Shown here one piece after another: positions 1 to 64,000 of a stretch of 64,000 nt of DNA. The notes under the pieces were generated by a model, which was not told the origin of the DNA, ran no database searches, and saw only the letters and a list, made by a program, of their open reading frames with translations. The translations under genes and the position numbers were made by a program. Source of the stretch: Acinetobacter defluvii (GTDB lineage Bacteria; Pseudomonadota; Gammaproteobacteria; Pseudomonadales; Moraxellaceae); NCBI RefSeq assembly GCF_001704615.3, contig NZ_CP029397.2, positions 3,286,001 through 3,350,000 of the forward strand, in the 5' to 3' direction. Within the stretch, counting starts at the first letter, position 1, and every line of letters begins with the position of its first letter.

Positions 1-78
1 TCCAAACAAAATCAATATCCAAGCAGCCATTTTGGCAAATTAAATCTATGTGAAATAACATTTATAGAGGACACACCC

Positions 79-1071
79 ATGACCCAACATCACAAGAATA
101 CACATGCAACATCAGGGTTAAACGCTTCAAGTTATGGCATGACCACCATGTTACTTGCCTGTGCGATGTTGGGCTCAACAGCAGTTTGGGCAGTTGATCC
201 AAGCGTACAACAATTACGCATCGGCTTTCAAAAAAGCTCGATTAACTTTGCCGTAGCCAAACAGCAAAAACTATATGAAAAAGAATTTCCAAATGCCAAA
301 ATTTCTTGGAATGAATTTCCCGCAGGACCACAGATTTTAGAAGCGTTGGCAGTAGGTTCAATCGATGTGGGTGTGACGGGTGACACGCCACCTGTTTATG
401 CACAAGCTGCCAATAAGCCTTTGTATTATATCGCTTATGAAGCAGCAAAGCCTTTGGCTTCAGCCATTTTAGTACCGAAGGATTCAAAACTAAGCCAGTT
501 AAGTGATTTAAAGGGCAAACGTATAGGCTTACAAAAAGGCTCAAGTGCGCATTATTTACTGGTACAAGCCGTTCGCAAAGCTGGTTTGCAGTGGACAGAT
601 ATTCAACCGATCTGGCTGACACCAGCCGATGCACGTGCCGCATTCCAAAAAGGGGCAATTGATGCTTGGGCGATTTGGGATCCCTATTTTGCTTCCGCAC
701 AACTAGAAGACCAAGCCAAAATTCTGGTTTCAGGTCAAGGTTTAAGTCCCAATTATACCTTTTATTTGGCTTCCACCTCTTTTGTTAAACAACATCCTCA
801 GGCAGTAAAAGGCATTATTCAACAAATCAATACTGCAGATAAATGGGTACAAGCGAATCGAAGTGCAACAGCACAATTGATCGGACAAAGCACAGGTTTA
901 AAACCAAATGTAAGCCAGGTTTTTATTGACCGCCGTCCACGACCTTCTGCTGCTGCACCTTTGACAGCCAAAGTCATTGCAGATCAGCAACAGTTAGCGA
1001 ACCGCTTTGCTGAACTCAAGATTATTCCCAAACCGATCAACATTAAGCTAGCCGTTTGGACTGGCAAATAA
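79..1071 (+). CDS. ssuA: Aliphatic sulfonate ABC transporter, substrate-binding protein
   Basis: This 330-residue periplasmic protein binds alkanesulfonates and delivers them to the SsuBC importer for use as a sulfur source. A signal peptide with a long charged N-terminus and a hydrophobic core ends near AVWA (about residues 35-38), followed by the SsuA/TauA-like fold beginning LRIGFQKSS. The motifs GDTPPVYAQA and AIDAWAIWDPY are typical of the sulfonate-binding family. It is first in the operon and is followed 18 bp later by ssuD. An AGAGGA-type ribosome-binding site precedes the ATG. Specificity towards taurine or aryl sulfonates cannot be excluded, but the neighbouring ssuD favours alkanesulfonates. 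Confidence 0.9.
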   Translation: MTQHHKNTHATSGLNASSYGMTTMLLACAMLGSTAVWAVDPSVQQLRIGFQKSSINFAVAKQQKLYEKEFPNAKISWNEFPAGPQILEALAVGSIDVGVTGDTPPVYAQAANKPLYYIAYEAAKPLASAILVPKDSKLSQLSDLKGKRIGLQKGSSAHYLLVQAVRKAGLQWTDIQPIWLTPADARAAFQKGAIDAWAIWDPYFASAQLEDQAKILVSGQGLSPNYTFYLASTSFVKQHPQAVKGIIQQINTADKWVQANRSATAQLIGQSTGLKPNVSQVFIDRRPRPSAAAPLTAKVIADQQQLANRFAELKIIPKPINIKLAVWTGK

Positions 1072-1089
1072 TTTAAAAGGATTCAAGTC

Positions 1090-2265
1090 ATGAAAATTTT
1101 TTGGTTTATTCCAACGCACGGTGATAGTCGTTATTTAGGTACAAGTAAAGGTGCGCGCCAAGTTGACCATGCTTATATGAAGCAAATCGCTGTTGCAGTC
1201 GATAATCTCGGTTATGAAGGTGTTCTTATTCCGACAGGGCGTTCTTGTGAAGACCCTTGGATTACAGCAGCAAGTTTGATTGATGCGACAAAAAATTTAA
1301 AATTCTTGGTGGCACTACGTCCAGGTGTGACCACGCCTGCCCTTGCAGCACGCATGGCAGCAACTTTTGACCGTTTATCGAATGGGCGTATTAGACTTAA
1401 CCTTGTTACAGGTGGCGATGAGCAAGAACTTAAAGGCGATGGCTTATATGAAGACCACGCCACGCGCTATAAAACTGCTGCCGAATACACCACCATTTGG
1501 CGTGAAATTTTAACACGTTCACATACTGCTGAATCATTTACCTTTCATGGCGAACAGTTAAGTGTGGATGATGCGAAATTGCTTTATCCGCCAATACAAA
1601 AACCGTATCCGCCCTTATGGTTTGGTGGTTCTTCTGAGGATGCCCTTGAACTTGCAGCAGAACAAGTAGACACCTATCTCACTTGGGGTGAGCCACCTGC
1701 TGCAGTCAAAGAAAAAATTACGGCTGTTAAAGCTAAGGCAGACGCTAAAGGTCGCACGCTCAACTACGGTATTCGTTTACATGTCATCGTACGTGAAACC
1801 AATGAACAAGCATGGCAAGCTGCTGAAGAACTGATTCAATATGTCGATGATGCCACCATTGCGGCTGCACAGAAGAAATTTAAACACATGGATTCGGTCG
1901 GTCAGCGTCGTATGGCTGAGTTGCATAATGGCGATCGTACAAAACTTGAAGTATCACCTAACTTATGGGCAGGTGTGGGACTAGTACGTGGCGGTGCAGG
2001 AACAGCTTTGGTGGGTGATCCACAAACTGTTGCAGAGCGTATCCAAGAATATGCTGATCTAGGTATCAGTACTTTTATTTTCTCAGGCTATCCGCATTTA
2101 GAAGAATCCATTCGTTTTGCTGAGTTGGTTTTCCCATTGTTGCCATTAGAAACACGTGAAAAACTTGCGCAACCGAATTTAACAGGTCCTTTTGGTGAAA
2201 TCGTGGCAAATAACTATGTTCCCGAAGAAACCAAATATAAAAAACCTGAAAAGGAGCTTGCATGA
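1090..2265 (+). CDS. ssuD: FMNH2-dependent alkanesulfonate monooxygenase
   Basis: The enzyme cleaves alkanesulfonates to aldehyde and sulfite using reduced FMN and oxygen in the cytoplasm. The 391-residue protein is close to the usual length of SsuD and has the luciferase-like TIM-barrel features: N-terminal [14 protein letters not shown], the RLNLVTGG segment and the [14 protein letters not shown] segment. It overlaps ssuC by 4 bp (ATGA), implying translational coupling. No flavin reductase gene (ssuE) is present in this operon, so FMNH2 must come from a reductase encoded elsewhere. Confidence 0.95.
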
Positions 2266-3071
2266 CTGCCTTAACTCAAAATAAGCACAATGCAGTTTCA
2301 CGTGGAACACAACAATTCGGGCAGCGTGTGCTTCCTTGGATTGTACCCATTCTCCTGATTATGGTTTGGCAAGTTGCTTCAAAAACGGGACTGCTTGAAA
2401 GCCGTATACTGCCTGCACCTAGCGCAGTAGTAAGCGCATTTTGGGCACTACTGGTCAGTGGTGAACTTTGGCAACATGTCAAAGTCAGTGCGGGTCGTGC
2501 CCTGCTCGGCTTATTCGTGGGTGGTGGTTTAGGTTTGTTGCTTGGATTACTCAATGGGTCATCTAAAGTCGCTTCAAACCTACTGGATACCACGTTACAG
2601 ATGATCCGAAATATTCCTGCCCTAGCATTAATCCCTTTAGTGATTCTTTGGTTTGGTATTGATGAGTCAGCCAAATTATTTTTGGTGGCTATAGGGGTAT
2701 TTTTCCCGATTTATATTAATACCTATCATGGCATCCGTTCCGTTGATCCACAACTGATCGAAATGGGTAAAAGTTATGGTCTAACCCATTGGCAACTGTA
2801 TAAAGAGATTATTTTACCTGGTGCTATGCCCTCTATTTTGGTCGGACTTCGCTTTGCCTTAGGTTTAGTCTGGGTTCTTCTGATCGTTGCTGAAACCATT
2901 TCTGCACAGTCAGGTATTGGTTATATGACCATGAATGCACGAGAGTTTTTACAAACAGACATCGTTTTGGTCGGCATACTACTCTATGCGCTATTAGGAA
3001 AATTAGCCGATGTATTGGCGCAATTATTAGAGCGTTATTTATTACGTTGGCATTCAGGTTATCAAAAATAA
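2262..3071 (+). CDS. ssuC: Aliphatic sulfonate ABC transporter, permease
   Basis: This 269-residue integral membrane permease carries sulfonates through the inner membrane. It has about six hydrophobic segments and the BPD_transp_1 signature, including the EAA-like cytoplasmic loop around [20 protein letters not shown]. It begins within the ssuD stop codon (4-bp overlap) and ends 11 bp before ssuB, so the three genes are one transcriptional unit with ssuA. Confidence 0.93.
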
Positions 3072-3082
3072 GGAACAAGATC

Positions 3083-3877
3083 ATGACGGATTTAAGTATC
3101 AGCCAATATGTAAATGATTTAAATATCACAGAACAAACCTCACAAAGTCCAGCGAAAACAGGTGCAGAAATTCAGATCGAACAACTGCACAAATTTTATG
3201 GTGAGGTTAAAGTTTTACAAGACCTTAACCTTAGTATTGAAGCTGGGGAGTTTGTAGCCATTGTAGGACGTAGTGGCTGTGGTAAAAGTACATTATTACG
3301 ACTCATTGCAGATTTAGAACAGCCAAGTTATGGTGAAATCAAATTTAAATCTTTGCAAAATTTTCGTGAAGGCATTACCTCTGATGATCTTCGTGTGATG
3401 TTCCAAGACCCTCGCCTTTTGCCGTGGAAAAATATTTTAGATAATGTACAACTGGGATTATCCAAAACACAGCATCACAAAGCCGAAAAATTATTAGAAA
3501 AAGTCGGTTTAAAAGAAAAAGCTAAACTTTGGCCTTCACAACTGTCAGGTGGACAACGTCAACGGAGTGCCTTAGCACGTGCTTTGTCCCATACTCCTCG
3601 TGTTTTATTACTCGATGAACCATTGGGTGCACTGGATGCCCTCACCCGCTTAGACATGCAAAATCTCATTGAAAAGTTATGGCTTGAACACGGTTTTACC
3701 ACGATCTTAGTCACCCATGATGTCAGCGAAGCGGTACAACTCGCTGATCGCATCATTTTGCTAGACCAAGGACATATTGCGCAACAGTTCAAAGTAGATT
3801 TAGCACGCCCTCGTCAAAAAGGTGCGCAATTTGCTGAACTTGAGCAACAAATTTTACAAGCTGTGCTCTCGACTTAA
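3083..3877 (+). CDS. ssuB: Aliphatic sulfonate ABC transporter, ATP-binding protein
   Basis: This is the 264-residue ATPase of the sulfonate importer. Walker [10 protein letters not shown] lies at about residues 62-70, the signature LSGGQ at 154-158 and Walker B LLLDEP at 175-180, followed by the H-loop THD. I chose the ATG at 3083 because AGGAACAAG sits just upstream; a longer in-frame start at 3047 would overlap ssuC. An 11-bp inverted repeat follows the gene at 3884-3919 and probably ends the operon transcript. Confidence 0.93.
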
Positions 3878-3883
3878 TTTACA

Positions 3884-3919
3884 AAGCAACAACTTAAATT
3901 TAGGGTGGAGTTGTTGCTT
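3884..3919 (+). terminator. Stem-loop after the ssu operon
   Basis: An 11-bp perfect stem (AAGCAACAACT / AGTTGTTGCTT) surrounds a 14-nt loop. There is no strong T-tract after it, so it may act as a 3' stabiliser or a weak terminator. Confidence 0.5.
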
Positions 3920-4197
3920 GTCTATGCTTAAAATTTGTTAAATTCTCTTAATAGTATTCAATGCTTCAAAAAATTAAAAATTAAAATAATCTTAAAAAAA
4001 TACAATTGCTTGACCGAATAGTATAATAATTTGGTTTTACTTTAAGTAATATAAATTTAAAAAATGCACTTATAGCATTACATAATAAAACTTTATAATA
4101 AAAACCAAGAATATTTAAAAATAGTCGACCAGACCTGTGCACAAATCAGACATTTTACCGTACAATTTAGACGTTATTTTTTTGACTCAGTGATGCA
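3920..4197. other. AT-rich gap before the TetR gene
   Basis: This intergenic stretch is very AT-rich and holds no plausible coding sequence. It should carry the promoter for the regulator at 4198. I see no clear operator; a GACCAGACC stretch near 4129 is only a partial match to the RutR half-site. Confidence 0.5.
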
Positions 4198-4809
4198 ATG
4201 GAACAAAAAAAGAGTGCGCAGAAAAGACAGCAGTTACTCAATGCAGCATTAGACGTATTTTCAATCTACGGATTTAATGGTGCAAGTCTTGAGGAAATTG
4301 CTCAGCTTGCCGAAATGCACAAATCCAATATTTTCTATTATTATGAAAATAAAGAAGCCTTGTATGTTGAAGTTTTGACAACTGTCATGCAAAAGTGGCT
4401 TGCACCTTTACAAATGCTCGAAGCAGATTTAGAGCCTGTTGAAGCATTAAGTCATTACTTGATGACGAAAATTGAAATTTCTCGTACACAGCCGAAAGCC
4501 TCTAAACTTTTCGCTTTAGAGATTATTCAAGGTGCGCCTCATATTTTACCGATTTTGAAAGGTCCTCTGAAAAAATTATTTAAGCGTAAAGCCAAAGTAA
4601 TTTCGACTTGGCAAGAACAAGGTAAAATCTCCGATCAAATTGATCCAGAACTGCTGATTATTAATATTTGGGGCTTAACTCAAAATTATGCAGATTTCGC
4701 TACGCAAATGGAGATGGTGACAGGCAAGACTTTAAGAAATAAAAGTATGTGTCAACGAGCGATTGAACACACGATTCATATGATTTTATATGGTGTTATT
4801 CCACGCTAA
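4198..4809 (+). CDS. TetR-family regulator, RutR-like
   Basis: This 203-residue repressor-type protein has an N-terminal TetR helix-turn-helix (about residues 10-55, GFNGASLEEIAQLAEMHKSN then IFYYYENKEALY) and a C-terminal ligand domain resembling RutR/YcdC, including the FALEIIQGAPH and INIWGLTQNYADFA segments. RutR proteins respond to pyrimidines and control pyrimidine or purine degradation. No rut operon is visible beside it, but a RutG-like permease is encoded at 16781. The start is the ATG at 4198. Target genes cannot be assigned from sequence alone. Confidence 0.8.
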   Translation: MEQKKSAQKRQQLLNAALDVFSIYGFNGASLEEIAQLAEMHKSNIFYYYENKEALYVEVLTTVMQKWLAPLQMLEADLEPVEALSHYLMTKIEISRTQPKASKLFALEIIQGAPHILPILKGPLKKLFKRKAKVISTWQEQGKISDQIDPELLIINIWGLTQNYADFATQMEMVTGKTLRNKSMCQRAIEHTIHMILYGVIPR

Positions 4810-4843
4810 TTTTAGACTGTAAGCGAAACTTTGTTTTGGCATA

Positions 4844-4864
4844 CGACCATAGACTGCTATGGTC
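4844..4864. terminator. Convergent stem-loop
   Basis: The inverted repeat CGACCATAG / CTATGGTCG lies between two convergent genes. It is probably a shared terminator, although the T-runs are weak on both sides. Confidence 0.45.
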
Positions 4865-4881
4865 GCCAGAATCTTTATATT

Positions 4882-5445
4882 TTAAATACTTTGATATAAA
4901 CCTAATAGTTTTTGTGCCCCCAACAATAGATTGTCTTCCCAGTCTAAATGTGCAGTTTCATTGGCGCCATCCGTAATATATTTCACAGAAATCAAACGCA
5001 CGCCTAATTTTTTACAGACTTTTGCCAAAGCATAGCCTTCCATATCCACTAAATTACACGGCACTTTAGGTAAATTAACCTCAAAATTATCACCTGTCCC
5101 ACAAATACCTTTAGGTAAATCTTGAAAATAAGGCTCTAACTGAATCGCACTGGGAAAATGCGGATCCATTGGCGTTACCCCGACTTCAAAGCCTAAAGGC
5201 GAAACATCCATATCCCGTTGCACAAAGGTGGTGACTTCTACCAATTCATGCGCATTAAATACTGAGCTGCCTGCTGTGCCCAAGTTAAGGAGGGTTTTAC
5301 ACTGGGTTTTTTGAATGATTTCAAATGCTTTAAAGGCTGCGTTCACTTTACCAATACCACTATAGTGCACAGCAATATTTTCTTGTTCAAATAAACCTTT
5401 CGACTCACTCGCCAATGCCATAACTAAGGCTAAATCTTGTTTCAT
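4882..5445 (-). CDS. Nucleoside phosphorylase-like protein (possible MTA/SAH nucleosidase relative)
   Basis: The 187-residue protein belongs to the purine nucleoside phosphorylase/nucleosidase superfamily. It has the NLGTAGS glycine motif (about residues 54-60), the nucleoside-binding VDMEGYALAKVCKKLGV segment and an ISVKYITDGAN segment equivalent to the catalytic-Asp strand of MTA/SAH nucleosidases. It is clearly shorter than MtnN (about 230 residues), so the exact substrate is open. It lies downstream of dnaJ on the same strand, separated by a terminator. Confidence 0.75.
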   Translation of the reverse strand: MKQDLALVMALASESKGLFEQENIAVHYSGIGKVNAAFKAFEIIQKTQCKTLLNLGTAGSSVFNAHELVEVTTFVQRDMDVSPLGFEVGVTPMDPHFPSAIQLEPYFQDLPKGICGTGDNFEVNLPKVPCNLVDMEGYALAKVCKKLGVRLISVKYITDGANETAHLDWEDNLLLGAQKLLGLYQSI

Positions 5446-5493
5446 ATTTTTACGTCAATACTTCATATTCAGTGGAATAAAAAATTTACACAC

Positions 5494-5526
5494 AAAAAAG
5501 CCAACTTGAAATCAAGCTGGCTTTTT
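5494..5526 (-). terminator. Intrinsic terminator of dnaJ
   Basis: The stem formed by AAAAAGCCAgCTTGA and its complement is flanked by an A-tract on one side and a T-tract on the other, so it works on either strand. It sits 18 bp beyond the dnaJ stop codon. Confidence 0.8.
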
Positions 5527-5543
5527 CTGCTTTGAGGGCTATT

Positions 5544-6656
5544 TTAGTCAAATAAACGATCAAAGAACGATTTTTTCTTAGGTGAAGATTTATTGTCATC
5601 CCCATCCATCGTGGTTTGCAACTCTTTCAATAACTCACGTTGACGTGCTGTTAAATTGACAGGTGTTTCGACCACAATACGACACAGTAAATCACCTTGC
5701 ATACTATGACGAACGGGCTTCACCCCTTTGCCACGTAAGCGGAACATTTTACCCGTTTGCGTACCTTCAGGAATTTTCAAACTGACACGACCTTCTAAAG
5801 TCGGAATTTCAATTTCTTTACCTAAAGCAGCATCCGCAATGCTTACCGGTACATCCATATACAAGTCAGCACCGTCACGTTGGAAGATTTCATGCTCACG
5901 CACTACAACTTCAACGTATAAGTCACCTGCCTGACCATCACGAATCGCTTCACCTTTACCTGTCAACCGTACACGGTCACCATTGTCCACGCCTGCAGGA
6001 ATGGTGACTTCAAGGGTTTGCTGACGGTCTTTGACACCTGAACCATGACATGAATTACATGGATTTTTAATGATTTTGCCTTGTCCACGACACGTGCTAC
6101 AGGTTTGCTGAACAGAGAAGAAACCTTGTTGCATACGGACTTGCCCAGTACCATGGCAAGTTTTACAAGTTTCAACATCATTTGGATTTTTAGAACCTTT
6201 ACCATCACAAACGTCACATGGTGCAGGTGCTGTAAAAGTTACGGTTTTTTTCACCCCTTTCACAGCTTCCTCTAAGGTCAACTCCATCACATAGCGTAAG
6301 TCTGAACCTCGGCGTTGACGTTGTTGGCTACGACCACCGCCACCAAAAGCACCACCGAAAATATCACCGAACTGACTAAAAATATCTTCGGCGCTAAAAC
6401 CGCCACCGAAGCCACCGCCACCCATGCCGCCCTCAAAGGCTTGATGCCCCATGCGGTCATACATACTGCGTTTTTCATTGTCAGATAACACTTCATATGC
6501 TTCAGCAGCTTCTTTAAATTTTTCTTCTGCTTCAGCGTTGTCTGGGTTACGGTCTGGATGATATTTCATCGCCAACTTACGGTAGGCTTTTTTAATTTCA
6601 TCATCACTAGCGGTTTTAGAAACGCCTAAAACCTCATAATAATCACGTTTAGCCAT
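5544..6656 (-). CDS. dnaJ: Chaperone DnaJ (Hsp40)
   Basis: This 370-residue co-chaperone stimulates the DnaK ATPase and delivers unfolded clients. The J domain contains YHPDRN (HPD motif near residue 33); a Gly/Phe-rich linker follows. Four zinc-binding repeats ([32 protein letters not shown]) then lead into the C-terminal substrate domains. Unlike the enterobacterial arrangement, it is about 33 kb from grpE-dnaK in this window. A sigma-32-like promoter is visible at 6703-6731, which explains co-regulation at a distance. Confidence 0.98.
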
Positions 6657-6702
6657 GATTGGCGATGCTCCACAAAATTTGATAAATCTTCACTGCCAAG
6701 TA

Positions 6703-6731
6703 GGATGGGGACGACCATCCACTTTTACAAG
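6703..6731 (-). promoter_or_regulatory. Sigma-32-type heat-shock promoter of dnaJ
   Basis: Read on the minus strand, CTTGTAA is followed 14 nt later by CCCCATCC. This is close to the heat-shock consensus CTTGAAA-N13/14-CCCATNT. It lies about 45-75 bp upstream of the dnaJ start codon. Confidence 0.7.
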
Positions 6732-6748
6732 CGTACTGAAAGAAAAAA

Positions 6749-7126
6749 TTAGAATGCTGCTTTACTTTTTAAATATTTACTAAAACCTTTAAGCCAAGCA
6801 TTGAGTAGATATAACCATGAAATAAAACTAAAAATGATCCCAATGACGGTACATGCTTTTACCCACAGCATAGAATCCCAATAAAAGAAAATCAAAGGAA
6901 TAAACCACAACGCGGCAAATGCTGCCAAGATCAAAAAAATAATCACGCTACGCATGATCCATAAGGCTTGTGCATGAATCCATACTTCGGCATGTTCAGC
7001 CATAGCAACTTTTCGGGCTAAAAAGTACGAGAAAATAGCGCCAATGATGGTAAATAATGCGAGAAACATAAAGACGTAAGAAGTCGTCATATAACGACGA
7101 TGTTGTTTGAGATTGTCTTGCCCCAT
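6749..7126 (-). CDS. Hypothetical inner-membrane protein
   Basis: I do not recognise this 125-residue protein. It has an N-terminal cytoplasmic stretch with basic residues (HRRYMTTSYVF), then about four hydrophobic segments: residues 15-35, around 50-70, 72-90 and 90-110. It ends in a basic tail (KYLKSKAAF). Similarity in layout to DUF4870/TMEM-type small membrane proteins is possible, but I cannot assign a family. It is on the same strand as dnaJ and 92 bp upstream of it, so it may contribute a read-through transcript. Confidence 0.7.
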   Translation of the reverse strand: MGQDNLKQHRRYMTTSYVFMFLALFTIIGAIFSYFLARKVAMAEHAEVWIHAQALWIMRSVIIFLILAAFAALWFIPLIFFYWDSMLWVKACTVIGIIFSFISWLYLLNAWLKGFSKYLKSKAAF

Positions 7127-7262
7127 AGGTGATTTTTATACCTCAATCCATCACATTATTTTTACATGTCTAGTGTGGAAACGTCTAATGCGACTTGCTG
7201 TAAAAGATTAGGTGCTACTATATTGAATTTTTCAAAATTTCGCACCTAAAATTCACACATTT

Positions 7263-10200
7263 CTAAGAAGATTTTGTGTGTTTTTGGACTTTAAACCATG
7301 CAGCATAAAGCGCTGGTAGAAAAAATAATGTTAAAAGTGTCGCAATTATTAAACCACCCATAATTGCCACCGCCATTGGCCCAAAGAAAATACTTCGAGA
7401 CAATGGAATCATTGCCAAAACCGCAGCCAGAGCAGTGAGGATAATCGGTCTAAAGCGACGTACTGTGGCATCCAAAATTGCATTCCACTGATCTTGTCCT
7501 GAACGGATATCCTGTTCGATCTGATCAATCAAAATCAGCGAATTACGCATGATCATGCCTGATAATGCAATAGTACCGAGCATCGCCACAAAACCAAATG
7601 GTTTATTTAATAATAGTAAGAATAGCACCACCCCAATTAAACCCAATGGCGCAGTTAAAAATACGATGAATGAACGAGCCATACTTTTAAGCTGAATCAT
7701 CAGCAAAGTAAATACCACTGCCAAAAACAATGGCATCCCCGCATTCACCGAGTTTTGCCCTTTGGCAGACTCTTCCACTGTTCCGCCAACTTCCACCAGA
7801 TAACCATTTGGCAATTCTGTACGCAGTTGATTAATCTTTTCAGACAATTCTCCAACCACAGTGGCAGGTTGTAAATGTGTCCGAATATCAGCACGTACAG
7901 TAATGGTCGGTAAACGATTGCGATGCCAAATCAGACCATCTTCAAATTTATATTGAATATTGGCAATTTGTGATAACGGTACAGAACCGCCATTCGTCGT
8001 AGGTACTGCTAAATTTGCCAATGCACCGACTTCGATACGTTCTGTCTGATCTCCACGTAAGCGAATATCTATCAATTCTCGTTTTTCACGATATTGATGA
8101 ATGGCTACGCCACTGATTGAGCTATTTAAGAAGTTAGCAATATCAACACTGCTCACACCCATTTGACGGGCACGGTCTTGGTCGATCTGTAAAGAAATAA
8201 TTTTACTCGGTTCACCCCAGTCTAAATGCACGTTGGTCGTATTTGGATTTTGCCCAACAATAGCTGACACTTGATGTGCAAGCTGACGTACCGTATTTAA
8301 ATCCTCACCTGACACACGATATTGGATCGGATAACCGACTGGTGGACCATTTTCCAATAAAGAAACACGGGTACGCACTTGAGGTAATAATTGACGGATT
8401 TGTGTATCTAAAGACTTACGAATCTCATCTCGATCATCCAATGAAGATGCCAAAACCACAAACTGCGCAAAACTCGCTTGTGGTAATTGTTGATCTAAAG
8501 GTAAATAAAAGCGTGGTGAATCTGTACCTACATATGCCACGTAATTATCAATACCCTTTTGTTTGGCTAAAAATGCTTCAACTTTCTTTACTGCTTGTTC
8601 AGTTGCAAGCAAAGAAGCACCCTCTTCCAATTTTAAATCGACCAAAATCTCAGCACGATTGGATGGCGGAAAAAATTGTTGTGGCACGAGCTTAAACATC
8701 ATCACAGATAAAACAAATACGCCAGCTGTAACGGCAATGACAGTTTTACGATAGGTCACACACCAATTCACTAGCTTTCTAAAGCTTTGATAAAACTTGG
8801 TTTGGTAAGGATCATAATGCTCACCCACATGATGCACGATCGCTTGTGGCTCAGGCTGTTTGCGCCAACGTGCCCATAAGCGTTGATACCACGGTGCTTT
8901 TTGTGCTTCCTTCGTAAAATCAGGTAAAAGTTTATCGCCTAGATAAGGCACAAATACCACTGCTGCGACCCAAGATACAATCAAAGCAATCGTTACGACT
9001 TGGAAGATCGAACGGGTGTATTCCCCTGTACTGGATGCTGCGGTTGCAATCGGTAAAAAGCCTGCCGCAGTAATCAAGGTACCTGTCAGCATTGGAAATG
9101 CGGTACTTGTCCAAGCATAACCTGCGGCTTTGATTCGGCTATAGCCTTGTTCCATTTTGATCGCCATCATTTCAACTGCAATAATGGCATCATCAACCAA
9201 CAAACCTAAGGCGAGAATCAGTGCCCCTAAGGAAATTTTATGCAGTCCAACATCAAACAGATTCATCCCTGCAAAAGTCATCGCAAGAACTAATGGAATG
9301 GAAAATGCTACTACCAAACCCGTACGAAAACCCAGTGAGAAGAAACTCACCAATAATACGATAATGACCGCTTCAGCCAAGACTTTGATAAATTCCTGAA
9401 TGCTGCGCTGTACCGCAACTGGTTGATCCGATACTTTTTGCAGTTGCATACCGAGTGGCAGTGTTTTTTGTAAATGTGTAAATTCATTTTCAAGATTCTT
9501 GCCTAAGGCAATAATGTCACCGCCTTTACGCATCGACACGGAAATGCCAATACCATTTTCGCCATTAAAACGCATACGTGGTTGGGCAGGTTCACTAAAG
9601 CCACGATAAACCTCCGCTACATCTGCCAATTGAATGGTTTTATTTCCCACCAATAATGGCATCTGTTTTAAATCATCAACGGATTTTAAAGCACCACCAA
9701 CACGCACTTGAATACGGTCTGAACCCGTTTCAAAAAAGCCTGCACTCGCCATGCTATTTTGCTTTTGTAATGCATCTTGAATAGCAGTAATAGGAATACC
9801 CAGTTGCGCTGCTTTGGTATTAGACAATTCAATCCAGATTTTTTGATCTTGTAAGCCAACAAGCTCAACTTTACCCACATCTTTGACCCGTTGTAGCTGT
9901 AACTGCAAACGGTCTGCATATTCTTTTAAAGTGGCATAATCAAAATCTTGACCCGTTAAAACGTAAATATTACCGAAGGTGTCACCAAACTCATCATTAA
10001 AAAATGGACCTTGTACACCATTTGGCAGTTGATGTTGGATATCACCTACTTTTTTTCGGACTTGGTACCACACATCAGGGATTTGACTCGATTTGAGTGA
10101 GTCCTTTGCCATAAACATGACCATCGACTCACCCGGACGTGAATACGCCATGATCTTGTCATAGAGTCCCGTACTCATCAGTTGTTTTTCAATACGATCC

Positions 10201-10409
10201 GTCACTTGTAACGAAACTTCTTCTGCGGTTGCTCCTGGCCAATAAGTTTGTACCACCATTACCTTAAAGGTAAATGGAGGGTCTTCACTTTGAGAAAGTT
10301 TAGAATAAGAAAATATGCCGACAATCCCGAGCAAAATCATAAAATAGAGGACTAAGCCTTTATTTCTGAGTGCCCATTCAGACAGGTTAAACTTCATGCT
10401 TTGGGTCAT
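7263..10409 (-). CDS. RND efflux transporter, inner-membrane permease
   Basis: The 1048-residue protein is a resistance-nodulation-division proton antiporter that pumps compounds from the periplasm or inner membrane out of the cell. It has the N-terminal transmembrane helix, two large periplasmic loops and two blocks of transmembrane helices. The charged relay segment GLLVDDAIIAVEMM in TM4 gives the proton-translocating aspartates. Its N-terminal SEDPPFTFKVMVVQTYWPGA resembles the TriC/MexK-like branch rather than classical AcrB/AdeB. Its start overlaps the stop of the adaptor gene (ATGA). No outer-membrane channel gene is linked, so it probably borrows one. The substrate is unknown. Confidence 0.93.
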   Translation of the reverse strand: MTQSMKFNLSEWALRNKGLVLYFMILLGIVGIFSYSKLSQSEDPPFTFKVMVVQTYWPGATAEEVSLQVTDRIEKQLMSTGLYDKIMAYSRPGESMVMFMAKDSLKSSQIPDVWYQVRKKVGDIQHQLPNGVQGPFFNDEFGDTFGNIYVLTGQDFDYATLKEYADRLQLQLQRVKDVGKVELVGLQDQKIWIELSNTKAAQLGIPITAIQDALQKQNSMASAGFFETGSDRIQVRVGGALKSVDDLKQMPLLVGNKTIQLADVAEVYRGFSEPAQPRMRFNGENGIGISVSMRKGGDIIALGKNLENEFTHLQKTLPLGMQLQKVSDQPVAVQRSIQEFIKVLAEAVIIVLLVSFFSLGFRTGLVVAFSIPLVLAMTFAGMNLFDVGLHKISLGALILALGLLVDDAIIAVEMMAIKMEQGYSRIKAAGYAWTSTAFPMLTGTLITAAGFLPIATAASSTGEYTRSIFQVVTIALIVSWVAAVVFVPYLGDKLLPDFTKEAQKAPWYQRLWARWRKQPEPQAIVHHVGEHYDPYQTKFYQSFRKLVNWCVTYRKTVIAVTAGVFVLSVMMFKLVPQQFFPPSNRAEILVDLKLEEGASLLATEQAVKKVEAFLAKQKGIDNYVAYVGTDSPRFYLPLDQQLPQASFAQFVVLASSLDDRDEIRKSLDTQIRQLLPQVRTRVSLLENGPPVGYPIQYRVSGEDLNTVRQLAHQVSAIVGQNPNTTNVHLDWGEPSKIISLQIDQDRARQMGVSSVDIANFLNSSISGVAIHQYREKRELIDIRLRGDQTERIEVGALANLAVPTTNGGSVPLSQIANIQYKFEDGLIWHRNRLPTITVRADIRTHLQPATVVGELSEKINQLRTELPNGYLVEVGGTVEESAKGQNSVNAGMPLFLAVVFTLLMIQLKSMARSFIVFLTAPLGLIGVVLFLLLLNKPFGFVAMLGTIALSGMIMRNSLILIDQIEQDIRSGQDQWNAILDATVRRFRPIILTALAAVLAMIPLSRSIFFGPMAVAIMGGLIIATLLTLFFLPALYAAWFKVQKHTKSS

Positions 10410-11518
10410 GACTTCGCTCCTGCTTGAAGATGAACTGCACGATTTTCACGATCGACTGGTTTGATCTTTTGTTTTTCACGTAATAAATGCACACCACCGA
10501 TCACCACCCAATCATTTGCATTCAAACCATTAAGAATCGGTACGCTGTCCCGTCCATATGCACCGAGTTGCACAGGTACTTTACGAATGGTTTGATTGTT
10601 ATTTACCACCCAAACATAAGGCTGATCATTATTTGCTGAAACACTGGATAAAGGTACGCTCAGGACATTGTCTACATTTTGGTTAAAAAATACGCGTGCA
10701 CTTTGCCCAAGTTGAATCATCGATTGACCTTCTTTGAGTGCCACTTTGACACTAAAAGTACGAGATTGATCTGCCGCAGGTGATATTTCACGGACATAGG
10801 CTGCAAATTTATCTTGCGGTTTTGACCATAAGGTCACCCATGCATCTTGTCCCACTTTGATTTGCCCAATCGCTTGCTCAGGGACACCAATCACCACATC
10901 ACGCTCACCATCAATTGCCAATTGATAAGCTGCTTGCCCTGCTGCAACCACTTGACCCACTTCAATATTACGCTGGGTAATCACCCCATTTTTATTGGCA
11001 AGTAATTGGTTATATTGGGTTTGATTAGCAGCCACTTGATAGTTGGCTTGTGCTTGTTTTAGTGTCGATGCAGCAGCGTCATATTGATTTTTGACTGCGT
11101 CATATTGCGAACGGCTGACCGCATTGCTGGGCAGAAGTTGTTGAAAACGTTTAAATTCATCGCCTGCGATTTTGACTGAAGATTGTGCATTTTCTAGTTG
11201 AGCTTTGGCTGAGTTGAGCTGTAATTGTGCGTCTTTCACATCCAGTCTAGCCAAAGTCTGCCCGACTTTCACCCGATCTCCAACATCAACATAGCGTTCT
11301 GTAATTTGCCCACCTACTCGAAACGCCAATGCGGTACTTTGGCGTGCTTGCACATCACCTGCATAACTTTTTAATTCTTCGTGCGAGGTGATTGGTTGAG
11401 TTACCATAACAAAAGGCACTTGTTCTGCTTCAGGTTCGGACTTTTGACATCCTAGCAAAACCACACTACAGATCACTATCATACTGATAATGTTTGATTT
11501 TAAAATACTCATACGCAA
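10406..11518 (-). CDS. RND efflux periplasmic adaptor (membrane fusion) lipoprotein
   Basis: This 370-residue HlyD/AcrA-family adaptor links the permease to an outer-membrane channel. The N-terminus is a lipoprotein signal with lipobox VVLLGC (Cys near residue 24). It is followed by the lipoyl half-motif (GRITERYVDVGDRV-like), a coiled-coil hairpin rich in Ala/Gln (about 95-175) and beta-barrel domains. It is the first gene of a two-gene operon with the permease at 7263, overlapping by 4 bp. A second in-frame Met two codons in is an equally good start. A divergent TetR gene and a 32-bp dyad lie upstream. Confidence 0.92.
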   Translation of the reverse strand: MRMSILKSNIISMIVICSVVLLGCQKSEPEAEQVPFVMVTQPITSHEELKSYAGDVQARQSTALAFRVGGQITERYVDVGDRVKVGQTLARLDVKDAQLQLNSAKAQLENAQSSVKIAGDEFKRFQQLLPSNAVSRSQYDAVKNQYDAAASTLKQAQANYQVAANQTQYNQLLANKNGVITQRNIEVGQVVAAGQAAYQLAIDGERDVVIGVPEQAIGQIKVGQDAWVTLWSKPQDKFAAYVREISPAADQSRTFSVKVALKEGQSMIQLGQSARVFFNQNVDNVLSVPLSSVSANNDQPYVWVVNNNQTIRKVPVQLGAYGRDSVPILNGLNANDWVVIGGVHLLREKQKIKPVDRENRAVHLQAGAKS

Positions 11519-11639
11519 GGCTCTTATTGAAACGTTTTTTTTCGGGCAGAATAGAGATGTGGCAAATGAATGTTTGATCTATCTCGTGATTGATCACATA
11601 GGAATAAACGTTCAATTACACACATAAAATGTTCACTTT

Positions 11640-11671
11640 TTAATTAATATACCGCAAGGTACACTAATTAA
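11640..11671. promoter_or_regulatory. Candidate TetR operator between regulator and efflux operon
   Basis: A perfect interrupted dyad reads TTAATTA-N3-TACC-GCAA-GGTA-N3-TAATTAA and is centred at 11655/11656. It lies in the 200-bp divergent intergenic region between the efflux operon and the TetR regulator, as expected for the operator of a local repressor. Confidence 0.6.
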
Positions 11672-11721
11672 AAATAACAACAAAAGTAAATGACCTATTT
11701 GACTTTTTTTTGGAAAATTTA

Positions 11722-12342
11722 GTGCAAGCACATGTTGGTCGTCCCAAGGACTTAGAAAAGCGAAAATTGATTTTAGAAGCAGCTAAAGCTTTGTTTCTAT
11801 TACATGGCTATCATGGCTCAAGCATGAACCAAATCGCCAAAGCTGCAGGTGTGACCAAACTGACGGTTTATAATCATTTTCAAGACAAAGAAAATTTATT
11901 TACCTGTGCTATTGAGCAAACCTGTGAAGAATCTATCAATGCCCGACCACTTTGTTTAAATGCACATAGCGATTTCAATGCTTGTTTTTACCAAGCCTGT
12001 GAATTGGCGATGAATATCATTTATTTACCTGAAGCGATTAAACTGGATCATTTATTGTTAGAACTTGCTGCTGAAAAAAATCCACTTGCTCTACAGTTTT
12101 ATAATGTCTCGCACCAGCGCATGTGCAATGTTTGGCAAGACTTTTTTCAACAAGCCACACGGTTTAAATTTCTTCGCCCTGATGCTATTGAGAAACAAAC
12201 TGACCTCATTCTGTCTTTGTTATTGGGCGTGCGTCATCATGAAGTTTTACTCGGTATTCGCCCCTCACCTGATCAACAAGAAAAACACCTGATCATTCAA
12301 GACAGTATAGATTTATTCCTTTTACGCTATAGCCCAGTGTAA
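11722..12342 (+). CDS. TetR/AcrR-family repressor of the adjacent RND pump
   Basis: This 206-residue regulator has an N-terminal helix-turn-helix (GYHGSSMNQIAKAAGVTKLT then VYNHFQDKENLF) and a helical ligand-binding domain. It is divergent from the RND operon and very likely represses it and itself through the dyad at 11640-11671. I chose the GTG at 11722, which has GGA about 7 nt upstream; a TTG at 11710 would add four residues but has no ribosome-binding site. The inducer is unknown. Confidence 0.85.
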   Translation: MQAHVGRPKDLEKRKLILEAAKALFLLHGYHGSSMNQIAKAAGVTKLTVYNHFQDKENLFTCAIEQTCEESINARPLCLNAHSDFNACFYQACELAMNIIYLPEAIKLDHLLLELAAEKNPLALQFYNVSHQRMCNVWQDFFQQATRFKFLRPDAIEKQTDLILSLLLGVRHHEVLLGIRPSPDQQEKHLIIQDSIDLFLLRYSPV

Positions 12343-12507
12343 AGGTATTGTATTTCTAAATAATACATCTGGTTTTTTACGGCATACTGTTGTTAACGAT
12401 ATAAATCGCTGTGGAAATAGCCGACTACTTTTCTACTTTTGTAGGGGTGTACTTGGAATGTCAACATAGCACGTTATAGTCATAAGGATAAGAACTGGAG
12501 AATAGCA

Positions 12508-15198
12508 ATGATTCAACAAATTAATGCTCCACTGCGTGAGGATGTACGTTTACTCGGCAATCTTTTAGGGGAAACTTTAAAGGAGCAAGCGGGACAAGAT
12601 TTGTTTAATCAAATTGAACAAATTCGTGCCTTAGCCAAAGGCGCACGTGATGGTCAAATTGAAGCAGAAAAACAACTCGAACAATTATTTCTTCACCTCA
12701 AAGATGATGAAATTTTGCCACTAACCCGTGCATTTTCACATTTCTTAAACTTTTCTAATATCGCTGAACAATACCATGTGGTACGCAGCCGCCGCCAAAG
12801 CGAGTTTGATGAAAATGAACCCTCTCCAAACGTCCTTGTACCACTGTTTGAACAATTTAAAAATAAAAACATCAGTGCTGCACAACTGTATCAACAAGTT
12901 TGTGAACTACGCATCGAATTAGTACTTACGGCGCATCCAACTGAAGTCAGTCGCCGTACCTTGATTCAAAAATATGATGGCATGAATGACTGCCTGTCTA
13001 AATTTGACCAACAAAAACTCACGCCGAAACAACGTGCAGAAGTGCTAGCAGACTTAAAACAATTAATCTGTTCCGCATGGCAAACCGATGAAATCCGTCA
13101 ACATCGTCCGACCCCAGTGGATGAAGCAAAATGGGGCTTCACCACCATTGAGCAAACTTTGTGGAATGCTGTACCCAAATTCATCCGTGAACTTGATGAT
13201 TTGGTACAGGAAAATTGTGACAAAGCCTTGCCTTTGGACATTTCCCCGATTCGCTTTGCTTCATGGATGGGTGGTGACCGTGATGGTAATCCAAACGTCA
13301 CCCATAATATTACCCAAGAAGTGTTGTGGCTCTCTCGTTGGAAAGCCACCGACTTATATGTACGTGATATTGAAGATTTACGTTGGGAATTGTCCATCGC
13401 AGCCTGTTCAGATGAACTGAAACAAGCATTGGGTGGTGAACATCCTGAGCCGTATCGTGAATATTTACGTGCCACCCGCACACGCTTAAAAGCCACGCGT
13501 CAATGGTTGGCAAGCAAACTGCAAGGACAACATTCAGATGTAGATCGCAGTCTGATCATTCGCCATAAAGATGAATTATTACAACCGCTACTGCTCTGCT
13601 ACCGTTCCTTGATCGACAGTAATTTACCTGAAATTGCCAATGGTAAATTGCTCGACTTTATCTACCGTGTGAATTGTTTCGGCATTGAACTGCTCAAACT
13701 GGATATTCGTCAAGAATCAGGTCGTCATCGCCAAGCGATTTCAGCGATTACTGAATATTTAGGATTGGGTAATTTTGAAACGTGGACAGAACAAGCCCGT
13801 CAAAATTTTTTATTACAAGAGTTACAAAGTAAGCGTCCACTATTGCCAAAACATTTAAATGAACCTGCGGATAGCTTGATCGAACATCCTGATGTGCAAG
13901 AAGTGTTTGCGACCATGCGTACTTTGGCAGAACAGCCCAAAGAAAGCTTAGGTGCATACATCATTTCAATGGCGGAATATCCAAGTGATGTGTTGGCAGT
14001 GCTTTTATTGCAAAAAGAAGCAGGCATCGAACATCCATTACGTGTCGTGCCATTGTTTGAAACCTTGAAAGATTTGGACAGTGCAGCAAGTACCATGAGT
14101 ACTTTGTTCAATATGCATTGGTACAAACAGCATATTCAAGGTAAACATGAAGTCATGATCGGTTATTCGGACTCCGCCAAAGATGCAGGCTTTATGTCAG
14201 CCAATTGGGCGCAGTATCGTGCACAGGAAGAGCTTACCGCAGTGGCACAACAACACGGCGTACAATTGACCTTGTTCCATGGTCGTGGTGGCTCAATCAG
14301 TCGTGGTGGTGCGCCAACACAGCAAGCATTATTCTCACAACCGCCAGGGTCGATTTCAGGAGCGATTCGTGTCACTGAACAAGGTGAAATGATTCGCTTT
14401 AAATTTGGTTTGGAAGAAATTGCCTTACAGAATTTGGAAATTTACGCTGCTGCAACCCTTGAGGCAACCTTACTCCCACCGCCTGTACCCAAACAAGCGT
14501 GGCGTGATTTGATGCATACCATGACCGATTTATCGGTACAAGTTTATCGTCAAACCGTGCGTGAAAATCCACATTTTGTAAAATATCTCCGTACTGTCAC
14601 ACCTGAACTTGAACTGCAAATGTTACCGCTTGGCTCACGTCCTGCGAAACGTAAAGTCAGTGGTGGAATCGAATCTTTACGTGCAATTCCGTGGGTCTTT
14701 GCATGGACACAAATCCGTTTAATGCTGCCTGCATGGCTCGGTACAGGTGCTGCAATTAACCAAGTGATTGATCAAGGACATAAAAATCTGTTGGATGAAA
14801 TGTTGGCAGAATGGCCCTATTTCCAAACCTTGATTGACATGTTGGAAATGGTACTGTCAAAAGCCGATTCCAATATTGCGTTGTACTATGAATCGCATCT
14901 GACTGATGACGAAGACCTAAAAGTTTTAGGGGCTGAACTACGTCAACGCTTACATGATGCAGTACAAACATTATTGGCAATGAAAGGTGAATCGAAGCTG
15001 TTAAGCTCCAATGATGTACTTGATCAAGCCATGAAAGTACGTAAACCATATTTATTGCCACTACATTTATTGCAAGCGGAACTGATGAAACGCCGCCGTG
15101 CATATTTGGTGGAAAAGCAAGCAGAACACACCCCTGTTGATCATGCTTTGATGGTGAGTATTGCAGGGATTGCCGCAGGCTTACGTAATACTGGTTGA
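12508..15198 (+). CDS. ppc: Phosphoenolpyruvate carboxylase
   Basis: The enzyme carboxylates phosphoenolpyruvate to oxaloacetate to replenish the TCA cycle. The 896-residue length is typical. Diagnostic sites are LTAHPTEVSRRT with the active-site His (about residue 143), FRLASW-like FASWMGGDRDGNPNV, GYSDSAKDAGF, FHGRGGSISRGG and the terminal RNTG motif that takes part in inhibitor binding. It is monocistronic, with a GGAG-type ribosome-binding site and an intrinsic terminator immediately downstream. Confidence 0.98.
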   Translation: MIQQINAPLREDVRLLGNLLGETLKEQAGQDLFNQIEQIRALAKGARDGQIEAEKQLEQLFLHLKDDEILPLTRAFSHFLNFSNIAEQYHVVRSRRQSEFDENEPSPNVLVPLFEQFKNKNISAAQLYQQVCELRIELVLTAHPTEVSRRTLIQKYDGMNDCLSKFDQQKLTPKQRAEVLADLKQLICSAWQTDEIRQHRPTPVDEAKWGFTTIEQTLWNAVPKFIRELDDLVQENCDKALPLDISPIRFASWMGGDRDGNPNVTHNITQEVLWLSRWKATDLYVRDIEDLRWELSIAACSDELKQALGGEHPEPYREYLRATRTRLKATRQWLASKLQGQHSDVDRSLIIRHKDELLQPLLLCYRSLIDSNLPEIANGKLLDFIYRVNCFGIELLKLDIRQESGRHRQAISAITEYLGLGNFETWTEQARQNFLLQELQSKRPLLPKHLNEPADSLIEHPDVQEVFATMRTLAEQPKESLGAYIISMAEYPSDVLAVLLLQKEAGIEHPLRVVPLFETLKDLDSAASTMSTLFNMHWYKQHIQGKHEVMIGYSDSAKDAGFMSANWAQYRAQEELTAVAQQHGVQLTLFHGRGGSISRGGAPTQQALFSQPPGSISGAIRVTEQGEMIRFKFGLEEIALQNLEIYAAATLEATLLPPPVPKQAWRDLMHTMTDLSVQVYRQTVRENPHFVKYLRTVTPELELQMLPLGSRPAKRKVSGGIESLRAIPWVFAWTQIRLMLPAWLGTGAAINQVIDQGHKNLLDEMLAEWPYFQTLIDMLEMVLSKADSNIALYYESHLTDDEDLKVLGAELRQRLHDAVQTLLAMKGESKLLSSNDVLDQAMKVRKPYLLPLHLLQAELMKRRRAYLVEKQAEHTPVDHALMVSIAGIAAGLRNTG

Positions 15199-15218
15199 GT
15201 CCTTTAAGTAGTTTATTG

Positions 15219-15246
15219 AAGGAGATGTCAACATCTCCTTTTTTAT
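15219..15246 (+). terminator. Intrinsic terminator of ppc
   Basis: AAGGAGATGT / ACATCTCCTT forms a 10-bp stem with a CA loop, followed by TTTTAT. It lies 20 bp after the ppc stop. Confidence 0.85.
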
Positions 15247-15363
15247 ATTTTTCATTATCTTATATAATTTTTAAAGTATAATTTTTTAGAGTTTTGCTAT
15301 AAAAAATAAGATTTTTAGATTAAGCTAAAAATTAATCACGTATTTTTTAAGGATGTGCCTTGC

Positions 15364-16538
15364 ATGTCTGTGTTTTACTTATTCAACACTTGGTGTAAGA
15401 AAAAATCTGGACAACTCTTTCAGAATTATATTCATTTGCTAGAGTTGAATAATATTGAAAAATCACGTGTGGTTACGGGTTTACTGTTTTTTTTCCATTT
15501 GTTTTTCCTTCTTTCATTACTTCCAAATTTACAGCATCCTTTTTTAAATGCAGCTGCTCTTCCTTGGGCTGTGGGTTTGCTGTTGGTCTATATGGGAAGT
15601 GCAGCCTTACTCTATTTCATAAGTTTTTTATTCCGTCTACAGAAAAAACTAACCGATATTTTCCCATTATATGCTTAGCTTTATATAGCAGTTCATTGAT
15701 GAGTATCGGTGCATTTACAGGGATGATGACCAGTATTACAGGTGTATTTACCATCGGTTCAATTTTAACAGGACTATTAATTTTTGAACGACATGCCATT
15801 TTCTTGGGATCTATCCCGTGTTTAATCGTTTTTTATGCCATCAGTCTACTCAATATTTTTCAGATTTTACCTTATGCCTTAATTTTTCATCCTTATACGA
15901 TGGTTACCGAACAGTCCCAGAACTTTATGATTATATTAAATTTAATCATCAGTACAGTTGTTGGCGTTACTATTATTCGAGTCTTTTATGCTTTTTTAAA
16001 TCGTTGGAAAGCACGTGAACAAAAACAACGTGTATTAATGTCTTTAGACCCTCTCACACAAATTTTAAATCGCCGTGGTTTAAGTGATCATTATGAAAGT
16101 CTTCAACAACATGCCGAAATACAGAATCATCCTCTTTGTGTTGCGCTTTTAGATATAGATTATTTTAAAAAAGTGAATGATCAATATGGGCATGATGCAG
16201 GTGATCAAGTTCTGCAAAAAATTGCTCAGATTTTAAAGTTAAATTTAAGAGAATATGATCATATTGGGCGCTTTGGCGGTGAAGAGTTTATGATTATTTT
16301 TACCAATACATCGAGTAATATGGCATTTTCCATTTTAGAACGTTGTCGTAAGTCTATTGAACATCATGAACTGGCTTATCAGGGGCAAATTATTCGTTTT
16401 ACTGCAAGTTTTGGTTTAAGTTGCTCTGAATTATATGGTTATGATCAACAAACTTTATTACAAAAAACAGACCTCGCCTTGTATGAAGCAAAAAAATCCG
16501 GACGAAACTGTATCCGTATGGCGAAGGAAATAACTTAA
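15364..16538 (+). pseudogene. Membrane diguanylate cyclase (GGDEF), interrupted by a frameshift
   Basis: The N-terminal part (15364-15678, phase 1) encodes two hydrophobic segments and stops at a TAG at 15676. The remainder continues in another phase up to 16538 with more transmembrane segments and a complete GGDEF domain: DPLTQILNRRG, DIDYFKKVNDQYGHDAGD and the active-site GRFGGEEF. The two parts together would make a protein of about 390 residues with an N-terminal membrane sensor and a c-di-GMP synthase output. The phase change lies between about 15640 and 15680, near a run of six A, and corresponds to one missing base. It could be a real inactivation or a sequencing error. The internal ATG at 15564 is in the wrong phase for the N-terminus and is not a convincing start. 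AAGGA precedes the ATG at 15364. Confidence 0.7.
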
Positions 16539-16780
16539 ACAGCCCTCTCTAAAGGATGCTTTTTATACTGATGATTTTTCCAATGAAATTTATCATCTTA
16601 AAATAATCTTTTAAAATTTATACTTTAAATTCTTTTTACTTAATGGTTTCTATTTTTTACCAAACGGTATATTTTTAAATATTTATGAGCAAATCCAAAT
16701 CTTTAGTTTGACTAAAAATATTAAAACTCCGAAGCAGAAAGAGTATGATGTGCACAATTTGATTTTTGAGCGCTCATTTT

Positions 16781-18085
16781 ATGTCCAATTGGTTTCCCAA
16801 ATGGCGTCCTTATACTGGCAGCATTGATGCTCGTCCTGTCGGCACCAATGAATATTTGCCACCTGCCCAAAGTGTTGTCTTAGGTATTCAACATGCGTTT
16901 GCCATGTTTGGTGCAACCGTACTTGCACCTTTTTTAATGGGCTTTGATCCGAATCTTGCGATTTTAATGTCAGGGATTTGTACCATCTTGTTCTTTATCA
17001 TGACGGGTGGACGAGTTCCAAGTTATTTAGGCTCTAGCTTTGCTTTTATCGGTGTTGTCATCGCAGCAACAGGTTATGCAGCATCAGGTACTGGTGCACC
17101 CAATGTAAATATTGCACATGCTGCGGGTGGAATCATGGCATGTGGTATTTTATATGCGATTTTCGGCTTTATTGTCATGGCAACAGGCACCAAATGGATC
17201 GAAAAACTCATGCCACCAGTAGTCACAGGTGCAGTGGTCATGATTATCGGTTTAAATCTGGCACCCGTCACTGTGAAAGGCGTTGCAGGCAATAACTTTA
17301 ATATGTGGATGGCTTTGGTGACTGTGCTGTGCATGGGTTCAATCGCAGTATTTACCAAAGGTTTATTACAACGTCTATTGCTTTTGGTGGGTTTATTATC
17401 TGCATATTTGATCTATTTTATCGTTGCCAATGTCATGGGCAATGGTACGCCGATTAACTTTACACCGATTCAACAAGCGGCTTGGTTTGGTATGCCAACC
17501 TTCCATTCGCCAGTTTTTGATGTCAATGCGATGTTGATTATTGCACCGATTGCTTTAATTCTCGTTGCTGAAAACTTAGGGCATATCAAAGCTGTAAGCG
17601 CAATGACAGGTGAAAATCTTGATCCACATATTGGTAAAGCTTTCGTTGCTGATGGTATTGCAACCACGCTTTCTGGGGGTGTTGGTGCACCAGGGATGAC
17701 AACCTATGGTGAAAATATTGGTGTGATGGCAGTCACCCGTGTGTACTCAACCATTGTTTTCGTGATCGCAGGTATTTTTGCCATTTTCTTAGGTTTTTCT
17801 CCGAAGTTTGGAGCGATTATTCATACCATTCCAACGGCAATTTTGACTGGTGCTTCAATTGTGGTCTTTGGTTTAATTACCATTGCGGGTGCGAAAATCT
17901 GGATCGAAAACAAAGTTGATTTTTCTAAAAATAAAAACTTGATGGTTGCTGCTGTAACGATCATTTTAGGTACTGGTGACTTTGCCCTTCAGTTTGGTGA
18001 TTTTAATTTAGGTGGGATTGGTACTGCTACTTTTGCTGCATTGATCTTGAACTGGTTCTTTAGTTTAAAAGATAAATCAGAATAA
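16781..18085 (+). CDS. rutG: NCS2 uracil/pyrimidine permease, RutG/UraA-like
   Basis: This 434-residue inner-membrane proton symporter imports uracil or related pyrimidines. It strongly resembles E. coli RutG, including QHAFAMFGATVLAPFLMGFDPN, MTGGRVPSYLGSSFAFIGVVIA, LMPPVVTGAVVMIIGLNLAP and the substrate-site segment LVAENLGHIKAV. I chose the ATG at 16781 (MSNWFPKWRP); an upstream TTG at 16766 has no ribosome-binding site. No rutA-F genes are nearby, so it may serve simple uracil salvage. A strong terminator follows. Confidence 0.9.
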   Translation: MSNWFPKWRPYTGSIDARPVGTNEYLPPAQSVVLGIQHAFAMFGATVLAPFLMGFDPNLAILMSGICTILFFIMTGGRVPSYLGSSFAFIGVVIAATGYAASGTGAPNVNIAHAAGGIMACGILYAIFGFIVMATGTKWIEKLMPPVVTGAVVMIIGLNLAPVTVKGVAGNNFNMWMALVTVLCMGSIAVFTKGLLQRLLLLVGLLSAYLIYFIVANVMGNGTPINFTPIQQAAWFGMPTFHSPVFDVNAMLIIAPIALILVAENLGHIKAVSAMTGENLDPHIGKAFVADGIATTLSGGVGAPGMTTYGENIGVMAVTRVYSTIVFVIAGIFAIFLGFSPKFGAIIHTIPTAILTGASIVVFGLITIAGAKIWIENKVDFSKNKNLMVAAVTIILGTGDFALQFGDFNLGGIGTATFAALILNWFFSLKDKSE

Positions 18086-18104
18086 TAAATTAAGTCTATT
18101 TTTG

Positions 18105-18127
18105 AGCAGTCGAAAGACTGCTTTTTT
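18105..18127 (+). terminator. Intrinsic terminator after the permease gene
   Basis: AGCAGTC-GAAA-GACTGCT is a stem with a GNRA loop, followed by TTTTTTA. It lies between convergent genes. Confidence 0.9.
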
Positions 18128-18338
18128 ATTTTAAATGAATATAAATCCAAGCATAAATCTCTCTCAATCGATCAAGCGAAATCGTATTCACATCGTTTGG
18201 ATTTTCTAATTCTTCAAGCAGATATTGAAACATTAACGTGTGTTCAGGATAGTTTTGCATCGCCTGTGCCAATGTCTCATTTAAATTTAGTGGCCAAGTT
18301 TCTATTTCACTCCACGTCAAAGGAACTAAGCGAATCAT
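18126..18338 (-). CDS. Small hypothetical protein downstream of a nucleotidyltransferase gene
   Basis: I do not recognise this 70-residue protein. It is acidic and probably helical (ETLAQAMQNYPEHTLMFQYLLEELENPND). It starts 8 bp after the stop of the nucleotidyltransferase at 18347 on the same strand, so the two are co-transcribed. The compact pairing suggests a functional partner, but it does not look like the HEPN proteins of known MNT/HEPN pairs. Confidence 0.6.
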   Translation of the reverse strand: MIRLVPLTWSEIETWPLNLNETLAQAMQNYPEHTLMFQYLLEELENPNDVNTISLDRLREIYAWIYIHLK

Positions 18339-18346
18339 CCTCTTAA

Positions 18347-18853
18347 TTAATGATTTTTTAAATTAATACGTTCTTGTAAAGTTTGATCATGTATCTCAAG
18401 CGCATTGAAATCACCTTGTATATCCTGATCATACCCTTGGTTAATTGCCTGAACCACATTACGATCAATTTGAATATCCTTAAGATGTATTGATAAGTCT
18501 TCGCCATCAATAAAATGACAAAAGAATTTAATCCATGCTCCCCAACGCTTCTGATTTTTTGGGTCTAAAACATCGTCTAAAAAACCAATGTCTACATCAA
18601 TCTTAGAAAACATTGGAGATAAACTCATAATATATGACTGAATATCTGATATTTTCATTTCTAAATCATCGGCTTGATAATGAAAGACCACACATAAATT
18701 GAGATCAGATGTTCCAACAACCGCTGTACCTTGAGCCACACTTCCGTATACATATAGGCTATGAAGTTCTATCGGAAATTTAGTCCGAAAAATGTGGATG
18801 ACTTGATTTAAAATTGTTGAAAAGGCAGATTTAATGACTATCGAGTTGGCCAT
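18347..18853 (-). CDS. Nucleotidyltransferase-domain protein
   Basis: The 168-residue protein carries a polymerase-beta-type nucleotidyltransferase core: LYVYGSVAQGTAVVGTSDLNL (about residues 33-53), matching GSxxxGxxxxxSDxD with Asn in place of the second Asp. A DVDIGFLDD strand (about 103-111) could supply the third carboxylate. Such domains occur in aminoglycoside adenylyltransferases and in toxin-antitoxin-type minimal nucleotidyltransferases; this one is larger than minimal ones and lacks an obvious resistance-enzyme C-terminal domain. The substituted metal ligand makes activity uncertain. Confidence 0.7.
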   Translation of the reverse strand: MANSIVIKSAFSTILNQVIHIFRTKFPIELHSLYVYGSVAQGTAVVGTSDLNLCVVFHYQADDLEMKISDIQSYIMSLSPMFSKIDVDIGFLDDVLDPKNQKRWGAWIKFFCHFIDGEDLSIHLKDIQIDRNVVQAINQGYDQDIQGDFNALEIHDQTLQERINLKNH

Positions 18854-18914
18854 ATAGGCTTAGAAATGAAAATTTATCAGAATATGATTTATAGCAAATT
18901 CTGTACACTTAAAG

Positions 18915-18947
18915 CAAAGCCACAGGACTTCATTCAGTGTGGCTTTG
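18915..18947 (-). terminator. Stem-loop downstream of the TDT transporter gene
   Basis: CAAAGCCACA / TGTGGCTTTG forms a 10-bp stem about 55 bp beyond the stop codon at 19002. Confidence 0.6.
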
Positions 18948-19001
18948 TTCAACAGCTATAAGCTCATGCATGACTAGATTTATATTTACTGTTCACGTAA
19001 T

Positions 19002-20138
19002 TTAAACCTGTTCTCTCTCCAACAAAGCCTTTAAACATGGAGAAAAGAATAAATTCCCTTGATACATGCCTTTCACGGTTTTCGCCATCACCATCACCCA
19101 AAGTAACATCAAGATTGCTGCAAATGCCAAACCTACATCGACAATAAAATTGACATGGATTTGATGACCTAAATTCAACACGGCTAAAGTGAATACACCC
19201 AATGGGAATGTTAAGCCCCACCAACCGAGGTTAAATGGTAAATCAGTTGCAGCATGTTTCAATGTCGTTAAAATCGCAATGGCAAACCACCATATCCCAA
19301 AACCAAGTAAGATAAAGCTTACCACGATGCCTACATGTTGGAAGAACACACCCAGTTGCTGCATCTGAATAAAGGCTAAAACTTGTGGCGCTTGTGCACC
19401 CAAAACCAACAATGCCAAAGCCCCTGTACCAATTGGTCCTAAAGCCAACCAACCTGTAATTGCCAATTCTTTACTTGGCAATTGGTGCAAAGCCAAACGC
19501 AACATCAAAATGCTCAAAACTCCAAAAGCAGGTAAAACAGACATGCCCCACAACACATAGCTTACAAATAAAATACCAACCGCTTCCTGTCCCGCAGGTA
19601 AATATGCCAACAATAAACCGCCTGAAGTTGCTGCAACCTCACATGCCACAATTGGTAGTAACCACATCGCAGTCATGGTCTGTAATTCATGCTTTTGCTG
19701 ACTGAACATGAAAAATGGCACGATGATTCCAATCAATACAGCCAAGATCGCATCGAGATACCATAAGTTTTGTGAAATCTGCACCGCAACATCACCATAA
19801 AGCGCAATGCCATATTTTAAAAAGCCATTGATGACTGTCGCAAGCCCCATCGGAATTGCACCTAAAAACAGTGCCATACTTGAATGAGAAAAAATCTGCC
19901 GTGCTTCATGAGGATAAATCAACCAACGCAAAAGATAGAGCACACTAAATGCACAAAATAACAGCGTATTGAATTGCCATAAACCTGTACCCACTGCCCA
20001 AAACAACGCATGCGCAAAAGGAAATTCAGATATGATCAAAGCAACCACACCTGTACCCATAGTCATAGTGAACCAATTCGGGGTAAACTGACGAATCACA
20101 TCCCGACTTTGTTTTAGTTGATAAAGTGGCTTTTGCAT
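19002..20138 (-). CDS. TDT/SLAC1-family transporter (TehA/Ssu1-like)
   Basis: The 378-residue protein has about ten hydrophobic segments and the family N-terminal motif FTPNWFTMTMGTGVVAL. Members of this tellurite-resistance/dicarboxylate transporter family include TehA, the malate carrier Mae1 and the sulfite exporter Ssu1. The NWFTMTMGTG start is closer to Mae1/Ssu1-type members, so export of small anions such as sulfite or C4-dicarboxylates is likely, but the substrate cannot be fixed. It is monocistronic and faces ribF divergently across about 200 bp. Confidence 0.85.
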   Translation of the reverse strand: MQKPLYQLKQSRDVIRQFTPNWFTMTMGTGVVALIISEFPFAHALFWAVGTGLWQFNTLLFCAFSVLYLLRWLIYPHEARQIFSHSSMALFLGAIPMGLATVINGFLKYGIALYGDVAVQISQNLWYLDAILAVLIGIIVPFFMFSQQKHELQTMTAMWLLPIVACEVAATSGGLLLAYLPAGQEAVGILFVSYVLWGMSVLPAFGVLSILMLRLALHQLPSKELAITGWLALGPIGTGALALLVLGAQAPQVLAFIQMQQLGVFFQHVGIVVSFILLGFGIWWFAIAILTTLKHAATDLPFNLGWWGLTFPLGVFTLAVLNLGHQIHVNFIVDVGLAFAAILMLLWVMVMAKTVKGMYQGNLFFSPCLKALLEREQV

Positions 20139-20345
20139 GGCTTTTTTCTCATTTCAACAGATAAATTGATGATACGAGCAACCACTAATAAATAAAATTG
20201 ATTTATTTTTATAAAATTCATCAGATTTATTGATATAAAATAATATTTGACCATAATTTTTCTGGATAAAAACACAACAACAAAGACGAAACTGTGAGAA
20301 TATGGCAATATATATCCTTTCAAATTTTAAGCTTATCTTGAAATC

Positions 20346-21347
20346 ATGCAGCTGTTACGTCTAAATGCCTTAGCACCGAATTTTCAATTGCCGCCGACCT
20401 CAGTGACGATCGGCAATTTTGATGGTGTCCATTTGGGACATCAAGCGATGGTTTCTCAACTAAAAGATGTTGCCAAAACACAAAACTTAAAAACGTTGGT
20501 GATGATCTTTGAGCCACAGCCTTTAGAATTCTTTAAAGGTTATGAAGCTCCACCTCGCATTACGTCACTTAGAGAAAAAGTAGAATATTTGACTGAGCTG
20601 GGCGTGGACTATATTGCGATTGCCAAATTTGATAATCAGTTCCGCAGTTTAAGCGCCGAACATTTTGCAGACTTACTCAAATATAAACTGAATGCGCACA
20701 CTCTTGTTTTAGGTGATGATTTTCATTTTGGTAAAGATCGTCAGGGCAATAGCGCATTTTTAAAACAATATGGCTTTGAAGTCACCGATTTACATACTGT
20801 TGAGTTAGAAGGTGAACGAGTCAGTTCGACCCGTATCCGCCAAGTGTTGCAGTCAGGTAATTTAAGCCTTGCAGCCAAGCTTTTAGGACGTCCTTATAGC
20901 ATGATTGGTCGTGTACAATATGGCGACCAAATTGGACGAACGTTAAATTTCCCAACGATTAATGTGCGTATGGGTCGTCATCGTCCATGTCTGAATGGCA
21001 TTTATGCAGTTGATGTGGTCTGTGAAAGTATTCCCTTGACAGAAAAGGTCAAAACAGACCATCCGCAAAAATTGGGCGTTCAGGGTTACCAAAAGCAAGC
21101 CTTATTTGGTGCAGGTCATGTCGGTACACGTCCTGCAATTAAACAAGAACATCCTGAATGGCGATTAGAGGTACATTTCCCCGATGTTTCTGCTAATCTG
21201 TATGGTCTGTTGATGCGGGTAACTTTTCTTGACTATTTACATGGTGAGTTAAATTACCCCTCGCTTGAAGCACTTCAAGCAGGAATTGATGATGATGTAG
21301 TGAAACTGCTTGAGTTTCGCAAAAACACCCCCAATTTTCCTTTTTAA
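20346..21347 (+). CDS. ribF: Bifunctional riboflavin kinase / FMN adenylyltransferase
   Basis: This 333-residue enzyme phosphorylates riboflavin to FMN and adenylates FMN to FAD. The N-terminal FAD synthetase domain shows SVTIGNFDGVHLGHQAM (nucleotidylyltransferase HxGH-type site). The C-terminal riboflavin kinase domain shows GRPYSMIGRV and GRTLNFPTINV. It is followed by ileS-lspA-fkpB in the order common in gammaproteobacteria. Confidence 0.97.
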   Translation: MQLLRLNALAPNFQLPPTSVTIGNFDGVHLGHQAMVSQLKDVAKTQNLKTLVMIFEPQPLEFFKGYEAPPRITSLREKVEYLTELGVDYIAIAKFDNQFRSLSAEHFADLLKYKLNAHTLVLGDDFHFGKDRQGNSAFLKQYGFEVTDLHTVELEGERVSSTRIRQVLQSGNLSLAAKLLGRPYSMIGRVQYGDQIGRTLNFPTINVRMGRHRPCLNGIYAVDVVCESIPLTEKVKTDHPQKLGVQGYQKQALFGAGHVGTRPAIKQEHPEWRLEVHFPDVSANLYGLLMRVTFLDYLHGELNYPSLEALQAGIDDDVVKLLEFRKNTPNFPF

Positions 21348-21408
21348 ACTAGATTTTTATTGTAAAACGCGTCAGTAATGGTGCTGATAATATTGGATGA
21401 AAACTTGC

Positions 21409-24252
21409 ATGAGCGATAAGCAAACTCCTGAAAATGCTGTGGATTATAAAGCCACACTAAACCTCCCAGGTACTGAATTTGCAATGAAAGCAAATCTTGC
21501 AGTACGTGAAGCTAAATGGTTAGAAGAGTGGTATGCCGACAACATTTATCAGCAGATTCGTGCATCGCGTATTGGTAAGAAAAAATATGTGCTCCATGAT
21601 GGTCCTCCCTATGCAAATGGTTCTTTACATTTAGGTCATGTGGTCAATAAAGTTCTGAAAGATATTATTGTCAAAAGCCGTACTTTAGATGGTTTAGATG
21701 CCCCTTATGTACCGGGTTGGGACTGCCACGGTCTGCCAATCGAACTTAAAGTCGAAGAAAAAGTCGGTAAAGTGGGTGTAAAAGTCGATGCGTCTACTTT
21801 CCGTAAAGCATGCCGTGAATATGCTTACACGCAAGTCGAATTACAGAAAAAAGACTTCATTCGTATGGGCGTATTGGGGGATTGGGATAATCCATACCTC
21901 ACCATGAACTTCAAACAAGAAGCAGATATTGTTCGTGCTTTGGGTGAGATTGCTAAAGCTGGTCATATCGAACCGGGTCTTAAACCAGTGAACTGGTGTA
22001 TGGATTGTGGCTCTTCATTGGCTGAAGCTGAAGTTGAATACGAAGATAAAAAATCAGATGCGATTGATGTCGGTTTCGGTGTAGTAAATCTCGCCGATTT
22101 ATCTAAAAAGTTAGGTGTGACTGTAAACAATCCAACTGACATTGTGATCTGGACAACCACGCCTTGGACGCTTCCTGCCAACCAAGCGGTCGCATTACAT
22201 GCTGAAATTGAATATCAATTGGTTGAAGTTCAGTCTGAACGTGGTACACAAAACTTGATCTTGGCCAAAGATTTGGTTGAATCTGCTTGTGAACGTTATA
22301 AACTTGAAAATCCAAAAGTTTTAGCTGATTTCGTTGGCGCAAAACTAGAAAATCTACAATTACAACACCCCCTCCTTACAGATCGCCAAGTGCCTGTGAT
22401 TTTGGGTGAGCACGTGATTGCGACCAGTGGTACAGGTGCAGTACATACAGCACCAGGTCATGGTGTGGACGATTATAAAGTTGGCTTACAATACAACTTA
22501 ACTGTAGACAACCCTGTGGGTGGAAATGGTGTATATCTACCCACTGCACCGATTTTTGCGGGTGAGCACATCTACAAAGCCAACCCACAAATTATTGAAG
22601 CATTAAACAATGCTGGAAAATTATGGGCACATGTTGCGATTACACATAGCTATCCACACTGCTGGCGTCATAAAACACCGATTATTTTCCGTGCTACACC
22701 GCAATGGTTCATCAGCATGGATGCCAATGGTCTACGCCAAGATGCGTTAAATGCGATTGAAAATGAGATCGGCTTTGTCCCTGACTGGGGTAAAAACCGT
22801 ATCAAATCGATGATTGAAGGTCGTCCAGACTGGTGTATTTCACGTCAACGTACTTGGGGTGTACCAATCCCATTCTTTGTACATAAAGACACCAATGAGC
22901 TTCACCCACGTACCCCTGAACTGATCGAAGAAGTTGCAAAACTGATTGAAAAAGAAGGGATCGATGGTTGGTATAACCGTGAAGCAAAAGAATTTATCGG
23001 TGATGATGCTGAGCAATATAATGCTGTGCGAGATACCTTAGACGTATGGTTCGACTCAGGTACAACCCATTATGCAGTGTTACGTCAACGTGAAGAACTC
23101 ACTGATCCAGCTGATTTATATCTTGAAGGTTCAGATCAACATCGTGGTTGGTTCCAATCTTCATTGTTGACTTCAATTGCGATCAATAAGCGTGCACCAT
23201 ATAAAGCTTTACTGACTCATGGTTTTACTGTCGATGAGAAAGGTCGCAAGTTATCTAAATCATTAGGAAACTTCATCCCGCTTGAAGATATTGTCAAGCA
23301 ATTGGGTGCGGATGGTTTACGTTTATACGTAGCATCAAGTGACTATCGCTATGAAATTGCGGCAAGTAAAGAAATCTTCAACCGTGTCAGCGATAGTTAT
23401 CGCCGTATCCGTAATACTTTACGCTTCTTATTGGCGAACCTAAATGGTTTCAAACCATCAACAGATGCACTTCCTGTAGATCAATTGATCGCGCTTGATC
23501 AATACATCTTACAACGTGCAGCTGAGGTACAAAAAACCATTCAACAAGCCTATGAAGATATGAACTTCCATCTTGTGAGCAATGCTTTAACCAGTTTCTG
23601 TATCAATGACCTAGGTGGTTTCTACTTAGACATCATCAAAGACCGTCAGTACACCACCAAAGCAGATTCACAAGCACGCCGTTCTGCACAGACTGCGTTA
23701 TATCATTTGGTACAAGCCTTTGTGCGTTGGATGTCACCAATCCTGAGCTTTACTGCACAAGAAGCGTGGCCATTGATTCCAGAACAATCTGAAAAATATG
23801 TGTTTACAGCCGAATGGTACGATATTCCAGTGTCAGCAACTGCGAACTTAGTTTCAGAAGCAGATTGGCAAACTCTGATCGCAGTAAAATCGGCAGTGAA
23901 CAAACAAATCGAAGCGGCACGTAATGCTAAATTAATCGGTTCAAACCTGTCGGCAAAAGTTGAAATTTGGGCTACACCTGACCTCAAAGCAGTACTTGAT
24001 CAATTCGCTGATGAATTACGTTTTGTCTTGATCACATCGACTGTGATTGTGAAAGATTTCGATGCTGCACAAGGCGAAGTGACTGATTTGGAAGGTTTAC
24101 GTGTTCAAGTCGCTGCTGCTGAAGGTGAAAAATGTGCACGTTGTTGGCATGTTCTTCCTGATGTAAATACACATTCAGAACATCCAGGTCTTTGTTCGCG
24201 TTGTATTATTAACCTTCCTACAGGTCAAGGCGAAGAGAGAAAATATGCCTAA
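21409..24252 (+). CDS. ileS: Isoleucyl-tRNA synthetase
   Basis: This 947-residue class I synthetase charges tRNA-Ile. It has the HIGH-type motif PYANGSLHLGH, an editing domain (TTTPWTLPAN), the KMSKS-type motif GRKLSKSLGN and a C-terminal zinc finger (CARCWH then CSRCI). I chose the ATG at 21409 (MSDKQTPENA), which matches the usual family start; an in-frame ATG at 21397 would add four residues. It overlaps lspA by 8 bp. Confidence 0.97.
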   Translation: MSDKQTPENAVDYKATLNLPGTEFAMKANLAVREAKWLEEWYADNIYQQIRASRIGKKKYVLHDGPPYANGSLHLGHVVNKVLKDIIVKSRTLDGLDAPYVPGWDCHGLPIELKVEEKVGKVGVKVDASTFRKACREYAYTQVELQKKDFIRMGVLGDWDNPYLTMNFKQEADIVRALGEIAKAGHIEPGLKPVNWCMDCGSSLAEAEVEYEDKKSDAIDVGFGVVNLADLSKKLGVTVNNPTDIVIWTTTPWTLPANQAVALHAEIEYQLVEVQSERGTQNLILAKDLVESACERYKLENPKVLADFVGAKLENLQLQHPLLTDRQVPVILGEHVIATSGTGAVHTAPGHGVDDYKVGLQYNLTVDNPVGGNGVYLPTAPIFAGEHIYKANPQIIEALNNAGKLWAHVAITHSYPHCWRHKTPIIFRATPQWFISMDANGLRQDALNAIENEIGFVPDWGKNRIKSMIEGRPDWCISRQRTWGVPIPFFVHKDTNELHPRTPELIEEVAKLIEKEGIDGWYNREAKEFIGDDAEQYNAVRDTLDVWFDSGTTHYAVLRQREELTDPADLYLEGSDQHRGWFQSSLLTSIAINKRAPYKALLTHGFTVDEKGRKLSKSLGNFIPLEDIVKQLGADGLRLYVASSDYRYEIAASKEIFNRVSDSYRRIRNTLRFLLANLNGFKPSTDALPVDQLIALDQYILQRAAEVQKTIQQAYEDMNFHLVSNALTSFCINDLGGFYLDIIKDRQYTTKADSQARRSAQTALYHLVQAFVRWMSPILSFTAQEAWPLIPEQSEKYVFTAEWYDIPVSATANLVSEADWQTLIAVKSAVNKQIEAARNAKLIGSNLSAKVEIWATPDLKAVLDQFADELRFVLITSTVIVKDFDAAQGEVTDLEGLRVQVAAAEGEKCARCWHVLPDVNTHSEHPGLCSRCIINLPTGQGEERKYA

Positions 24253-24781
24253 TCCACACAATAAAAAGGGCTTATTCCAGTTTTATACACATAACTTGAT
24301 GTGGCTTGGACTTTCTGTGCTTGCCATCATCATTGACCAGTGGACTAAGCATATTGCAAGTACACATCTGACTTATGCAGATCCTGTCCCTGTATTGCCC
24401 TTTTTAAATTGGACATTGCTGCATAACTATGGTGCAGCCTTTAGCTTTTTATCTGATGCGGGTGGATGGCAACACTATTTATTTACAGGGCTTGCTGGCA
24501 TCGTTTCAATTATCTTTATTTTTTGGCTGTTACGCATGCCAAAAACAGTGCTAATTTTACCGATGGCGATTGCACTGATTTTAGGTGGAGCGATTGGTAA
24601 TTTGATTGATCGCGTCAGCCTAGGTTATGTAGTTGACTTTATTCATGTGTTTTACCAAAACCATCACTTCCCTGCATTTAATATTGCAGACAGTGCGATT
24701 ACGCTAGGCACTATTTTATTGTTAATTGATACCTTCTTTTTAGAAAAGCAGCGTATTCAACGTGTGGAAAATGCAAAATGA
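24245..24781 (+). CDS. lspA: Lipoprotein signal peptidase (signal peptidase II)
   Basis: This 178-residue inner-membrane aspartyl protease removes signal peptides from prolipoproteins. It has four hydrophobic segments and the two catalytic-Asp motifs GNLIDRVSLGYVVDF and FNIADSAI. It overlaps ileS by 8 bp and fkpB by 4 bp. Several lipoproteins encoded in this window are its likely substrates. Confidence 0.97.
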   Translation: MPNPHNKKGLFQFYTHNLMWLGLSVLAIIIDQWTKHIASTHLTYADPVPVLPFLNWTLLHNYGAAFSFLSDAGGWQHYLFTGLAGIVSIIFIFWLLRMPKTVLILPMAIALILGGAIGNLIDRVSLGYVVDFIHVFYQNHHFPAFNIADSAITLGTILLLIDTFFLEKQRIQRVENAK

Positions 24782-25263
24782 CTGAAGAAATAATTAATCC
24801 CAATGAAGAAACCCGTATTGCGGATGGTTCAAAGGTAGATCTGCATTTTTCCGTTGCCATTGAAAATGGTGTGGAAATTGACAATACTCGTAGTCGTGAA
24901 GAGCCTGTGAGCTTAGTCATCGGAGATGGCAGTTTATTGCCTGGTTTTGAAAAAGCTTTATTGGGATTGCGTGCAGGTGACCGTCGTACAGTGAGTCTTC
25001 CGCCAGAAGATGCTTTCGGTCCGTGGAACCCTGAAAATGTGCAAAAATTTGATACGGTGAAATTTGAACAACGTCCTGTTGAAGGGCATATGATCGAATT
25101 TGAAGACAAAGCCAAACAAAGTTTATTTGGTGTAGTGAAAACTGTAGGTGAAGATATCACTGAGGTTGATTTTAACCATCCATTGGCAGGTAAAAATATT
25201 ACTTTTGAAGTAGAAATTTTCAAAGTTACCCCTGCAGGTCAGCAAGGCGTAAAATTGATGTAA
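24778..25263 (+). CDS. fkpB: FKBP-type peptidyl-prolyl isomerase, SlpA/FkpB type
   Basis: This 161-residue isomerase has the SlyD/SlpA arrangement: an FKBP core split by an insert-in-flap domain. The segments LVIGDGSLLPGFEKALLGL and SLPPEDAFGPWNPENVQ are typical, and HPLAGKNITFEVEI closes the FKBP sheet. It is the last gene of the ileS-lspA-fkpB operon and is followed by an intrinsic terminator. Confidence 0.93.
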   Translation: MTEEIINPNEETRIADGSKVDLHFSVAIENGVEIDNTRSREEPVSLVIGDGSLLPGFEKALLGLRAGDRRTVSLPPEDAFGPWNPENVQKFDTVKFEQRPVEGHMIEFEDKAKQSLFGVVKTVGEDITEVDFNHPLAGKNITFEVEIFKVTPAGQQGVKLM

Positions 25264-25296
25264 TTTTTCATCAAGTCTGCTCCTCAAATACATTGA

Positions 25297-25318
25297 AAAG
25301 CTCCTGATGGAGCTTTTT
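25297..25318 (+). terminator. Intrinsic terminator of the ileS-lspA-fkpB operon
   Basis: AAAAGCTCC-TGAT-GGAGCTTTTT is a 9-bp stem with a T-tract. Confidence 0.9.
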
Positions 25319-25426
25319 ATTTTTCTAAACACAACTATAAAAATAATGGAAAATATACAAAACCGCTCTATGCAAAAAGCTCACATCACTTTAATTTAAT
25401 AGGACATAAAAAACAAAGGCTTAATT

Positions 25427-25969
25427 ATGAAAATCTATATCGTTGTTGGCAGTGTACGTGAAGGACGCACAGCAATTAAAATTGCACGTTGGGCTGAAAA
25501 AACTATTAAAAACTTTGATTACAGCACGGTTCAAACTGAAATTGTGGATTTAAAAGAATGGGATTTACCATTTTTTGCAGGTGCGCATCCGCCACTTTCA
25601 GGTATTTATGACCAACCCAAGCAACAACAATGGGCAGATAAAATCGCACAAGCCAATGCCTTTATTTTTATTAGTCCTGAATATAATCATGGCTATAGCC
25701 CAGTCTTAAAAAATGCATTGGATTATATTGGTAAAGAATGGCGCGCTAAACCTGCAGCATATATCAGTTATGGTTCAACCAATGGCTCTCGGTCAATCGA
25801 CCAAATTCGTCAAGTATGTACACAATTAGGAATGATCGATAGCAATGCGATCATCGAAATTCGCGATATTTCCAAACGTTGTCAAGCAGAGGAGTTTGAG
25901 AGCAATGAATTTGATGAAAAAGCATTAAAAGCTAGCTTTGATAAATTAATTCAATATAGTAATGTTTAA
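25427..25969 (+). CDS. NADPH-dependent FMN reductase-family protein
   Basis: The 180-residue flavodoxin-like protein has the phosphate-binding VVGSVREGRTAIKIARW start, the conserved FISPEYNHGYSPVLKNALDYIGKEW motif and the YGSTNGSRSIDQIR loop. Members reduce FMN, quinones or azo compounds with NAD(P)H. Because the ssu operon in this window has no ssuE, a reductase of this family could in principle supply FMNH2, but its sequence suits a quinone/azo reductase equally well. Confidence 0.85.
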   Translation: MKIYIVVGSVREGRTAIKIARWAEKTIKNFDYSTVQTEIVDLKEWDLPFFAGAHPPLSGIYDQPKQQQWADKIAQANAFIFISPEYNHGYSPVLKNALDYIGKEWRAKPAAYISYGSTNGSRSIDQIRQVCTQLGMIDSNAIIEIRDISKRCQAEEFESNEFDEKALKASFDKLIQYSNV

Positions 25970-25970
25970 T

Positions 25971-25988
25971 TGTACGTAAAAACGTACA
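25971..25988 (+). promoter_or_regulatory. GacA-box-like palindrome upstream of a small RNA
   Basis: TGTACGTAAAAACGTACA is a perfect palindrome with four-base centre. It has the 6-6-6 layout of the Pseudomonas GacA upstream activating sequence TGTAAG-N6-CTTACA, with one symmetric difference per half-site. It lies about 60 bp upstream of the inferred start of the RNA at 26040. A simple stem-loop after the preceding gene is the alternative, but no T-tract follows. Confidence 0.6.
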
Positions 25989-26001
25989 AAAGATGCAGTG
26001 A

Positions 26002-26030
26002 TTGACGCATTTTCAAGTCAAGGGAATTAT
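26002..26030 (+). promoter_or_regulatory. Promoter of the candidate CsrA-binding RNA
   Basis: TTGACG at 26002-26007 is followed after 17 bp by AATTAT at 26025-26030, a weak -10 element consistent with an activator-dependent promoter. TATTCT at 26033 is an alternative -10. Confidence 0.5.
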
Positions 26031-26039
26031 TCTATTCTA

Positions 26040-26178
26040 AAAACATAGGGAACAGGAAGTTTCCAGAACATAAAACAAAAATAATCAAGTTCTCGCATCA
26101 GGACGTGAGGTAAGACAGGAGTTATACCTAAACAACCGATACAAAACAGCTCAATCAGGATGATTGGGCTGTTTTTTA
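26040..26178 (+). ncRNA. Candidate RsmY/RsmZ/CsrB-type CsrA-sequestering small RNA
   Basis: No coding sequence fits this 140-nt stretch. Four consecutive hairpins each present AGGA in the loop: 26048-26064 (GGGAAC-AGGAA-GTTTCC), 26092-26109 (CTCGC, loop with AGGA, GTGAG), 26109-26128 (AGGA tetraloop at 26117-26120) and the terminator 26145-26173 (loop AGGAT). Loop-exposed GGA is the CsrA/RsmA recognition element, and repeated copies define RNAs that titrate CsrA under GacS/GacA control. A GacA-box-like palindrome and a promoter lie just upstream. The start near 26040 is inferred; the end is set by the T-tract at 26172-26177. Confidence 0.72.
26145..26178 (+). terminator. Terminator of the candidate CsrA-binding RNA
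   Basis: AACAGCTCAATC / GATTGGGCTGTT is a 12-bp stem with one G-U pair and loop AGGAT, followed by six T. The loop itself carries a CsrA-type GGA motif. Confidence 0.9.
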
Positions 26179-26307
26179 TTGTCTCTTACATTCTTTTGCA
26201 AAACTTAAGGTATTCAACATTGACTCCTACCACAACGCTACCTAACATCATTTTATAAATATTTTCATATTGGTCGTATTTTGTTGATTCCTCGTTATTT
26301 TCCGAAC

Positions 26308-26859
26308 ATGTTTAAAAGTTTATTAGGCTCTTATTTAAGTACATTAAAAGTTGCGCTGATGGTCAGTACTGTCGTGGTAACAGGTTGTTCCACACTTGGG
26401 GGTGGTTCTATTGAGAAACGGTCAGCCAAACTAGCGCAAGGTATTCAAAAAGCATATTCGGTAGAAAGTAATACTGCAGCCCGTATTGCCCCTATGATTG
26501 TGCAAAATGCAGAACAATATCATGTAGACCCTTTGCTTTTAGCTGCGATGATCCGCCAAGAGTCGAGTTATCGTAGTTATGTTATTTCACCTGCGGGTGC
26601 AGTTGGACTGACACAAGTCATTCCACGCTATTGGCAACAAAGCTGTCAGGGTGATTTATTTGATGAAAATACTAATATTCAGTGTGGTACATATATTTTA
26701 GCCCAATATAATCAATCTGCAGGCAGTTGGAAAAAAGCATTGGCTTATTATAACGTTGGACCGACAGGGTATCAGTCTAGTTGGAAAATGAAACGTCAAG
26801 GAAAAAAATATGCAAGAGAAGTAAAAAAGCATCGTAGTCAGCTAAAAGACGTATTATAA
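26308..26859 (+). CDS. Lytic transglycosylase lipoprotein (SLT domain, MltE-like)
   Basis: This 183-residue outer-membrane lipoprotein cleaves peptidoglycan glycan strands. The signal ends at lipobox VVTGC (Cys27). The SLT domain shows the catalytic Glu in MIRQESSYRS (about residue 85), SPAGAVGLTQVIPRYW and the ALAYYNVGPTGY motif. I chose the ATG at 26308, because the upstream TTG at 26281 would place extra residues before the signal. It is preceded by the candidate small RNA and followed by a bidirectional terminator. Confidence 0.9.
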   Translation: MFKSLLGSYLSTLKVALMVSTVVVTGCSTLGGGSIEKRSAKLAQGIQKAYSVESNTAARIAPMIVQNAEQYHVDPLLLAAMIRQESSYRSYVISPAGAVGLTQVIPRYWQQSCQGDLFDENTNIQCGTYILAQYNQSAGSWKKALAYYNVGPTGYQSSWKMKRQGKKYAREVKKHRSQLKDVL

Positions 26860-26866
26860 ATTAGGT

Positions 26867-26896
26867 AAAAAGCCTTGGCATTTAACCAAGGCTTTT
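26867..26896. terminator. Bidirectional intrinsic terminator
   Basis: AAAAGCCTTGG / CCAAGGCTTTT forms an 11-bp stem with A- and T-tracts between two convergent genes. Confidence 0.85.
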
Positions 26897-26910
26897 AGCG
26901 ACAATTTTAA

Positions 26911-28260
26911 TTAATTCGTGGAAATTGCTGCTGCTTTTACTTCAATTTTACTTTCAACTTTTTTGATGCGAATAAATGAAATTGCAATCGCAGCAATAAT
27001 ACCTGGAACTGCAACAGCAATAAAGTTCCATTTATGAGGTAATTCTAAACCAAGTAAATAGCCAATTAAAATTGGTCCTACAATCGCTCCAGTACGTCCA
27101 ATTGCTGATGCCCAACCAATCCCAGTAGAACGCACAGCAACAGGGTAATATTGTGCAACATAGCTATATAACAAAATACTGCTACCAATAGATGATGCAC
27201 CAGCTAAGCTAACCAATAGATAGATCACAGGTTGTGGCGAGTTAAAACCAAGCCCAACCAACGAGAAAACACCCACGATAAGCATACCAATCAATACAGG
27301 TTTAAAATCAAAACGATCTGCTAAAACACCACCACCCACAGTTCCAATAACCGCACCAATATTCAATGCCATTAAGAACATTAAACTACTGCCCAATGAA
27401 TACCCTGCTGCCATCATCAGTTTCGGCAACCAACTGCCTAATGCATAAAGCATGAGTAAGCACATAAAAAAAGTGACCCAGAATAACAAGGTACCCACAA
27501 CACGATTTTCAGTGAATAAAGCTTTAACAGATGCGTTTTGGGTTTGATCATCACTTGATAAAACCAATTGCGTATTGGCTGTTACTTGTGCTGTAGGTTC
27601 CACTTGCTTTAAGAAATGACGGGCTTGATCCATTTTTTGAGCTTTCACCAAGAAAGTTAAAGACTCGGGTAAAAACTTCCAAAATAAAGGCACAAAAAGT
27701 AGTGGAATGCCAGCAATATAAAACATAATTTGCCAACCATAGTCCGCTGCAAACCATGAACCACACAGTGCTGCCATAATACCACCTACGGCATAACCAC
27801 TAAACATCGTGGTCACTAAGGTACTTTTTAAACGTTGCGGTGCATATTCTGCCGTTAAAGCCACTAAATTAGGTAATACCCCACCAATCCCTAAACCCGC
27901 AATAAAACGTAAAATACCAAACTCAGTGGGATTAGAGGCAAATCCTCCAATAAAAGTAAAAAAACTAAATAATGAAACACAGATTAAAATAACTTTTTTA
28001 CGTCCAATTTTATCTGCAAGCATTCCAAATGACATTGCACCAAACATCATCCCTGCAAGTGCTGTGCTTGCCAGCATACCTGCTTGCACCGCAGTCATGC
28101 CCCACTCTTTCATCAGCAAGGGTAAAACCACCCCATTAATTGCTAAATCATAGCCATCAAATAAGACGATAAATAAACACCAAAGAATAATATTGACATG
28201 GAATGATTTAAACTTCGCATGATCCACTACAGCATTTACATTCATTGTTTGCGCTGTCAT
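26911..28260 (-). CDS. MFS transporter, aromatic acid:H+ symporter (AAHS) family
   Basis: The 449-residue inner-membrane protein has 12 predicted helices and the AAHS signatures: FDGYDLAINGVVLPLL in helix 1 (DGYD motif for aromatic acids), GMLADKIGRKKV in loop 2-3 and RFIAGLGIGGVLPN in helix 4. Relatives in Acinetobacter include BenK, PcaK, VanK and MucK. No catabolic genes are adjacent, so the substrate is open. I chose the ATG at 28260 because GGAGGTGAG lies immediately upstream; an ATG 57 bp further up is possible but weaker. Confidence 0.9.
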   Translation of the reverse strand: MTAQTMNVNAVVDHAKFKSFHVNIILWCLFIVLFDGYDLAINGVVLPLLMKEWGMTAVQAGMLASTALAGMMFGAMSFGMLADKIGRKKVILICVSLFSFFTFIGGFASNPTEFGILRFIAGLGIGGVLPNLVALTAEYAPQRLKSTLVTTMFSGYAVGGIMAALCGSWFAADYGWQIMFYIAGIPLLFVPLFWKFLPESLTFLVKAQKMDQARHFLKQVEPTAQVTANTQLVLSSDDQTQNASVKALFTENRVVGTLLFWVTFFMCLLMLYALGSWLPKLMMAAGYSLGSSLMFLMALNIGAVIGTVGGGVLADRFDFKPVLIGMLIVGVFSLVGLGFNSPQPVIYLLVSLAGASSIGSSILLYSYVAQYYPVAVRSTGIGWASAIGRTGAIVGPILIGYLLGLELPHKWNFIAVAVPGIIAAIAISFIRIKKVESKIEVKAAAISTN

Positions 28261-28317
28261 TTTACTCACCTCCAATTGTGAGACTTCTATTTCAACATAC
28301 AATGAATGGCTGTTCAT

Positions 28318-28640
28318 TTTTTGTCTAAAACCTTATCAGCATAAATATATACCTTAAGAGTATAGAAATTAATTTTTGGTATAAAATGCCACCTATTATT
28401 GATATAAAATATCAGCTAGCTCTAGATTTTGTTAAAAAAGAGTAAGTTTATAAATATATAAAACAATAAATAACAACAACTTAAATATTTTAATGTGTTT
28501 TATTAGACTTTAGTTAGCTTGCAAAATAAAAATACGGAAATAATTAACAGATCTTTAGTCTAATATTCAACAATTTTCTATTTTTTCTACTTAATTAGCA
28601 CTTGCTTTATTATTTCCTTGCCCTATTCTTTTATCCCCAT
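28318..28640. other. AT-rich gap between the MFS gene and the rrn terminator
   Basis: This stretch is gene-free and strongly AT-rich. It should contain the MFS promoter. I see no repeats or strong hairpins in it. Confidence 0.5.
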
Positions 28641-28678
28641 AAAAAACACCCTCTGTCTTCTGACAGAGGGTGTTTGAA
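28641..28678 (-). terminator. Terminator of the rRNA operon
   Basis: On the minus strand AACACCCTCTGTC-AGAA-GACAGAGGGTGTT forms a 13-bp stem followed by TTTTAT, just past the 5S gene. Confidence 0.92.
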
Positions 28679-28685
28679 TTTAAAA

Positions 28686-28800
28686 GCTGGCGATGACTTA
28701 CTCTCACATGGGTAACCCCACACTACCATCAGCGCAAAGAGGTTTCACTTCTGAGTTCGGGAAGGGATCAGGTGGTTCACTCTTGCTATTGTCGCCAGCA
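28686..28800 (-). rRNA. rrf: 5S ribosomal RNA
   Basis: The minus strand starts GCTGGCGACAATAGCAAGAG and ends with AAGTCATCGCCAGC, giving the complementary 5S ends. The roughly 115-nt length and position after 23S agree with 5S. Exact ends are approximate. Confidence 0.95.
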
Positions 28801-28979
28801 AACTGCTTATGATTAATCACTTGGTCTTAATTACGATGCTTTGTGCTTCGATGTGCCTAGCTTTGGTCAAATGAGTTATTAACAGAAATTTATTTGAGTT
28901 GGATATTTTAACTAGCTTTTTCACTAAATCAAGTATTTTGCATTGAATTTATCGAAACATACAACTGTTTGGGTGTTGT

Positions 28980-31872
<2,893 letters not shown>

Positions 31873-31888
31873 ATACAACCCCAAACAG

Positions 31889-32264
31889 TCGTTAATCCCT
31901 ACAAGTAGGATTAAGACAATTTAATAAATATTCATATTTATCAAACCTACAGTTTGTTGTCTGTGCACTTAAGCACTGTACAGCTTCAATCTAAATTCAT
32001 ATACCAAAACGCTTGATTCAGTTTTATCGCTAGTAACTCAATTTCTTTCAAACATTCAAACATGTCACTTGCGTGTCATATTCTTATGTTTAATTGAAAC
32101 GAGTATGAACAATTTATTTCAACTCAAATATATTCTGTTAATGATTAACTACTGCCTCGTCAGCACGTAGTAAACTGTGATAAATCACAGAAATTAATCA
32201 ATTCAATTTTCATCAAATTCATTAATTTCTATAATCTATTTTAGCTCGTACTCTTGAAAGTACT
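31889..32264 (-). other. Spacer between tRNA-Ala and 23S
   Basis: This 376-bp transcribed spacer holds no further tRNA gene or open frame. It contains the outer part of the 23S processing stem at its low-coordinate end. Confidence 0.7.
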
Positions 32265-32340
32265 TGGTGGAGACTAGGAGAGTCGAACTCCTGACCTCCT
32301 GCGTGCAAAGCAGGCGCTCTACCAACTAAGCTAAGTCCCC
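32265..32340 (-). tRNA. alaT: tRNA-Ala(TGC)
   Basis: The 76-nt gene on the minus strand begins GGGGACTTAGCTTAGTTGG, has anticodon TGC in the stem CCTGC-TTTGCAC-GCAGG, a TTCGACTC T-loop and an encoded 3' CCA. It is in the 16S-23S spacer. Confidence 0.97.
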
Positions 32341-32413
32341 AGCTTAAGACCAATATATCTAATTTCCTGCATTCAATACTTAAACTCTCATTCAAATATT
32401 TTGTTAGTCAGAA

Positions 32414-32490
<77 letters not shown>

Positions 32491-32549
32491 TCAGATACAT
32501 CAATGAAGAACAACTTGTTGTGGATTCTTACCAATCGTCAATCTTTCGT

Positions 32550-34088
<1,539 letters not shown>

Positions 34089-34360
34089 AAATCATTTGTG
34101 CCTTTATTATAGAATAAGACACCAATTCTGGCTCATCAATTTTCTGACAAATTCTCTCAAATAAACTTCGAGTAATTTAAACCAATCAATCAATGATAAT
34201 ATTTCGATCAATCAACCAGTAAAAATCCACACAAGTTGTTCTTCATATACTCTTAATGAGTTATTTACCACCTCGTCAGTGATAAATAAAACGCAATAAA
34301 CTTTTAACAACTTAACCCGTTAAGCTAAGTTCGTTTGCTGTATCGCGTTGGGATGAGCTC
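34089..34360 (-). other. rRNA operon leader
   Basis: This is the transcribed leader between the rrn promoter and 16S. It includes the distal arm of the 16S processing stem at 34219-34246. I could not place a boxA antitermination site with confidence. Confidence 0.6.
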
Positions 34361-34388
34361 ATTATAGGGCAATTTCTTACATACGCAA
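34361..34388 (-). promoter_or_regulatory. rRNA operon promoter
   Basis: On the minus strand TTGCGT (34383-34388) is followed after 16 bp by a perfect TATAAT (34361-34366). It lies about 270 bp before 16S, and the intervening leader carries the processing stem. Confidence 0.75.
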
Positions 34389-34523
34389 GTGCTTTTAACT
34401 GATTGTTTTATTGAGTGTCTTTTTTTTATGCACCAATATGATGCATTTTTACACCATTTTAAACATAAGCTTTTAATTATAAAGCAGAAATATGAATAAA
34501 ATATTTCTGCTTTATTTTTAGAT

Positions 34524-35087
34524 TTATTTTTTTGCAGTATTTACTTTGGTTTGAATACTAATAATTTTTACCGTTTGTGTAGGTACATTTTGGTATGGAC
34601 CAACATTTTGAGTTGGTACATTCACGATTTTATCTACAATATTCATTCCTTGTATAACTTTCCCAAATACCGCATAACCCGGATTTCCTGTAGCTTTATT
34701 TAGAAAGTCATTATTAGCAACATTGATAAAGAATTGACTGGTTGCTGAGTTTGGATCATTGGTTCTTGCCATCGCCAATGTACCTCTTGTATTTTTTAAC
34801 CCATTGCTTGCTTCGTTTTTAATAGCCGCTTGTGTTGGCTTTTCTTGCATATTGCTATTAAAGCCACCGCCTTGAATCATAAAGCCCGGAATTACACGGT
34901 GAAAAATTGTTCCATTATAAAATTGACTATTAACATAGTTTTTAAAATTTTTTACTGAAATCGGTGCTTGTTGATCATATAGGTCAATTTCAATATCGCC
35001 CTGATTCGTTTTAATTTGCATTTGCGTATTTGCAAAAAGCTGACTAGATGCTGCTAGAAGTAAAACAGATAGACAGAGTTTTTTCAT
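34524..35087 (-). CDS. Periplasmic cyclophilin-type peptidyl-prolyl isomerase
   Basis: This 187-residue isomerase has a signal peptide ([19 protein letters not shown]) and a PpiA/PpiB-like cyclophilin domain: [15 protein letters not shown] holds the catalytic Arg, followed by [18 protein letters not shown] and [18 protein letters not shown] chose the ATG at 35087, which gives a normal signal peptide and has AGGAA upstream; the longer frame from 35126 would bury the signal. It likely assists folding of envelope proteins. Confidence 0.92.
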
Positions 35088-35200
35088 TACATATATTCCT
35101 GATTTAGACGTAGGCTTTTCATTCATAGAAACTTATATTAGTGTAGTATTTATAAATAAAAAATTAACATTTATTAATAGAATAGTAAGGGATAATTAAC

Positions 35201-35860
35201 ATGGAAAATGCAAAACACACTGCAGTACCTTGGCATTTAAATGGCGAAGGCTTTATTCTCAATTATTGGATTAGCCCCCAATTTACCCACCAATATTCAA
35301 CAATGGGAATTCTACCCACAGCGATTGGACGTTTAGTACAAGTGATATTGGTTCGTTATCATCACTCCCCTGTTGGCTCTTATGATGAATTATTGGTTTT
35401 GGATCACCCGCTTAAAAATATAAATCACTTATCTACTATTCCTAAGATTTATGTTTCTAGCCAACGCTCCATAGATGAAGGACGTCATCACTGGGGAATT
35501 CCAAAAGAACTGGCTCAATTTGAATGGCGGCGTCATCATCATCAATTATTTTGTTATATTTCTCATCAAGACCAAGAGCTTTCCTTACATCTTAAATTTT
35601 CTAAAAATAATTTCTCTCGTGCAATTTCTTCAAAATTTATACCTGATACATTGTTGAATATTCGACAATACCATGATCATGTTCAATATGATTTTCAACC
35701 CCAGTTTTGTGGAACTTTAGGGTTTATTTCTCACGCACACTGGAAGAATACCCACGATATTTTCCCAGACTTTTCAAAAGCATGCTTTTTAAAAGGCATA
35801 TATATGCCAAACTTTGAACTTATTTTTCCAGAAGCGATCAAGAAATATCGAGTAAAGTAA
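35201..35860 (+). CDS. Acetoacetate decarboxylase-like protein
   Basis: The 219-residue protein resembles the acetoacetate decarboxylase superfamily: SPVGSYDELLVLDHP in the N-terminal half and EGRHHWGIPKELAQFEW, where the Lys of WGIPK lies in the family's active-site region. The second half is divergent and His-rich around RRHHHQLFCYISHQ. Many members of this group are not true decarboxylases, so only the fold is assigned. It is divergent from the cyclophilin gene. Confidence 0.7.
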   Translation: MENAKHTAVPWHLNGEGFILNYWISPQFTHQYSTMGILPTAIGRLVQVILVRYHHSPVGSYDELLVLDHPLKNINHLSTIPKIYVSSQRSIDEGRHHWGIPKELAQFEWRRHHHQLFCYISHQDQELSLHLKFSKNNFSRAISSKFIPDTLLNIRQYHDHVQYDFQPQFCGTLGFISHAHWKNTHDIFPDFSKACFLKGIYMPNFELIFPEAIKKYRVK

Positions 35861-35907
35861 GCTTTGGTTTCACGTGAAACCAAAGCTTACTGGTAATATT
35901 TACATCA

Positions 35908-36978
35908 TTATTTATATTTATCCCAAAACTTTCTGAAATCCTTGCTCATATCAATCACATTTCTTTTTGCCTTACGTGAAATCGGCGTTAAATTAATAAA
36001 ACCATGGGTTTGATCTTCATAATCATGATAATGAACTTTCACATTATTTTGACGTAGTTTGTAAGCATAAATCTTACCTTCATCATGCAATACGTCATGC
36101 CCTGCGGTAATAATATATGCAGGTGCTAATTTCTTTAAGTTCCCATAAGTCGGTGAAATAATTGTAGCGTCTAAAGGTACATTAAATTTTGTGGCATAAA
36201 ATTCAGTGACATGATCAATGTCAGAATTTGTTAAAACTAGACCATCTTTATATGCAAAGAATGAAGGATGACGACTTTTAAAATCGACTACTGGATAAAT
36301 TAAAAACTGTACTTCAGGTGCATAAGGTTTATTGACCGTGCGTTGCGCTAGAACGGCACAAATATTCCCGCCAGCACTATCCCCTGCAATGCCAATACGA
36401 TTTTTTAAAATTTTAAATTGACGTCGATTTTGATACACCCATGCCAATGCATCTTCACAGGATTGGATGAGGTCATAAGGTCCAACTTCAGGTGCTAACG
36501 GATATTCAATACTCAGTACTTGTACTTTGGCGTGTGTTGCAATGAGTCGACACACTTCGTCATGGGTATCTACACTACCAACCACAAAGCCCCCTCCATG
36601 ATAAAAAACCAACAGAGGTAGTTTTTTACTTGGTGCAGGATGATAATGGCGAGCATAAATGCTGCCGCTTTGTAAAGGCAAACGAATATCTTCTACAAAT
36701 TGAACTGAAGTCGGTCTATTCAAGATAGATTGCATTTGCATTTCAAATTGTTTACGTGAATATTCAACATCTGCGCCAATAAAACCAATTTTTCCTTGCT
36801 TGATTTGGGCAGCCATCATGCATTTGGTAAAACTATCTAATTGTGGATATTGATAAGGATAACCTAATAACTTTACCAATGATTCTTGTGCAAATTTTGG
36901 TAAACGATCCAAAGAACGTGCTGCAGGACCTTGTGCCTTTTCTATTAATTCTTGGATGTTGTTGTTAAAAGCGACCAT
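35908..36978 (-). CDS. Alpha/beta-hydrolase esterase, hormone-sensitive lipase family
   Basis: The 356-residue protein has the HSL-family oxyanion motif YHGGGF (about residues 126-131), the nucleophile GDSAGG (Ser201), the acid in TAGHDVLHDEG and the base in DQTHGF. It is cytoplasmic by sequence (no signal peptide). It should hydrolyse short-chain acyl esters. It converges with the acetoacetate-decarboxylase-like gene. Confidence 0.9.
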   Translation of the reverse strand: MVAFNNNIQELIEKAQGPAARSLDRLPKFAQESLVKLLGYPYQYPQLDSFTKCMMAAQIKQGKIGFIGADVEYSRKQFEMQMQSILNRPTSVQFVEDIRLPLQSGSIYARHYHPAPSKKLPLLVFYHGGGFVVGSVDTHDEVCRLIATHAKVQVLSIEYPLAPEVGPYDLIQSCEDALAWVYQNRRQFKILKNRIGIAGDSAGGNICAVLAQRTVNKPYAPEVQFLIYPVVDFKSRHPSFFAYKDGLVLTNSDIDHVTEFYATKFNVPLDATIISPTYGNLKKLAPAYIITAGHDVLHDEGKIYAYKLRQNNVKVHYHDYEDQTHGFINLTPISRKAKRNVIDMSKDFRKFWDKYK

Positions 36979-37182
36979 AGTTCGTCCTTCTGTTTACTTG
37001 ATTCTTCATATTTTCTACACGATCAGACTTCAGCTGACTATATTCGTATATAAGTCTAGCAATGTATATACAAATATAAAACTTAGATACGCTAATCTGA
37101 CTTTATAGCGCTTGTCATTCGCTTTTCCGCTTGAAATCTAAATTTTTATGCTATTTGTATTTATTCAATGAAGGAGACAGTC

Positions 37183-37680
37183 ATGACCATAAAGACGATG
37201 ATTGTATTTATAACCACTGCAATATTGACTGTCGGTTGTGTCGCTTTTCCTGAAGATGGCGTATATCGTCAAGGCGGTTATTATAGTGGTGGTTATGGTG
37301 GCTATAATAGTGGTTATGATCGCCGCTACGAACGTAATAATGAGCGCAATCGTTGGGAAAGAGAACGTGCATATCGTTTACAACAAGCACGACTAGAGCA
37401 ACAACGCCGTCAACAACAAATTGATCGTGATCGTCGCCAACGTGATTGGCAACATCGTGCAAAACAAGAGCATTTAGATCGTCAACGTAGAGAACGTGAA
37501 CAAAGCCGTTTACAACAAATCCAAAGACATACTTGGCAGCAGCGTCAACAACAAGGCTCTATTTTTCAAAATCGTATGAAACCTTGGGAGTCTAAAAGTC
37601 GTAATTGGGAGCGTCATGAACAACGCAGAGACAATGACAAAAAACGTGATCGTCGTCGTGATGAAAACCAAAAAGATTAA
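37183..37680 (+). CDS. Arg/Gln-rich lipoprotein of unknown function
   Basis: The 165-residue protein has a lipoprotein signal ending LTVGC, then a Gly/Tyr-rich patch (GGYYSGGYGGYNSGY) and a long Arg/Gln/Glu-rich region (about residues 55-150) predicted to be a charged helix. I recognise no domain. I chose the ATG at 37183 because GGAGAC lies 6-10 nt before it, inside a spurious upstream in-frame extension from 37168. It ends at an intrinsic terminator. Confidence 0.75.
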   Translation: MTIKTMIVFITTAILTVGCVAFPEDGVYRQGGYYSGGYGGYNSGYDRRYERNNERNRWERERAYRLQQARLEQQRRQQQIDRDRRQRDWQHRAKQEHLDRQRREREQSRLQQIQRHTWQQRQQQGSIFQNRMKPWESKSRNWERHEQRRDNDKKRDRRRDENQKD

Positions 37681-37710
37681 AATAAATGCACCGCTATTTT
37701 CAAAACTAAA

Positions 37711-37736
37711 AACCTGAGCGCACTCAGGTTTTTTAT
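37711..37736 (+). terminator. Intrinsic terminator
   Basis: ACCTGAG-CGCA-CTCAGGT followed by TTTTT ends the lipoprotein gene at 37183. Confidence 0.9.
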
Positions 37737-37739
37737 TTG

Positions 37740-37783
37740 TATCCTATAAACCACAACGGCATCCAAACTGTTGTTTATAGGAT
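37740..37783 (-). terminator. Stem-loop after the small lipoprotein gene
   Basis: ATCCTATAAAC / GTTTATAGGAT is an 11-bp inverted repeat around a 22-nt loop, just beyond the stop at 37795 on the minus strand. It has no T-tract, so its role as a terminator is unsure. Confidence 0.4.
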
Positions 37784-37794
37784 GTTTAGCGATA

Positions 37795-38058
37795 TTATTG
37801 TACCGCAGGTTGTTCTACAACATCTGCTTCTGGATTGACTTGCGCAGGTGCGGATTGTTGTAATGTCGGATCAGCTTGTACTGCTACCCCTGTTTGAGAT
37901 GAATGATCTACACTAGCAGCTTGCGCAGAACTATCTGTTTGTGGTGCTTGTTGGGTTGCAGCCGTTTCAGGCGTGCTAGTCGATTCTGTTGAGGTACATC
38001 CAACGGCAGCCAAAGATACACCTGCCAATAATAGTGAAATTAAACCTAAATTTTTCAT
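37795..38058 (-). CDS. Small Ala/Thr/Gln-rich lipoprotein
   Basis: The 87-residue protein has a signal peptide with lipobox LAAVGC (Cys near residue 21), and the rest is low-complexity Ser/Thr/Ala/Gln/Pro/Val with no aromatic residues. It is probably an unstructured outer-membrane-anchored tail. I cannot assign a function. AGGAAG precedes the ATG. Confidence 0.75.
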   Translation of the reverse strand: MKNLGLISLLLAGVSLAAVGCTSTESTSTPETAATQQAPQTDSSAQAASVDHSSQTGVAVQADPTLQQSAPAQVNPEADVVEQPAVQ

Positions 38059-38380
38059 TAAAAATACTTCCTTTCTAAGACACTATAAACGTCACAAAGA
38101 GTCTGATTCTTTGTGCTGCCTATGATTCCCGATATTTCCCTGCTTTGCGTGTGTTCTTGGTTAGAGTTTTAAGCTGATCCAGTAACAGGTTGTAGATGTT
38201 TTATTAATTTTTAAATTAGTTCAAATACAGTAGAAAAAATCTAAACAATTTGCTGTTTTATAATCAATATTTTTGAGATTTTCATGTGAAATTAGCGATG
38301 GTTTGAAGATTTTCAGTTAAATATCGCAATACAAAACACGATTTACCTTACATTGTAAAATTTATGATTTAGGCAAAAAA
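38059..38380. other. Gene-free AT-rich stretch
   Basis: It contains the promoter of the small lipoprotein gene. I see no open frame or strong structure. Confidence 0.5.
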
Positions 38381-38383
38381 AAG

Positions 38384-38408
38384 CGTATCCAAGAGGGTTG
38401 GATACGCA
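38384..38408 (-). terminator. Orphan intrinsic terminator, minus strand
   Basis: GCGTATCCAA / TTGGATACGC is a perfect 10-bp stem with a 5-nt loop. On the minus strand it is followed by eight T. No minus-strand gene lies upstream of it, so it probably ends a small RNA. Confidence 0.85.
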
Positions 38409-38500
38409 TCGAAAAAGTATTTTCTAAACAATTACAGGATTAACTACGCAACAAAGCATACTGCTTCGATAGCCAAAATAAAAAGATTTTATTTTAATGG
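38384..38500 (-). ncRNA. Candidate small RNA ended by an orphan terminator
   Basis: The terminator at 38384-38408 has no protein-coding gene feeding it. The minus-strand sequence from about 38500 has no plausible frame beyond a dozen codons. I cannot place a good promoter (TAAAAT near 38493 is a candidate -10), so the 5' end is a guess. Confidence 0.35.
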
Positions 38501-38710
38501 AATGATTGTTTTTATATATAAATGCCAAATACTACATCCTCACTCATATTTCTATAATTCTGTTTGATTTTTATCATTCATTTTCTATTTAGAAACTAGG
38601 CTTAGATGCAATTTAAATCCCAAAAAAAGTGCTTTCATCTCATAATTTCTTAAAATATTTTATGAAATTGTAAAAAAATGCGAAATAACAGCAAATAATC
38701 ACACGCATCG

Positions 38711-38737
38711 CTTGAATTTTTTGCTGATGCCCACATT
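38711..38737 (+). promoter_or_regulatory. Sigma-32-type promoter of grpE
   Basis: CTTGAA at 38711-38716 is followed after 13 bp by CCCACATT at 38730-38737, close to the heat-shock consensus. It lies upstream of both possible grpE starts. Confidence 0.65.
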
Positions 38738-38847
38738 TCTTGAGTATTAAGAGATTAAACACTCATGGCAGTTCAACTGAACACAGTGAACACTGATGCC
38801 GAAAAGGACTGTACATGTTTAAAAACCCATTTAAACGGAGTAAATCA

Positions 38848-39384
38848 ATGGCGACTGAGCAAAACCAAGACGCTCAAGATCTTCAACAAGAGCAAGCGGA
38901 ACAGCAAACTCAAGCTGAAAACGAGCAAGCTGAAGTTTCAGTTGAAGATTTACAAGCGCAAATCACCAATTTAGAAGAAAACTTAAAGCTTGAAAAAGCC
39001 CGTACTGCCAATGCAGTGTACGAAGCACAAAAAAGCGTAGAACGCATTCAACGTGAGTCTGAAAAGCATAAAGACACAGTACTTGAAAAGTTTGCAAAAG
39101 AGTTATTAGAGTCGGTGGATAACCTTGAGCGTGCTATTCAAGCGGCAGGTGAAGACAATGCTGTGGTTGAAGGTGTAAAACTTACCCTTAAGTCCCTTCT
39201 AACGACACTAGAAAAATTCGGTGTGGTCGAAGCAGATACCACTCAAGGTTTCAATGCAGATTTACATCAAGCGGTGGGTATAGATCCAAATGCCAAAGCC
39301 AATGAAATTGGTAATGTCTTGCAAAAAGGTTACACCCTAAATGGTCGTTTGCTCCGCCCTGCAATGGTTATGGTCGGTCAATAA
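38848..39384 (+). CDS. grpE: Nucleotide exchange factor GrpE
   Basis: This 178-residue cytoplasmic homodimer releases ADP from DnaK. A Gln/Glu-rich N-terminus leads into a long coiled coil (about residues 25-80), then a four-helix and beta-wing part with the family motif [36 protein letters not shown] (split in the C-terminal 45 residues). I chose the ATG at 38848 with GGAG upstream. An in-frame ATG at 38815, with its own AAAGGA, would add [11 protein letters not shown]; both could be used. dnaK follows after 123 bp with its own promoter. Confidence 0.95.
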
Positions 39385-39428
39385 GGTCGACAATATTTGA
39401 GCTTTTTAAAATATTTTCTGAAAAATAA

Positions 39429-39456
39429 CTTGAAAATTTTTGAATGGCTCTCATAT
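39429..39456 (+). promoter_or_regulatory. Sigma-32-type promoter of dnaK
   Basis: CTTGAAA at 39429-39435 is followed after 14 bp by CTCATAT at 39450-39456, matching the heat-shock consensus with one change in the -10. It is about 50 bp before the dnaK start. Confidence 0.75.
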
Positions 39457-39507
39457 CGGATAACAAGCATAAACATATTTGTAAAAAGAATTTAGAGGAA
39501 CACATTA

Positions 39508-41451
39508 ATGGCTAAAATTATCGGTATTGACTTAGGTACAACAAACTCATGTGTTGCTGTACTTGAAGGCGATAAAGTTAAAGTTATCGAAAACGCTGAA
39601 GGCGCACGTACAACACCATCTATCGTTGCGTATAAAGATGGCGAAACTTTGGTAGGTCAATCTGCAAAACGTCAAGCAGTAACTAACCCTAAAAATACAT
39701 TGTATGCGATCAAACGTTTGATCGGTCGTAAATATGAAGACCAAGCCGTACAAAAAGATATCGGTCTTGTACCGTTCAAAATTGTAAAAGCTGACAATGG
39801 TGATGCTTGGGTTGAAGTCAACGACAAAAAACTTGCACCACAACAAGTTTCAGCAGAAATTTTGAAAAAAATGAAAAAAACTGCTGAAGATTATTTGGGT
39901 GAAACGGTAACAGAAGCGGTTATTACTGTACCTGCGTACTTTAACGATGCGCAGCGTCAAGCAACCAAAGATGCGGGTAAAATCGCTGGTTTAGATGTTA
40001 AACGTATTATCAACGAACCAACTGCTGCGGCACTTGCGTTTGGTATGGATAAGAAGGAAGGCGACCGTAAAGTTGCAGTATATGACTTAGGTGGTGGTAC
40101 TTTTGACGTATCTATCATTGAAATTGCTGACTTAGATGGCGACCAACAAATCGAAGTATTGTCTACCAACGGTGATACATTCCTTGGTGGTGAAGACTTT
40201 GATAATGCATTGATCGATTACTTGGTTGAAGAGTTCAAAAAAGAACAGAATTTCAACTTAAAACAAGATCCTTTAGCGTTACAACGTTTAAAAGAAGCTG
40301 CTGAAAAAGCAAAAATTGAGCTTTCTTCATCGAACTCAACTGAAATTAACCTTCCATACATCACGGCTGATGCAACGGGTCCTAAACACTTAGTGATCAA
40401 TGTAACACGTGCGAAACTAGAAGGTTTAGTTACTGACTTGGTAGCGCGTACTATTGAGCCATGTAAAGTTGCACTTAAAGACGCTGGTCTTTCAACAAGC
40501 GACATCTCTGATGTAATCTTGGTGGGTGGTCAGTCACGTATGCCACTTGTACAACAAAAAGTACAAGATTTCTTCGGTAAAGAGCCACGTAAAGACGTGA
40601 ACCCTGACGAAGCAGTAGCGATTGGTGCAGCGATTCAAGGTGCGGTACTTTCAGGTGACAAAACTGACGTACTCTTACTTGATGTAACGCCGTTGACACT
40701 TGGTATTGAAACTATGGGCGGCGTATTAACACCGATCATTGAGAAAAATACGACGATTCCTGCGAAGAAATCTCAAGTGTTCTCAACAGCTGCGGACAAC
40801 CAACCTGCTGTAGACATTTCAGTTTACCAAGGTGAACGTAAAATGGCTCAACAAAACAAATTGTTGGGTAACTTCCAATTAGGCGACATTCCACCTGCGC
40901 CACGTGGTGTGCCACAAATTGAAGTATCATTTGACATTAACGCTGATGGTATCTTGAAAGTATCTGCAAAAGATAAGAGCACTGGTAAAGAGCAATCGAT
41001 CCAGATTAAAGCAAACTCTGGTTTGAGCGATGCTGAAATTGAAGCGATGATCAAAGATGCTGAAGCAAATGCAGAAGAAGACCGTAAGTTTGAAGAACTT
41101 GCAAAAGCACGTAACGAAGCAGATGCACTCGTATCTTCTGCTCAAAAAGCAGTAAAAGATTTGGGTGAGCAAGTAACTGCTGATGAAAAATCTGCAATCG
41201 ATGCTGCTGTTTCTGAGTTAGAAGCGACTGCGAAAGAAAATGATGTTGATGCAATCAAAGCGAAAACTGAAGCTTTACAAAACATCATCATGCCAATCAC
41301 CCAACGTGCTTATGAAGCTACACAAGGTCAAGGCGGAGCGCAAGGTTTCGATCCGAACCAATTCGGTGGCGATGCTGGTCAACAACAGCAGAAAGCGGAC
41401 GATGGCGTTGTAGATGCTGAGTTCACTGAAGTAAAAGATGACAAAAAATAA
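39508..41451 (+). CDS. dnaK: Chaperone DnaK (Hsp70)
   Basis: This 647-residue ATP-dependent chaperone acts with DnaJ and GrpE. The ATPase domain shows [15 protein letters not shown] at the N-terminus, [13 protein letters not shown] and [14 protein letters not shown]; the interdomain linker [15 protein letters not shown] leads to the substrate domain and helical lid, ending in a Gly/Gln-rich and acidic tail ([11 protein letters not shown]). AGAGGA precedes the ATG and a strong terminator follows. Confidence 0.99.
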
Positions 41452-41469
41452 TTTGTCGCTTTAATAATA

Positions 41470-41502
41470 AAAACCGCTCAAGAGATTGAGCGGTTTTTTT
41501 AT
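41470..41502 (+). terminator. Intrinsic terminator of dnaK
   Basis: AAACCGCTCA-AGAGAT-TGAGCGGTTT is a 10-bp stem with a long T-tract. Confidence 0.93.
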
Positions 41503-41537
41503 GCCGCAATTTATTTTATATTGATCAGAATCATAAA

Positions 41538-41972
41538 ATGAGAATGACAAGAATGCACAAATCCCCTGCGATCTCTTTACCTGTATTTTATAGTTTAATC
41601 ATTGCTCAATTTATTTTGCCACTGATTTCTGCGCTGGTCGATCTATTCAGTCCGCAACCTGAACTTGCTTTACTAGACAAAACTTTATATACCGAACCAC
41701 AAGCTTTAGAAATATTCATTATTTGTGGTGCATTCATTATCGTATTAGTCATCACCATTGGTTTATTTTTTAGAAAAAATTGGGCAAGAAAAGCCTATCT
41801 TTATACATTTTTTCCAGCTTTTTTACTCTATTTTCTGCCGTATATGCATTGGATTTATATGAGCAGTTTTGCTGCCATTTTCAGTGATCTCGCATTTGTT
41901 TGCTCAGGTATTTTATTAACGATCTTAGCGATTCCTACGCTCTATGAACCTTTATTTGAAGACAAGTTTTAA
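41538..41972 (+). CDS. Hypothetical inner-membrane protein
   Basis: I do not recognise this 144-residue protein. It has four hydrophobic segments: residues 15-38, 58-78, 88-108 and 112-132. The short basic loop FFRKNWARKAYLYTF between the second and third resembles small DUF2569-like membrane proteins. It is a lone gene after the dnaK terminator. Confidence 0.7.
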   Translation: MRMTRMHKSPAISLPVFYSLIIAQFILPLISALVDLFSPQPELALLDKTLYTEPQALEIFIICGAFIIVLVITIGLFFRKNWARKAYLYTFFPAFLLYFLPYMHWIYMSSFAAIFSDLAFVCSGILLTILAIPTLYEPLFEDKF

Positions 41973-42068
41973 TTGTCCCTTACTTCATGGCAAAACTTCC
42001 AAAGTTCACTTGCGCATTTTTAAATTTAAGCTAAATTACTTATGTTATTATAACTTTTAAATATAAAA

Positions 42069-42983
42069 ATGCGTTTTTGGCTTATTTTTGCAGTGATTTT
42101 ATTTACCGCTTATTTTTCTATACAGCGTTATTTACACCCGCAACTGAATCATAATTCTACGATTGACCGCATTTCTCATCCTTTAGATACGCGTCTGCGT
42201 TATCGCATTGGTGATGTTGATCCACGTTTTCAGATCAGCCGACAACATTTAGAAGTTTTGTCACAACAAGCCGCAGACATTTGGCATCAAGGCACGATGA
42301 AAAGCTTATTTGTCTATGATCCTCATGCAAAATTAGCGATCAATTTAATTTATGATGAGCGTCAAGCAGAGTCTACAGCCCGTCAGCAGGAATTAAATAT
42401 TTTAGAAAATACACAAGAATATCAAAACAGTGAAAGAAGCAATATTGAAAAATTACGTGCTGAATTAGACCAGTCCAATCGTGAAATAGACATCTATAAA
42501 GTTAATTATGAAACCAAAGTCAGCCAATACAATCAATTTGTCGAAAGTATTAACCAATCTAATCAAGCCATACACCCTTCAGTACAAGCTCAATTGCAAC
42601 AATTAAAAGCTCAATTAGAAACAGAAAAAATTAATTTAAGTCAAAGGCTTGCTTCACATAATCAAAAAGTTGAGCGACTTAACCAACAGGTCGATATTTT
42701 AAACTCAAATAATCAACAATTTAATCATTCAGTTGATCAGTTTAATGCACGCTTTCAACCTCGCCAGTTTGATAAAGGCGTATTTAATGGTAAAAGTATT
42801 AATATTTATGAATTTCAATCTGATGCAGACTTGAGAGTAACCATCGCACATGAACTCGGTCATGCGCTTGGGCTGTTACATAACACTGATCCCAAAGCAC
42901 TCATGTATCCAATGATGAAAGAACAAGATTTGCAAAACTTTAGATTAACCGCTGCGGATTTAGCAATGTTAAACTCACGTTAA
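42069..42983 (+). CDS. Membrane-anchored coiled-coil zinc metalloprotease (matrixin-like)
   Basis: The 304-residue protein has an N-terminal signal-anchor helix (residues 2-20), then a Gln/Asn-rich coiled coil (about 110-235), and a C-terminal metzincin active site HELGHALGLLH (261-271, zinc ligands His261, His265, His271 and catalytic Glu262) with a Met-turn at LMYPMM. This is the M10 matrixin signature. The coiled coil between the anchor and the catalytic tail is unusual; most of the protease domain before the zinc site must lie before and around the coil. Substrate and partner are unknown. It has a short 5' spacer and no operon partner. Confidence 0.75.
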   Translation: MRFWLIFAVILFTAYFSIQRYLHPQLNHNSTIDRISHPLDTRLRYRIGDVDPRFQISRQHLEVLSQQAADIWHQGTMKSLFVYDPHAKLAINLIYDERQAESTARQQELNILENTQEYQNSERSNIEKLRAELDQSNREIDIYKVNYETKVSQYNQFVESINQSNQAIHPSVQAQLQQLKAQLETEKINLSQRLASHNQKVERLNQQVDILNSNNQQFNHSVDQFNARFQPRQFDKGVFNGKSINIYEFQSDADLRVTIAHELGHALGLLHNTDPKALMYPMMKEQDLQNFRLTAADLAMLNSR

Positions 42984-43086
42984 CAAAACGCTTGATGTTG
43001 ATTTTAAATCCATATTGTAAATAAGTATTCATTCCATTTTATGCAAATCATGCTATTGTGATCATAGATATTTAAAGGAGATTCCT

Positions 43087-43464
43087 GTGAGTTATTATCA
43101 TATTATTCTTGAAGTAAATGATCATATCAGCACGATTGAACAGACCCGTGATATTGAGATTTTTGATATTACTGAACTTCAACCTTATCTCCATTCTATT
43201 TTATTGCCTTATTTCAATGAGCAACAAATCGAACTCGAGGATGAAAATATCGAGTTTGAGGATATTTTACATATTGAAATCAAACAAACGTTATTGCCAA
43301 TTCAGCACTTAATTGAAGAAGAACAAAAACAATTGCCGAGCGACACAGATGTGACCATTACTGCATATGAAATTTTCAATGATCGGGATCATACACAAGA
43401 TGTCACAGCAGTGATTTTAGATTTATTAGAAGCGGTGAAGATTGATCAAACTGATATTGAGTAA
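43087..43464 (+). CDS. Acidic hypothetical protein
   Basis: I do not recognise this 125-residue, strongly acidic cytoplasmic protein (many Glu, Asp and Ile, ending VKIDQTDIE). It starts with GTG and is preceded by AAAGGAG, a strong ribosome-binding site. No cysteine, signal or membrane segment is present. It ends at a shared convergent terminator. Confidence 0.7.
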   Translation: MSYYHIILEVNDHISTIEQTRDIEIFDITELQPYLHSILLPYFNEQQIELEDENIEFEDILHIEIKQTLLPIQHLIEEEQKQLPSDTDVTITAYEIFNDRDHTQDVTAVILDLLEAVKIDQTDIE

Positions 43465-43486
43465 TTTTTTAAAATCCTCAAATATA

Positions 43487-43517
43487 CAAAGGTCTGCATG
43501 TGCAGACCTTTGTTTTT
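43487..43517. terminator. Bidirectional terminator
   Basis: CAAAGGTCTGCA-TG-TGCAGACCTTTG is a 12-bp stem with TTTTT on the plus side, between convergent genes. Confidence 0.85.
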
Positions 43518-43538
43518 AGACTTTAAATAACATAGCGT

Positions 43539-44858
43539 CTATTGCATCATACTTTTTGCAGCTTCATTACGAAAGGCTTTTAAAATCTGTTGCCCTGCCC
43601 GACCCGATTGACTCAAGCCTAAGCGTGCTTGTTCTTGGCGAATCGCTTGACGCGTTTTATCTCCAATCAAACCATCCGCTTCACCAATGTCATAACCTTT
43701 TTTCAACAAATAATTTTGGATTTCACGGCGTTCCGCACGAGAAGTTCCTGCATCATCTGTTGGCCAAGCTGTCTGGAAAGCCCCCTTGCCTTGTAAACGA
43801 TCAGACAAATGTGCAATCGCCAAAGCATAACTTTCTGCTGCGTTATATCCATAAATCGCATCAAAGTTTTTAAATACCAAGAATGCTGGACCACTTGCAC
43901 CTGCTGGCATCATCAAACCTGCCTGTGATGCCCCTGATAAATTACCTTGAATAATTGGCGAACCATCTACACGAGTAAAACCACGGCTTTCCCAAGAACT
44001 TAAAGATTTTTTATTACGACGACTTTCACCACCCACTGAGGCACTGTCAGGAATTCGCACTTCAAAACCCCATGGCATACCTGTTTGCCAACCACGTTTT
44101 TTCAGAAAGTTTGCTGTAGAGGCTAATGCATCAGCCGTACTTGAAACCAAGTCGCGGCGACCATCGCCATCAAAATCCACGGCTAACTCTTCATACGTCG
44201 ATGGCATAAACTGCGTATGACCAAATGCCCCAGCCCATGAACCTTTGAGTTGCTCTTCACGTAAATCACCCCGTTGTAAAATACGCATGGTGGCAAAAAA
44301 CTCACCTCGGAAATAATCTTGGCGACGCCCTTCACAGCTCAATGTACCCAAAGCTTGTATTAATGGATATTTACCAGAAATATCACCAAAATTACTCTCT
44401 ACCCCCCAAACCGCCACTACTGTTTCAGCAGGTACACCATAAGCTGCTGCAACTCGGTTTAAAGTATCACGATGTTGGGCTAACATCTCACGCCCTTTTT
44501 GTACTCGTTCTTCGTCCACCAAACCTGAAAGATAATCCCAAATCGGAGTCGAAAATTCAGGTTGATAGTTGAGCTTCGCAATCACCGAATAATCAGGTGT
44601 TAGGTTTTGTGTATAACGATCATAAGTCGTGCCACTGACTCCAGAAGCAATAGCTCTTGAACGCAAATTGGCTAGGCAGCCCTGAAAATCACGCGCTGGT
44701 GAATAATCTGAAGTTGTATTTGAAATGACAGGTGTTGAATTAACAGGTGCTGGCTGACCATTAATCACCAGTTCGGCATTTGCCTGTGTCATGGCTAAAA
44801 AAGCTGTACCACATAAAAAAGATAAACTACGCATATGACCCACAAAATCTTTGTTCAT
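43539..44858 (-). CDS. Lytic murein transglycosylase, MltB/SltB type with PG-binding domain
   Basis: The 439-residue protein has a signal peptide (FLCGTAFLAMTQANA), an SLT_2/MltB domain (AVWGVESNFGD with the catalytic Glu near 152, GSWAGAFGHTQFMPSTYEELAVDFDGDGRRD) and a C-terminal PG_binding_1 domain (EIQNYLLKKGYDIGEADGLIGDKTRQAIRQEQ). It cleaves peptidoglycan in the periplasm. There is no lipobox, so it is soluble or loosely bound, unlike MltB of E. coli. Confidence 0.92.
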   Translation of the reverse strand: MNKDFVGHMRSLSFLCGTAFLAMTQANAELVINGQPAPVNSTPVISNTTSDYSPARDFQGCLANLRSRAIASGVSGTTYDRYTQNLTPDYSVIAKLNYQPEFSTPIWDYLSGLVDEERVQKGREMLAQHRDTLNRVAAAYGVPAETVVAVWGVESNFGDISGKYPLIQALGTLSCEGRRQDYFRGEFFATMRILQRGDLREEQLKGSWAGAFGHTQFMPSTYEELAVDFDGDGRRDLVSSTADALASTANFLKKRGWQTGMPWGFEVRIPDSASVGGESRRNKKSLSSWESRGFTRVDGSPIIQGNLSGASQAGLMMPAGASGPAFLVFKNFDAIYGYNAAESYALAIAHLSDRLQGKGAFQTAWPTDDAGTSRAERREIQNYLLKKGYDIGEADGLIGDKTRQAIRQEQARLGLSQSGRAGQQILKAFRNEAAKSMMQ

Positions 44859-44937
44859 TAAAATTATGTTATTAACATATCATTCTATGGATAAAATGAC
44901 AGAAACAAAACGTAATTTTTGAATTCATTTTCTACTT

Positions 44938-45261
44938 TTTAAATTCATATTTCACATTTAAATTTAAACAAGTTATCCACAAAGAAAACACATAAAGTTT
45001 AAATTCAAAGTTAGAATAAAACTTTTAAATTCAAAAATAACAATAAAACTTATCCACAATTTTTTAAATTTAAACGCTAAAAAACAATTTTTAAGTCATT
45101 TATTTACATAACATTTATTTTAAATTTAAAAAATTATCTCTATAAATCCAAAGGAGAAAAAGCTATGAATTTAAAACAACACTTTTAAATTCATTCTTTC
45201 AGTTTTAAATTCAAATATGAAAATTTTTGATTTAAATTTAAAAAATATATTTGAATTTAAA
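44938..45261. repeat. Array of 12-bp AT repeats with two DnaA boxes
   Basis: Eleven copies of a near-palindromic 12-mer, TTTAAATTCAAA or TTTAAATTTAAA (some 10-12 bp, both orientations), begin at 44938, 44957, 44998, 45024, 45063, 45119, 45166, 45184, 45204, 45231 and 45250. Two perfect DnaA boxes TTATCCACA lie among them at 44973-44981 and 45050-45058, in the same orientation and 77 bp apart. The tract is gene-free and extremely AT-rich. This looks like an initiator-binding or strand-opening region, yet dnaA, dnaN, rpmH and gyrB are not near. Confidence 0.75.
45165..45188 (+). other. Seven-codon minimal frame with a strong ribosome-binding site
   Basis: AAAGGAGAAAAAGCT precedes ATG at 45165, which opens a frame MNLKQHF and stops. 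The ribosome-binding site is better than those of most genes here, but no gene follows on this strand. It could be a remnant of a lost gene or a leader peptide. Confidence 0.35.
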
Positions 45262-45355
45262 GTTATTGATGTGCTTATTTTTGAAAATAGAGGGTTATAA
45301 CCAAACTATTGTATGAGGATGAAAATGAAAGCTGAGCATCATACTGAAATTAAAA
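45262..45355. other. Short gene-free stretch
   Basis: It lies between the repeat array and the purK terminator. I see no convincing gene; a GGATGAAAATGAAAGC start near 45317 opens only a short frame. Confidence 0.4.
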
Positions 45356-45395
45356 AAATAAAAAAGCGACCAAAGGTTTGATCGCTTTTTTTACA
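45356..45395 (-). terminator. Intrinsic terminator of purEK
   Basis: On the minus strand GCGATCAAA-CC-TTTGGTCGC forms a stem with one G-U pair and is followed by a T-tract. Confidence 0.85.
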
Positions 45396-45408
45396 TGCAA
45401 ATTTAGAT

Positions 45409-46530
45409 TTAAATGCTCATATCTTCGCTTAAAGCCAAAGGATTCGGCAAGATTTTCGCCAATTGACGGCATAAAGTCGTTAGTTCAGCGCTGTTATTTG
45501 GCATCAAAGTGATGTGACCAATTTTACGACCTTCACGCTCAGTCTTATTATAAAGATGTAAATGTGCACCATTTAATGCCAAAACATCTTCAGACTTTGG
45601 ATATTGTCCAATGATATTGATCATCACGGTTGGACGAACCACTTCAGTTGAACCGAGTGGTAAACCTGCGACTGCACGAATGTGATTTTCAAACTGTGAA
45701 CAGATTGCACCTTCAATCGACCAATGTCCAGAGTTGTGCACACGTGGTGCCATCTCATTGGCATATAAGCCTTGATCTGTGACAAATAGTTCAAGCGTCA
45801 ACACGCCGACATAATTTAAATGATTGAGCAGGCGAGTAATGTAATCTTGTGCCACAGGTTGTAAATCTGCACTGTTTGGCGCAGGAACAATCGAATGGGA
45901 AAGAATACCGTTGTGATGATGATTTTCCGCCAAAGGCCAAGTTTTTACATCACCATCAATACCACGTACCGCAATAATTGAAACTTCACGTGAGAATGTT
46001 ACAAAACTTTCCGCAATGAGTTCACCAGCAGGACCGAGTTCTGCCCAAGCTTGCTCGATTTGATCTACTGTACGCAATACAAATTGACCTTTGCCATCAT
46101 AACCACCACGTGACGTTTTCAGGACAATCGGTAAGCCGAGTTGTTCAACTGCTAATTTTAATTCATCAAGTGAAGTCACTGCTTTATACGGCGCAACAGG
46201 AATTGAAAGCTCATCAAATAAAGCTTTTTCTGACAACCGATGCTGTGCAATCGCCAATGCTTGACGTGGCGGATGCAAATCTTTTTGCTTCGTTAAAACA
46301 TCAACATCGATCAATGGCGTATTTTCAAACTCAAGACTAAAAACATCTGCGCTGGTAATAAAATCTTGCAAGCCATTTGTCGCTTTGGTTGAAAATACTG
46401 GACCTAATGCTGCAGAAGGACAGTCTGTATTGGCTTCAAAGAAAGTGCATTGAATGTTAAGCGGTAGAGCAGCTTGCGCCATCATACGACCCAATTGACC
46501 ACCACCAAAGATCCCGATGGTTTTATTCAT
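45409..46530 (-). CDS. purK: N5-carboxyaminoimidazole ribonucleotide synthase
   Basis: This 373-residue ATP-grasp enzyme carboxylates AIR with bicarbonate in purine synthesis. It starts with the GIFGGGQLGRMMAQAA phosphate-binding motif; KTSRGGYDGKGQ and the MAPRVHNSGHW active-site segment follow. It lies 27 bp downstream of purE in one operon. Confidence 0.97.
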   Translation of the reverse strand: MNKTIGIFGGGQLGRMMAQAALPLNIQCTFFEANTDCPSAALGPVFSTKATNGLQDFITSADVFSLEFENTPLIDVDVLTKQKDLHPPRQALAIAQHRLSEKALFDELSIPVAPYKAVTSLDELKLAVEQLGLPIVLKTSRGGYDGKGQFVLRTVDQIEQAWAELGPAGELIAESFVTFSREVSIIAVRGIDGDVKTWPLAENHHHNGILSHSIVPAPNSADLQPVAQDYITRLLNHLNYVGVLTLELFVTDQGLYANEMAPRVHNSGHWSIEGAICSQFENHIRAVAGLPLGSTEVVRPTVMINIIGQYPKSEDVLALNGAHLHLYNKTEREGRKIGHITLMPNNSAELTTLCRQLAKILPNPLALSEDMSI

Positions 46531-46557
46531 AATCTGTGTCCCGTTTTCAGCTTGGCT

Positions 46558-47073
46558 TTAGATTTGACCTGGAATATTTTTGCTTGCTACTTTTTCAGTT
46601 TGTGCAGCACGAAAATCTGCAACATTTTTTGCAATTTCTGGACGTGTCAAACCTAAAATTTGTGCTGCCATAATCGCTGCATTGGTAGCACCCGCAGGGC
46701 CAATTGCCAATGTACCCACCGCAATACCTGCAGGCATTTGTACGATCGAAAGCAATGAATCGACACCATTCAAAATAGATGATTTTACAGGAACACCAAG
46801 CACTGGAAGATCTGTTTTAGCCGCACACATGCCTGGTAAATGCGCTGCACCACCTGCACCTGCGATAATCACTTGAATACCACGTTCACGTGCAGTTTCG
46901 GCATATTCAAATAAACGGTCTGGGGTACGATGTGCAGAAACAACTTCCGCTTCGAAAGGAACACCAAGCTGTTTAAGCATAGTGGCAGTGTTTTCTAAGG
47001 TTGCCCAATCTGACTGAGAACCCATGATAATTCCAACTAGAGGTTGAGCGTCTTGTGCTGCGGCCGCATTCAT
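46558..47073 (-). CDS. purE: N5-carboxyaminoimidazole ribonucleotide mutase
   Basis: This 171-residue enzyme moves the carboxyl group from N5-CAIR to CAIR. It shows [26 protein letters not shown] and the [15 protein letters not shown] loop. I chose the ATG at 47073 ([10 protein letters not shown]), with GGAAA upstream; the longer frame from 47127 adds an unlikely N-terminus. It is the first gene of purEK. Confidence 0.96.
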
Positions 47074-47248
47074 TGCAAATTTTCCAGAGATTAAAAAAGT
47101 AGAGATAAATCTCGACGAGAGAGCCAAGCTTTAATAAGAGCCCCATATTATAGACTGATTTTTCATCTCAATAAAATTTAACGGACGTAGTAGGGCGATA
47201 TTTTCATTATTTTTTGGGAGAATATAAACATTATCAAATTATCTATGT

Positions 47249-47590
47249 TTATTGATTTCTAAAAACAAAATAAACACAACCTAATAAGCATAACCCCGCC
47301 CATAAATAATCTAACTTAAACGGTTGTTTAAATAGGAAAATCATAAAAGGAACAAAAACCAAGAGCGTTACGACTTCTTGGGTAATTTTCATTTGTCCAA
47401 TCGCCCAACCTTGTTGTGCTAAAAGTTTAGTCGCCGGAATCATCAAACTGTATTCAAAGAGCGCAATGACCCAACTCAATAAAATCGCCTGCCAAAGAGG
47501 TGCATCATGCGGTAAAAATTTTAAATGTCCATACCATGCAAGCGTCATAAAACAATTGGCAAGGATGAGGAGTAACAGGGGAAAAAACAT
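47249..47590 (-). CDS. DUF486/DMT-family small membrane protein
   Basis: The 113-residue protein has four hydrophobic helices and the DUF486 features FMTLAWYGHLKF, FEYSLMIPATKL and GQMKITQEVVTLLVF. It is in the drug/metabolite transporter superfamily as a half-size member. The function is not established. Confidence 0.85.
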   Translation of the reverse strand: MFFPLLLLILANCFMTLAWYGHLKFLPHDAPLWQAILLSWVIALFEYSLMIPATKLLAQQGWAIGQMKITQEVVTLLVFVPFMIFLFKQPFKLDYLWAGLCLLGCVYFVFRNQ

Positions 47591-47679
47591 GAAAGTAAAG
47601 CCTAAAAATTTGATGATATTTTTATATAAATTATCTAAAATTAGCCAGACAAAACTATAAATTAAAACTCGAGAATTAA

Positions 47680-48013
47680 ATGAATCACATATTTCAAATT
47701 ATCATTAATTTTTTTAAGCGCTTATTCGGTTCATCCCAACCTACTGTACCTCCTGAAGAATTACCCGAAATTAACTTAGCATTTGCTGATTTGGCAAATA
47801 TGCTTACGCATGAAAAAACAGCAAAAACCTGATTTTTTGAATGGTATTGACCATTCTATTGAATATGCAGCAATTTTAACAAATGGAAATTCAATGTCAT
47901 TTCCGCTTAATAAGGTCATGAAATTTATAAAAAATGGTGAGGAAGATAGTTTATATCATTTTGCCTATTTCATCTTAAATTATGACGAGTCAAAAGTTGA
48001 AAATGAGGTTTAA
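47680..48013 (+). pseudogene. Small hypothetical gene split by a frameshift
   Basis: An ATG at 47680 opens 50 codons (MNHIFQIIINFFKRLFGSSQ ... MLTHEKTAKT) and stops at 47830-47832. Another frame, +1 relative, runs KKQQKPDFLNGIDHSIEY through YHFAYFILNYDESKVENEV to 48013. Removing one A from the run of six at about 47812-47817 joins them into one protein of about 110 residues. I do not recognise the family. Alternatively they are two overlapping small genes, the second starting at 47810 without a ribosome-binding site. Confidence 0.5.
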
Positions 48014-48149
48014 CTCGAATTCACTTTATTGACACAAGAAAAACTATCTTTTCCCTTAAACCCTTGCTATCGTTGCTTTCAAATCGAATTAATCACGACA
48101 ACAGCACAACAACAACGTGATGTGTCAAAAAGCAGTGGAGTTAGAACGA

Positions 48150-49517
48150 ATGCATCTGCATATCTTGGGTATTTGTGGCACTTTTATGGGTTCTTTGGCG
48201 TTATTGGCGCGTGATTTAGGGCATAAGGTGACAGGTTCAGATGCAAACGTGTATCCACCCATGTCCACTCAATTGGAAAATGCAGGCATTACTCTGATGC
48301 AAGGCTATGACCGTAGCCATTTACAACCGCATCCTGATCTTGTGATCGTGGGCAATGCCATGAAACGTGGTATTGATGCAGTGGAATATATGCTCAATGA
48401 AGGCTTACCGTATATTTCAGGACCACAGTTCCTTGCAGATCATGTCTTACAAGGCAAACATGTCCTTGGTGTTGCTGGAACACATGGTAAAACCACAACC
48501 ACAACCATGCTTGCTTGGGTACTTGATCAGGCAGGCTTAAATCCAGGCTTTTTGATCGGTGGCGTGCCTCTAGGCTTTAGTGAAAGCGCACGTTTAGGCG
48601 GTGGCAAATACTTTTGTGTAGAAGCAGACGAATATGATTCTGCATTCTTCGACAAGCGTTCTAAGTTCGTGCATTACCATCCTAAAACAGCGATTTTAAA
48701 TAACTTAGAATTTGACCATGCTGATATTTTCGATGACTTAGCAGCGATTCAAAAACAATTCCATCATTTAGTTCGTACCATTCCAAGTGAAGGACGTATC
48801 ATTGCGCCAATTACAGAAAGCAATATTGATGAAGTATTGGAAATAGGCTGTTGGACGCCTGTAGTTCGTACATCTTTAGATGCCAATGACACAGCAGAAG
48901 TTTACGCAGAACAACTATCGAGCGATGGTTCACATTTCAAAGTACTGCAACACGGCGTTGTGAAAGGTGAGGTGAAATGGACGATGACAGGACAACACAG
49001 TGTTGCCAATGCGCTAGCAACCATTGCTGCTGCTGAACATGTGGGTGTTTCAATTGAACAATCATGTGAAGCATTGTCGAATTTTGGTGGTGTAAAACGC
49101 CGAATGGAGCTTTTGGATACTGTCAATGGTATCGAAGTCTATGATGACTTTGCCCATCACCCAACAGCGATTGATACTACGCTTGAAGGCGCGCGTAAGC
49201 GTTTGGGTGAACGTAAACTATGGGCGATCATTGAACCACGTTCAAACACCATGCGTATGGGCTCACACAAAGATGGTTTGGCACATTCTGCACGTTTAGC
49301 AGATGAAGTCATTTGGTATCAACCTGAAGGTTTGGATTGGGATTTACAGCCTGTGATTGAGGCTGCACCCAATAAAGCCGTGATTGCACGTAGCTTGGAT
49401 GAGATTATTCAGATGGTAATCGCAGAAGCAGGTGAGGGCGATGCCGTGGTCATCATGTCCAATGGTGGTTTTGGTGGATTGCATCAGAAATTGCTTGCAG
49501 CATTAAAAGCAAAATAA
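48150..49517 (+). CDS. mpl: UDP-N-acetylmuramate:L-alanyl-gamma-D-glutamyl-meso-diaminopimelate ligase
   Basis: This 455-residue murein-recycling ligase attaches recovered tripeptide to UDP-MurNAc. It starts MHLHILGICGTFMGSLALLA, has the ATP site GVAGTHGKTTTTTM, NLEFDHADIF and DDFAHHPTAI, as in the MurC/Mpl family. I chose the ATG at 48150 with GGAG upstream; the frame from 48117 adds eleven unlikely residues. A bidirectional terminator follows. Confidence 0.96.
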   Translation: MHLHILGICGTFMGSLALLARDLGHKVTGSDANVYPPMSTQLENAGITLMQGYDRSHLQPHPDLVIVGNAMKRGIDAVEYMLNEGLPYISGPQFLADHVLQGKHVLGVAGTHGKTTTTTMLAWVLDQAGLNPGFLIGGVPLGFSESARLGGGKYFCVEADEYDSAFFDKRSKFVHYHPKTAILNNLEFDHADIFDDLAAIQKQFHHLVRTIPSEGRIIAPITESNIDEVLEIGCWTPVVRTSLDANDTAEVYAEQLSSDGSHFKVLQHGVVKGEVKWTMTGQHSVANALATIAAAEHVGVSIEQSCEALSNFGGVKRRMELLDTVNGIEVYDDFAHHPTAIDTTLEGARKRLGERKLWAIIEPRSNTMRMGSHKDGLAHSARLADEVIWYQPEGLDWDLQPVIEAAPNKAVIARSLDEIIQMVIAEAGEGDAVVIMSNGGFGGLHQKLLAALKAK

Positions 49518-49531
49518 GCGATGTAACATAA

Positions 49532-49562
49532 AAAATAAACCCACATAACGTGGGTTTATTTT
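49532..49562. terminator. Bidirectional terminator
   Basis: AATAAACCCAC / GTGGGTTTATT is an 11-bp stem with A- and T-tracts between convergent genes. Confidence 0.88.
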
Positions 49563-49925
49563 TTATTGTTCAGGTGACATTGTACCTGTCTTCTTAAAAG
49601 CATTAAATTTTGCCCAACCTTGTACTGTATCGCCTAAACGTTGACTAAAATACATCACAGAAACCCAATCCTGTTGACCATCGTTATAGACCGTATAGGC
49701 AGTTACGTGGTCATTTTTTATAATAAACATATCCTTCATTTTGCAAGCGTCATTCGGTGCTGAATGAAAATATACTCTCTGTGGACTGATGACAGACATG
49801 CCCCAACGCGGTATTAGATGTGCTTCTGTTCTGGAGGCTAAATTTTCAATTTTGTCGCAATTTACTGCAAAACTCAGATTTGAAAATAAAATCCCCATTC
49901 CAAACATATAAAATTTTTTAAGCAT
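49563..49925 (-). CDS. Periplasmic SH3-like hypothetical protein
   Basis: The 120-residue protein has a signal peptide (FGMGILFSNLSFA) and a small beta-rich domain, RVYFHSAPNDACKMKDMFIIKNDHVTAYTVYNDGQQDWVSVMYF (in two halves), that resembles bacterial SH3 domains. Two cysteines (near 23 and 61) could form a disulfide. The role is unknown; it sits just after the BLUF gene on the same strand, 30 bp away. Confidence 0.65.
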   Translation of the reverse strand: MLKKFYMFGMGILFSNLSFAVNCDKIENLASRTEAHLIPRWGMSVISPQRVYFHSAPNDACKMKDMFIIKNDHVTAYTVYNDGQQDWVSVMYFSQRLGDTVQGWAKFNAFKKTGTMSPEQ

Positions 49926-49955
49926 ATTTTTCTATTTCACCTTGTGAAGATCGCA

Positions 49956-50429
49956 TCAAAAATAATTTTGATAGCCACGATTTTGATAACCCACATAATT
50001 TTTTGTTGGTTTTTCGACATTCGCAGTATTTAATAAAATTTCTAAAAATCTACCAATTTGTTCAGCATTTAATAAATTAGGCTCAAACTTATTTAAGCCG
50101 ATATTTTTAAAATAATCCGAAATTTGGGTATTAGGATTTACATATTTCATTGACCATTGCTTAAAATTCAGTTCAACAATTGGGGTGATTTTAAATTGAT
50201 GCACATGAGTATGACGATTATCTTGTTGAATAGCTTCAAATAACTCTAAAACTTGATCATTTTCTCCTTCTAAACATTGAAAAAATGAACCTTCTGCATA
50301 ATACAACACTCCCACAATACCATGCTGCGCATTAAACTCACGTGCAGTCACTAAGATGTCACTCAAATCGAGTAATAAATCATTTTCATTTTCTACACGT
50401 ACACTGGCATAGCATAATCGAATCATCAT
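49956..50429 (-). CDS. BLUF blue-light photoreceptor, BlsA-like
   Basis: The 157-residue protein is a short BLUF protein that binds FAD. It carries the photoactive Tyr7, Asn33 and Gln51 in RLCYASV, AREFNAQHGIVGVLYY and GSFFQCLEG. The WSMKYVNPN segment and the C-terminal GYQNRGYQNYF match the BlsA group, which controls motility, biofilm and iron or acetoin responses to light in A. baumannii by protein-protein contacts. Acinetobacter often has several such paralogues, so I leave the symbol open. Confidence 0.9.
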   Translation of the reverse strand: MMIRLCYASVRVENENDLLLDLSDILVTAREFNAQHGIVGVLYYAEGSFFQCLEGENDQVLELFEAIQQDNRHTHVHQFKITPIVELNFKQWSMKYVNPNTQISDYFKNIGLNKFEPNLLNAEQIGRFLEILLNTANVEKPTKNYVGYQNRGYQNYF

Positions 50430-50519
50430 AAGTTGTTTTAATGTGATAAATTTAACATGATTATCGCTTAAAAATTAAACATTTGTAATTCTTTTCTCAC
50501 ATAAATTATAGATTTTGAT

Positions 50520-50612
50520 AACTCAACAAAATTTATAAAATAAGCAATAATTAACACAATACTTCATACTTCGGTTTTGCCCTTAATTAACTCAATAGTT
50601 AGGGGCTTTTTT
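50520..50612 (+). ncRNA. Candidate terminated leader or small RNA before the gene at 50640
   Basis: A GCCCTTAA / TTAGGGGC stem (50579-50605) followed by seven T is a clear plus-strand intrinsic terminator. No plus-strand gene lies upstream, and the next ATG is only about 28 bp further, leaving no room for a promoter. The transcript must start upstream (TTGTAA-N18-TATAGA near 50484-50513 is a candidate promoter) and then either stop as a small RNA or read through into the membrane gene. Confidence 0.5.
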
Positions 50613-50639
50613 TAATTTGAATAATTTTTAGAGATAATA

Positions 50640-50957
50640 ATGACTAAAAATTTAATTCTGAGCCTTATCTTACAAATTTTTTATTTAGGTCTAGTACTTT
50701 TTTTAAACAAACTCAGACTAAATGATTTTATCAATATTGCAAGCATGTCTTTTGTATTAGGCATATGCAGTCATTATTTTCTAGATGCTTGGCTTTTTAA
50801 AATAATGGGCTTAATCGGACTCAGTGCATTATTTATATTTTTAAATAGTTATTTGCTGCTTGCGGTGATGCTGAGTTGTTATTTCTTGGCGCTAACTTTA
50901 GCGCAATTTAAATCAAGTTATGGTACGAAAAAACAATATGAGCTTCATCCACATTGA
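50640..50957 (+). CDS. Small hypothetical membrane protein
   Basis: I do not recognise this 105-residue protein. It has three or four hydrophobic segments (about residues 5-24, 32-50, 52-68 and 70-88) and a polar basic tail. The ribosome-binding site is weak (AGAG). An intrinsic terminator directly precedes it, suggesting attenuation. Confidence 0.6.
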   Translation: MTKNLILSLILQIFYLGLVLFLNKLRLNDFINIASMSFVLGICSHYFLDAWLFKIMGLIGLSALFIFLNSYLLLAVMLSCYFLALTLAQFKSSYGTKKQYELHPH

Positions 50958-50987
50958 AACTCATCATTATTCACATTCATCAACCTC

Positions 50988-51272
50988 TTATGCTATTACA
51001 TCAGCAAAGCTTGGCTCACGTTTAAACATCACATCTACATAAGAACACGTAGGCACAATTTTAAGCTGTTTTTCACGTGCAAAATCAACCAAAGTATCTA
51101 ATAATTGACGTGCCATCCCTTGTCCACGTAAAGAATCATCTACCCAAGTATGATCAGCAATAATTTGAGCTTCATCACGCCACACATAGCTGATTTCAGC
51201 AATGCGTTGACCTTGCTCATTGTCTAAAAAGAACTCACCTTTATTCGAGTTATCAATATGTTGAAATTGCAT
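50988..51272 (-). CDS. GNAT-family acetyltransferase (COG2388 type)
   Basis: The 94-residue protein is a minimal GNAT fold. The acetyl-CoA loop is DDSLRGQGMARQLLDTLVDFA, followed by KIVPTCSYV, as in the small YidJ/COG2388 group. The adjacent gene at 51355 is a close paralogue. Substrates of this group are unknown. Confidence 0.85.
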   Translation of the reverse strand: MQFQHIDNSNKGEFFLDNEQGQRIAEISYVWRDEAQIIADHTWVDDSLRGQGMARQLLDTLVDFAREKQLKIVPTCSYVDVMFKREPSFADVIA

Positions 51273-51354
51273 GTGCCTACCTCCTCAAGATCTGAATTAA
51301 AGTTTAATTTAGCAAAGTCGACATAAAATAAAATTCGACTAAAAATACGCTAAA

Positions 51355-51642
51355 TTATGAGAATAACACATCACGAATAGAGGCATCTTTATCAAAAACA
51401 GATTTTGCAAAAGGGCAGAGCGGGATTACAGCAATCTTTTTTTCACGTGCAAATTCAACTAAATTATTTAATAATTTACGTCCGACACCTTCACCACGTA
51501 GCTCATCTTCTACAGTGGTATGATCAATAATCAACTTATCTTCACCCGCCCATGTATAAGCCATTTCAGCCAAGTGATGACCTTCTTCGCCAATATAAAA
51601 TTCGCCTTTTTTACCATCATCTTTATGTTTGATTTCTAACAT
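51355..51642 (-). CDS. GNAT-family acetyltransferase (COG2388 type), paralogue
   Basis: The 95-residue protein is a minimal GNAT fold with acetyl-CoA loop EDELRGEGVGRKLLNNLVEFA and AVIPLCPFAKSVF, where Cys-Pro-Phe matches the family's C-P-Y/F signature. It is about 40-45% identical by eye to the gene at 50988 and lies directly upstream of it, so this is a tandem duplication. Confidence 0.85.
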   Translation of the reverse strand: MLEIKHKDDGKKGEFYIGEEGHHLAEMAYTWAGEDKLIIDHTTVEDELRGEGVGRKLLNNLVEFAREKKIAVIPLCPFAKSVFDKDASIRDVLFS

Positions 51643-51988
51643 TTTTATTACTCTTTATAAAAAATAATTATTTTGCAACATGCCACAGATTTTACCCAAT
51701 TTCTGTTATTTTTTTATTAATTTTAAATCATCAGTCAAAAATACAAAGTGAATACCAACACAATTATTAATTCTAAGGTACGGTATAAAATGATATTTTA
51801 TCTCAATCTTTTCGTTTTCTATTAGACCTATAAAAAATCTATTGTAAAAATTCATAAAAAATTATGATTGATACTAAAGTAAATAGTACATTGTAAATTT
51901 GCTCGATCTGAAATCTATACATTTTATTTACTTAACAAGTTTGCTAAATCAGCCTAAAATTTAACATGCTTCTTTTTACTCATTGACC
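51643..51988. other. AT-rich gap upstream of sotB
   Basis: This gene-free stretch must hold promoters for the divergent GNAT gene and sotB. I see no repeats, tRNA or strong hairpins. Confidence 0.5.
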
Positions 51989-53197
51989 ATGTCAAGCTCT
52001 CCCCAAACCCCAGTTCCAGCCTCTACGTCCAATGAAACGCAGCAATGGATTAGTGTGATTAGTCTCGCTTTTGCTGCTTTTATTTTTAATACCACAGAAT
52101 TTATTCCCGTGGCTTTGCTCAGTGATATTGGTAAAAGCTTTGCCATGCCTGCGACCGATGTAGGCATCATGATTACCATATATGCGTGGGTAGTTGCACC
52201 AATTTCCTTGCCCATTATGCTCTTGACCAAAAATTTTGAACGGCGATTTTTATTAATCGCATTATTTTGGGTGTTTATTCTGAGTCATGCTGTGTCTTAT
52301 TGTGCTTGGAGTTTTGAAATTCTGTTAGCCAGTCGGATTGGAATCGCCTTTGCACATGCTTTATTTTGGTCAATCACTGCATCTTTAGCGGTGCGTGTTG
52401 CCCCTAAAGGTAAAGAATTTCAAGCATTAGGGCTTCTTGCCACAGGTACAGCCTTAGCGATGGTTTTAGGTATTCCTTTTGGCAGAATGATTGGTGAAGC
52501 CTACGGATGGCGCAACACCTTTGCCTTAATCGCACTAGGTGCTGCAATTGTCTGCCTTATTTTAACCAAGACTTTGCCCAAACTACCCAGTATCAACTCG
52601 GGTTCATTGAGTAGTTTAAAAGTGTTCCTCAAACGCCCAGCTTTGATGATGGTATTTGCATTAACCATTATTGTGATTACTGCACAGTTCACAGCTTATA
52701 GCTATATTGAACCTTTTGCGCTCAATATTGCCCACTTTAGTTCAGCACAAACCACGACATTATTGTTGATTTATGGGGCTGCGGGCTTTTTAGGCTCTTA
52801 TTTATTTGGAAAATTTGCCCAACGCTATCCCAAATTACCGATTCCGTTAAGTAGTGCAGTATTAGCACTGTCTATGTTATTGCTCATAGCATTTTCCAAA
52901 GATTTTATCAGTTTTAGTATTCTGAGTTTATTTTGGGGAATGGCAATCATCTGTTTTAGTCTAGCGCAACAAGCGAAAACCTTAAATCTCGCCTCTGATG
53001 CAACAGATGTTGCCATGGCTATTTATTCTGGACTGTACAATGTCGGGATTGGGGGTGGGGCGTTGCTAGGTGGCTTAGTCACAACACATTATGGCTTAAA
53101 TCAAATTGGAATGGTCGGGGGGGTATTGGCGGTATTAGGTACACTTTTGGCAGTATTTTTAGTACAACGACACGATTTTAATGCGAAGAAAATTTAA
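51989..53197 (+). CDS. sotB: MFS sugar efflux transporter SotB
   Basis: The 402-residue inner-membrane DHA1-type transporter aligns well by eye with E. coli SotB (YdeA): [71 protein letters not shown] and [23 protein letters not shown]. SotB exports arabinose and related sugars. I chose the ATG at 51989; the TTG two codons before is unlikely. A long AT palindrome and a riboswitch follow. Confidence 0.9.
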
Positions 53198-53244
53198 CCA
53201 AATTATTTGCAAAATTAAAATAAATGTGAGATTCTTTGCAAATA

Positions 53245-53278
53245 TTAAGAAATAATTGATCAAAAAATTATTTCTTAA
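53245..53278 (+). terminator. AT-rich inverted repeat after sotB
   Basis: TTAAGAAATAATT / AATTATTTCTTAA forms a perfect 13-bp stem with an 8-nt loop. It lies between sotB and the riboswitch. It lacks a T-tract; it may end sotB transcripts or bind a regulator. Confidence 0.45.
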
Positions 53279-53290
53279 AACCTATTCGTT

Positions 53291-53419
53291 GAACAAGGGG
53301 AGTAGCCTCCCATCAGTTTATCGTCATTACGCATTTTTATTGTTAAAAATAAAAAAGCCGGTAACTGAGCATCACCACAGCGCAGTATAAAATGCGGTGA
53401 TGTAGGCAAGACCTTGATC
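53291..53419 (+). promoter_or_regulatory. yybP-ykoY manganese riboswitch aptamer
   Basis: The RNA holds the family hallmark GGGGAGTAGC (53297-53306) in the first Mn-binding loop, with the second loop in the 3' half around GCGGTGATGTAGGC. The closing helix P1 pairs GAACAAGG (53291-53298) with CCTTGATC (53412-53419), 7 of 8. It is the leader of a TerC/Alx gene, the usual partner. It senses Mn2+. Confidence 0.9.
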
Positions 53420-53469
53420 ATGTTGATTCAGATGTTTAATCATCTGGCAACTGGTCATGGTCTTTTTTT
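53408..53469 (+). terminator. Expression-platform terminator of the riboswitch
   Basis: AAGACC (53408-53413) pairs with GGTCTT (53459-53464), followed by TTTTT; inner helices include TTGATCA with TGGTCA and the hairpin CAGATG / CATCTG. The 5' arm overlaps the 3' strand of P1, so aptamer closure and termination exclude each other. Mn2+ binding should therefore switch the gene on. Confidence 0.75.
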
Positions 53470-53502
53470 ATGCCTGATTGATTGCCAGATTTGGAGAATT
53501 TT

Positions 53503-54465
53503 ATGGAATCCATCGGCAATCCTTGGCTGTATCTTGCATTTTTTGCGATTGTTGCAGTCATGCTTCTCATCGATTTTCTTGGTTTCAGGCAAAAAGAAGG
53601 GCAAGAAGTTCAACTCAAAACTGCGGCATACTGGAGTATTGCTTGGGTCAGTGTAGCGACCCTATTTGGTGGGGGTTTATGGCTTTATCTACAACAGACT
53701 GTAGGTATAAGCATCGCCAATGCCAAAACTATGGAATATTTTGCAGGTTATTTACTAGAAAAATCACTGGCGATAGATAATGTTTTTGTGTGGCTGATGA
53801 TCTTTGCTGCATTTGCGATTCCCCCTGCGTTACAACGTAAAATTTTACTCTATGGCGTACTCGGTGCGATTATTTTACGAACTATTTTCATTTTTATTGG
53901 GGCTTGGTTCGTTCAAGAATTTTCTTGGATTTTATATATTTTCGGTGCATTCCTTGTTTATACGGGCTTTAAATTTCTCAAAGGGCAAGATGAAGAGGAT
54001 AGTAATATCGAAGATATGGCGATGCTCAAGTGGTTACGTAAACACATGCGTATCACACCGCAACTAGAAGGCGCTAAATTCTTTGTCCGTCAAAATGGCT
54101 TGTTATGGGCAACACCACTATTTTTAGTTTTGATCTTGGTTGAAGCTTCAGATGTCATCTTTGCTGTAGATTCGATTCCTGCCATTTTTGCAGTGACCAA
54201 TGATCCTTTTATTGTACTTACAGCAAACCTCATGGCGATTTTAGGTTTACGTGCCATGTTCTTCTTATTGGCAGGTTCAGCGTCTAAGATGCATTATCTC
54301 CCGTATGGTTTAGGCATTATTTTAGTGTTTATCGGCTTTAAAATGTTAATGCTAGATGTGTTCCATATGCCAATTTGGATTTCACTTGGATTTATTGTGG
54401 TTGTCTTAGCGATCACAGCATGGTTGTCGATTCGACATAATAAGAAACAAGAATTAAATCCTTGA
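53503..54465 (+). CDS. alx: TerC/Alx-family membrane protein, Mn2+ exporter
   Basis: The 320-residue protein has about nine helices and TerC-family features: LEKSLAIDNVFVWLMIF with the acidic metal-binding site in helix 3, LVEASDVIFAVDSIPAIFAVT, and LRAMFFLLAG. Alx exports Mn2+ and is alkali-inducible in E. coli. I chose the ATG at 53503 with GGAG upstream (53493). Its leader carries the Mn2+ riboswitch. Confidence 0.92.
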   Translation: MESIGNPWLYLAFFAIVAVMLLIDFLGFRQKEGQEVQLKTAAYWSIAWVSVATLFGGGLWLYLQQTVGISIANAKTMEYFAGYLLEKSLAIDNVFVWLMIFAAFAIPPALQRKILLYGVLGAIILRTIFIFIGAWFVQEFSWILYIFGAFLVYTGFKFLKGQDEEDSNIEDMAMLKWLRKHMRITPQLEGAKFFVRQNGLLWATPLFLVLILVEASDVIFAVDSIPAIFAVTNDPFIVLTANLMAILGLRAMFFLLAGSASKMHYLPYGLGIILVFIGFKMLMLDVFHMPIWISLGFIVVVLAITAWLSIRHNKKQELNP

Positions 54466-54482
54466 TTTTTTGTAATAAAAAC

Positions 54483-54508
54483 GCTCTCCTTTTTTAAAAA
54501 AGGAGAGC
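54483..54508. terminator. Perfect 26-bp palindrome after alx
   Basis: GCTCTCCTTTTTT is followed directly by its complement, giving a 13-bp stem with no loop spacer. It lies between convergent genes and probably works as a terminator in both directions. Confidence 0.65.
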
Positions 54509-54566
54509 TGTGCAGGATCTAAAAATATTCATTGTGATTATTATTCTAAAACGCCTTTTTATATTT

Positions 54567-55154
54567 TTAATCTACAATTTGGAGTTTTTCCCATCTTTGT
54601 AAAAATCGTTTTGAATGTAGTCTTTGTATAAACACATCACGACTTACCAAACGATCATTCCAACGTAGTTTTAACCCAAATAAATCACTTAGTCCAAAGG
54701 GTGCAATGATCTCCATCTCATCATGTTCGATTAAACGTACTGCAATCGCAGTTGCTGTTTCTGGCCAAGTACTTAAAGCCTCATATAAGGACAAATAAGC
54801 TGAAATCGCTTGATTTTTTTCAGTTGTATACCATGTATGTACCAAAGCTTGATTGACCACATCCCAATCATTTTCAGGAAATTTTTGTGTTAATTTTTCA
54901 TAAATTTCTTGTGTGATATGTTGATTCTGTTCATTCTCATCGAAGAAAATTACATCTATTTCAGTATTTTCAATTTGATATTGTTGTTGATGTAAACTCG
55001 ACCAGACCAAATTCCGAATCACACCTGCACTTAAATATGCTTCAGCATAAATCTGCTTTAAATAGATCAATCTTTGTATTAAAGCCTGTTTAGCAAAAAC
55101 GATTTGCTTTAGCTCTTGATAAAAATTTGTTTCGCACATGTCCAATAATTGCAT
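54567..55154 (-). CDS. Nucleotidyltransferase-family protein (COG3575, NTP_transf_6)
   Basis: The 195-residue protein has the layout of the COG3575 group: AYLSAGVIRNLVWSSLH, TEIDVIFFDENEQ (carboxylates of the active site), FPENDWDVVNQALVHTWY, ETATAIAVRLIEHDEMEIIAPFGLSDLF and ERWEKL-like C-terminus. Function of the family is unknown. The start may instead be the Met five codons later (55139). Confidence 0.85.
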   Translation of the reverse strand: MQLLDMCETNFYQELKQIVFAKQALIQRLIYLKQIYAEAYLSAGVIRNLVWSSLHQQQYQIENTEIDVIFFDENEQNQHITQEIYEKLTQKFPENDWDVVNQALVHTWYTTEKNQAISAYLSLYEALSTWPETATAIAVRLIEHDEMEIIAPFGLSDLFGLKLRWNDRLVSRDVFIQRLHSKRFLQRWEKLQIVD

Positions 55155-55432
55155 AATTTTAATAAGGATTAGATAAAAGTTTCAGTAAAATAATCACTGT
55201 AAATTTTCAATATATGCACATCGTATATTGCACTGCATTTGGTTTAATTTTATCTCTTTATTTTCCTAGATTTAAAACATTTCTTCAAATAGCTTTATAT
55301 ATTTTCTTCGAAAATCTAAAACCCTAAAAATCAGACTTTTAAAAATAGCTTCTTAAGCGTTTACACAAAATACTGAAGCATGTAGCTAAATCAGCTACAA
55401 TCAATTGAAAAAATTCAAAATGCAGGTTCAAA

Positions 55433-56752
55433 ATGTCTTCTGTAGTTACAACGACAGCGATTCGTGGTCGCTTCCTTGATATTCAGAATACAGTTGCCCA
55501 AGCACGTGACATTCACGACCAAGTGCGATATGTAGAAGATGGTTTACTTTTAATTCAACAAGGTAAAATTCGTTGGTTTGGTTCTTGGGTAGAAGGACAG
55601 GCTCAATTGACTAAAAACCAACCGGTTGAACATTATCCAAATCAATTGATTGTTCCAGGATTTATTGACACACATATTCATTTCCCGCAAACAGAAATGG
55701 TGGGCGCATATGGTGAACAATTATTAGAGTGGCTCAATACTTATACCTTTCCAACCGAAATTAAATTTAAAGACAAATCATACGCTGATCAGATTGCGCA
55801 TTTTTTTGTCAATGAATTACTTAAAAATGGCACAACAACTGCTCTGGTTTTTTGTACAATTCATCCACAGTCCGTTGACGCATTATTTGAAGCAGCGGAA
55901 CGTCATCAAATGCGCCTTATCGCAGGTAAAGTCATGATGGATCGTCATGCACCTGAGGCACTGATGGATACAGCAGAAAGTGCTTATAATGACTCAAAAG
56001 CTTTGATTGAAAAATGGCATGGCAAAGGTCGTAATCTATATGCGATCACACCACGCTTTGCGCCAACCTCAACGCCTGAACAGTTAGCATGTGCAGGGCA
56101 GCTCAAAACTGAATATCCTGATGTGTATGTGCATACCCATTTAAGTGAAAATAAGAATGAAATCGCATGGGTCAAAGATTTATTTCCAGAGCAAAAGGGC
56201 TATTTGGATGTGTATCATCACTATGGTTTGACAGGGCAGAAGTCGGTTTTTGCGCATTGTGTGCATTTAGAGGAACATGAATGGGATTGTATGCACGCCA
56301 CTGAGTCTGCAATCGCATTTTGCCCAACCTCAAATCTGTTCCTCGGCAGTGGTTTATTTCCATTGCAAAAAACATGGGAAAAAAATGTCAAAGTTGGTTT
56401 AGGTACGGACATTGGTGCGGGAACATCTTTCTGCCAATTACAAACATTGAATGAGGCTTACAAGGTACAACAGCTACAAGGTGATAAATTGTCTGCATTT
56501 GAGTCACTCTACCATGCAACCTTAGGAGGTGCTAAGGCACTTGATCTAGAGGATAAATTGGGTAATTTTAATGTGGGTAAAGAAGCTGACTTTGTGGTGT
56601 TAAATTTACACGCTACAGCTTTACAAAAACTTCGCCAAGAACGTGCTAAAAATATTGAAGATGCGTTATTTGCCTTATTCACTATGGGAGATGACCGCAA
56701 TATTCAAGCGACTTATATTTATGGAAATAAAGCCTATGAACAGAGCAACTGA
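55433..56752 (+). CDS. guaD: Guanine deaminase
   Basis: This 439-residue zinc amidohydrolase converts guanine to xanthine. Metal ligands are in DTHIHFPQTEM (His81 and His83), HTHLSEN and HCVHLEEHEW, and GLGTDIGAGTSF holds the catalytic Asp. The 278 bp upstream have no gene. A small membrane-protein frame overlaps its 3' end. Confidence 0.95.
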   Translation: MSSVVTTTAIRGRFLDIQNTVAQARDIHDQVRYVEDGLLLIQQGKIRWFGSWVEGQAQLTKNQPVEHYPNQLIVPGFIDTHIHFPQTEMVGAYGEQLLEWLNTYTFPTEIKFKDKSYADQIAHFFVNELLKNGTTTALVFCTIHPQSVDALFEAAERHQMRLIAGKVMMDRHAPEALMDTAESAYNDSKALIEKWHGKGRNLYAITPRFAPTSTPEQLACAGQLKTEYPDVYVHTHLSENKNEIAWVKDLFPEQKGYLDVYHHYGLTGQKSVFAHCVHLEEHEWDCMHATESAIAFCPTSNLFLGSGLFPLQKTWEKNVKVGLGTDIGAGTSFCQLQTLNEAYKVQQLQGDKLSAFESLYHATLGGAKALDLEDKLGNFNVGKEADFVVLNLHATALQKLRQERAKNIEDALFALFTMGDDRNIQATYIYGNKAYEQSN

Positions 56753-56858
56753 TGCACAACAGCAAACTCAAAAAGTGCCTCGTTCTAAAAAGAAAATCAT
56801 ATTGATTGGGGTGGTTTTTGTGGCGTGTGCATTACTCCTGAAACGTGATGCACACTAA
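56736..56858 (+). CDS. Small single-span membrane protein overlapping guaD
   Basis: A 40-residue frame MNRATDAQQQTQKVPRSKKK continues as a hydrophobic helix (IILIGVVFVACALLL) and ends KRDAH. It overlaps the guaD end by 17 bp in another phase, with GGAAATAAAG before its ATG. The polar basic N-terminus followed by one helix is typical of real small membrane proteins. Expression is unproven. Confidence 0.5.
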   Translation: MNRATDAQQQTQKVPRSKKKIILIGVVFVACALLLKRDAH

Positions 56859-56996
56859 CAAAATTTACCGTTTTACATATCAAACCATCAAAAAAGATGC
56901 ATCTTGGTCTGATATGTTTTAAAATTAATGCGTCTTTTAGGTGTTGCTCGTCAACGCCTTTTTTATTTTGCGATATTGATGCTTTAGGTATTTCCC

Positions 56997-57524
56997 ATGA
57001 CCATTGAAATGAAAGTGATGATTTCGACTGAAGAAATTCAAGCGAAAGTTCAAGAACTTGGTAAAAAAATTGATGCACATTATGCCAATAGTGATAAAGA
57101 ATTGGTTTTGATCGGCTTATTACGTGGTTCAGTCATCTTCATGGCGGATTTATGCCGTGCAATCAGCAAAGAACATGAACTCGACTTTATGACCGTGTCG
57201 AGCTATGCAGGCGGCACAACCTCGAGCCGGGATGTGAAAATCTTAAAAGATTTAGATGGTGAAATCCGAAATAAAGATGTACTTGTGGTTGAGGATATTA
57301 TCGACTCAGGTAATACCTTGAGTAAAGTACTTGAAATTTTACAAACACGTCAACCAAACTCAATTGAACTCTGTACTCTAGTCAGCAAGCCTTCACGCCG
57401 TGAAATTGAACTCGATGTGAAATTTTTAGGTTTTGAAGTCGAAGATAAATTTATCGTCGGTTATGGCTTGGACTACGATCAAAAATATCGCCATATTCCC
57501 TTTATTGGTGAAATCGGTTTATAA
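56997..57524 (+). CDS. hpt: Hypoxanthine phosphoribosyltransferase
   Basis: This 175-residue purine-salvage enzyme makes IMP (or GMP) from the base and PRPP. The PRPP motif VLVVEDIIDSGNTL is present, with LIGLLRGSVIFMADL earlier and the base-binding KFIVGYGLDYDQKYRHIPFIG at the end. It sits near guaD in a purine-salvage cluster and is followed by an intrinsic terminator. Confidence 0.95.
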   Translation: MTIEMKVMISTEEIQAKVQELGKKIDAHYANSDKELVLIGLLRGSVIFMADLCRAISKEHELDFMTVSSYAGGTTSSRDVKILKDLDGEIRNKDVLVVEDIIDSGNTLSKVLEILQTRQPNSIELCTLVSKPSRREIELDVKFLGFEVEDKFIVGYGLDYDQKYRHIPFIGEIGL

Positions 57525-57550
57525 GCCATCTTAAAATTATCTTCTATTTA

Positions 57551-57572
57551 AGCGACTTCGGTCGCTTTTTTT
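57551..57572 (+). terminator. Intrinsic terminator of hpt
   Basis: AGCGAC-TTCG-GTCGCT is a UUCG-capped stem followed by a T-tract. Confidence 0.93.
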
Positions 57573-57719
57573 TATTGCACATTATTTGAGGGAAAATGAA
57601 CAAAAATGCAACAACTTGTAGCAAAGTCTGACTTTAATTATATGAGGGGATATTTAATTATAAATTACATACAGTTGATTCCTTCACTTTAGATAAAACC
57701 AAAAACAAGGAGAGAGATT

Positions 57720-57971
57720 ATGATGTCACTGATCGGGGCAATCATTATTGGTTTTTTAGCTGGCTTAATTGCACGTGCCATTCATCCTGGCAATGATAAA
57801 GCTGGTTTTATTGTTACTACATTACTCGGTATCGTGGGCTCATTGGTGGCAACCTATGGCGGACGTATGCTGGGACTTTATCCTGAGGGGTCATCCGCAG
57901 GCTTTATTGCCTCCGTCATTGGGGCAATTATCGTATTGTTTATCTACAATATGGTAAGTAAAAAAGTCTAG
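57720..57971 (+). CDS. GlsB/YeaQ/YmgE-family small membrane protein
   Basis: The 83-residue protein has three Gly-rich transmembrane helices, with IIGFLAGLIARAIHPGNDKAGFIVTTLLGIVGSLVATYGGRML typical of the transglycosylase-associated protein family. These proteins are stress-linked, but their role is unclear. AAGGAGAGAG precedes the ATG pair at 57720/57723. Confidence 0.9.
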   Translation: MMSLIGAIIIGFLAGLIARAIHPGNDKAGFIVTTLLGIVGSLVATYGGRMLGLYPEGSSAGFIASVIGAIIVLFIYNMVSKKV

Positions 57972-57995
57972 TAATGATTAGCTCAAATTCATTTA

Positions 57996-58022
57996 AAGCA
58001 TCTCATTTGAGATGCTTTTTTA
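57996..58022. terminator. Bidirectional terminator
   Basis: AAGCATCTCA-TT-TGAGATGCTT followed by TTTTATA separates convergent genes. Confidence 0.9.
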
Positions 58023-58026
58023 TACC

Positions 58027-58728
58027 TTATAAACCCAATTCTGACCAGATTTTTTCAATTTCTTTGGCAGAATAAGCACCCATGACTTTTGTTCCATTAG
58101 AAAAAATAATTGCAGGTGTACCATGTAGACCTAATTTTTTCCCAAGAGCTAAGTTACGCTCAATAGGAGTTTCACAGTTTGCAGCAGCGCTCGGTGATAT
58201 AGCATTTTGAATTAAGTTTTTCCATGCATAGGTGGGATTACTAGAACACCAAACTTGCTTAGATGGAATAATCGACTGATTTTTAATGGGATATATAAAA
58301 GTATAAATCGTTACATCACTGAGCTGGGTTAAATTCTTTTCAAGACTTTTGCAATATGGGCAATTTGGGTCAGAAAAGATCGCAAGCTGACGCTTACCAT
58401 TCCCCCTTACTGTTTTAATGGCATCATTTAAAGGTAATTTTTTAAAATCAACCTGCTGATCTTTTAAAGCCAAATCTTTGGTGAGATTATGTTGATCCTT
58501 TAAGCGGATCATGCTGCCCACAAACAAATGTTGTGCATCTTCATTGATATAGATGATTTTCTGATCTAGCGTACCACTATACAAACCCTGCATTTCAGTG
58601 GCTTGTATATTTTCAATTTTCACATTGGGATAGTTTTTTTCAAGTTTAGCTTTGACTGCATCAACATCTGCAAAACTAAACGGGCTAATGAGTAAACTTA
58701 GCCCCACCATCATACTTTTTTTAAACAT
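58027..58728 (-). CDS. Periplasmic thiol:disulfide interchange protein, DsbC family
   Basis: This 233-residue disulfide isomerase-type protein has a signal peptide (MFKKSMMVGLSLLISPFSFA), an N-terminal dimerisation domain and a thioredoxin fold with active site CPYC (123-126) in FSDPNCPYCKSLEKNL. The cis-Pro loop is HGTPAIIF. I chose the ATG at 58728; the frame begins further up at 58755 but would spoil the signal. CPYC rather than the usual CGYC of E. coli DsbC is noteworthy but common in relatives. Confidence 0.88.
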   Translation of the reverse strand: MFKKSMMVGLSLLISPFSFADVDAVKAKLEKNYPNVKIENIQATEMQGLYSGTLDQKIIYINEDAQHLFVGSMIRLKDQHNLTKDLALKDQQVDFKKLPLNDAIKTVRGNGKRQLAIFSDPNCPYCKSLEKNLTQLSDVTIYTFIYPIKNQSIIPSKQVWCSSNPTYAWKNLIQNAISPSAAANCETPIERNLALGKKLGLHGTPAIIFSNGTKVMGAYSAKEIEKIWSELGL

Positions 58729-58807
58729 AAATACCTGATTAAATCCTAGACTCACAGTACAGATTTAACCATAACCCTCATTTATTTGTGTTGAGGTTCA
58801 GTTGAAA

Positions 58808-59773
58808 TTAAAGCATCCTTCTGGTTTCACGTGGAACAAAACTAAAACTTGCAGTCTGATTAATTTCAACCGTAATATGTACTAATTCCTCATGAACAGA
58901 TAAAGCGTGTCGAACTTGATCCGCAGTTAAAGCCCTATCACGACTTTCTAACACCAAAATCACAGAAAATTTACCACGTGCAACTTTCCAAACATGTAAG
59001 TCGGTAATATTGACAGATACATTTAAACTCGCAATCGCTTCACGAACGTCATTCACAATAGGATGATCCATTTCAGCATCCAACAAAGTTTTGCCTGTTT
59101 CTTTAATCAGTCCCAAAGACCACTTTCCAACTAAAATTGCCCCCACGATCCCTAAAACAGCATCTAAAAAATCCCATCCAAAATATTTACCTGCAAATAA
59201 AGCCACAATTGCCAGCACAGAAGTTACTGCATCTGCGACCACATGTAAAAATGCCGCTTTTTGATTTAAATCATGCTCATGATGATCTGATTCGTGTGAA
59301 TGGTGATGGTGATGGTCAACATCATCATGTAGTAACCAAGCGCAAACTAAATTGATCACTAAACCCAGAATAGCAATCGGTATCGCTTCATTATAATGAA
59401 TCTGGACAGGGTGAAATAATCGTTCAACGGATTGAAAAGTCATAAGTAAAGCGACAACCATCAGCAATATTGCGCTGCTATAGCCTGCTAAAATTTCAAT
59501 TTTCCATGTTCCAAAACTAAAGCGTGTATCTTGGGCATAATGCCGAGCTGCTCGATATGCCATATACGCCAAACCCAGTGCTAACATGTGCGAACTCATA
59601 TGCCAACCATCCGCTAACAATGCCATAGAGTTAAAAATCCAACCGCCAATGATCTCAAAAATCATCATTGCACCCGTGAGTAAGGTGGCAATTAAAATTT
59701 TCTTTTGTGCTAAAGGATTTCCTTGATCAAAATGATGGGAATGTTGGCGCTGAATGGGTTTAAATTGCATCAT
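58808..59773 (-). CDS. dmeF: Cation diffusion facilitator, DmeF-like Co2+/Ni2+ exporter
   Basis: The 321-residue protein is a CDF metal:proton antiporter with six helices. Metal sites are in LLADGWHMSSHML (helix 2) and HVVADAVTSV (helix 5), with a His-rich loop, DDVDHHHHHSHESDHHEHD, between helices 4 and 5. The C-terminal domain senses metal. The divergent RcnR/DmeR-type repressor at 59858 and two operator-like sites between them identify the cobalt/nickel DmeRF pair rather than a zinc exporter. Confidence 0.85.
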   Translation of the reverse strand: MMQFKPIQRQHSHHFDQGNPLAQKKILIATLLTGAMMIFEIIGGWIFNSMALLADGWHMSSHMLALGLAYMAYRAARHYAQDTRFSFGTWKIEILAGYSSAILLMVVALLMTFQSVERLFHPVQIHYNEAIPIAILGLVINLVCAWLLHDDVDHHHHHSHESDHHEHDLNQKAAFLHVVADAVTSVLAIVALFAGKYFGWDFLDAVLGIVGAILVGKWSLGLIKETGKTLLDAEMDHPIVNDVREAIASLNVSVNITDLHVWKVARGKFSVILVLESRDRALTADQVRHALSVHEELVHITVEINQTASFSFVPRETRRML

Positions 59774-59787
59774 GAAACACTCAAATA

Positions 59788-59837
59788 TACTCCCCCTTAG
59801 TATATGATCAAGTTTTTAAATATACTATAAGGGAGTA
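59788..59837. promoter_or_regulatory. Two RcnR/DmeR-type operators between dmeF and dmeR
   Basis: TACTCCCCCTTAGTA (59788-59802) and TACTATAAGGGAGTA (59823-59837) match the RcnR half-site plan TACT-(C/G tract)-AGTA, in opposite orientation, with flanking TATA on each side. The sites overlap the promoters of both genes, so the repressor should control both. Confidence 0.75.
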
Positions 59838-59857
59838 TATTTTTATGAGAAATGCCC

Positions 59858-60124
59858 ATGAGTCACTTACAACATGACAAAAAAGTTTTAAATAGGGTCA
59901 AAAGACTAAAGGGACAAATTCATGCTGTAGAAGATGCTTTGAATCAACCAGAATTATCCTGTATTGATGTGCTACAGCAAGTTGCCGCCATCAAAGGAGC
60001 AGTCAATGGCTTGATGAATGAGCTTATCGAAAATCATTTACGCAATCATGTCTTAACTGATACGCAAGCTGTCAACGAGCAAGAATTACAAGAGTTTCTA
60101 AAATTACTGAAACGTTATGGTTAA
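59858..60124 (+). CDS. dmeR: RcnR/CsoR-family metal-responsive repressor, DmeR-like
   Basis: This 88-residue all-helical repressor keeps every metal ligand of E. coli RcnR: free N-terminus, His3, Cys35, His60 and His64. The formaldehyde sensor FrmR lacks this set. Binding of Co2+ or Ni2+ should release the operators and allow dmeF expression. I chose the second ATG (59858), because numbering from it puts His3 in place. Confidence 0.85.
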   Translation: MSHLQHDKKVLNRVKRLKGQIHAVEDALNQPELSCIDVLQQVAAIKGAVNGLMNELIENHLRNHVLTDTQAVNEQELQEFLKLLKRYG

Positions 60125-60274
60125 TTTCACTGAAATTTTTGAACAATATAATGTTAGATATTGACCTTAAATTGATTAAGTTTTAATCTATTTCACATAC
60201 TCAATTTCTTCCATGCCAATCACTGTTTTCAGTTCGGATTGGCATTTTTTCCTCTTACAAAAAGTCTTTTATTT

Positions 60275-61447
60275 ATGAATCAACAATCATGGCGACCATT
60301 TTTGATGGTTAGCCTAGCTTTGTGTATTGGAACAATTGGAACGGCGTTAGCTAGCCCACTTTATCCGATCTATCAGCAATTATGGCAACTGCTGCCAAGT
60401 CATATTACTTATATCTTCGTTGCGTATATGTTTGGCTGTTTAACCACTTTACTTTTTCTGGGGCGTAGCAGTAATAGCTTTGGTTATATTCGCACATTAC
60501 AAATCGGTTTGTTTTTTGCCATCATTGGTTTAAGTATTTCAGTGGTTGCATCTAATGCTTATATTTTGGGTTTTGGTCGTTTTATCATTGGCATCGCCTC
60601 TGGTCTGATTAGCACCTCTGCGATGTTGGGTTTGATCTACACCATTCCTGACTCACATAAAGCGTCTGCGGCTCAATTGAGTTCAATTATTACGGTATTA
60701 GGTTTTGGTTTAGGTCCATTTATTGGTGGCGCAATCGCCCAATTTTCCAAATATCCTTTAGTGACGCCTTATTTGCCTGTGATCATAGGCGCAATACTCA
60801 GCTTAATCAGTCTATTTACTTTAAAAACGGTAAATACAGTAAAACAAAAATTTAACATAGCACCGCATCTAGAATTACCAGAACCGCAATTTAAAAAATT
60901 ATTTTTTATTACCAGTTTTAGCGCATTTTGTGCCTTTGGTTCTTTTAGCTTATTTGCCTCGCTTGCGCCTTCGTTTATTAAAGATGTCATTCCTTGGCAT
61001 GGTCCACTGGTAAGTGGTTCAACCATTGCCAGTATTTTATTGGTGTCTGCTGCTGCACAATTTATCCTAAAATCTATGCCCATGCATAGCGCCTTGAATC
61101 TGGGTTTGAGCATGCTCATCACCAGTTATGTGGTTTTAGCTGTCTGTATGCTTATGCATTGGAGCATATTATTCTTTGTCAGCGTCATTTTTGTGGGAAT
61201 GGGACATGGCATGAGCTTATTGGGTGCTTTTGCTTTGATTCATCACATGACCAACGTTAAAAATCGTGCTGCGGTAGTGTCCACATATTTGTTTTTAGCG
61301 TACTTAGGAACGATTGTGCCAATCATTGGCGCAGGATATGTATCTGATCATTTTGGTTTTACTACAGGCGTACTTTCCTTTTGTGTAAGTGTCGGCTTAC
61401 TCTGCATTTATTTATTGATCTCACATTTAAAAATAGAAATATCTTAA
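60275..61447 (+). CDS. MFS transporter of unknown substrate
   Basis: The 390-residue protein has twelve hydrophobic segments and MFS features, FGRFIIGIASGLISTSAMLGL and GFGLGPFIGGAIAQF. It is in the DHA1-like drug-exporter group by general look, but no diagnostic motif is clear. I chose the ATG at 60275; the TTG frame start at 60239 has no ribosome-binding site. A terminator follows. Confidence 0.8.
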   Translation: MNQQSWRPFLMVSLALCIGTIGTALASPLYPIYQQLWQLLPSHITYIFVAYMFGCLTTLLFLGRSSNSFGYIRTLQIGLFFAIIGLSISVVASNAYILGFGRFIIGIASGLISTSAMLGLIYTIPDSHKASAAQLSSIITVLGFGLGPFIGGAIAQFSKYPLVTPYLPVIIGAILSLISLFTLKTVNTVKQKFNIAPHLELPEPQFKKLFFITSFSAFCAFGSFSLFASLAPSFIKDVIPWHGPLVSGSTIASILLVSAAAQFILKSMPMHSALNLGLSMLITSYVVLAVCMLMHWSILFFVSVIFVGMGHGMSLLGAFALIHHMTNVKNRAAVVSTYLFLAYLGTIVPIIGAGYVSDHFGFTTGVLSFCVSVGLLCIYLLISHLKIEIS

Positions 61448-61455
61448 ATTAAAAT

Positions 61456-61480
61456 AGGTAGGCAAAATGCCTACCTTATT
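61456..61480. terminator. Bidirectional terminator
   Basis: AGGTAGGC-AAAAT-GCCTACCT followed by TATTATTTT separates convergent genes. Confidence 0.8.
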
Positions 61481-61841
61481 ATTTTACAAATTCAACTTTG
61501 ACCACATCAATATCTGTGGGTTTATAACGATGTGTGTCCACCTCACCTAACACTTTTACCACAGTACCTTGTTTAAGTTGTGTTGCAGAAGCAAGTTTTT
61601 TATCAATTTCAACGGTAATGCTGCCTGTAGCATCTTTTAATTCATAATGCTCGTCTTTGACGTGGCGTTGAATCGTTCCTGTTAACATCACTGCGGTTTC
61701 ATCAGCTGTTTGTAATGCTTCGGCAATTGTGATCGGATGCTTTTGTGCAGCATTGATAATACGTTGATCGTCACTACTTGCCCAAACATTTGCAGTTAAA
61801 GCCATGACAATGACAGAAAAAAGAAAAGAAGATTTTTTCAT
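61479..61841 (-). CDS. YgiW/YdeI-family periplasmic OB-fold stress protein
   Basis: The 120-residue protein has a signal peptide (SFLFSVIVMALTANVWA) and a BOF-type OB fold: PITIAEALQTADETAVMLTGTIQ, HYELKDATGSITVEIDKK, VKVLGEVDTHRYKPTDIDVVKVEFV. Members are linked to hydrogen-peroxide, metal and acid stress. It is monocistronic. Confidence 0.9.
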   Translation of the reverse strand: MKKSSFLFSVIVMALTANVWASSDDQRIINAAQKHPITIAEALQTADETAVMLTGTIQRHVKDEHYELKDATGSITVEIDKKLASATQLKQGTVVKVLGEVDTHRYKPTDIDVVKVEFVK

Positions 61842-61930
61842 GCTTGATACTCATCTAAATATTCATTCATCAGCTTAAAGTAATCATTTGCCGCTGTAAA
61901 ATGAGCTTACATAAAACTAAGTTTTGATAA

Positions 61931-61957
61931 AAAAAGCTGACATTCAATCAGCTTCTT
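61931..61957 (-). terminator. Intrinsic terminator after the AlpA-like gene
   Basis: On the minus strand AAGCTGA-TTGAATG-TCAGCTT is followed by TTTTT. Confidence 0.8.
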
Positions 61958-61963
61958 ATAAGA

Positions 61964-62347
61964 TTAGATCAATTTTGGTTGTAGCTGATCTTTGATGTCT
62001 TCGATTTGTTTTCTCAAGCGCGGTTTGACTACTTTTCCATAATAAATCAAATTACGGCTTGCTAAACTTGCGCAATCAGAAGCCTGATTAAACTGTCGAC
62101 ATAATAGATTTAATCGGCTAGATAAATCGAAATTAAGATCCACTAACGGAAACGTCAACATGCTAATCCATTGATGAATTTCTTCCTCGATCCAAAGTAA
62201 TCGTTTAGAAATCTTGATACTTTTTGGAAATAAATTATGTGCCATCAGAATTTTTATTTCTGAAGTATTCAGCCCGGTTCTTTGTTGCACTTGTTTTTGA
62301 CAAATCAAAGGTGAATTTGTGCTTTGCTTAGTTTTAGATATCGTCAT
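61964..62347 (-). CDS. AlpA-like helix-turn-helix protein
   Basis: The 127-residue protein has an N-terminal segment CQKQVQQRTGLNTSEIKILM, then LFPKSIKISKRLLWIEEEIHQWI. This matches the winged helix-turn-helix layout of phage AlpA regulators (R..EV..RTGL...FP..VKL..R...W...V..W). The C-terminal half is helical and unrecognised. AlpA proteins act on prophage or island excision genes; here it is the only mobile-element-like gene beside mnmE. Confidence 0.6.
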   Translation of the reverse strand: MTISKTKQSTNSPLICQKQVQQRTGLNTSEIKILMAHNLFPKSIKISKRLLWIEEEIHQWISMLTFPLVDLNFDLSSRLNLLCRQFNQASDCASLASRNLIYYGKVVKPRLRKQIEDIKDQLQPKLI

Positions 62348-62560
62348 CTAAACATTCTCCAGTAATGGAAATGCCTAGACACAAAAATAGAAAAATTAGA
62401 ATGTTTAATTTTTTAAACTAAGTTTTATCAGTGGGATAGAGTTTATAGCACTATTCAATACGTTCAGTAAGACACAAGGAAGCATATTTGTAAGTAAACA
62501 AGATGTTTACTTTAAACCAAAGGTTCACTATAGTTCTACCTATAGACTAATTTTAATTAG

Positions 62561-62803
62561 TCATATAAAACTTGTTTTTAAGCTGTTATACATTTCTAAA
62601 GTTCCTTTAGGTTTGTGCCTGTCACGGCGGTTTAAAAGAATTGGCAATAGGAAAGGTCGAAGATTCCCAAAGCCACTAGTTCCATAAAGAGGGTCAAGTA
62701 AGGTCGAATTTACTTGGCTCTTTTTATACTCATTGATTGCTTTTGCATTTATACAACTCAATGAACTTTCTGCAACTTTACGGTAAAATTTACGGAGCGA
62801 CAA
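62561..62803 (-). CDS. Orphan small frame of unknown origin
   Basis: The 80-residue frame contains LLDPLYGTSGFGNLRPFLLP followed by ILLNRRDRHKPKG. I do not recognise it. It has higher G+C than its flanks and no good ribosome-binding site, which suggests a fragment of an imported gene rather than a working gene. Confidence 0.35.
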   Translation of the reverse strand: MSLRKFYRKVAESSLSCINAKAINEYKKSQVNSTLLDPLYGTSGFGNLRPFLLPILLNRRDRHKPKGTLEMYNSLKTSFI

Positions 62804-63188
62804 GCCATCTTAAGAACAAGTGCGTTAAATGTTGTCGGGCACTATCATCAATTTAAACACTTTTAATAATATTGTTATTCAAATTTGAATGTTTAATATT
62901 TCAAACTAAAATAAATACTCTTATTTATCCAAGTTTTTGACTTAATTACTAAAAAATATAGAAAATTCTATATAAGTTGTTCACTTTACTGAACATTTTA
63001 TTCAAAAATGAATAAATTTAGCACGAATTAATAGTGCTGTTATTAACTTAAAAGTTTACAATTAATTACAATTTATCTTCTTTAAGTCTAATTGTTCATT
63101 AATGAATTAATATTAAAATAAAAAGCATTAAGCTATTAAAATTTAATACTTTTTATTCAAAATAATTATGATTTATGTTTTTAAAAGA
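62804..63188. other. Very AT-rich stretch beside mnmE
   Basis: No gene is visible. Several short perfect palindromes occur, including ATTCAAATTTGAAT (62877-62890). The high AT content and broken neighbour suggest a remnant of an inserted element. Confidence 0.5.
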
Positions 63189-64000
63189 TCATTTACCAAT
63201 ACAAAACGATCCAAAGATCACTCCTAACAAATCATCCGCACTAAAGTCACCAGTGATCTCACCCAAAGCATTTTGCGCTAAACGAAGGGATTCAGCGACC
63301 AATTCACCTGCTTGATACACAGTTAACTGCTCATGTGCTTCTGCCAAATACTGTTGAGTGCGCTTCATTGCATCCAAATGACGCGTTCGAGCAATAAAGG
63401 TATCTTCTTCAGGCTGGAAGCCTGCATGCGCTGTAATCGCATCTATGAGCGCTTGAACGCCTGTTTCTTGTTTGGCTGATACGGTAATATGACGAAAACC
63501 TTGAAAATCGCTTAATTCAGCCGTTTGATTGGTCAAATCACATTTATTTCCAATCAGCATCAAACGTTTCGGCTCTAAATGATCAGCAAAATATTCCTGT
63601 GCCAAAGCCAAAGGATTTTCTCCTTGAGTCAAGTCATAGACCAAAAGCAATAAATCTGCTTGCTCGATCTCTTTGATGGCACGACGAATACCTTCTTTTT
63701 CCACAATATCACCAGTTTCACGTAAACCTGCGGTATCAGTTAAGGTAATCGGTAACCCATTTAAAGTGATTTTCTCATGTAAAACGTCACGGGTTGTTCC
63801 TGCAATGTCAGTCACAATCGCACGCTCAATTCCTGCTAAAGCATTCAACAAAGAGGATTTACCTGCATTCGGTTTACCTGCAATCACCACTTGTAAGCCT
63901 TCACGAAGCAATTGCCCCTGACGTGCAGAGGTTTGCACTTCAGTTACTGAAGCTTGTACACCTTCAAGCAAAGCTAAAATTTTACCATCAGCCAAAAAGT
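63189..64000 (-). CDS. mnmE: tRNA uridine-5-carboxymethylaminomethyl GTPase MnmE (partial, 5' end outside window)
   Basis: Only the C-terminal 270 residues are in the window. The G domain is complete: GKPNAGKSS (G1), TTRD (G2), DTAG (G3) and NKCD (G4). The helical domain ends in the conserved FCIGK, where the Cys takes part in the function. MnmE modifies the wobble uridine of several tRNAs with MnmG. Its 3' end is a known insertion site for SGI1-type islands. Confidence 0.97.
   Translation of the reverse strand, partial: FLADGKILALLEGVQASVTEVQTSARQGQLLREGLQVVIAGKPNAGKSSLLNALAGIERAIVTDIAGTTRDVLHEKITLNGLPITLTDTAGLRETGDIVEKEGIRRAIKEIEQADLLLLVYDLTQGENPLALAQEYFADHLEPKRLMLIGNKCDLTNQTAELSDFQGFRHITVSAKQETGVQALIDAITAHAGFQPEEDTFIARTRHLDAMKRTQQYLAEAHEQLTVYQAGELVAESLRLAQNALGEITGDFSADDLLGVIFGSFCIGK

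Follow-up and report, generated by a model that had tools for sequence, protein, structure and literature searches.

Architecture of the locus

The window, a 64,000-nucleotide stretch of the Acinetobacter defluvii chromosome, carries a predicted small RNA (sRNA) gene between an open reading frame whose product we take to be an FMN-reductase-like protein and a second that presumably encodes a lytic-transglycosylase-like protein (Table 1). An 18-bp palindrome, identified from the consensus of the GacA box, lies upstream of a -10 element, and the predicted transcript ends in an intrinsic terminator. A complete rRNA operon (16S, two tRNAs, 23S and 5S; window positions 28685-34088, minus strand) is found about 2.5 kb downstream of the sRNA.

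Table 1. Coordinates of the sRNA locus and its neighbours in the window
Feature	Position	Strand	Basis and remarks
FMN-reductase-like flanking gene, marks the syntenic chromosomal site	25427..25969	+	Open reading frame; linkage of orthologue and RNA model match
GacA-type box TGTACG-N6-CGTACA (TGTACG-TAAAAA-CGTACA), 18 bp	25971..25988	.	Sequence pattern; palindrome reaches 25970-25989
-10 element TATTCT	26033..26038	+	Family alignment; conserved columns -9 to -2
Predicted sRNA	26040..26178	+	Fold z -6.2; start placed at ~26040-26046, end at the T-run
Hairpin 1, loop AGGAA, candidate CsrA site 1	26048..26064	+	Minimum-energy fold; helix 1 97.5% paired, one two-sided pair
Possible hairpin 2 with AGGA, candidate CsrA site 2	26092..26109	+	Sequence; absent from the minimum-energy fold
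Hairpin 3, loop AGGA, candidate CsrA site 3	26109..26128	+	Minimum-energy fold; 5/7 pairs with two-sided changes
Intrinsic terminator hairpin with GGA in the loop, then T-run, candidate CsrA site 4	26143..26178	+	Minimum-energy fold; 7/13 pairs two-sided, 100% paired
Downstream flanking gene, lytic-transglycosylase-like	26281..26859	+	Open reading frame

The original prediction described this region as a Gac-controlled CsrA-sponge RNA in which each of four hairpins exposes AGGA in its loop. Folding of 26040-26178 yields a structure of -38.5 kcal/mol (z = -6.2) that none of 200 shuffled sequences equals in stability, and the predicted terminator with GGA in its loop is recovered both in this fold and in the family alignment. 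The four AGGA motifs are present, starting at 26054, 26100, 26117 and 26157, but the minimum-energy fold places only three in hairpin loops. The second (26100-26103) falls outside, and its display requires a 5-bp hairpin that competes with adjacent structures. In the genus alignment described below, helix 2 comprises 3 bp with 95% of cells paired and zero two-sided changes, and the AGGA of this site is present in 20/20 aligned copies.

The promoter region likewise agrees in part with the prediction of a -35/-10 pair. The -10 element aligns with its counterparts across the family, which in plasmid copies mostly read TATGAT. There is no normally spaced -35: 25 bp lie between the TTGACG at 26002-26007 and this element, and 20 bp between the same TTGACG and a second, overlapping TATTCT (26028-26033). 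Absence of a normally spaced -35 is common in activator-dependent promoters. The palindrome itself has the GacA-box layout claimed for it and occurs at the same place upstream of the start in most of the family.

A search with Rfam 15 at gathering score returned five matches in the window, all rRNA or tRNA and none at the sRNA locus. Within 25960-26200, the CsrB, CsrC, RsmX, RsmY and RsmZ models gave no match at E values up to 10, a threshold at which three unrelated weak matches appeared. We therefore reject membership of these Rfam families: the locus shares the RsmY/RsmZ layout, as proposed, but is not a recognisable homologue.

A covarying RNA family across Acinetobacter

The A. defluvii genome contains two further relatives, a second chromosomal copy with 79% identity (C9:31649-31796) and a third on the 7173-bp contig C2 that scores 75 bits against the covariance model introduced below. 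The family alignment comprises 20 copies: the window RNA, the second A. defluvii copy, 16 loci from plasmid records (of which NZ_CP077849 is chromosome-sized) and two from 'phage' records that resemble bacterial contigs. In the 27-pair structure given for this alignment, 98.1% of cells pair and 13/27 pairs have two-sided changes; the covariation score is 0.264, whereas shuffles give 0.137 (none of 500 reaches the observed score) and slid controls no more than 0.057. Unaided, RNAalifold recovers helices 1 and 3 and the terminator, not helix 2, again with 13 two-sided pairs. Of the 20 copies, 18, 20, 19 and 19 retain GGA at sites 1 to 4, respectively. Across the genus, stems covary and spacers diverge, with GGA loops and box retained; the lack of conserved GGA loops that the original prediction named as grounds for refutation was looked for and not found.

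These data bear on whether the RNA could instead be a GacA-activated, Hfq-type base-pairing sRNA in which the AGGA repeats pair or mimic a ribosome-binding site and CsrA is not titrated. Some columns of the A/C-rich linker between hairpins 1 and 2 are invariant among the 20 copies, and an Hfq-linked RNA-RNA network is described for A. baumannii in the accessible part of PMC12802169. The linker is nevertheless the most variable part of the RNA, and it is the GGA motifs, in loops closed by covarying stems, that are kept, which is the layout of CsrA sites; we consider a base-pairing role very unlikely.

We built a covariance model, R1, from the 20 aligned copies; the window RNA, being among them, scores 130 bits by construction. 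At E <= 1e-3, R1 matches 147/149 Acinetobacter genomes, A. defluvii among them, evenly drawn from a larger group. The two genomes with no match at this threshold, G049 and G075, are 2.4 Mb in size. Fifteen few-contig genomes yielded 82 matches at E <= 1e-6, with 2-10 per genome, one of the 82 being a duplicate from a contig of two identical halves (G009:C5). This contig (L076; 19982 bases) may represent a 9991-bp plasmid, either dimeric or doubled in assembly. Some copies form tandem arrays, with three in 2.3 kb in A. baumannii DETAB-P16 and four in 2.1 kb in G098. An R1 match lies directly downstream of the reductase orthologue in 36/43 named Acinetobacter loci, a count that excludes L170, from another phylum; the orthologue occurs without a downstream match in the other seven (L156, L161, L164-L167 and L168, where the contig ends inside the gene).

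Outside Acinetobacter, R1 finds only weak matches in Moraxellaceae, with E values of 8e-7 or worse. Eight chosen genomes gave 28 such matches. The best 12 of these are terminators, 11 lacking GGA and one with a single GGA, and none has a box above 6/8 letters. On these matches we reject a wider spread in Moraxellaceae.

CsrA and GacA, which the original prediction presumed, are indeed encoded in Acinetobacter. The A. defluvii genome encodes CsrA and a GacA orthologue that scores 267 bits against the UvrY/GacA model, under its 280-bit cut-off. Orthologues of both proteins are present in 22/22 genomes tested, comprising 13 Acinetobacter and nine other Moraxellaceae, with 58-94% identity for the best GacA match per genome. 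Eight of the nine non-Acinetobacter genomes have no RNA match and one has weak matches only, and G049 and G075 also encode both proteins, so that absence of gacA or csrA is rejected as the reason why the latter two lack the RNA. Since the partners occur in genomes without the RNA, presence of gacA and csrA alone does not predict it.

Conservation of the GacA-type box and the GGA loops

We surveyed the box in 85 copies, the 82 R1 matches and the three of A. defluvii. Upstream, 65/85 copies carry a strict TGTANN-N6-CNNACA whose first letter lies 68-71 nt ahead of the model start. When one mismatch in the 8 fixed letters is allowed, the box stands at the expected place in 81/84 copies (one of the 85 is N-masked). 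After removal of copies with upstream 160 nt at least 80% identical, 56 of the 84 remain; at least 7 of 8 letters are present at -67 to -71 (mostly -69) in 53/56 of these and in 0/1008 control windows taken elsewhere in the same upstream sequences. Median column information upstream is 0.085 bits, against which the outstanding fixed box columns reach 0.66-1.45. As the copies are related, this conservation reflects constraint and not independent origin of the box.

The GGA loops were compared in 50 RNAs, left after the N-masked copy and near-duplicates had been removed from the 85. On average 2.7 GGA per RNA lie within hairpin loops, versus 0.45 in 1000 dinucleotide shuffles, and at least three loop GGA motifs occur in 34/50 copies versus 13/1000 shuffles; 8/50 copies have none or one in the fold. 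Conservation relative to control windows and shuffles excludes a chance origin of the box and GGA loops. We also looked for linked decay of box and GGA sites and did not find it: the three box-less copies still hold 3-4 GGA, no fewer than many copies with a box.

Plasmid copies beside pdif sites

A blastn search of PLSDB with window positions 26023-26184 (E <= 1e-3) found relatives in 239/72,556 records, 238 labelled Acinetobacter and one Klebsiella; query coverage is at least 80% in 155 of the 239, and at least one record is chromosome-sized. We inspected the 16 records of the alignment and plasmid pMSHR_A204. The 'plasmids' NZ_CP077849 (3.66 Mb; one of the 16) and NZ_CP104448 (4.09 Mb) were treated as mislabelled on account of their chromosome-like size. 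The resistance genes tet39 and OXA-24 lie near some plasmid copies.

On the INPHARED records we reject spread through phages. Four 'phage' records there (CAKLQF/CAKLQH) share the label MD-2021a, and the two inspected hold genes of bacterial chromosomes, aconitase in the first and a tRNA with metabolic genes in the second; none of the four was counted as a phage. A 15-base pattern retrieved 68 stretches from IMG/VR, of which R1 matches L228, L221 and L201 strongly and L214 weakly. Two of the three strongly matching viral-labelled stretches have an intact box, and the third is cut off; these stretches may be prophage, plasmid or host flank. In a tree of 100 copies, plasmid and chromosome labels change 8 times versus 26.9 in shuffles, with the groups standing apart; 29/93 inner branches are well supported, and these force at least two plasmid-chromosome changes.

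XerC/D recombination sites of the pdif type were located by layout using the consensus pdif halves. A pdif site in D/C orientation lies upstream, 318-339 nt from the RNA, in 13/15 PLSDB copies and 13/16 other non-chromosomal copies. Removal of the duplicates (the second half of G009:C5, and G135:C6, which at 9388 bases carries the same RNA as the L017 plasmid), applied to the pdif counts only and not to the R1, box or loop-GGA counts, leaves 24/29 distinct non-chromosomal copies with pdif at this distance. Among chromosomal copies the figure is 1/71 (G070:C1:97415; one of 72 masked), chromosomal status being judged by contig, with possible errors in draft genomes, and pMSHR_A204 standing outside the count. 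For the window copy the scan gives just one marginal match of 16 letters, 81 nt downstream, and we attribute it to chance. A looser scan threshold gave 28 hits in 517 kb of shuffled plasmid sequence.

Five of the 29 non-chromosomal copies have no pdif at 318-339: L007, L014, G135:C5, G042:C3:51217 (its site is nearer, at 117) and G000:C2, where 171 nt of contig precede the RNA. By arithmetic, the site of G000:C2 at 137-164 falls at 335 if the contig is circular. This contig, C2 of A. defluvii (L124, 7173 bp), has several pdif-like sites, including 137-164 and 6833-6860, and the pdif spacing fits if it is a circular plasmid; we take its open reading frames to be replication- and mobilisation-like. 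Among 26 aligned pdif-linked copies, many share two elements located between pdif and the GacA box, ~80-300 nt upstream of the RNA: a hairpin resembling a terminator and the inverted repeat TATCC..GGATA.

On pMSHR_A204, the sites found by the scan coincide with the backbone end published in PMC13141974, as given in its accessible text, which supports the scan. The RNA of this plasmid (L239:6965-7102) starts 334 nt from the far pdif edge, inside the higBA2 C module, and the 'empty' D module reported in the accessible part of the same paper is therefore rejected as its location.

A second, inverted pdif follows 6-8 nt after the RNA in L004, L005, L017 (and its twin G135:C6) and G104:C3, and a weaker one 6-11 nt after it in L010 and G135:C4, making six of the 24 copies, to which G000:C2 may be added if its upstream site is joined by circularity; a marginal case, L012, is excluded. 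Between two such sites the RNA stands alone in a ~0.5 kb module, with no CDS inside it in the four annotated cases (L004, L005, L010 and L017). That a few copies are the only visible cargo of a dif module suggests that plasmids carry sponges as exchangeable cassettes.

Two other accounts of the plasmid copies were considered. On ColE1, the Rcd RNA of the cer locus acts in plasmid upkeep at a Xer site, and the near-fixed pdif-RNA distance, together with the conserved inverted repeat between the two, would suit an RNA that serves its plasmid at the adjoining site and does not titrate host CsrA. Box and GGA loops are, however, equally kept in chromosomal copies, 70/71 readable ones having no pdif at that distance, and we saw no link to cell division in this analysis; we regard upkeep as highly improbable. 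Alternatively, plasmid copies may be silent or decaying passengers of dif modules, with chromosomal copies alone at work. A few copies, such as that of pMSHR_A204 and G104:C1:56713-56846, fit this description in having kept box and terminator and lost most GGA sites. They may be decaying, or may be decoys with another role. Against passenger status in general, none of the 15 true PLSDB plasmid copies in the alignment has fewer than three GGA sites or fewer than 7 of 8 box letters. Plasmid copies with pdif upstream also make up 13 of the 20 aligned rows, so that much of the covariation is theirs. We find the passenger account unlikely, and lean modestly towards a reading in which Gac-responsive CsrA sponges travel on Acinetobacter plasmids in the form of exchangeable XerC/D (dif) cassettes. 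Such a non-coding cargo would titrate host CsrA, and perhaps GacA, at a dose set by plasmid copy number.

Discussion

Together, these data support the original interpretation of the locus as a Gac-controlled CsrA-sponge RNA, and judged from sequence the window RNA is very probably a Gac-activated CsrA sponge that works in the manner of CsrB and RsmZ. Once GacS/GacA is switched on, phosphorylated GacA would bind the box and transcription would begin ~65-75 bp downstream. The resulting ~135-nt RNA would present GGA at as many as four sites, with hairpin loops displaying three or four of these, and by binding CsrA dimers would lift CsrA control of mRNAs. Several gene copies per Acinetobacter cell, partly in tandem, may jointly make up the sponge, and plasmids would add copies beside XerC/D recombination sites. 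Because plasmids carry extra copies, the total sponge dose would depend on plasmid content.

RsmX, RsmY and RsmZ of Pseudomonas and CsrB and CsrC of enterobacteria are untranslated RNAs preceded by a GacA/UvrY box, with repeated GGA stem-loops, an intrinsic terminator and sibling copies. The Acinetobacter family has in common with them the palindromic box, the short RNA with repeated stem-loop GGA, the terminator and the siblings, and differs in having no Rfam match, up to ten strong copies per genome, partly in tandem, and plasmid copies beside pdif. RsmY and RsmZ act as sponges, according to the accessible text of PMC9928087. The same text describes RsmQ, a CsrA/RsmA-type protein encoded by plasmid pQBR103, as a plasmid's reach into the host Gac/Rsm network; RsmQ is a protein, whereas Acinetobacter plasmids would carry an antagonist RNA, with an expected effect of opposite sign.

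The original prediction knew of no well-characterised CsrB-type RNA in Acinetobacter. This needs qualification, as CsrA-antagonist sRNAs are already predicted in A. baylyi: Table 2 of PMC5568370, in the part of that paper accessible, gives predicted RsmA-regulating sRNAs at ACIAD0018/0019 and ACIAD2750/2751 of strain ADP1, with reference to an earlier prediction, and the accessible part of PMC12442408 depicts a CsrB-like RNA for A. baylyi with reference to a 2006 prediction. The ADP1 loci share genus and proposed role and are perhaps members of this family, likened by description and not by sequence, and concern one genome. Multi-copy expressed sRNAs are reported for A. baumannii AB5075, including a Group 3 of four members of 128-147 nt (Weiss 2016, PMC5320573); CsrA, GacA and plasmids are absent from the accessible text of that paper, and the likeness is again one of description, as it is for sRNA 13573 in the accessible part of PMC5538643. 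The dif modules of Rep_3/OrfX plasmids in PMC13141974 have pdif sites and C-module geometry in common with ours, and the pMSHR_A204 RNA lies in one of them; the accessible text describes their cargo as genes and open reading frames and leaves RNA unmentioned. Searches of titles and abstract starts in the open-access literature, most subscription papers lying outside this scope, found no plasmid- or dif-borne CsrA sponge and no paper that treats dif modules, sRNA and Acinetobacter together. As far as searched, the plasmid-borne relatives and their pdif linkage are new within the open-access literature.

The accessible part of PMC12802169 calls CsrA essential when A. baumannii grows on rich media, although that of PMC8567240 reports an ATCC 19606 mutant that lacks csrA and has growth defects; CsrA dose should therefore matter. 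In A. baylyi ADP1, csrA has an IS insertion close to its C-terminal end, and an IS-free derivative of the strain is named in the accessible part of PMC11426457. Both CsrA and GacA have been studied in Acinetobacter, and in the texts accessible to us we found no description of a sponge RNA in the genus other than those predicted for A. baylyi. A genus-wide family with exact predicted promoters and candidate binding sites makes this missing link directly testable, and the presence of several copies, some in tandem arrays, may explain why screens of single genes could overlook the sponge. If the plasmid copies work, plasmids, some with the RNA near resistance genes, would alter post-transcriptional control in the host by means of an RNA overlooked by gene-based annotation, and a function would be found for some dif modules with no evident genes. 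Plasmids of Acinetobacter may thus be able to push the regulatory network of their host.
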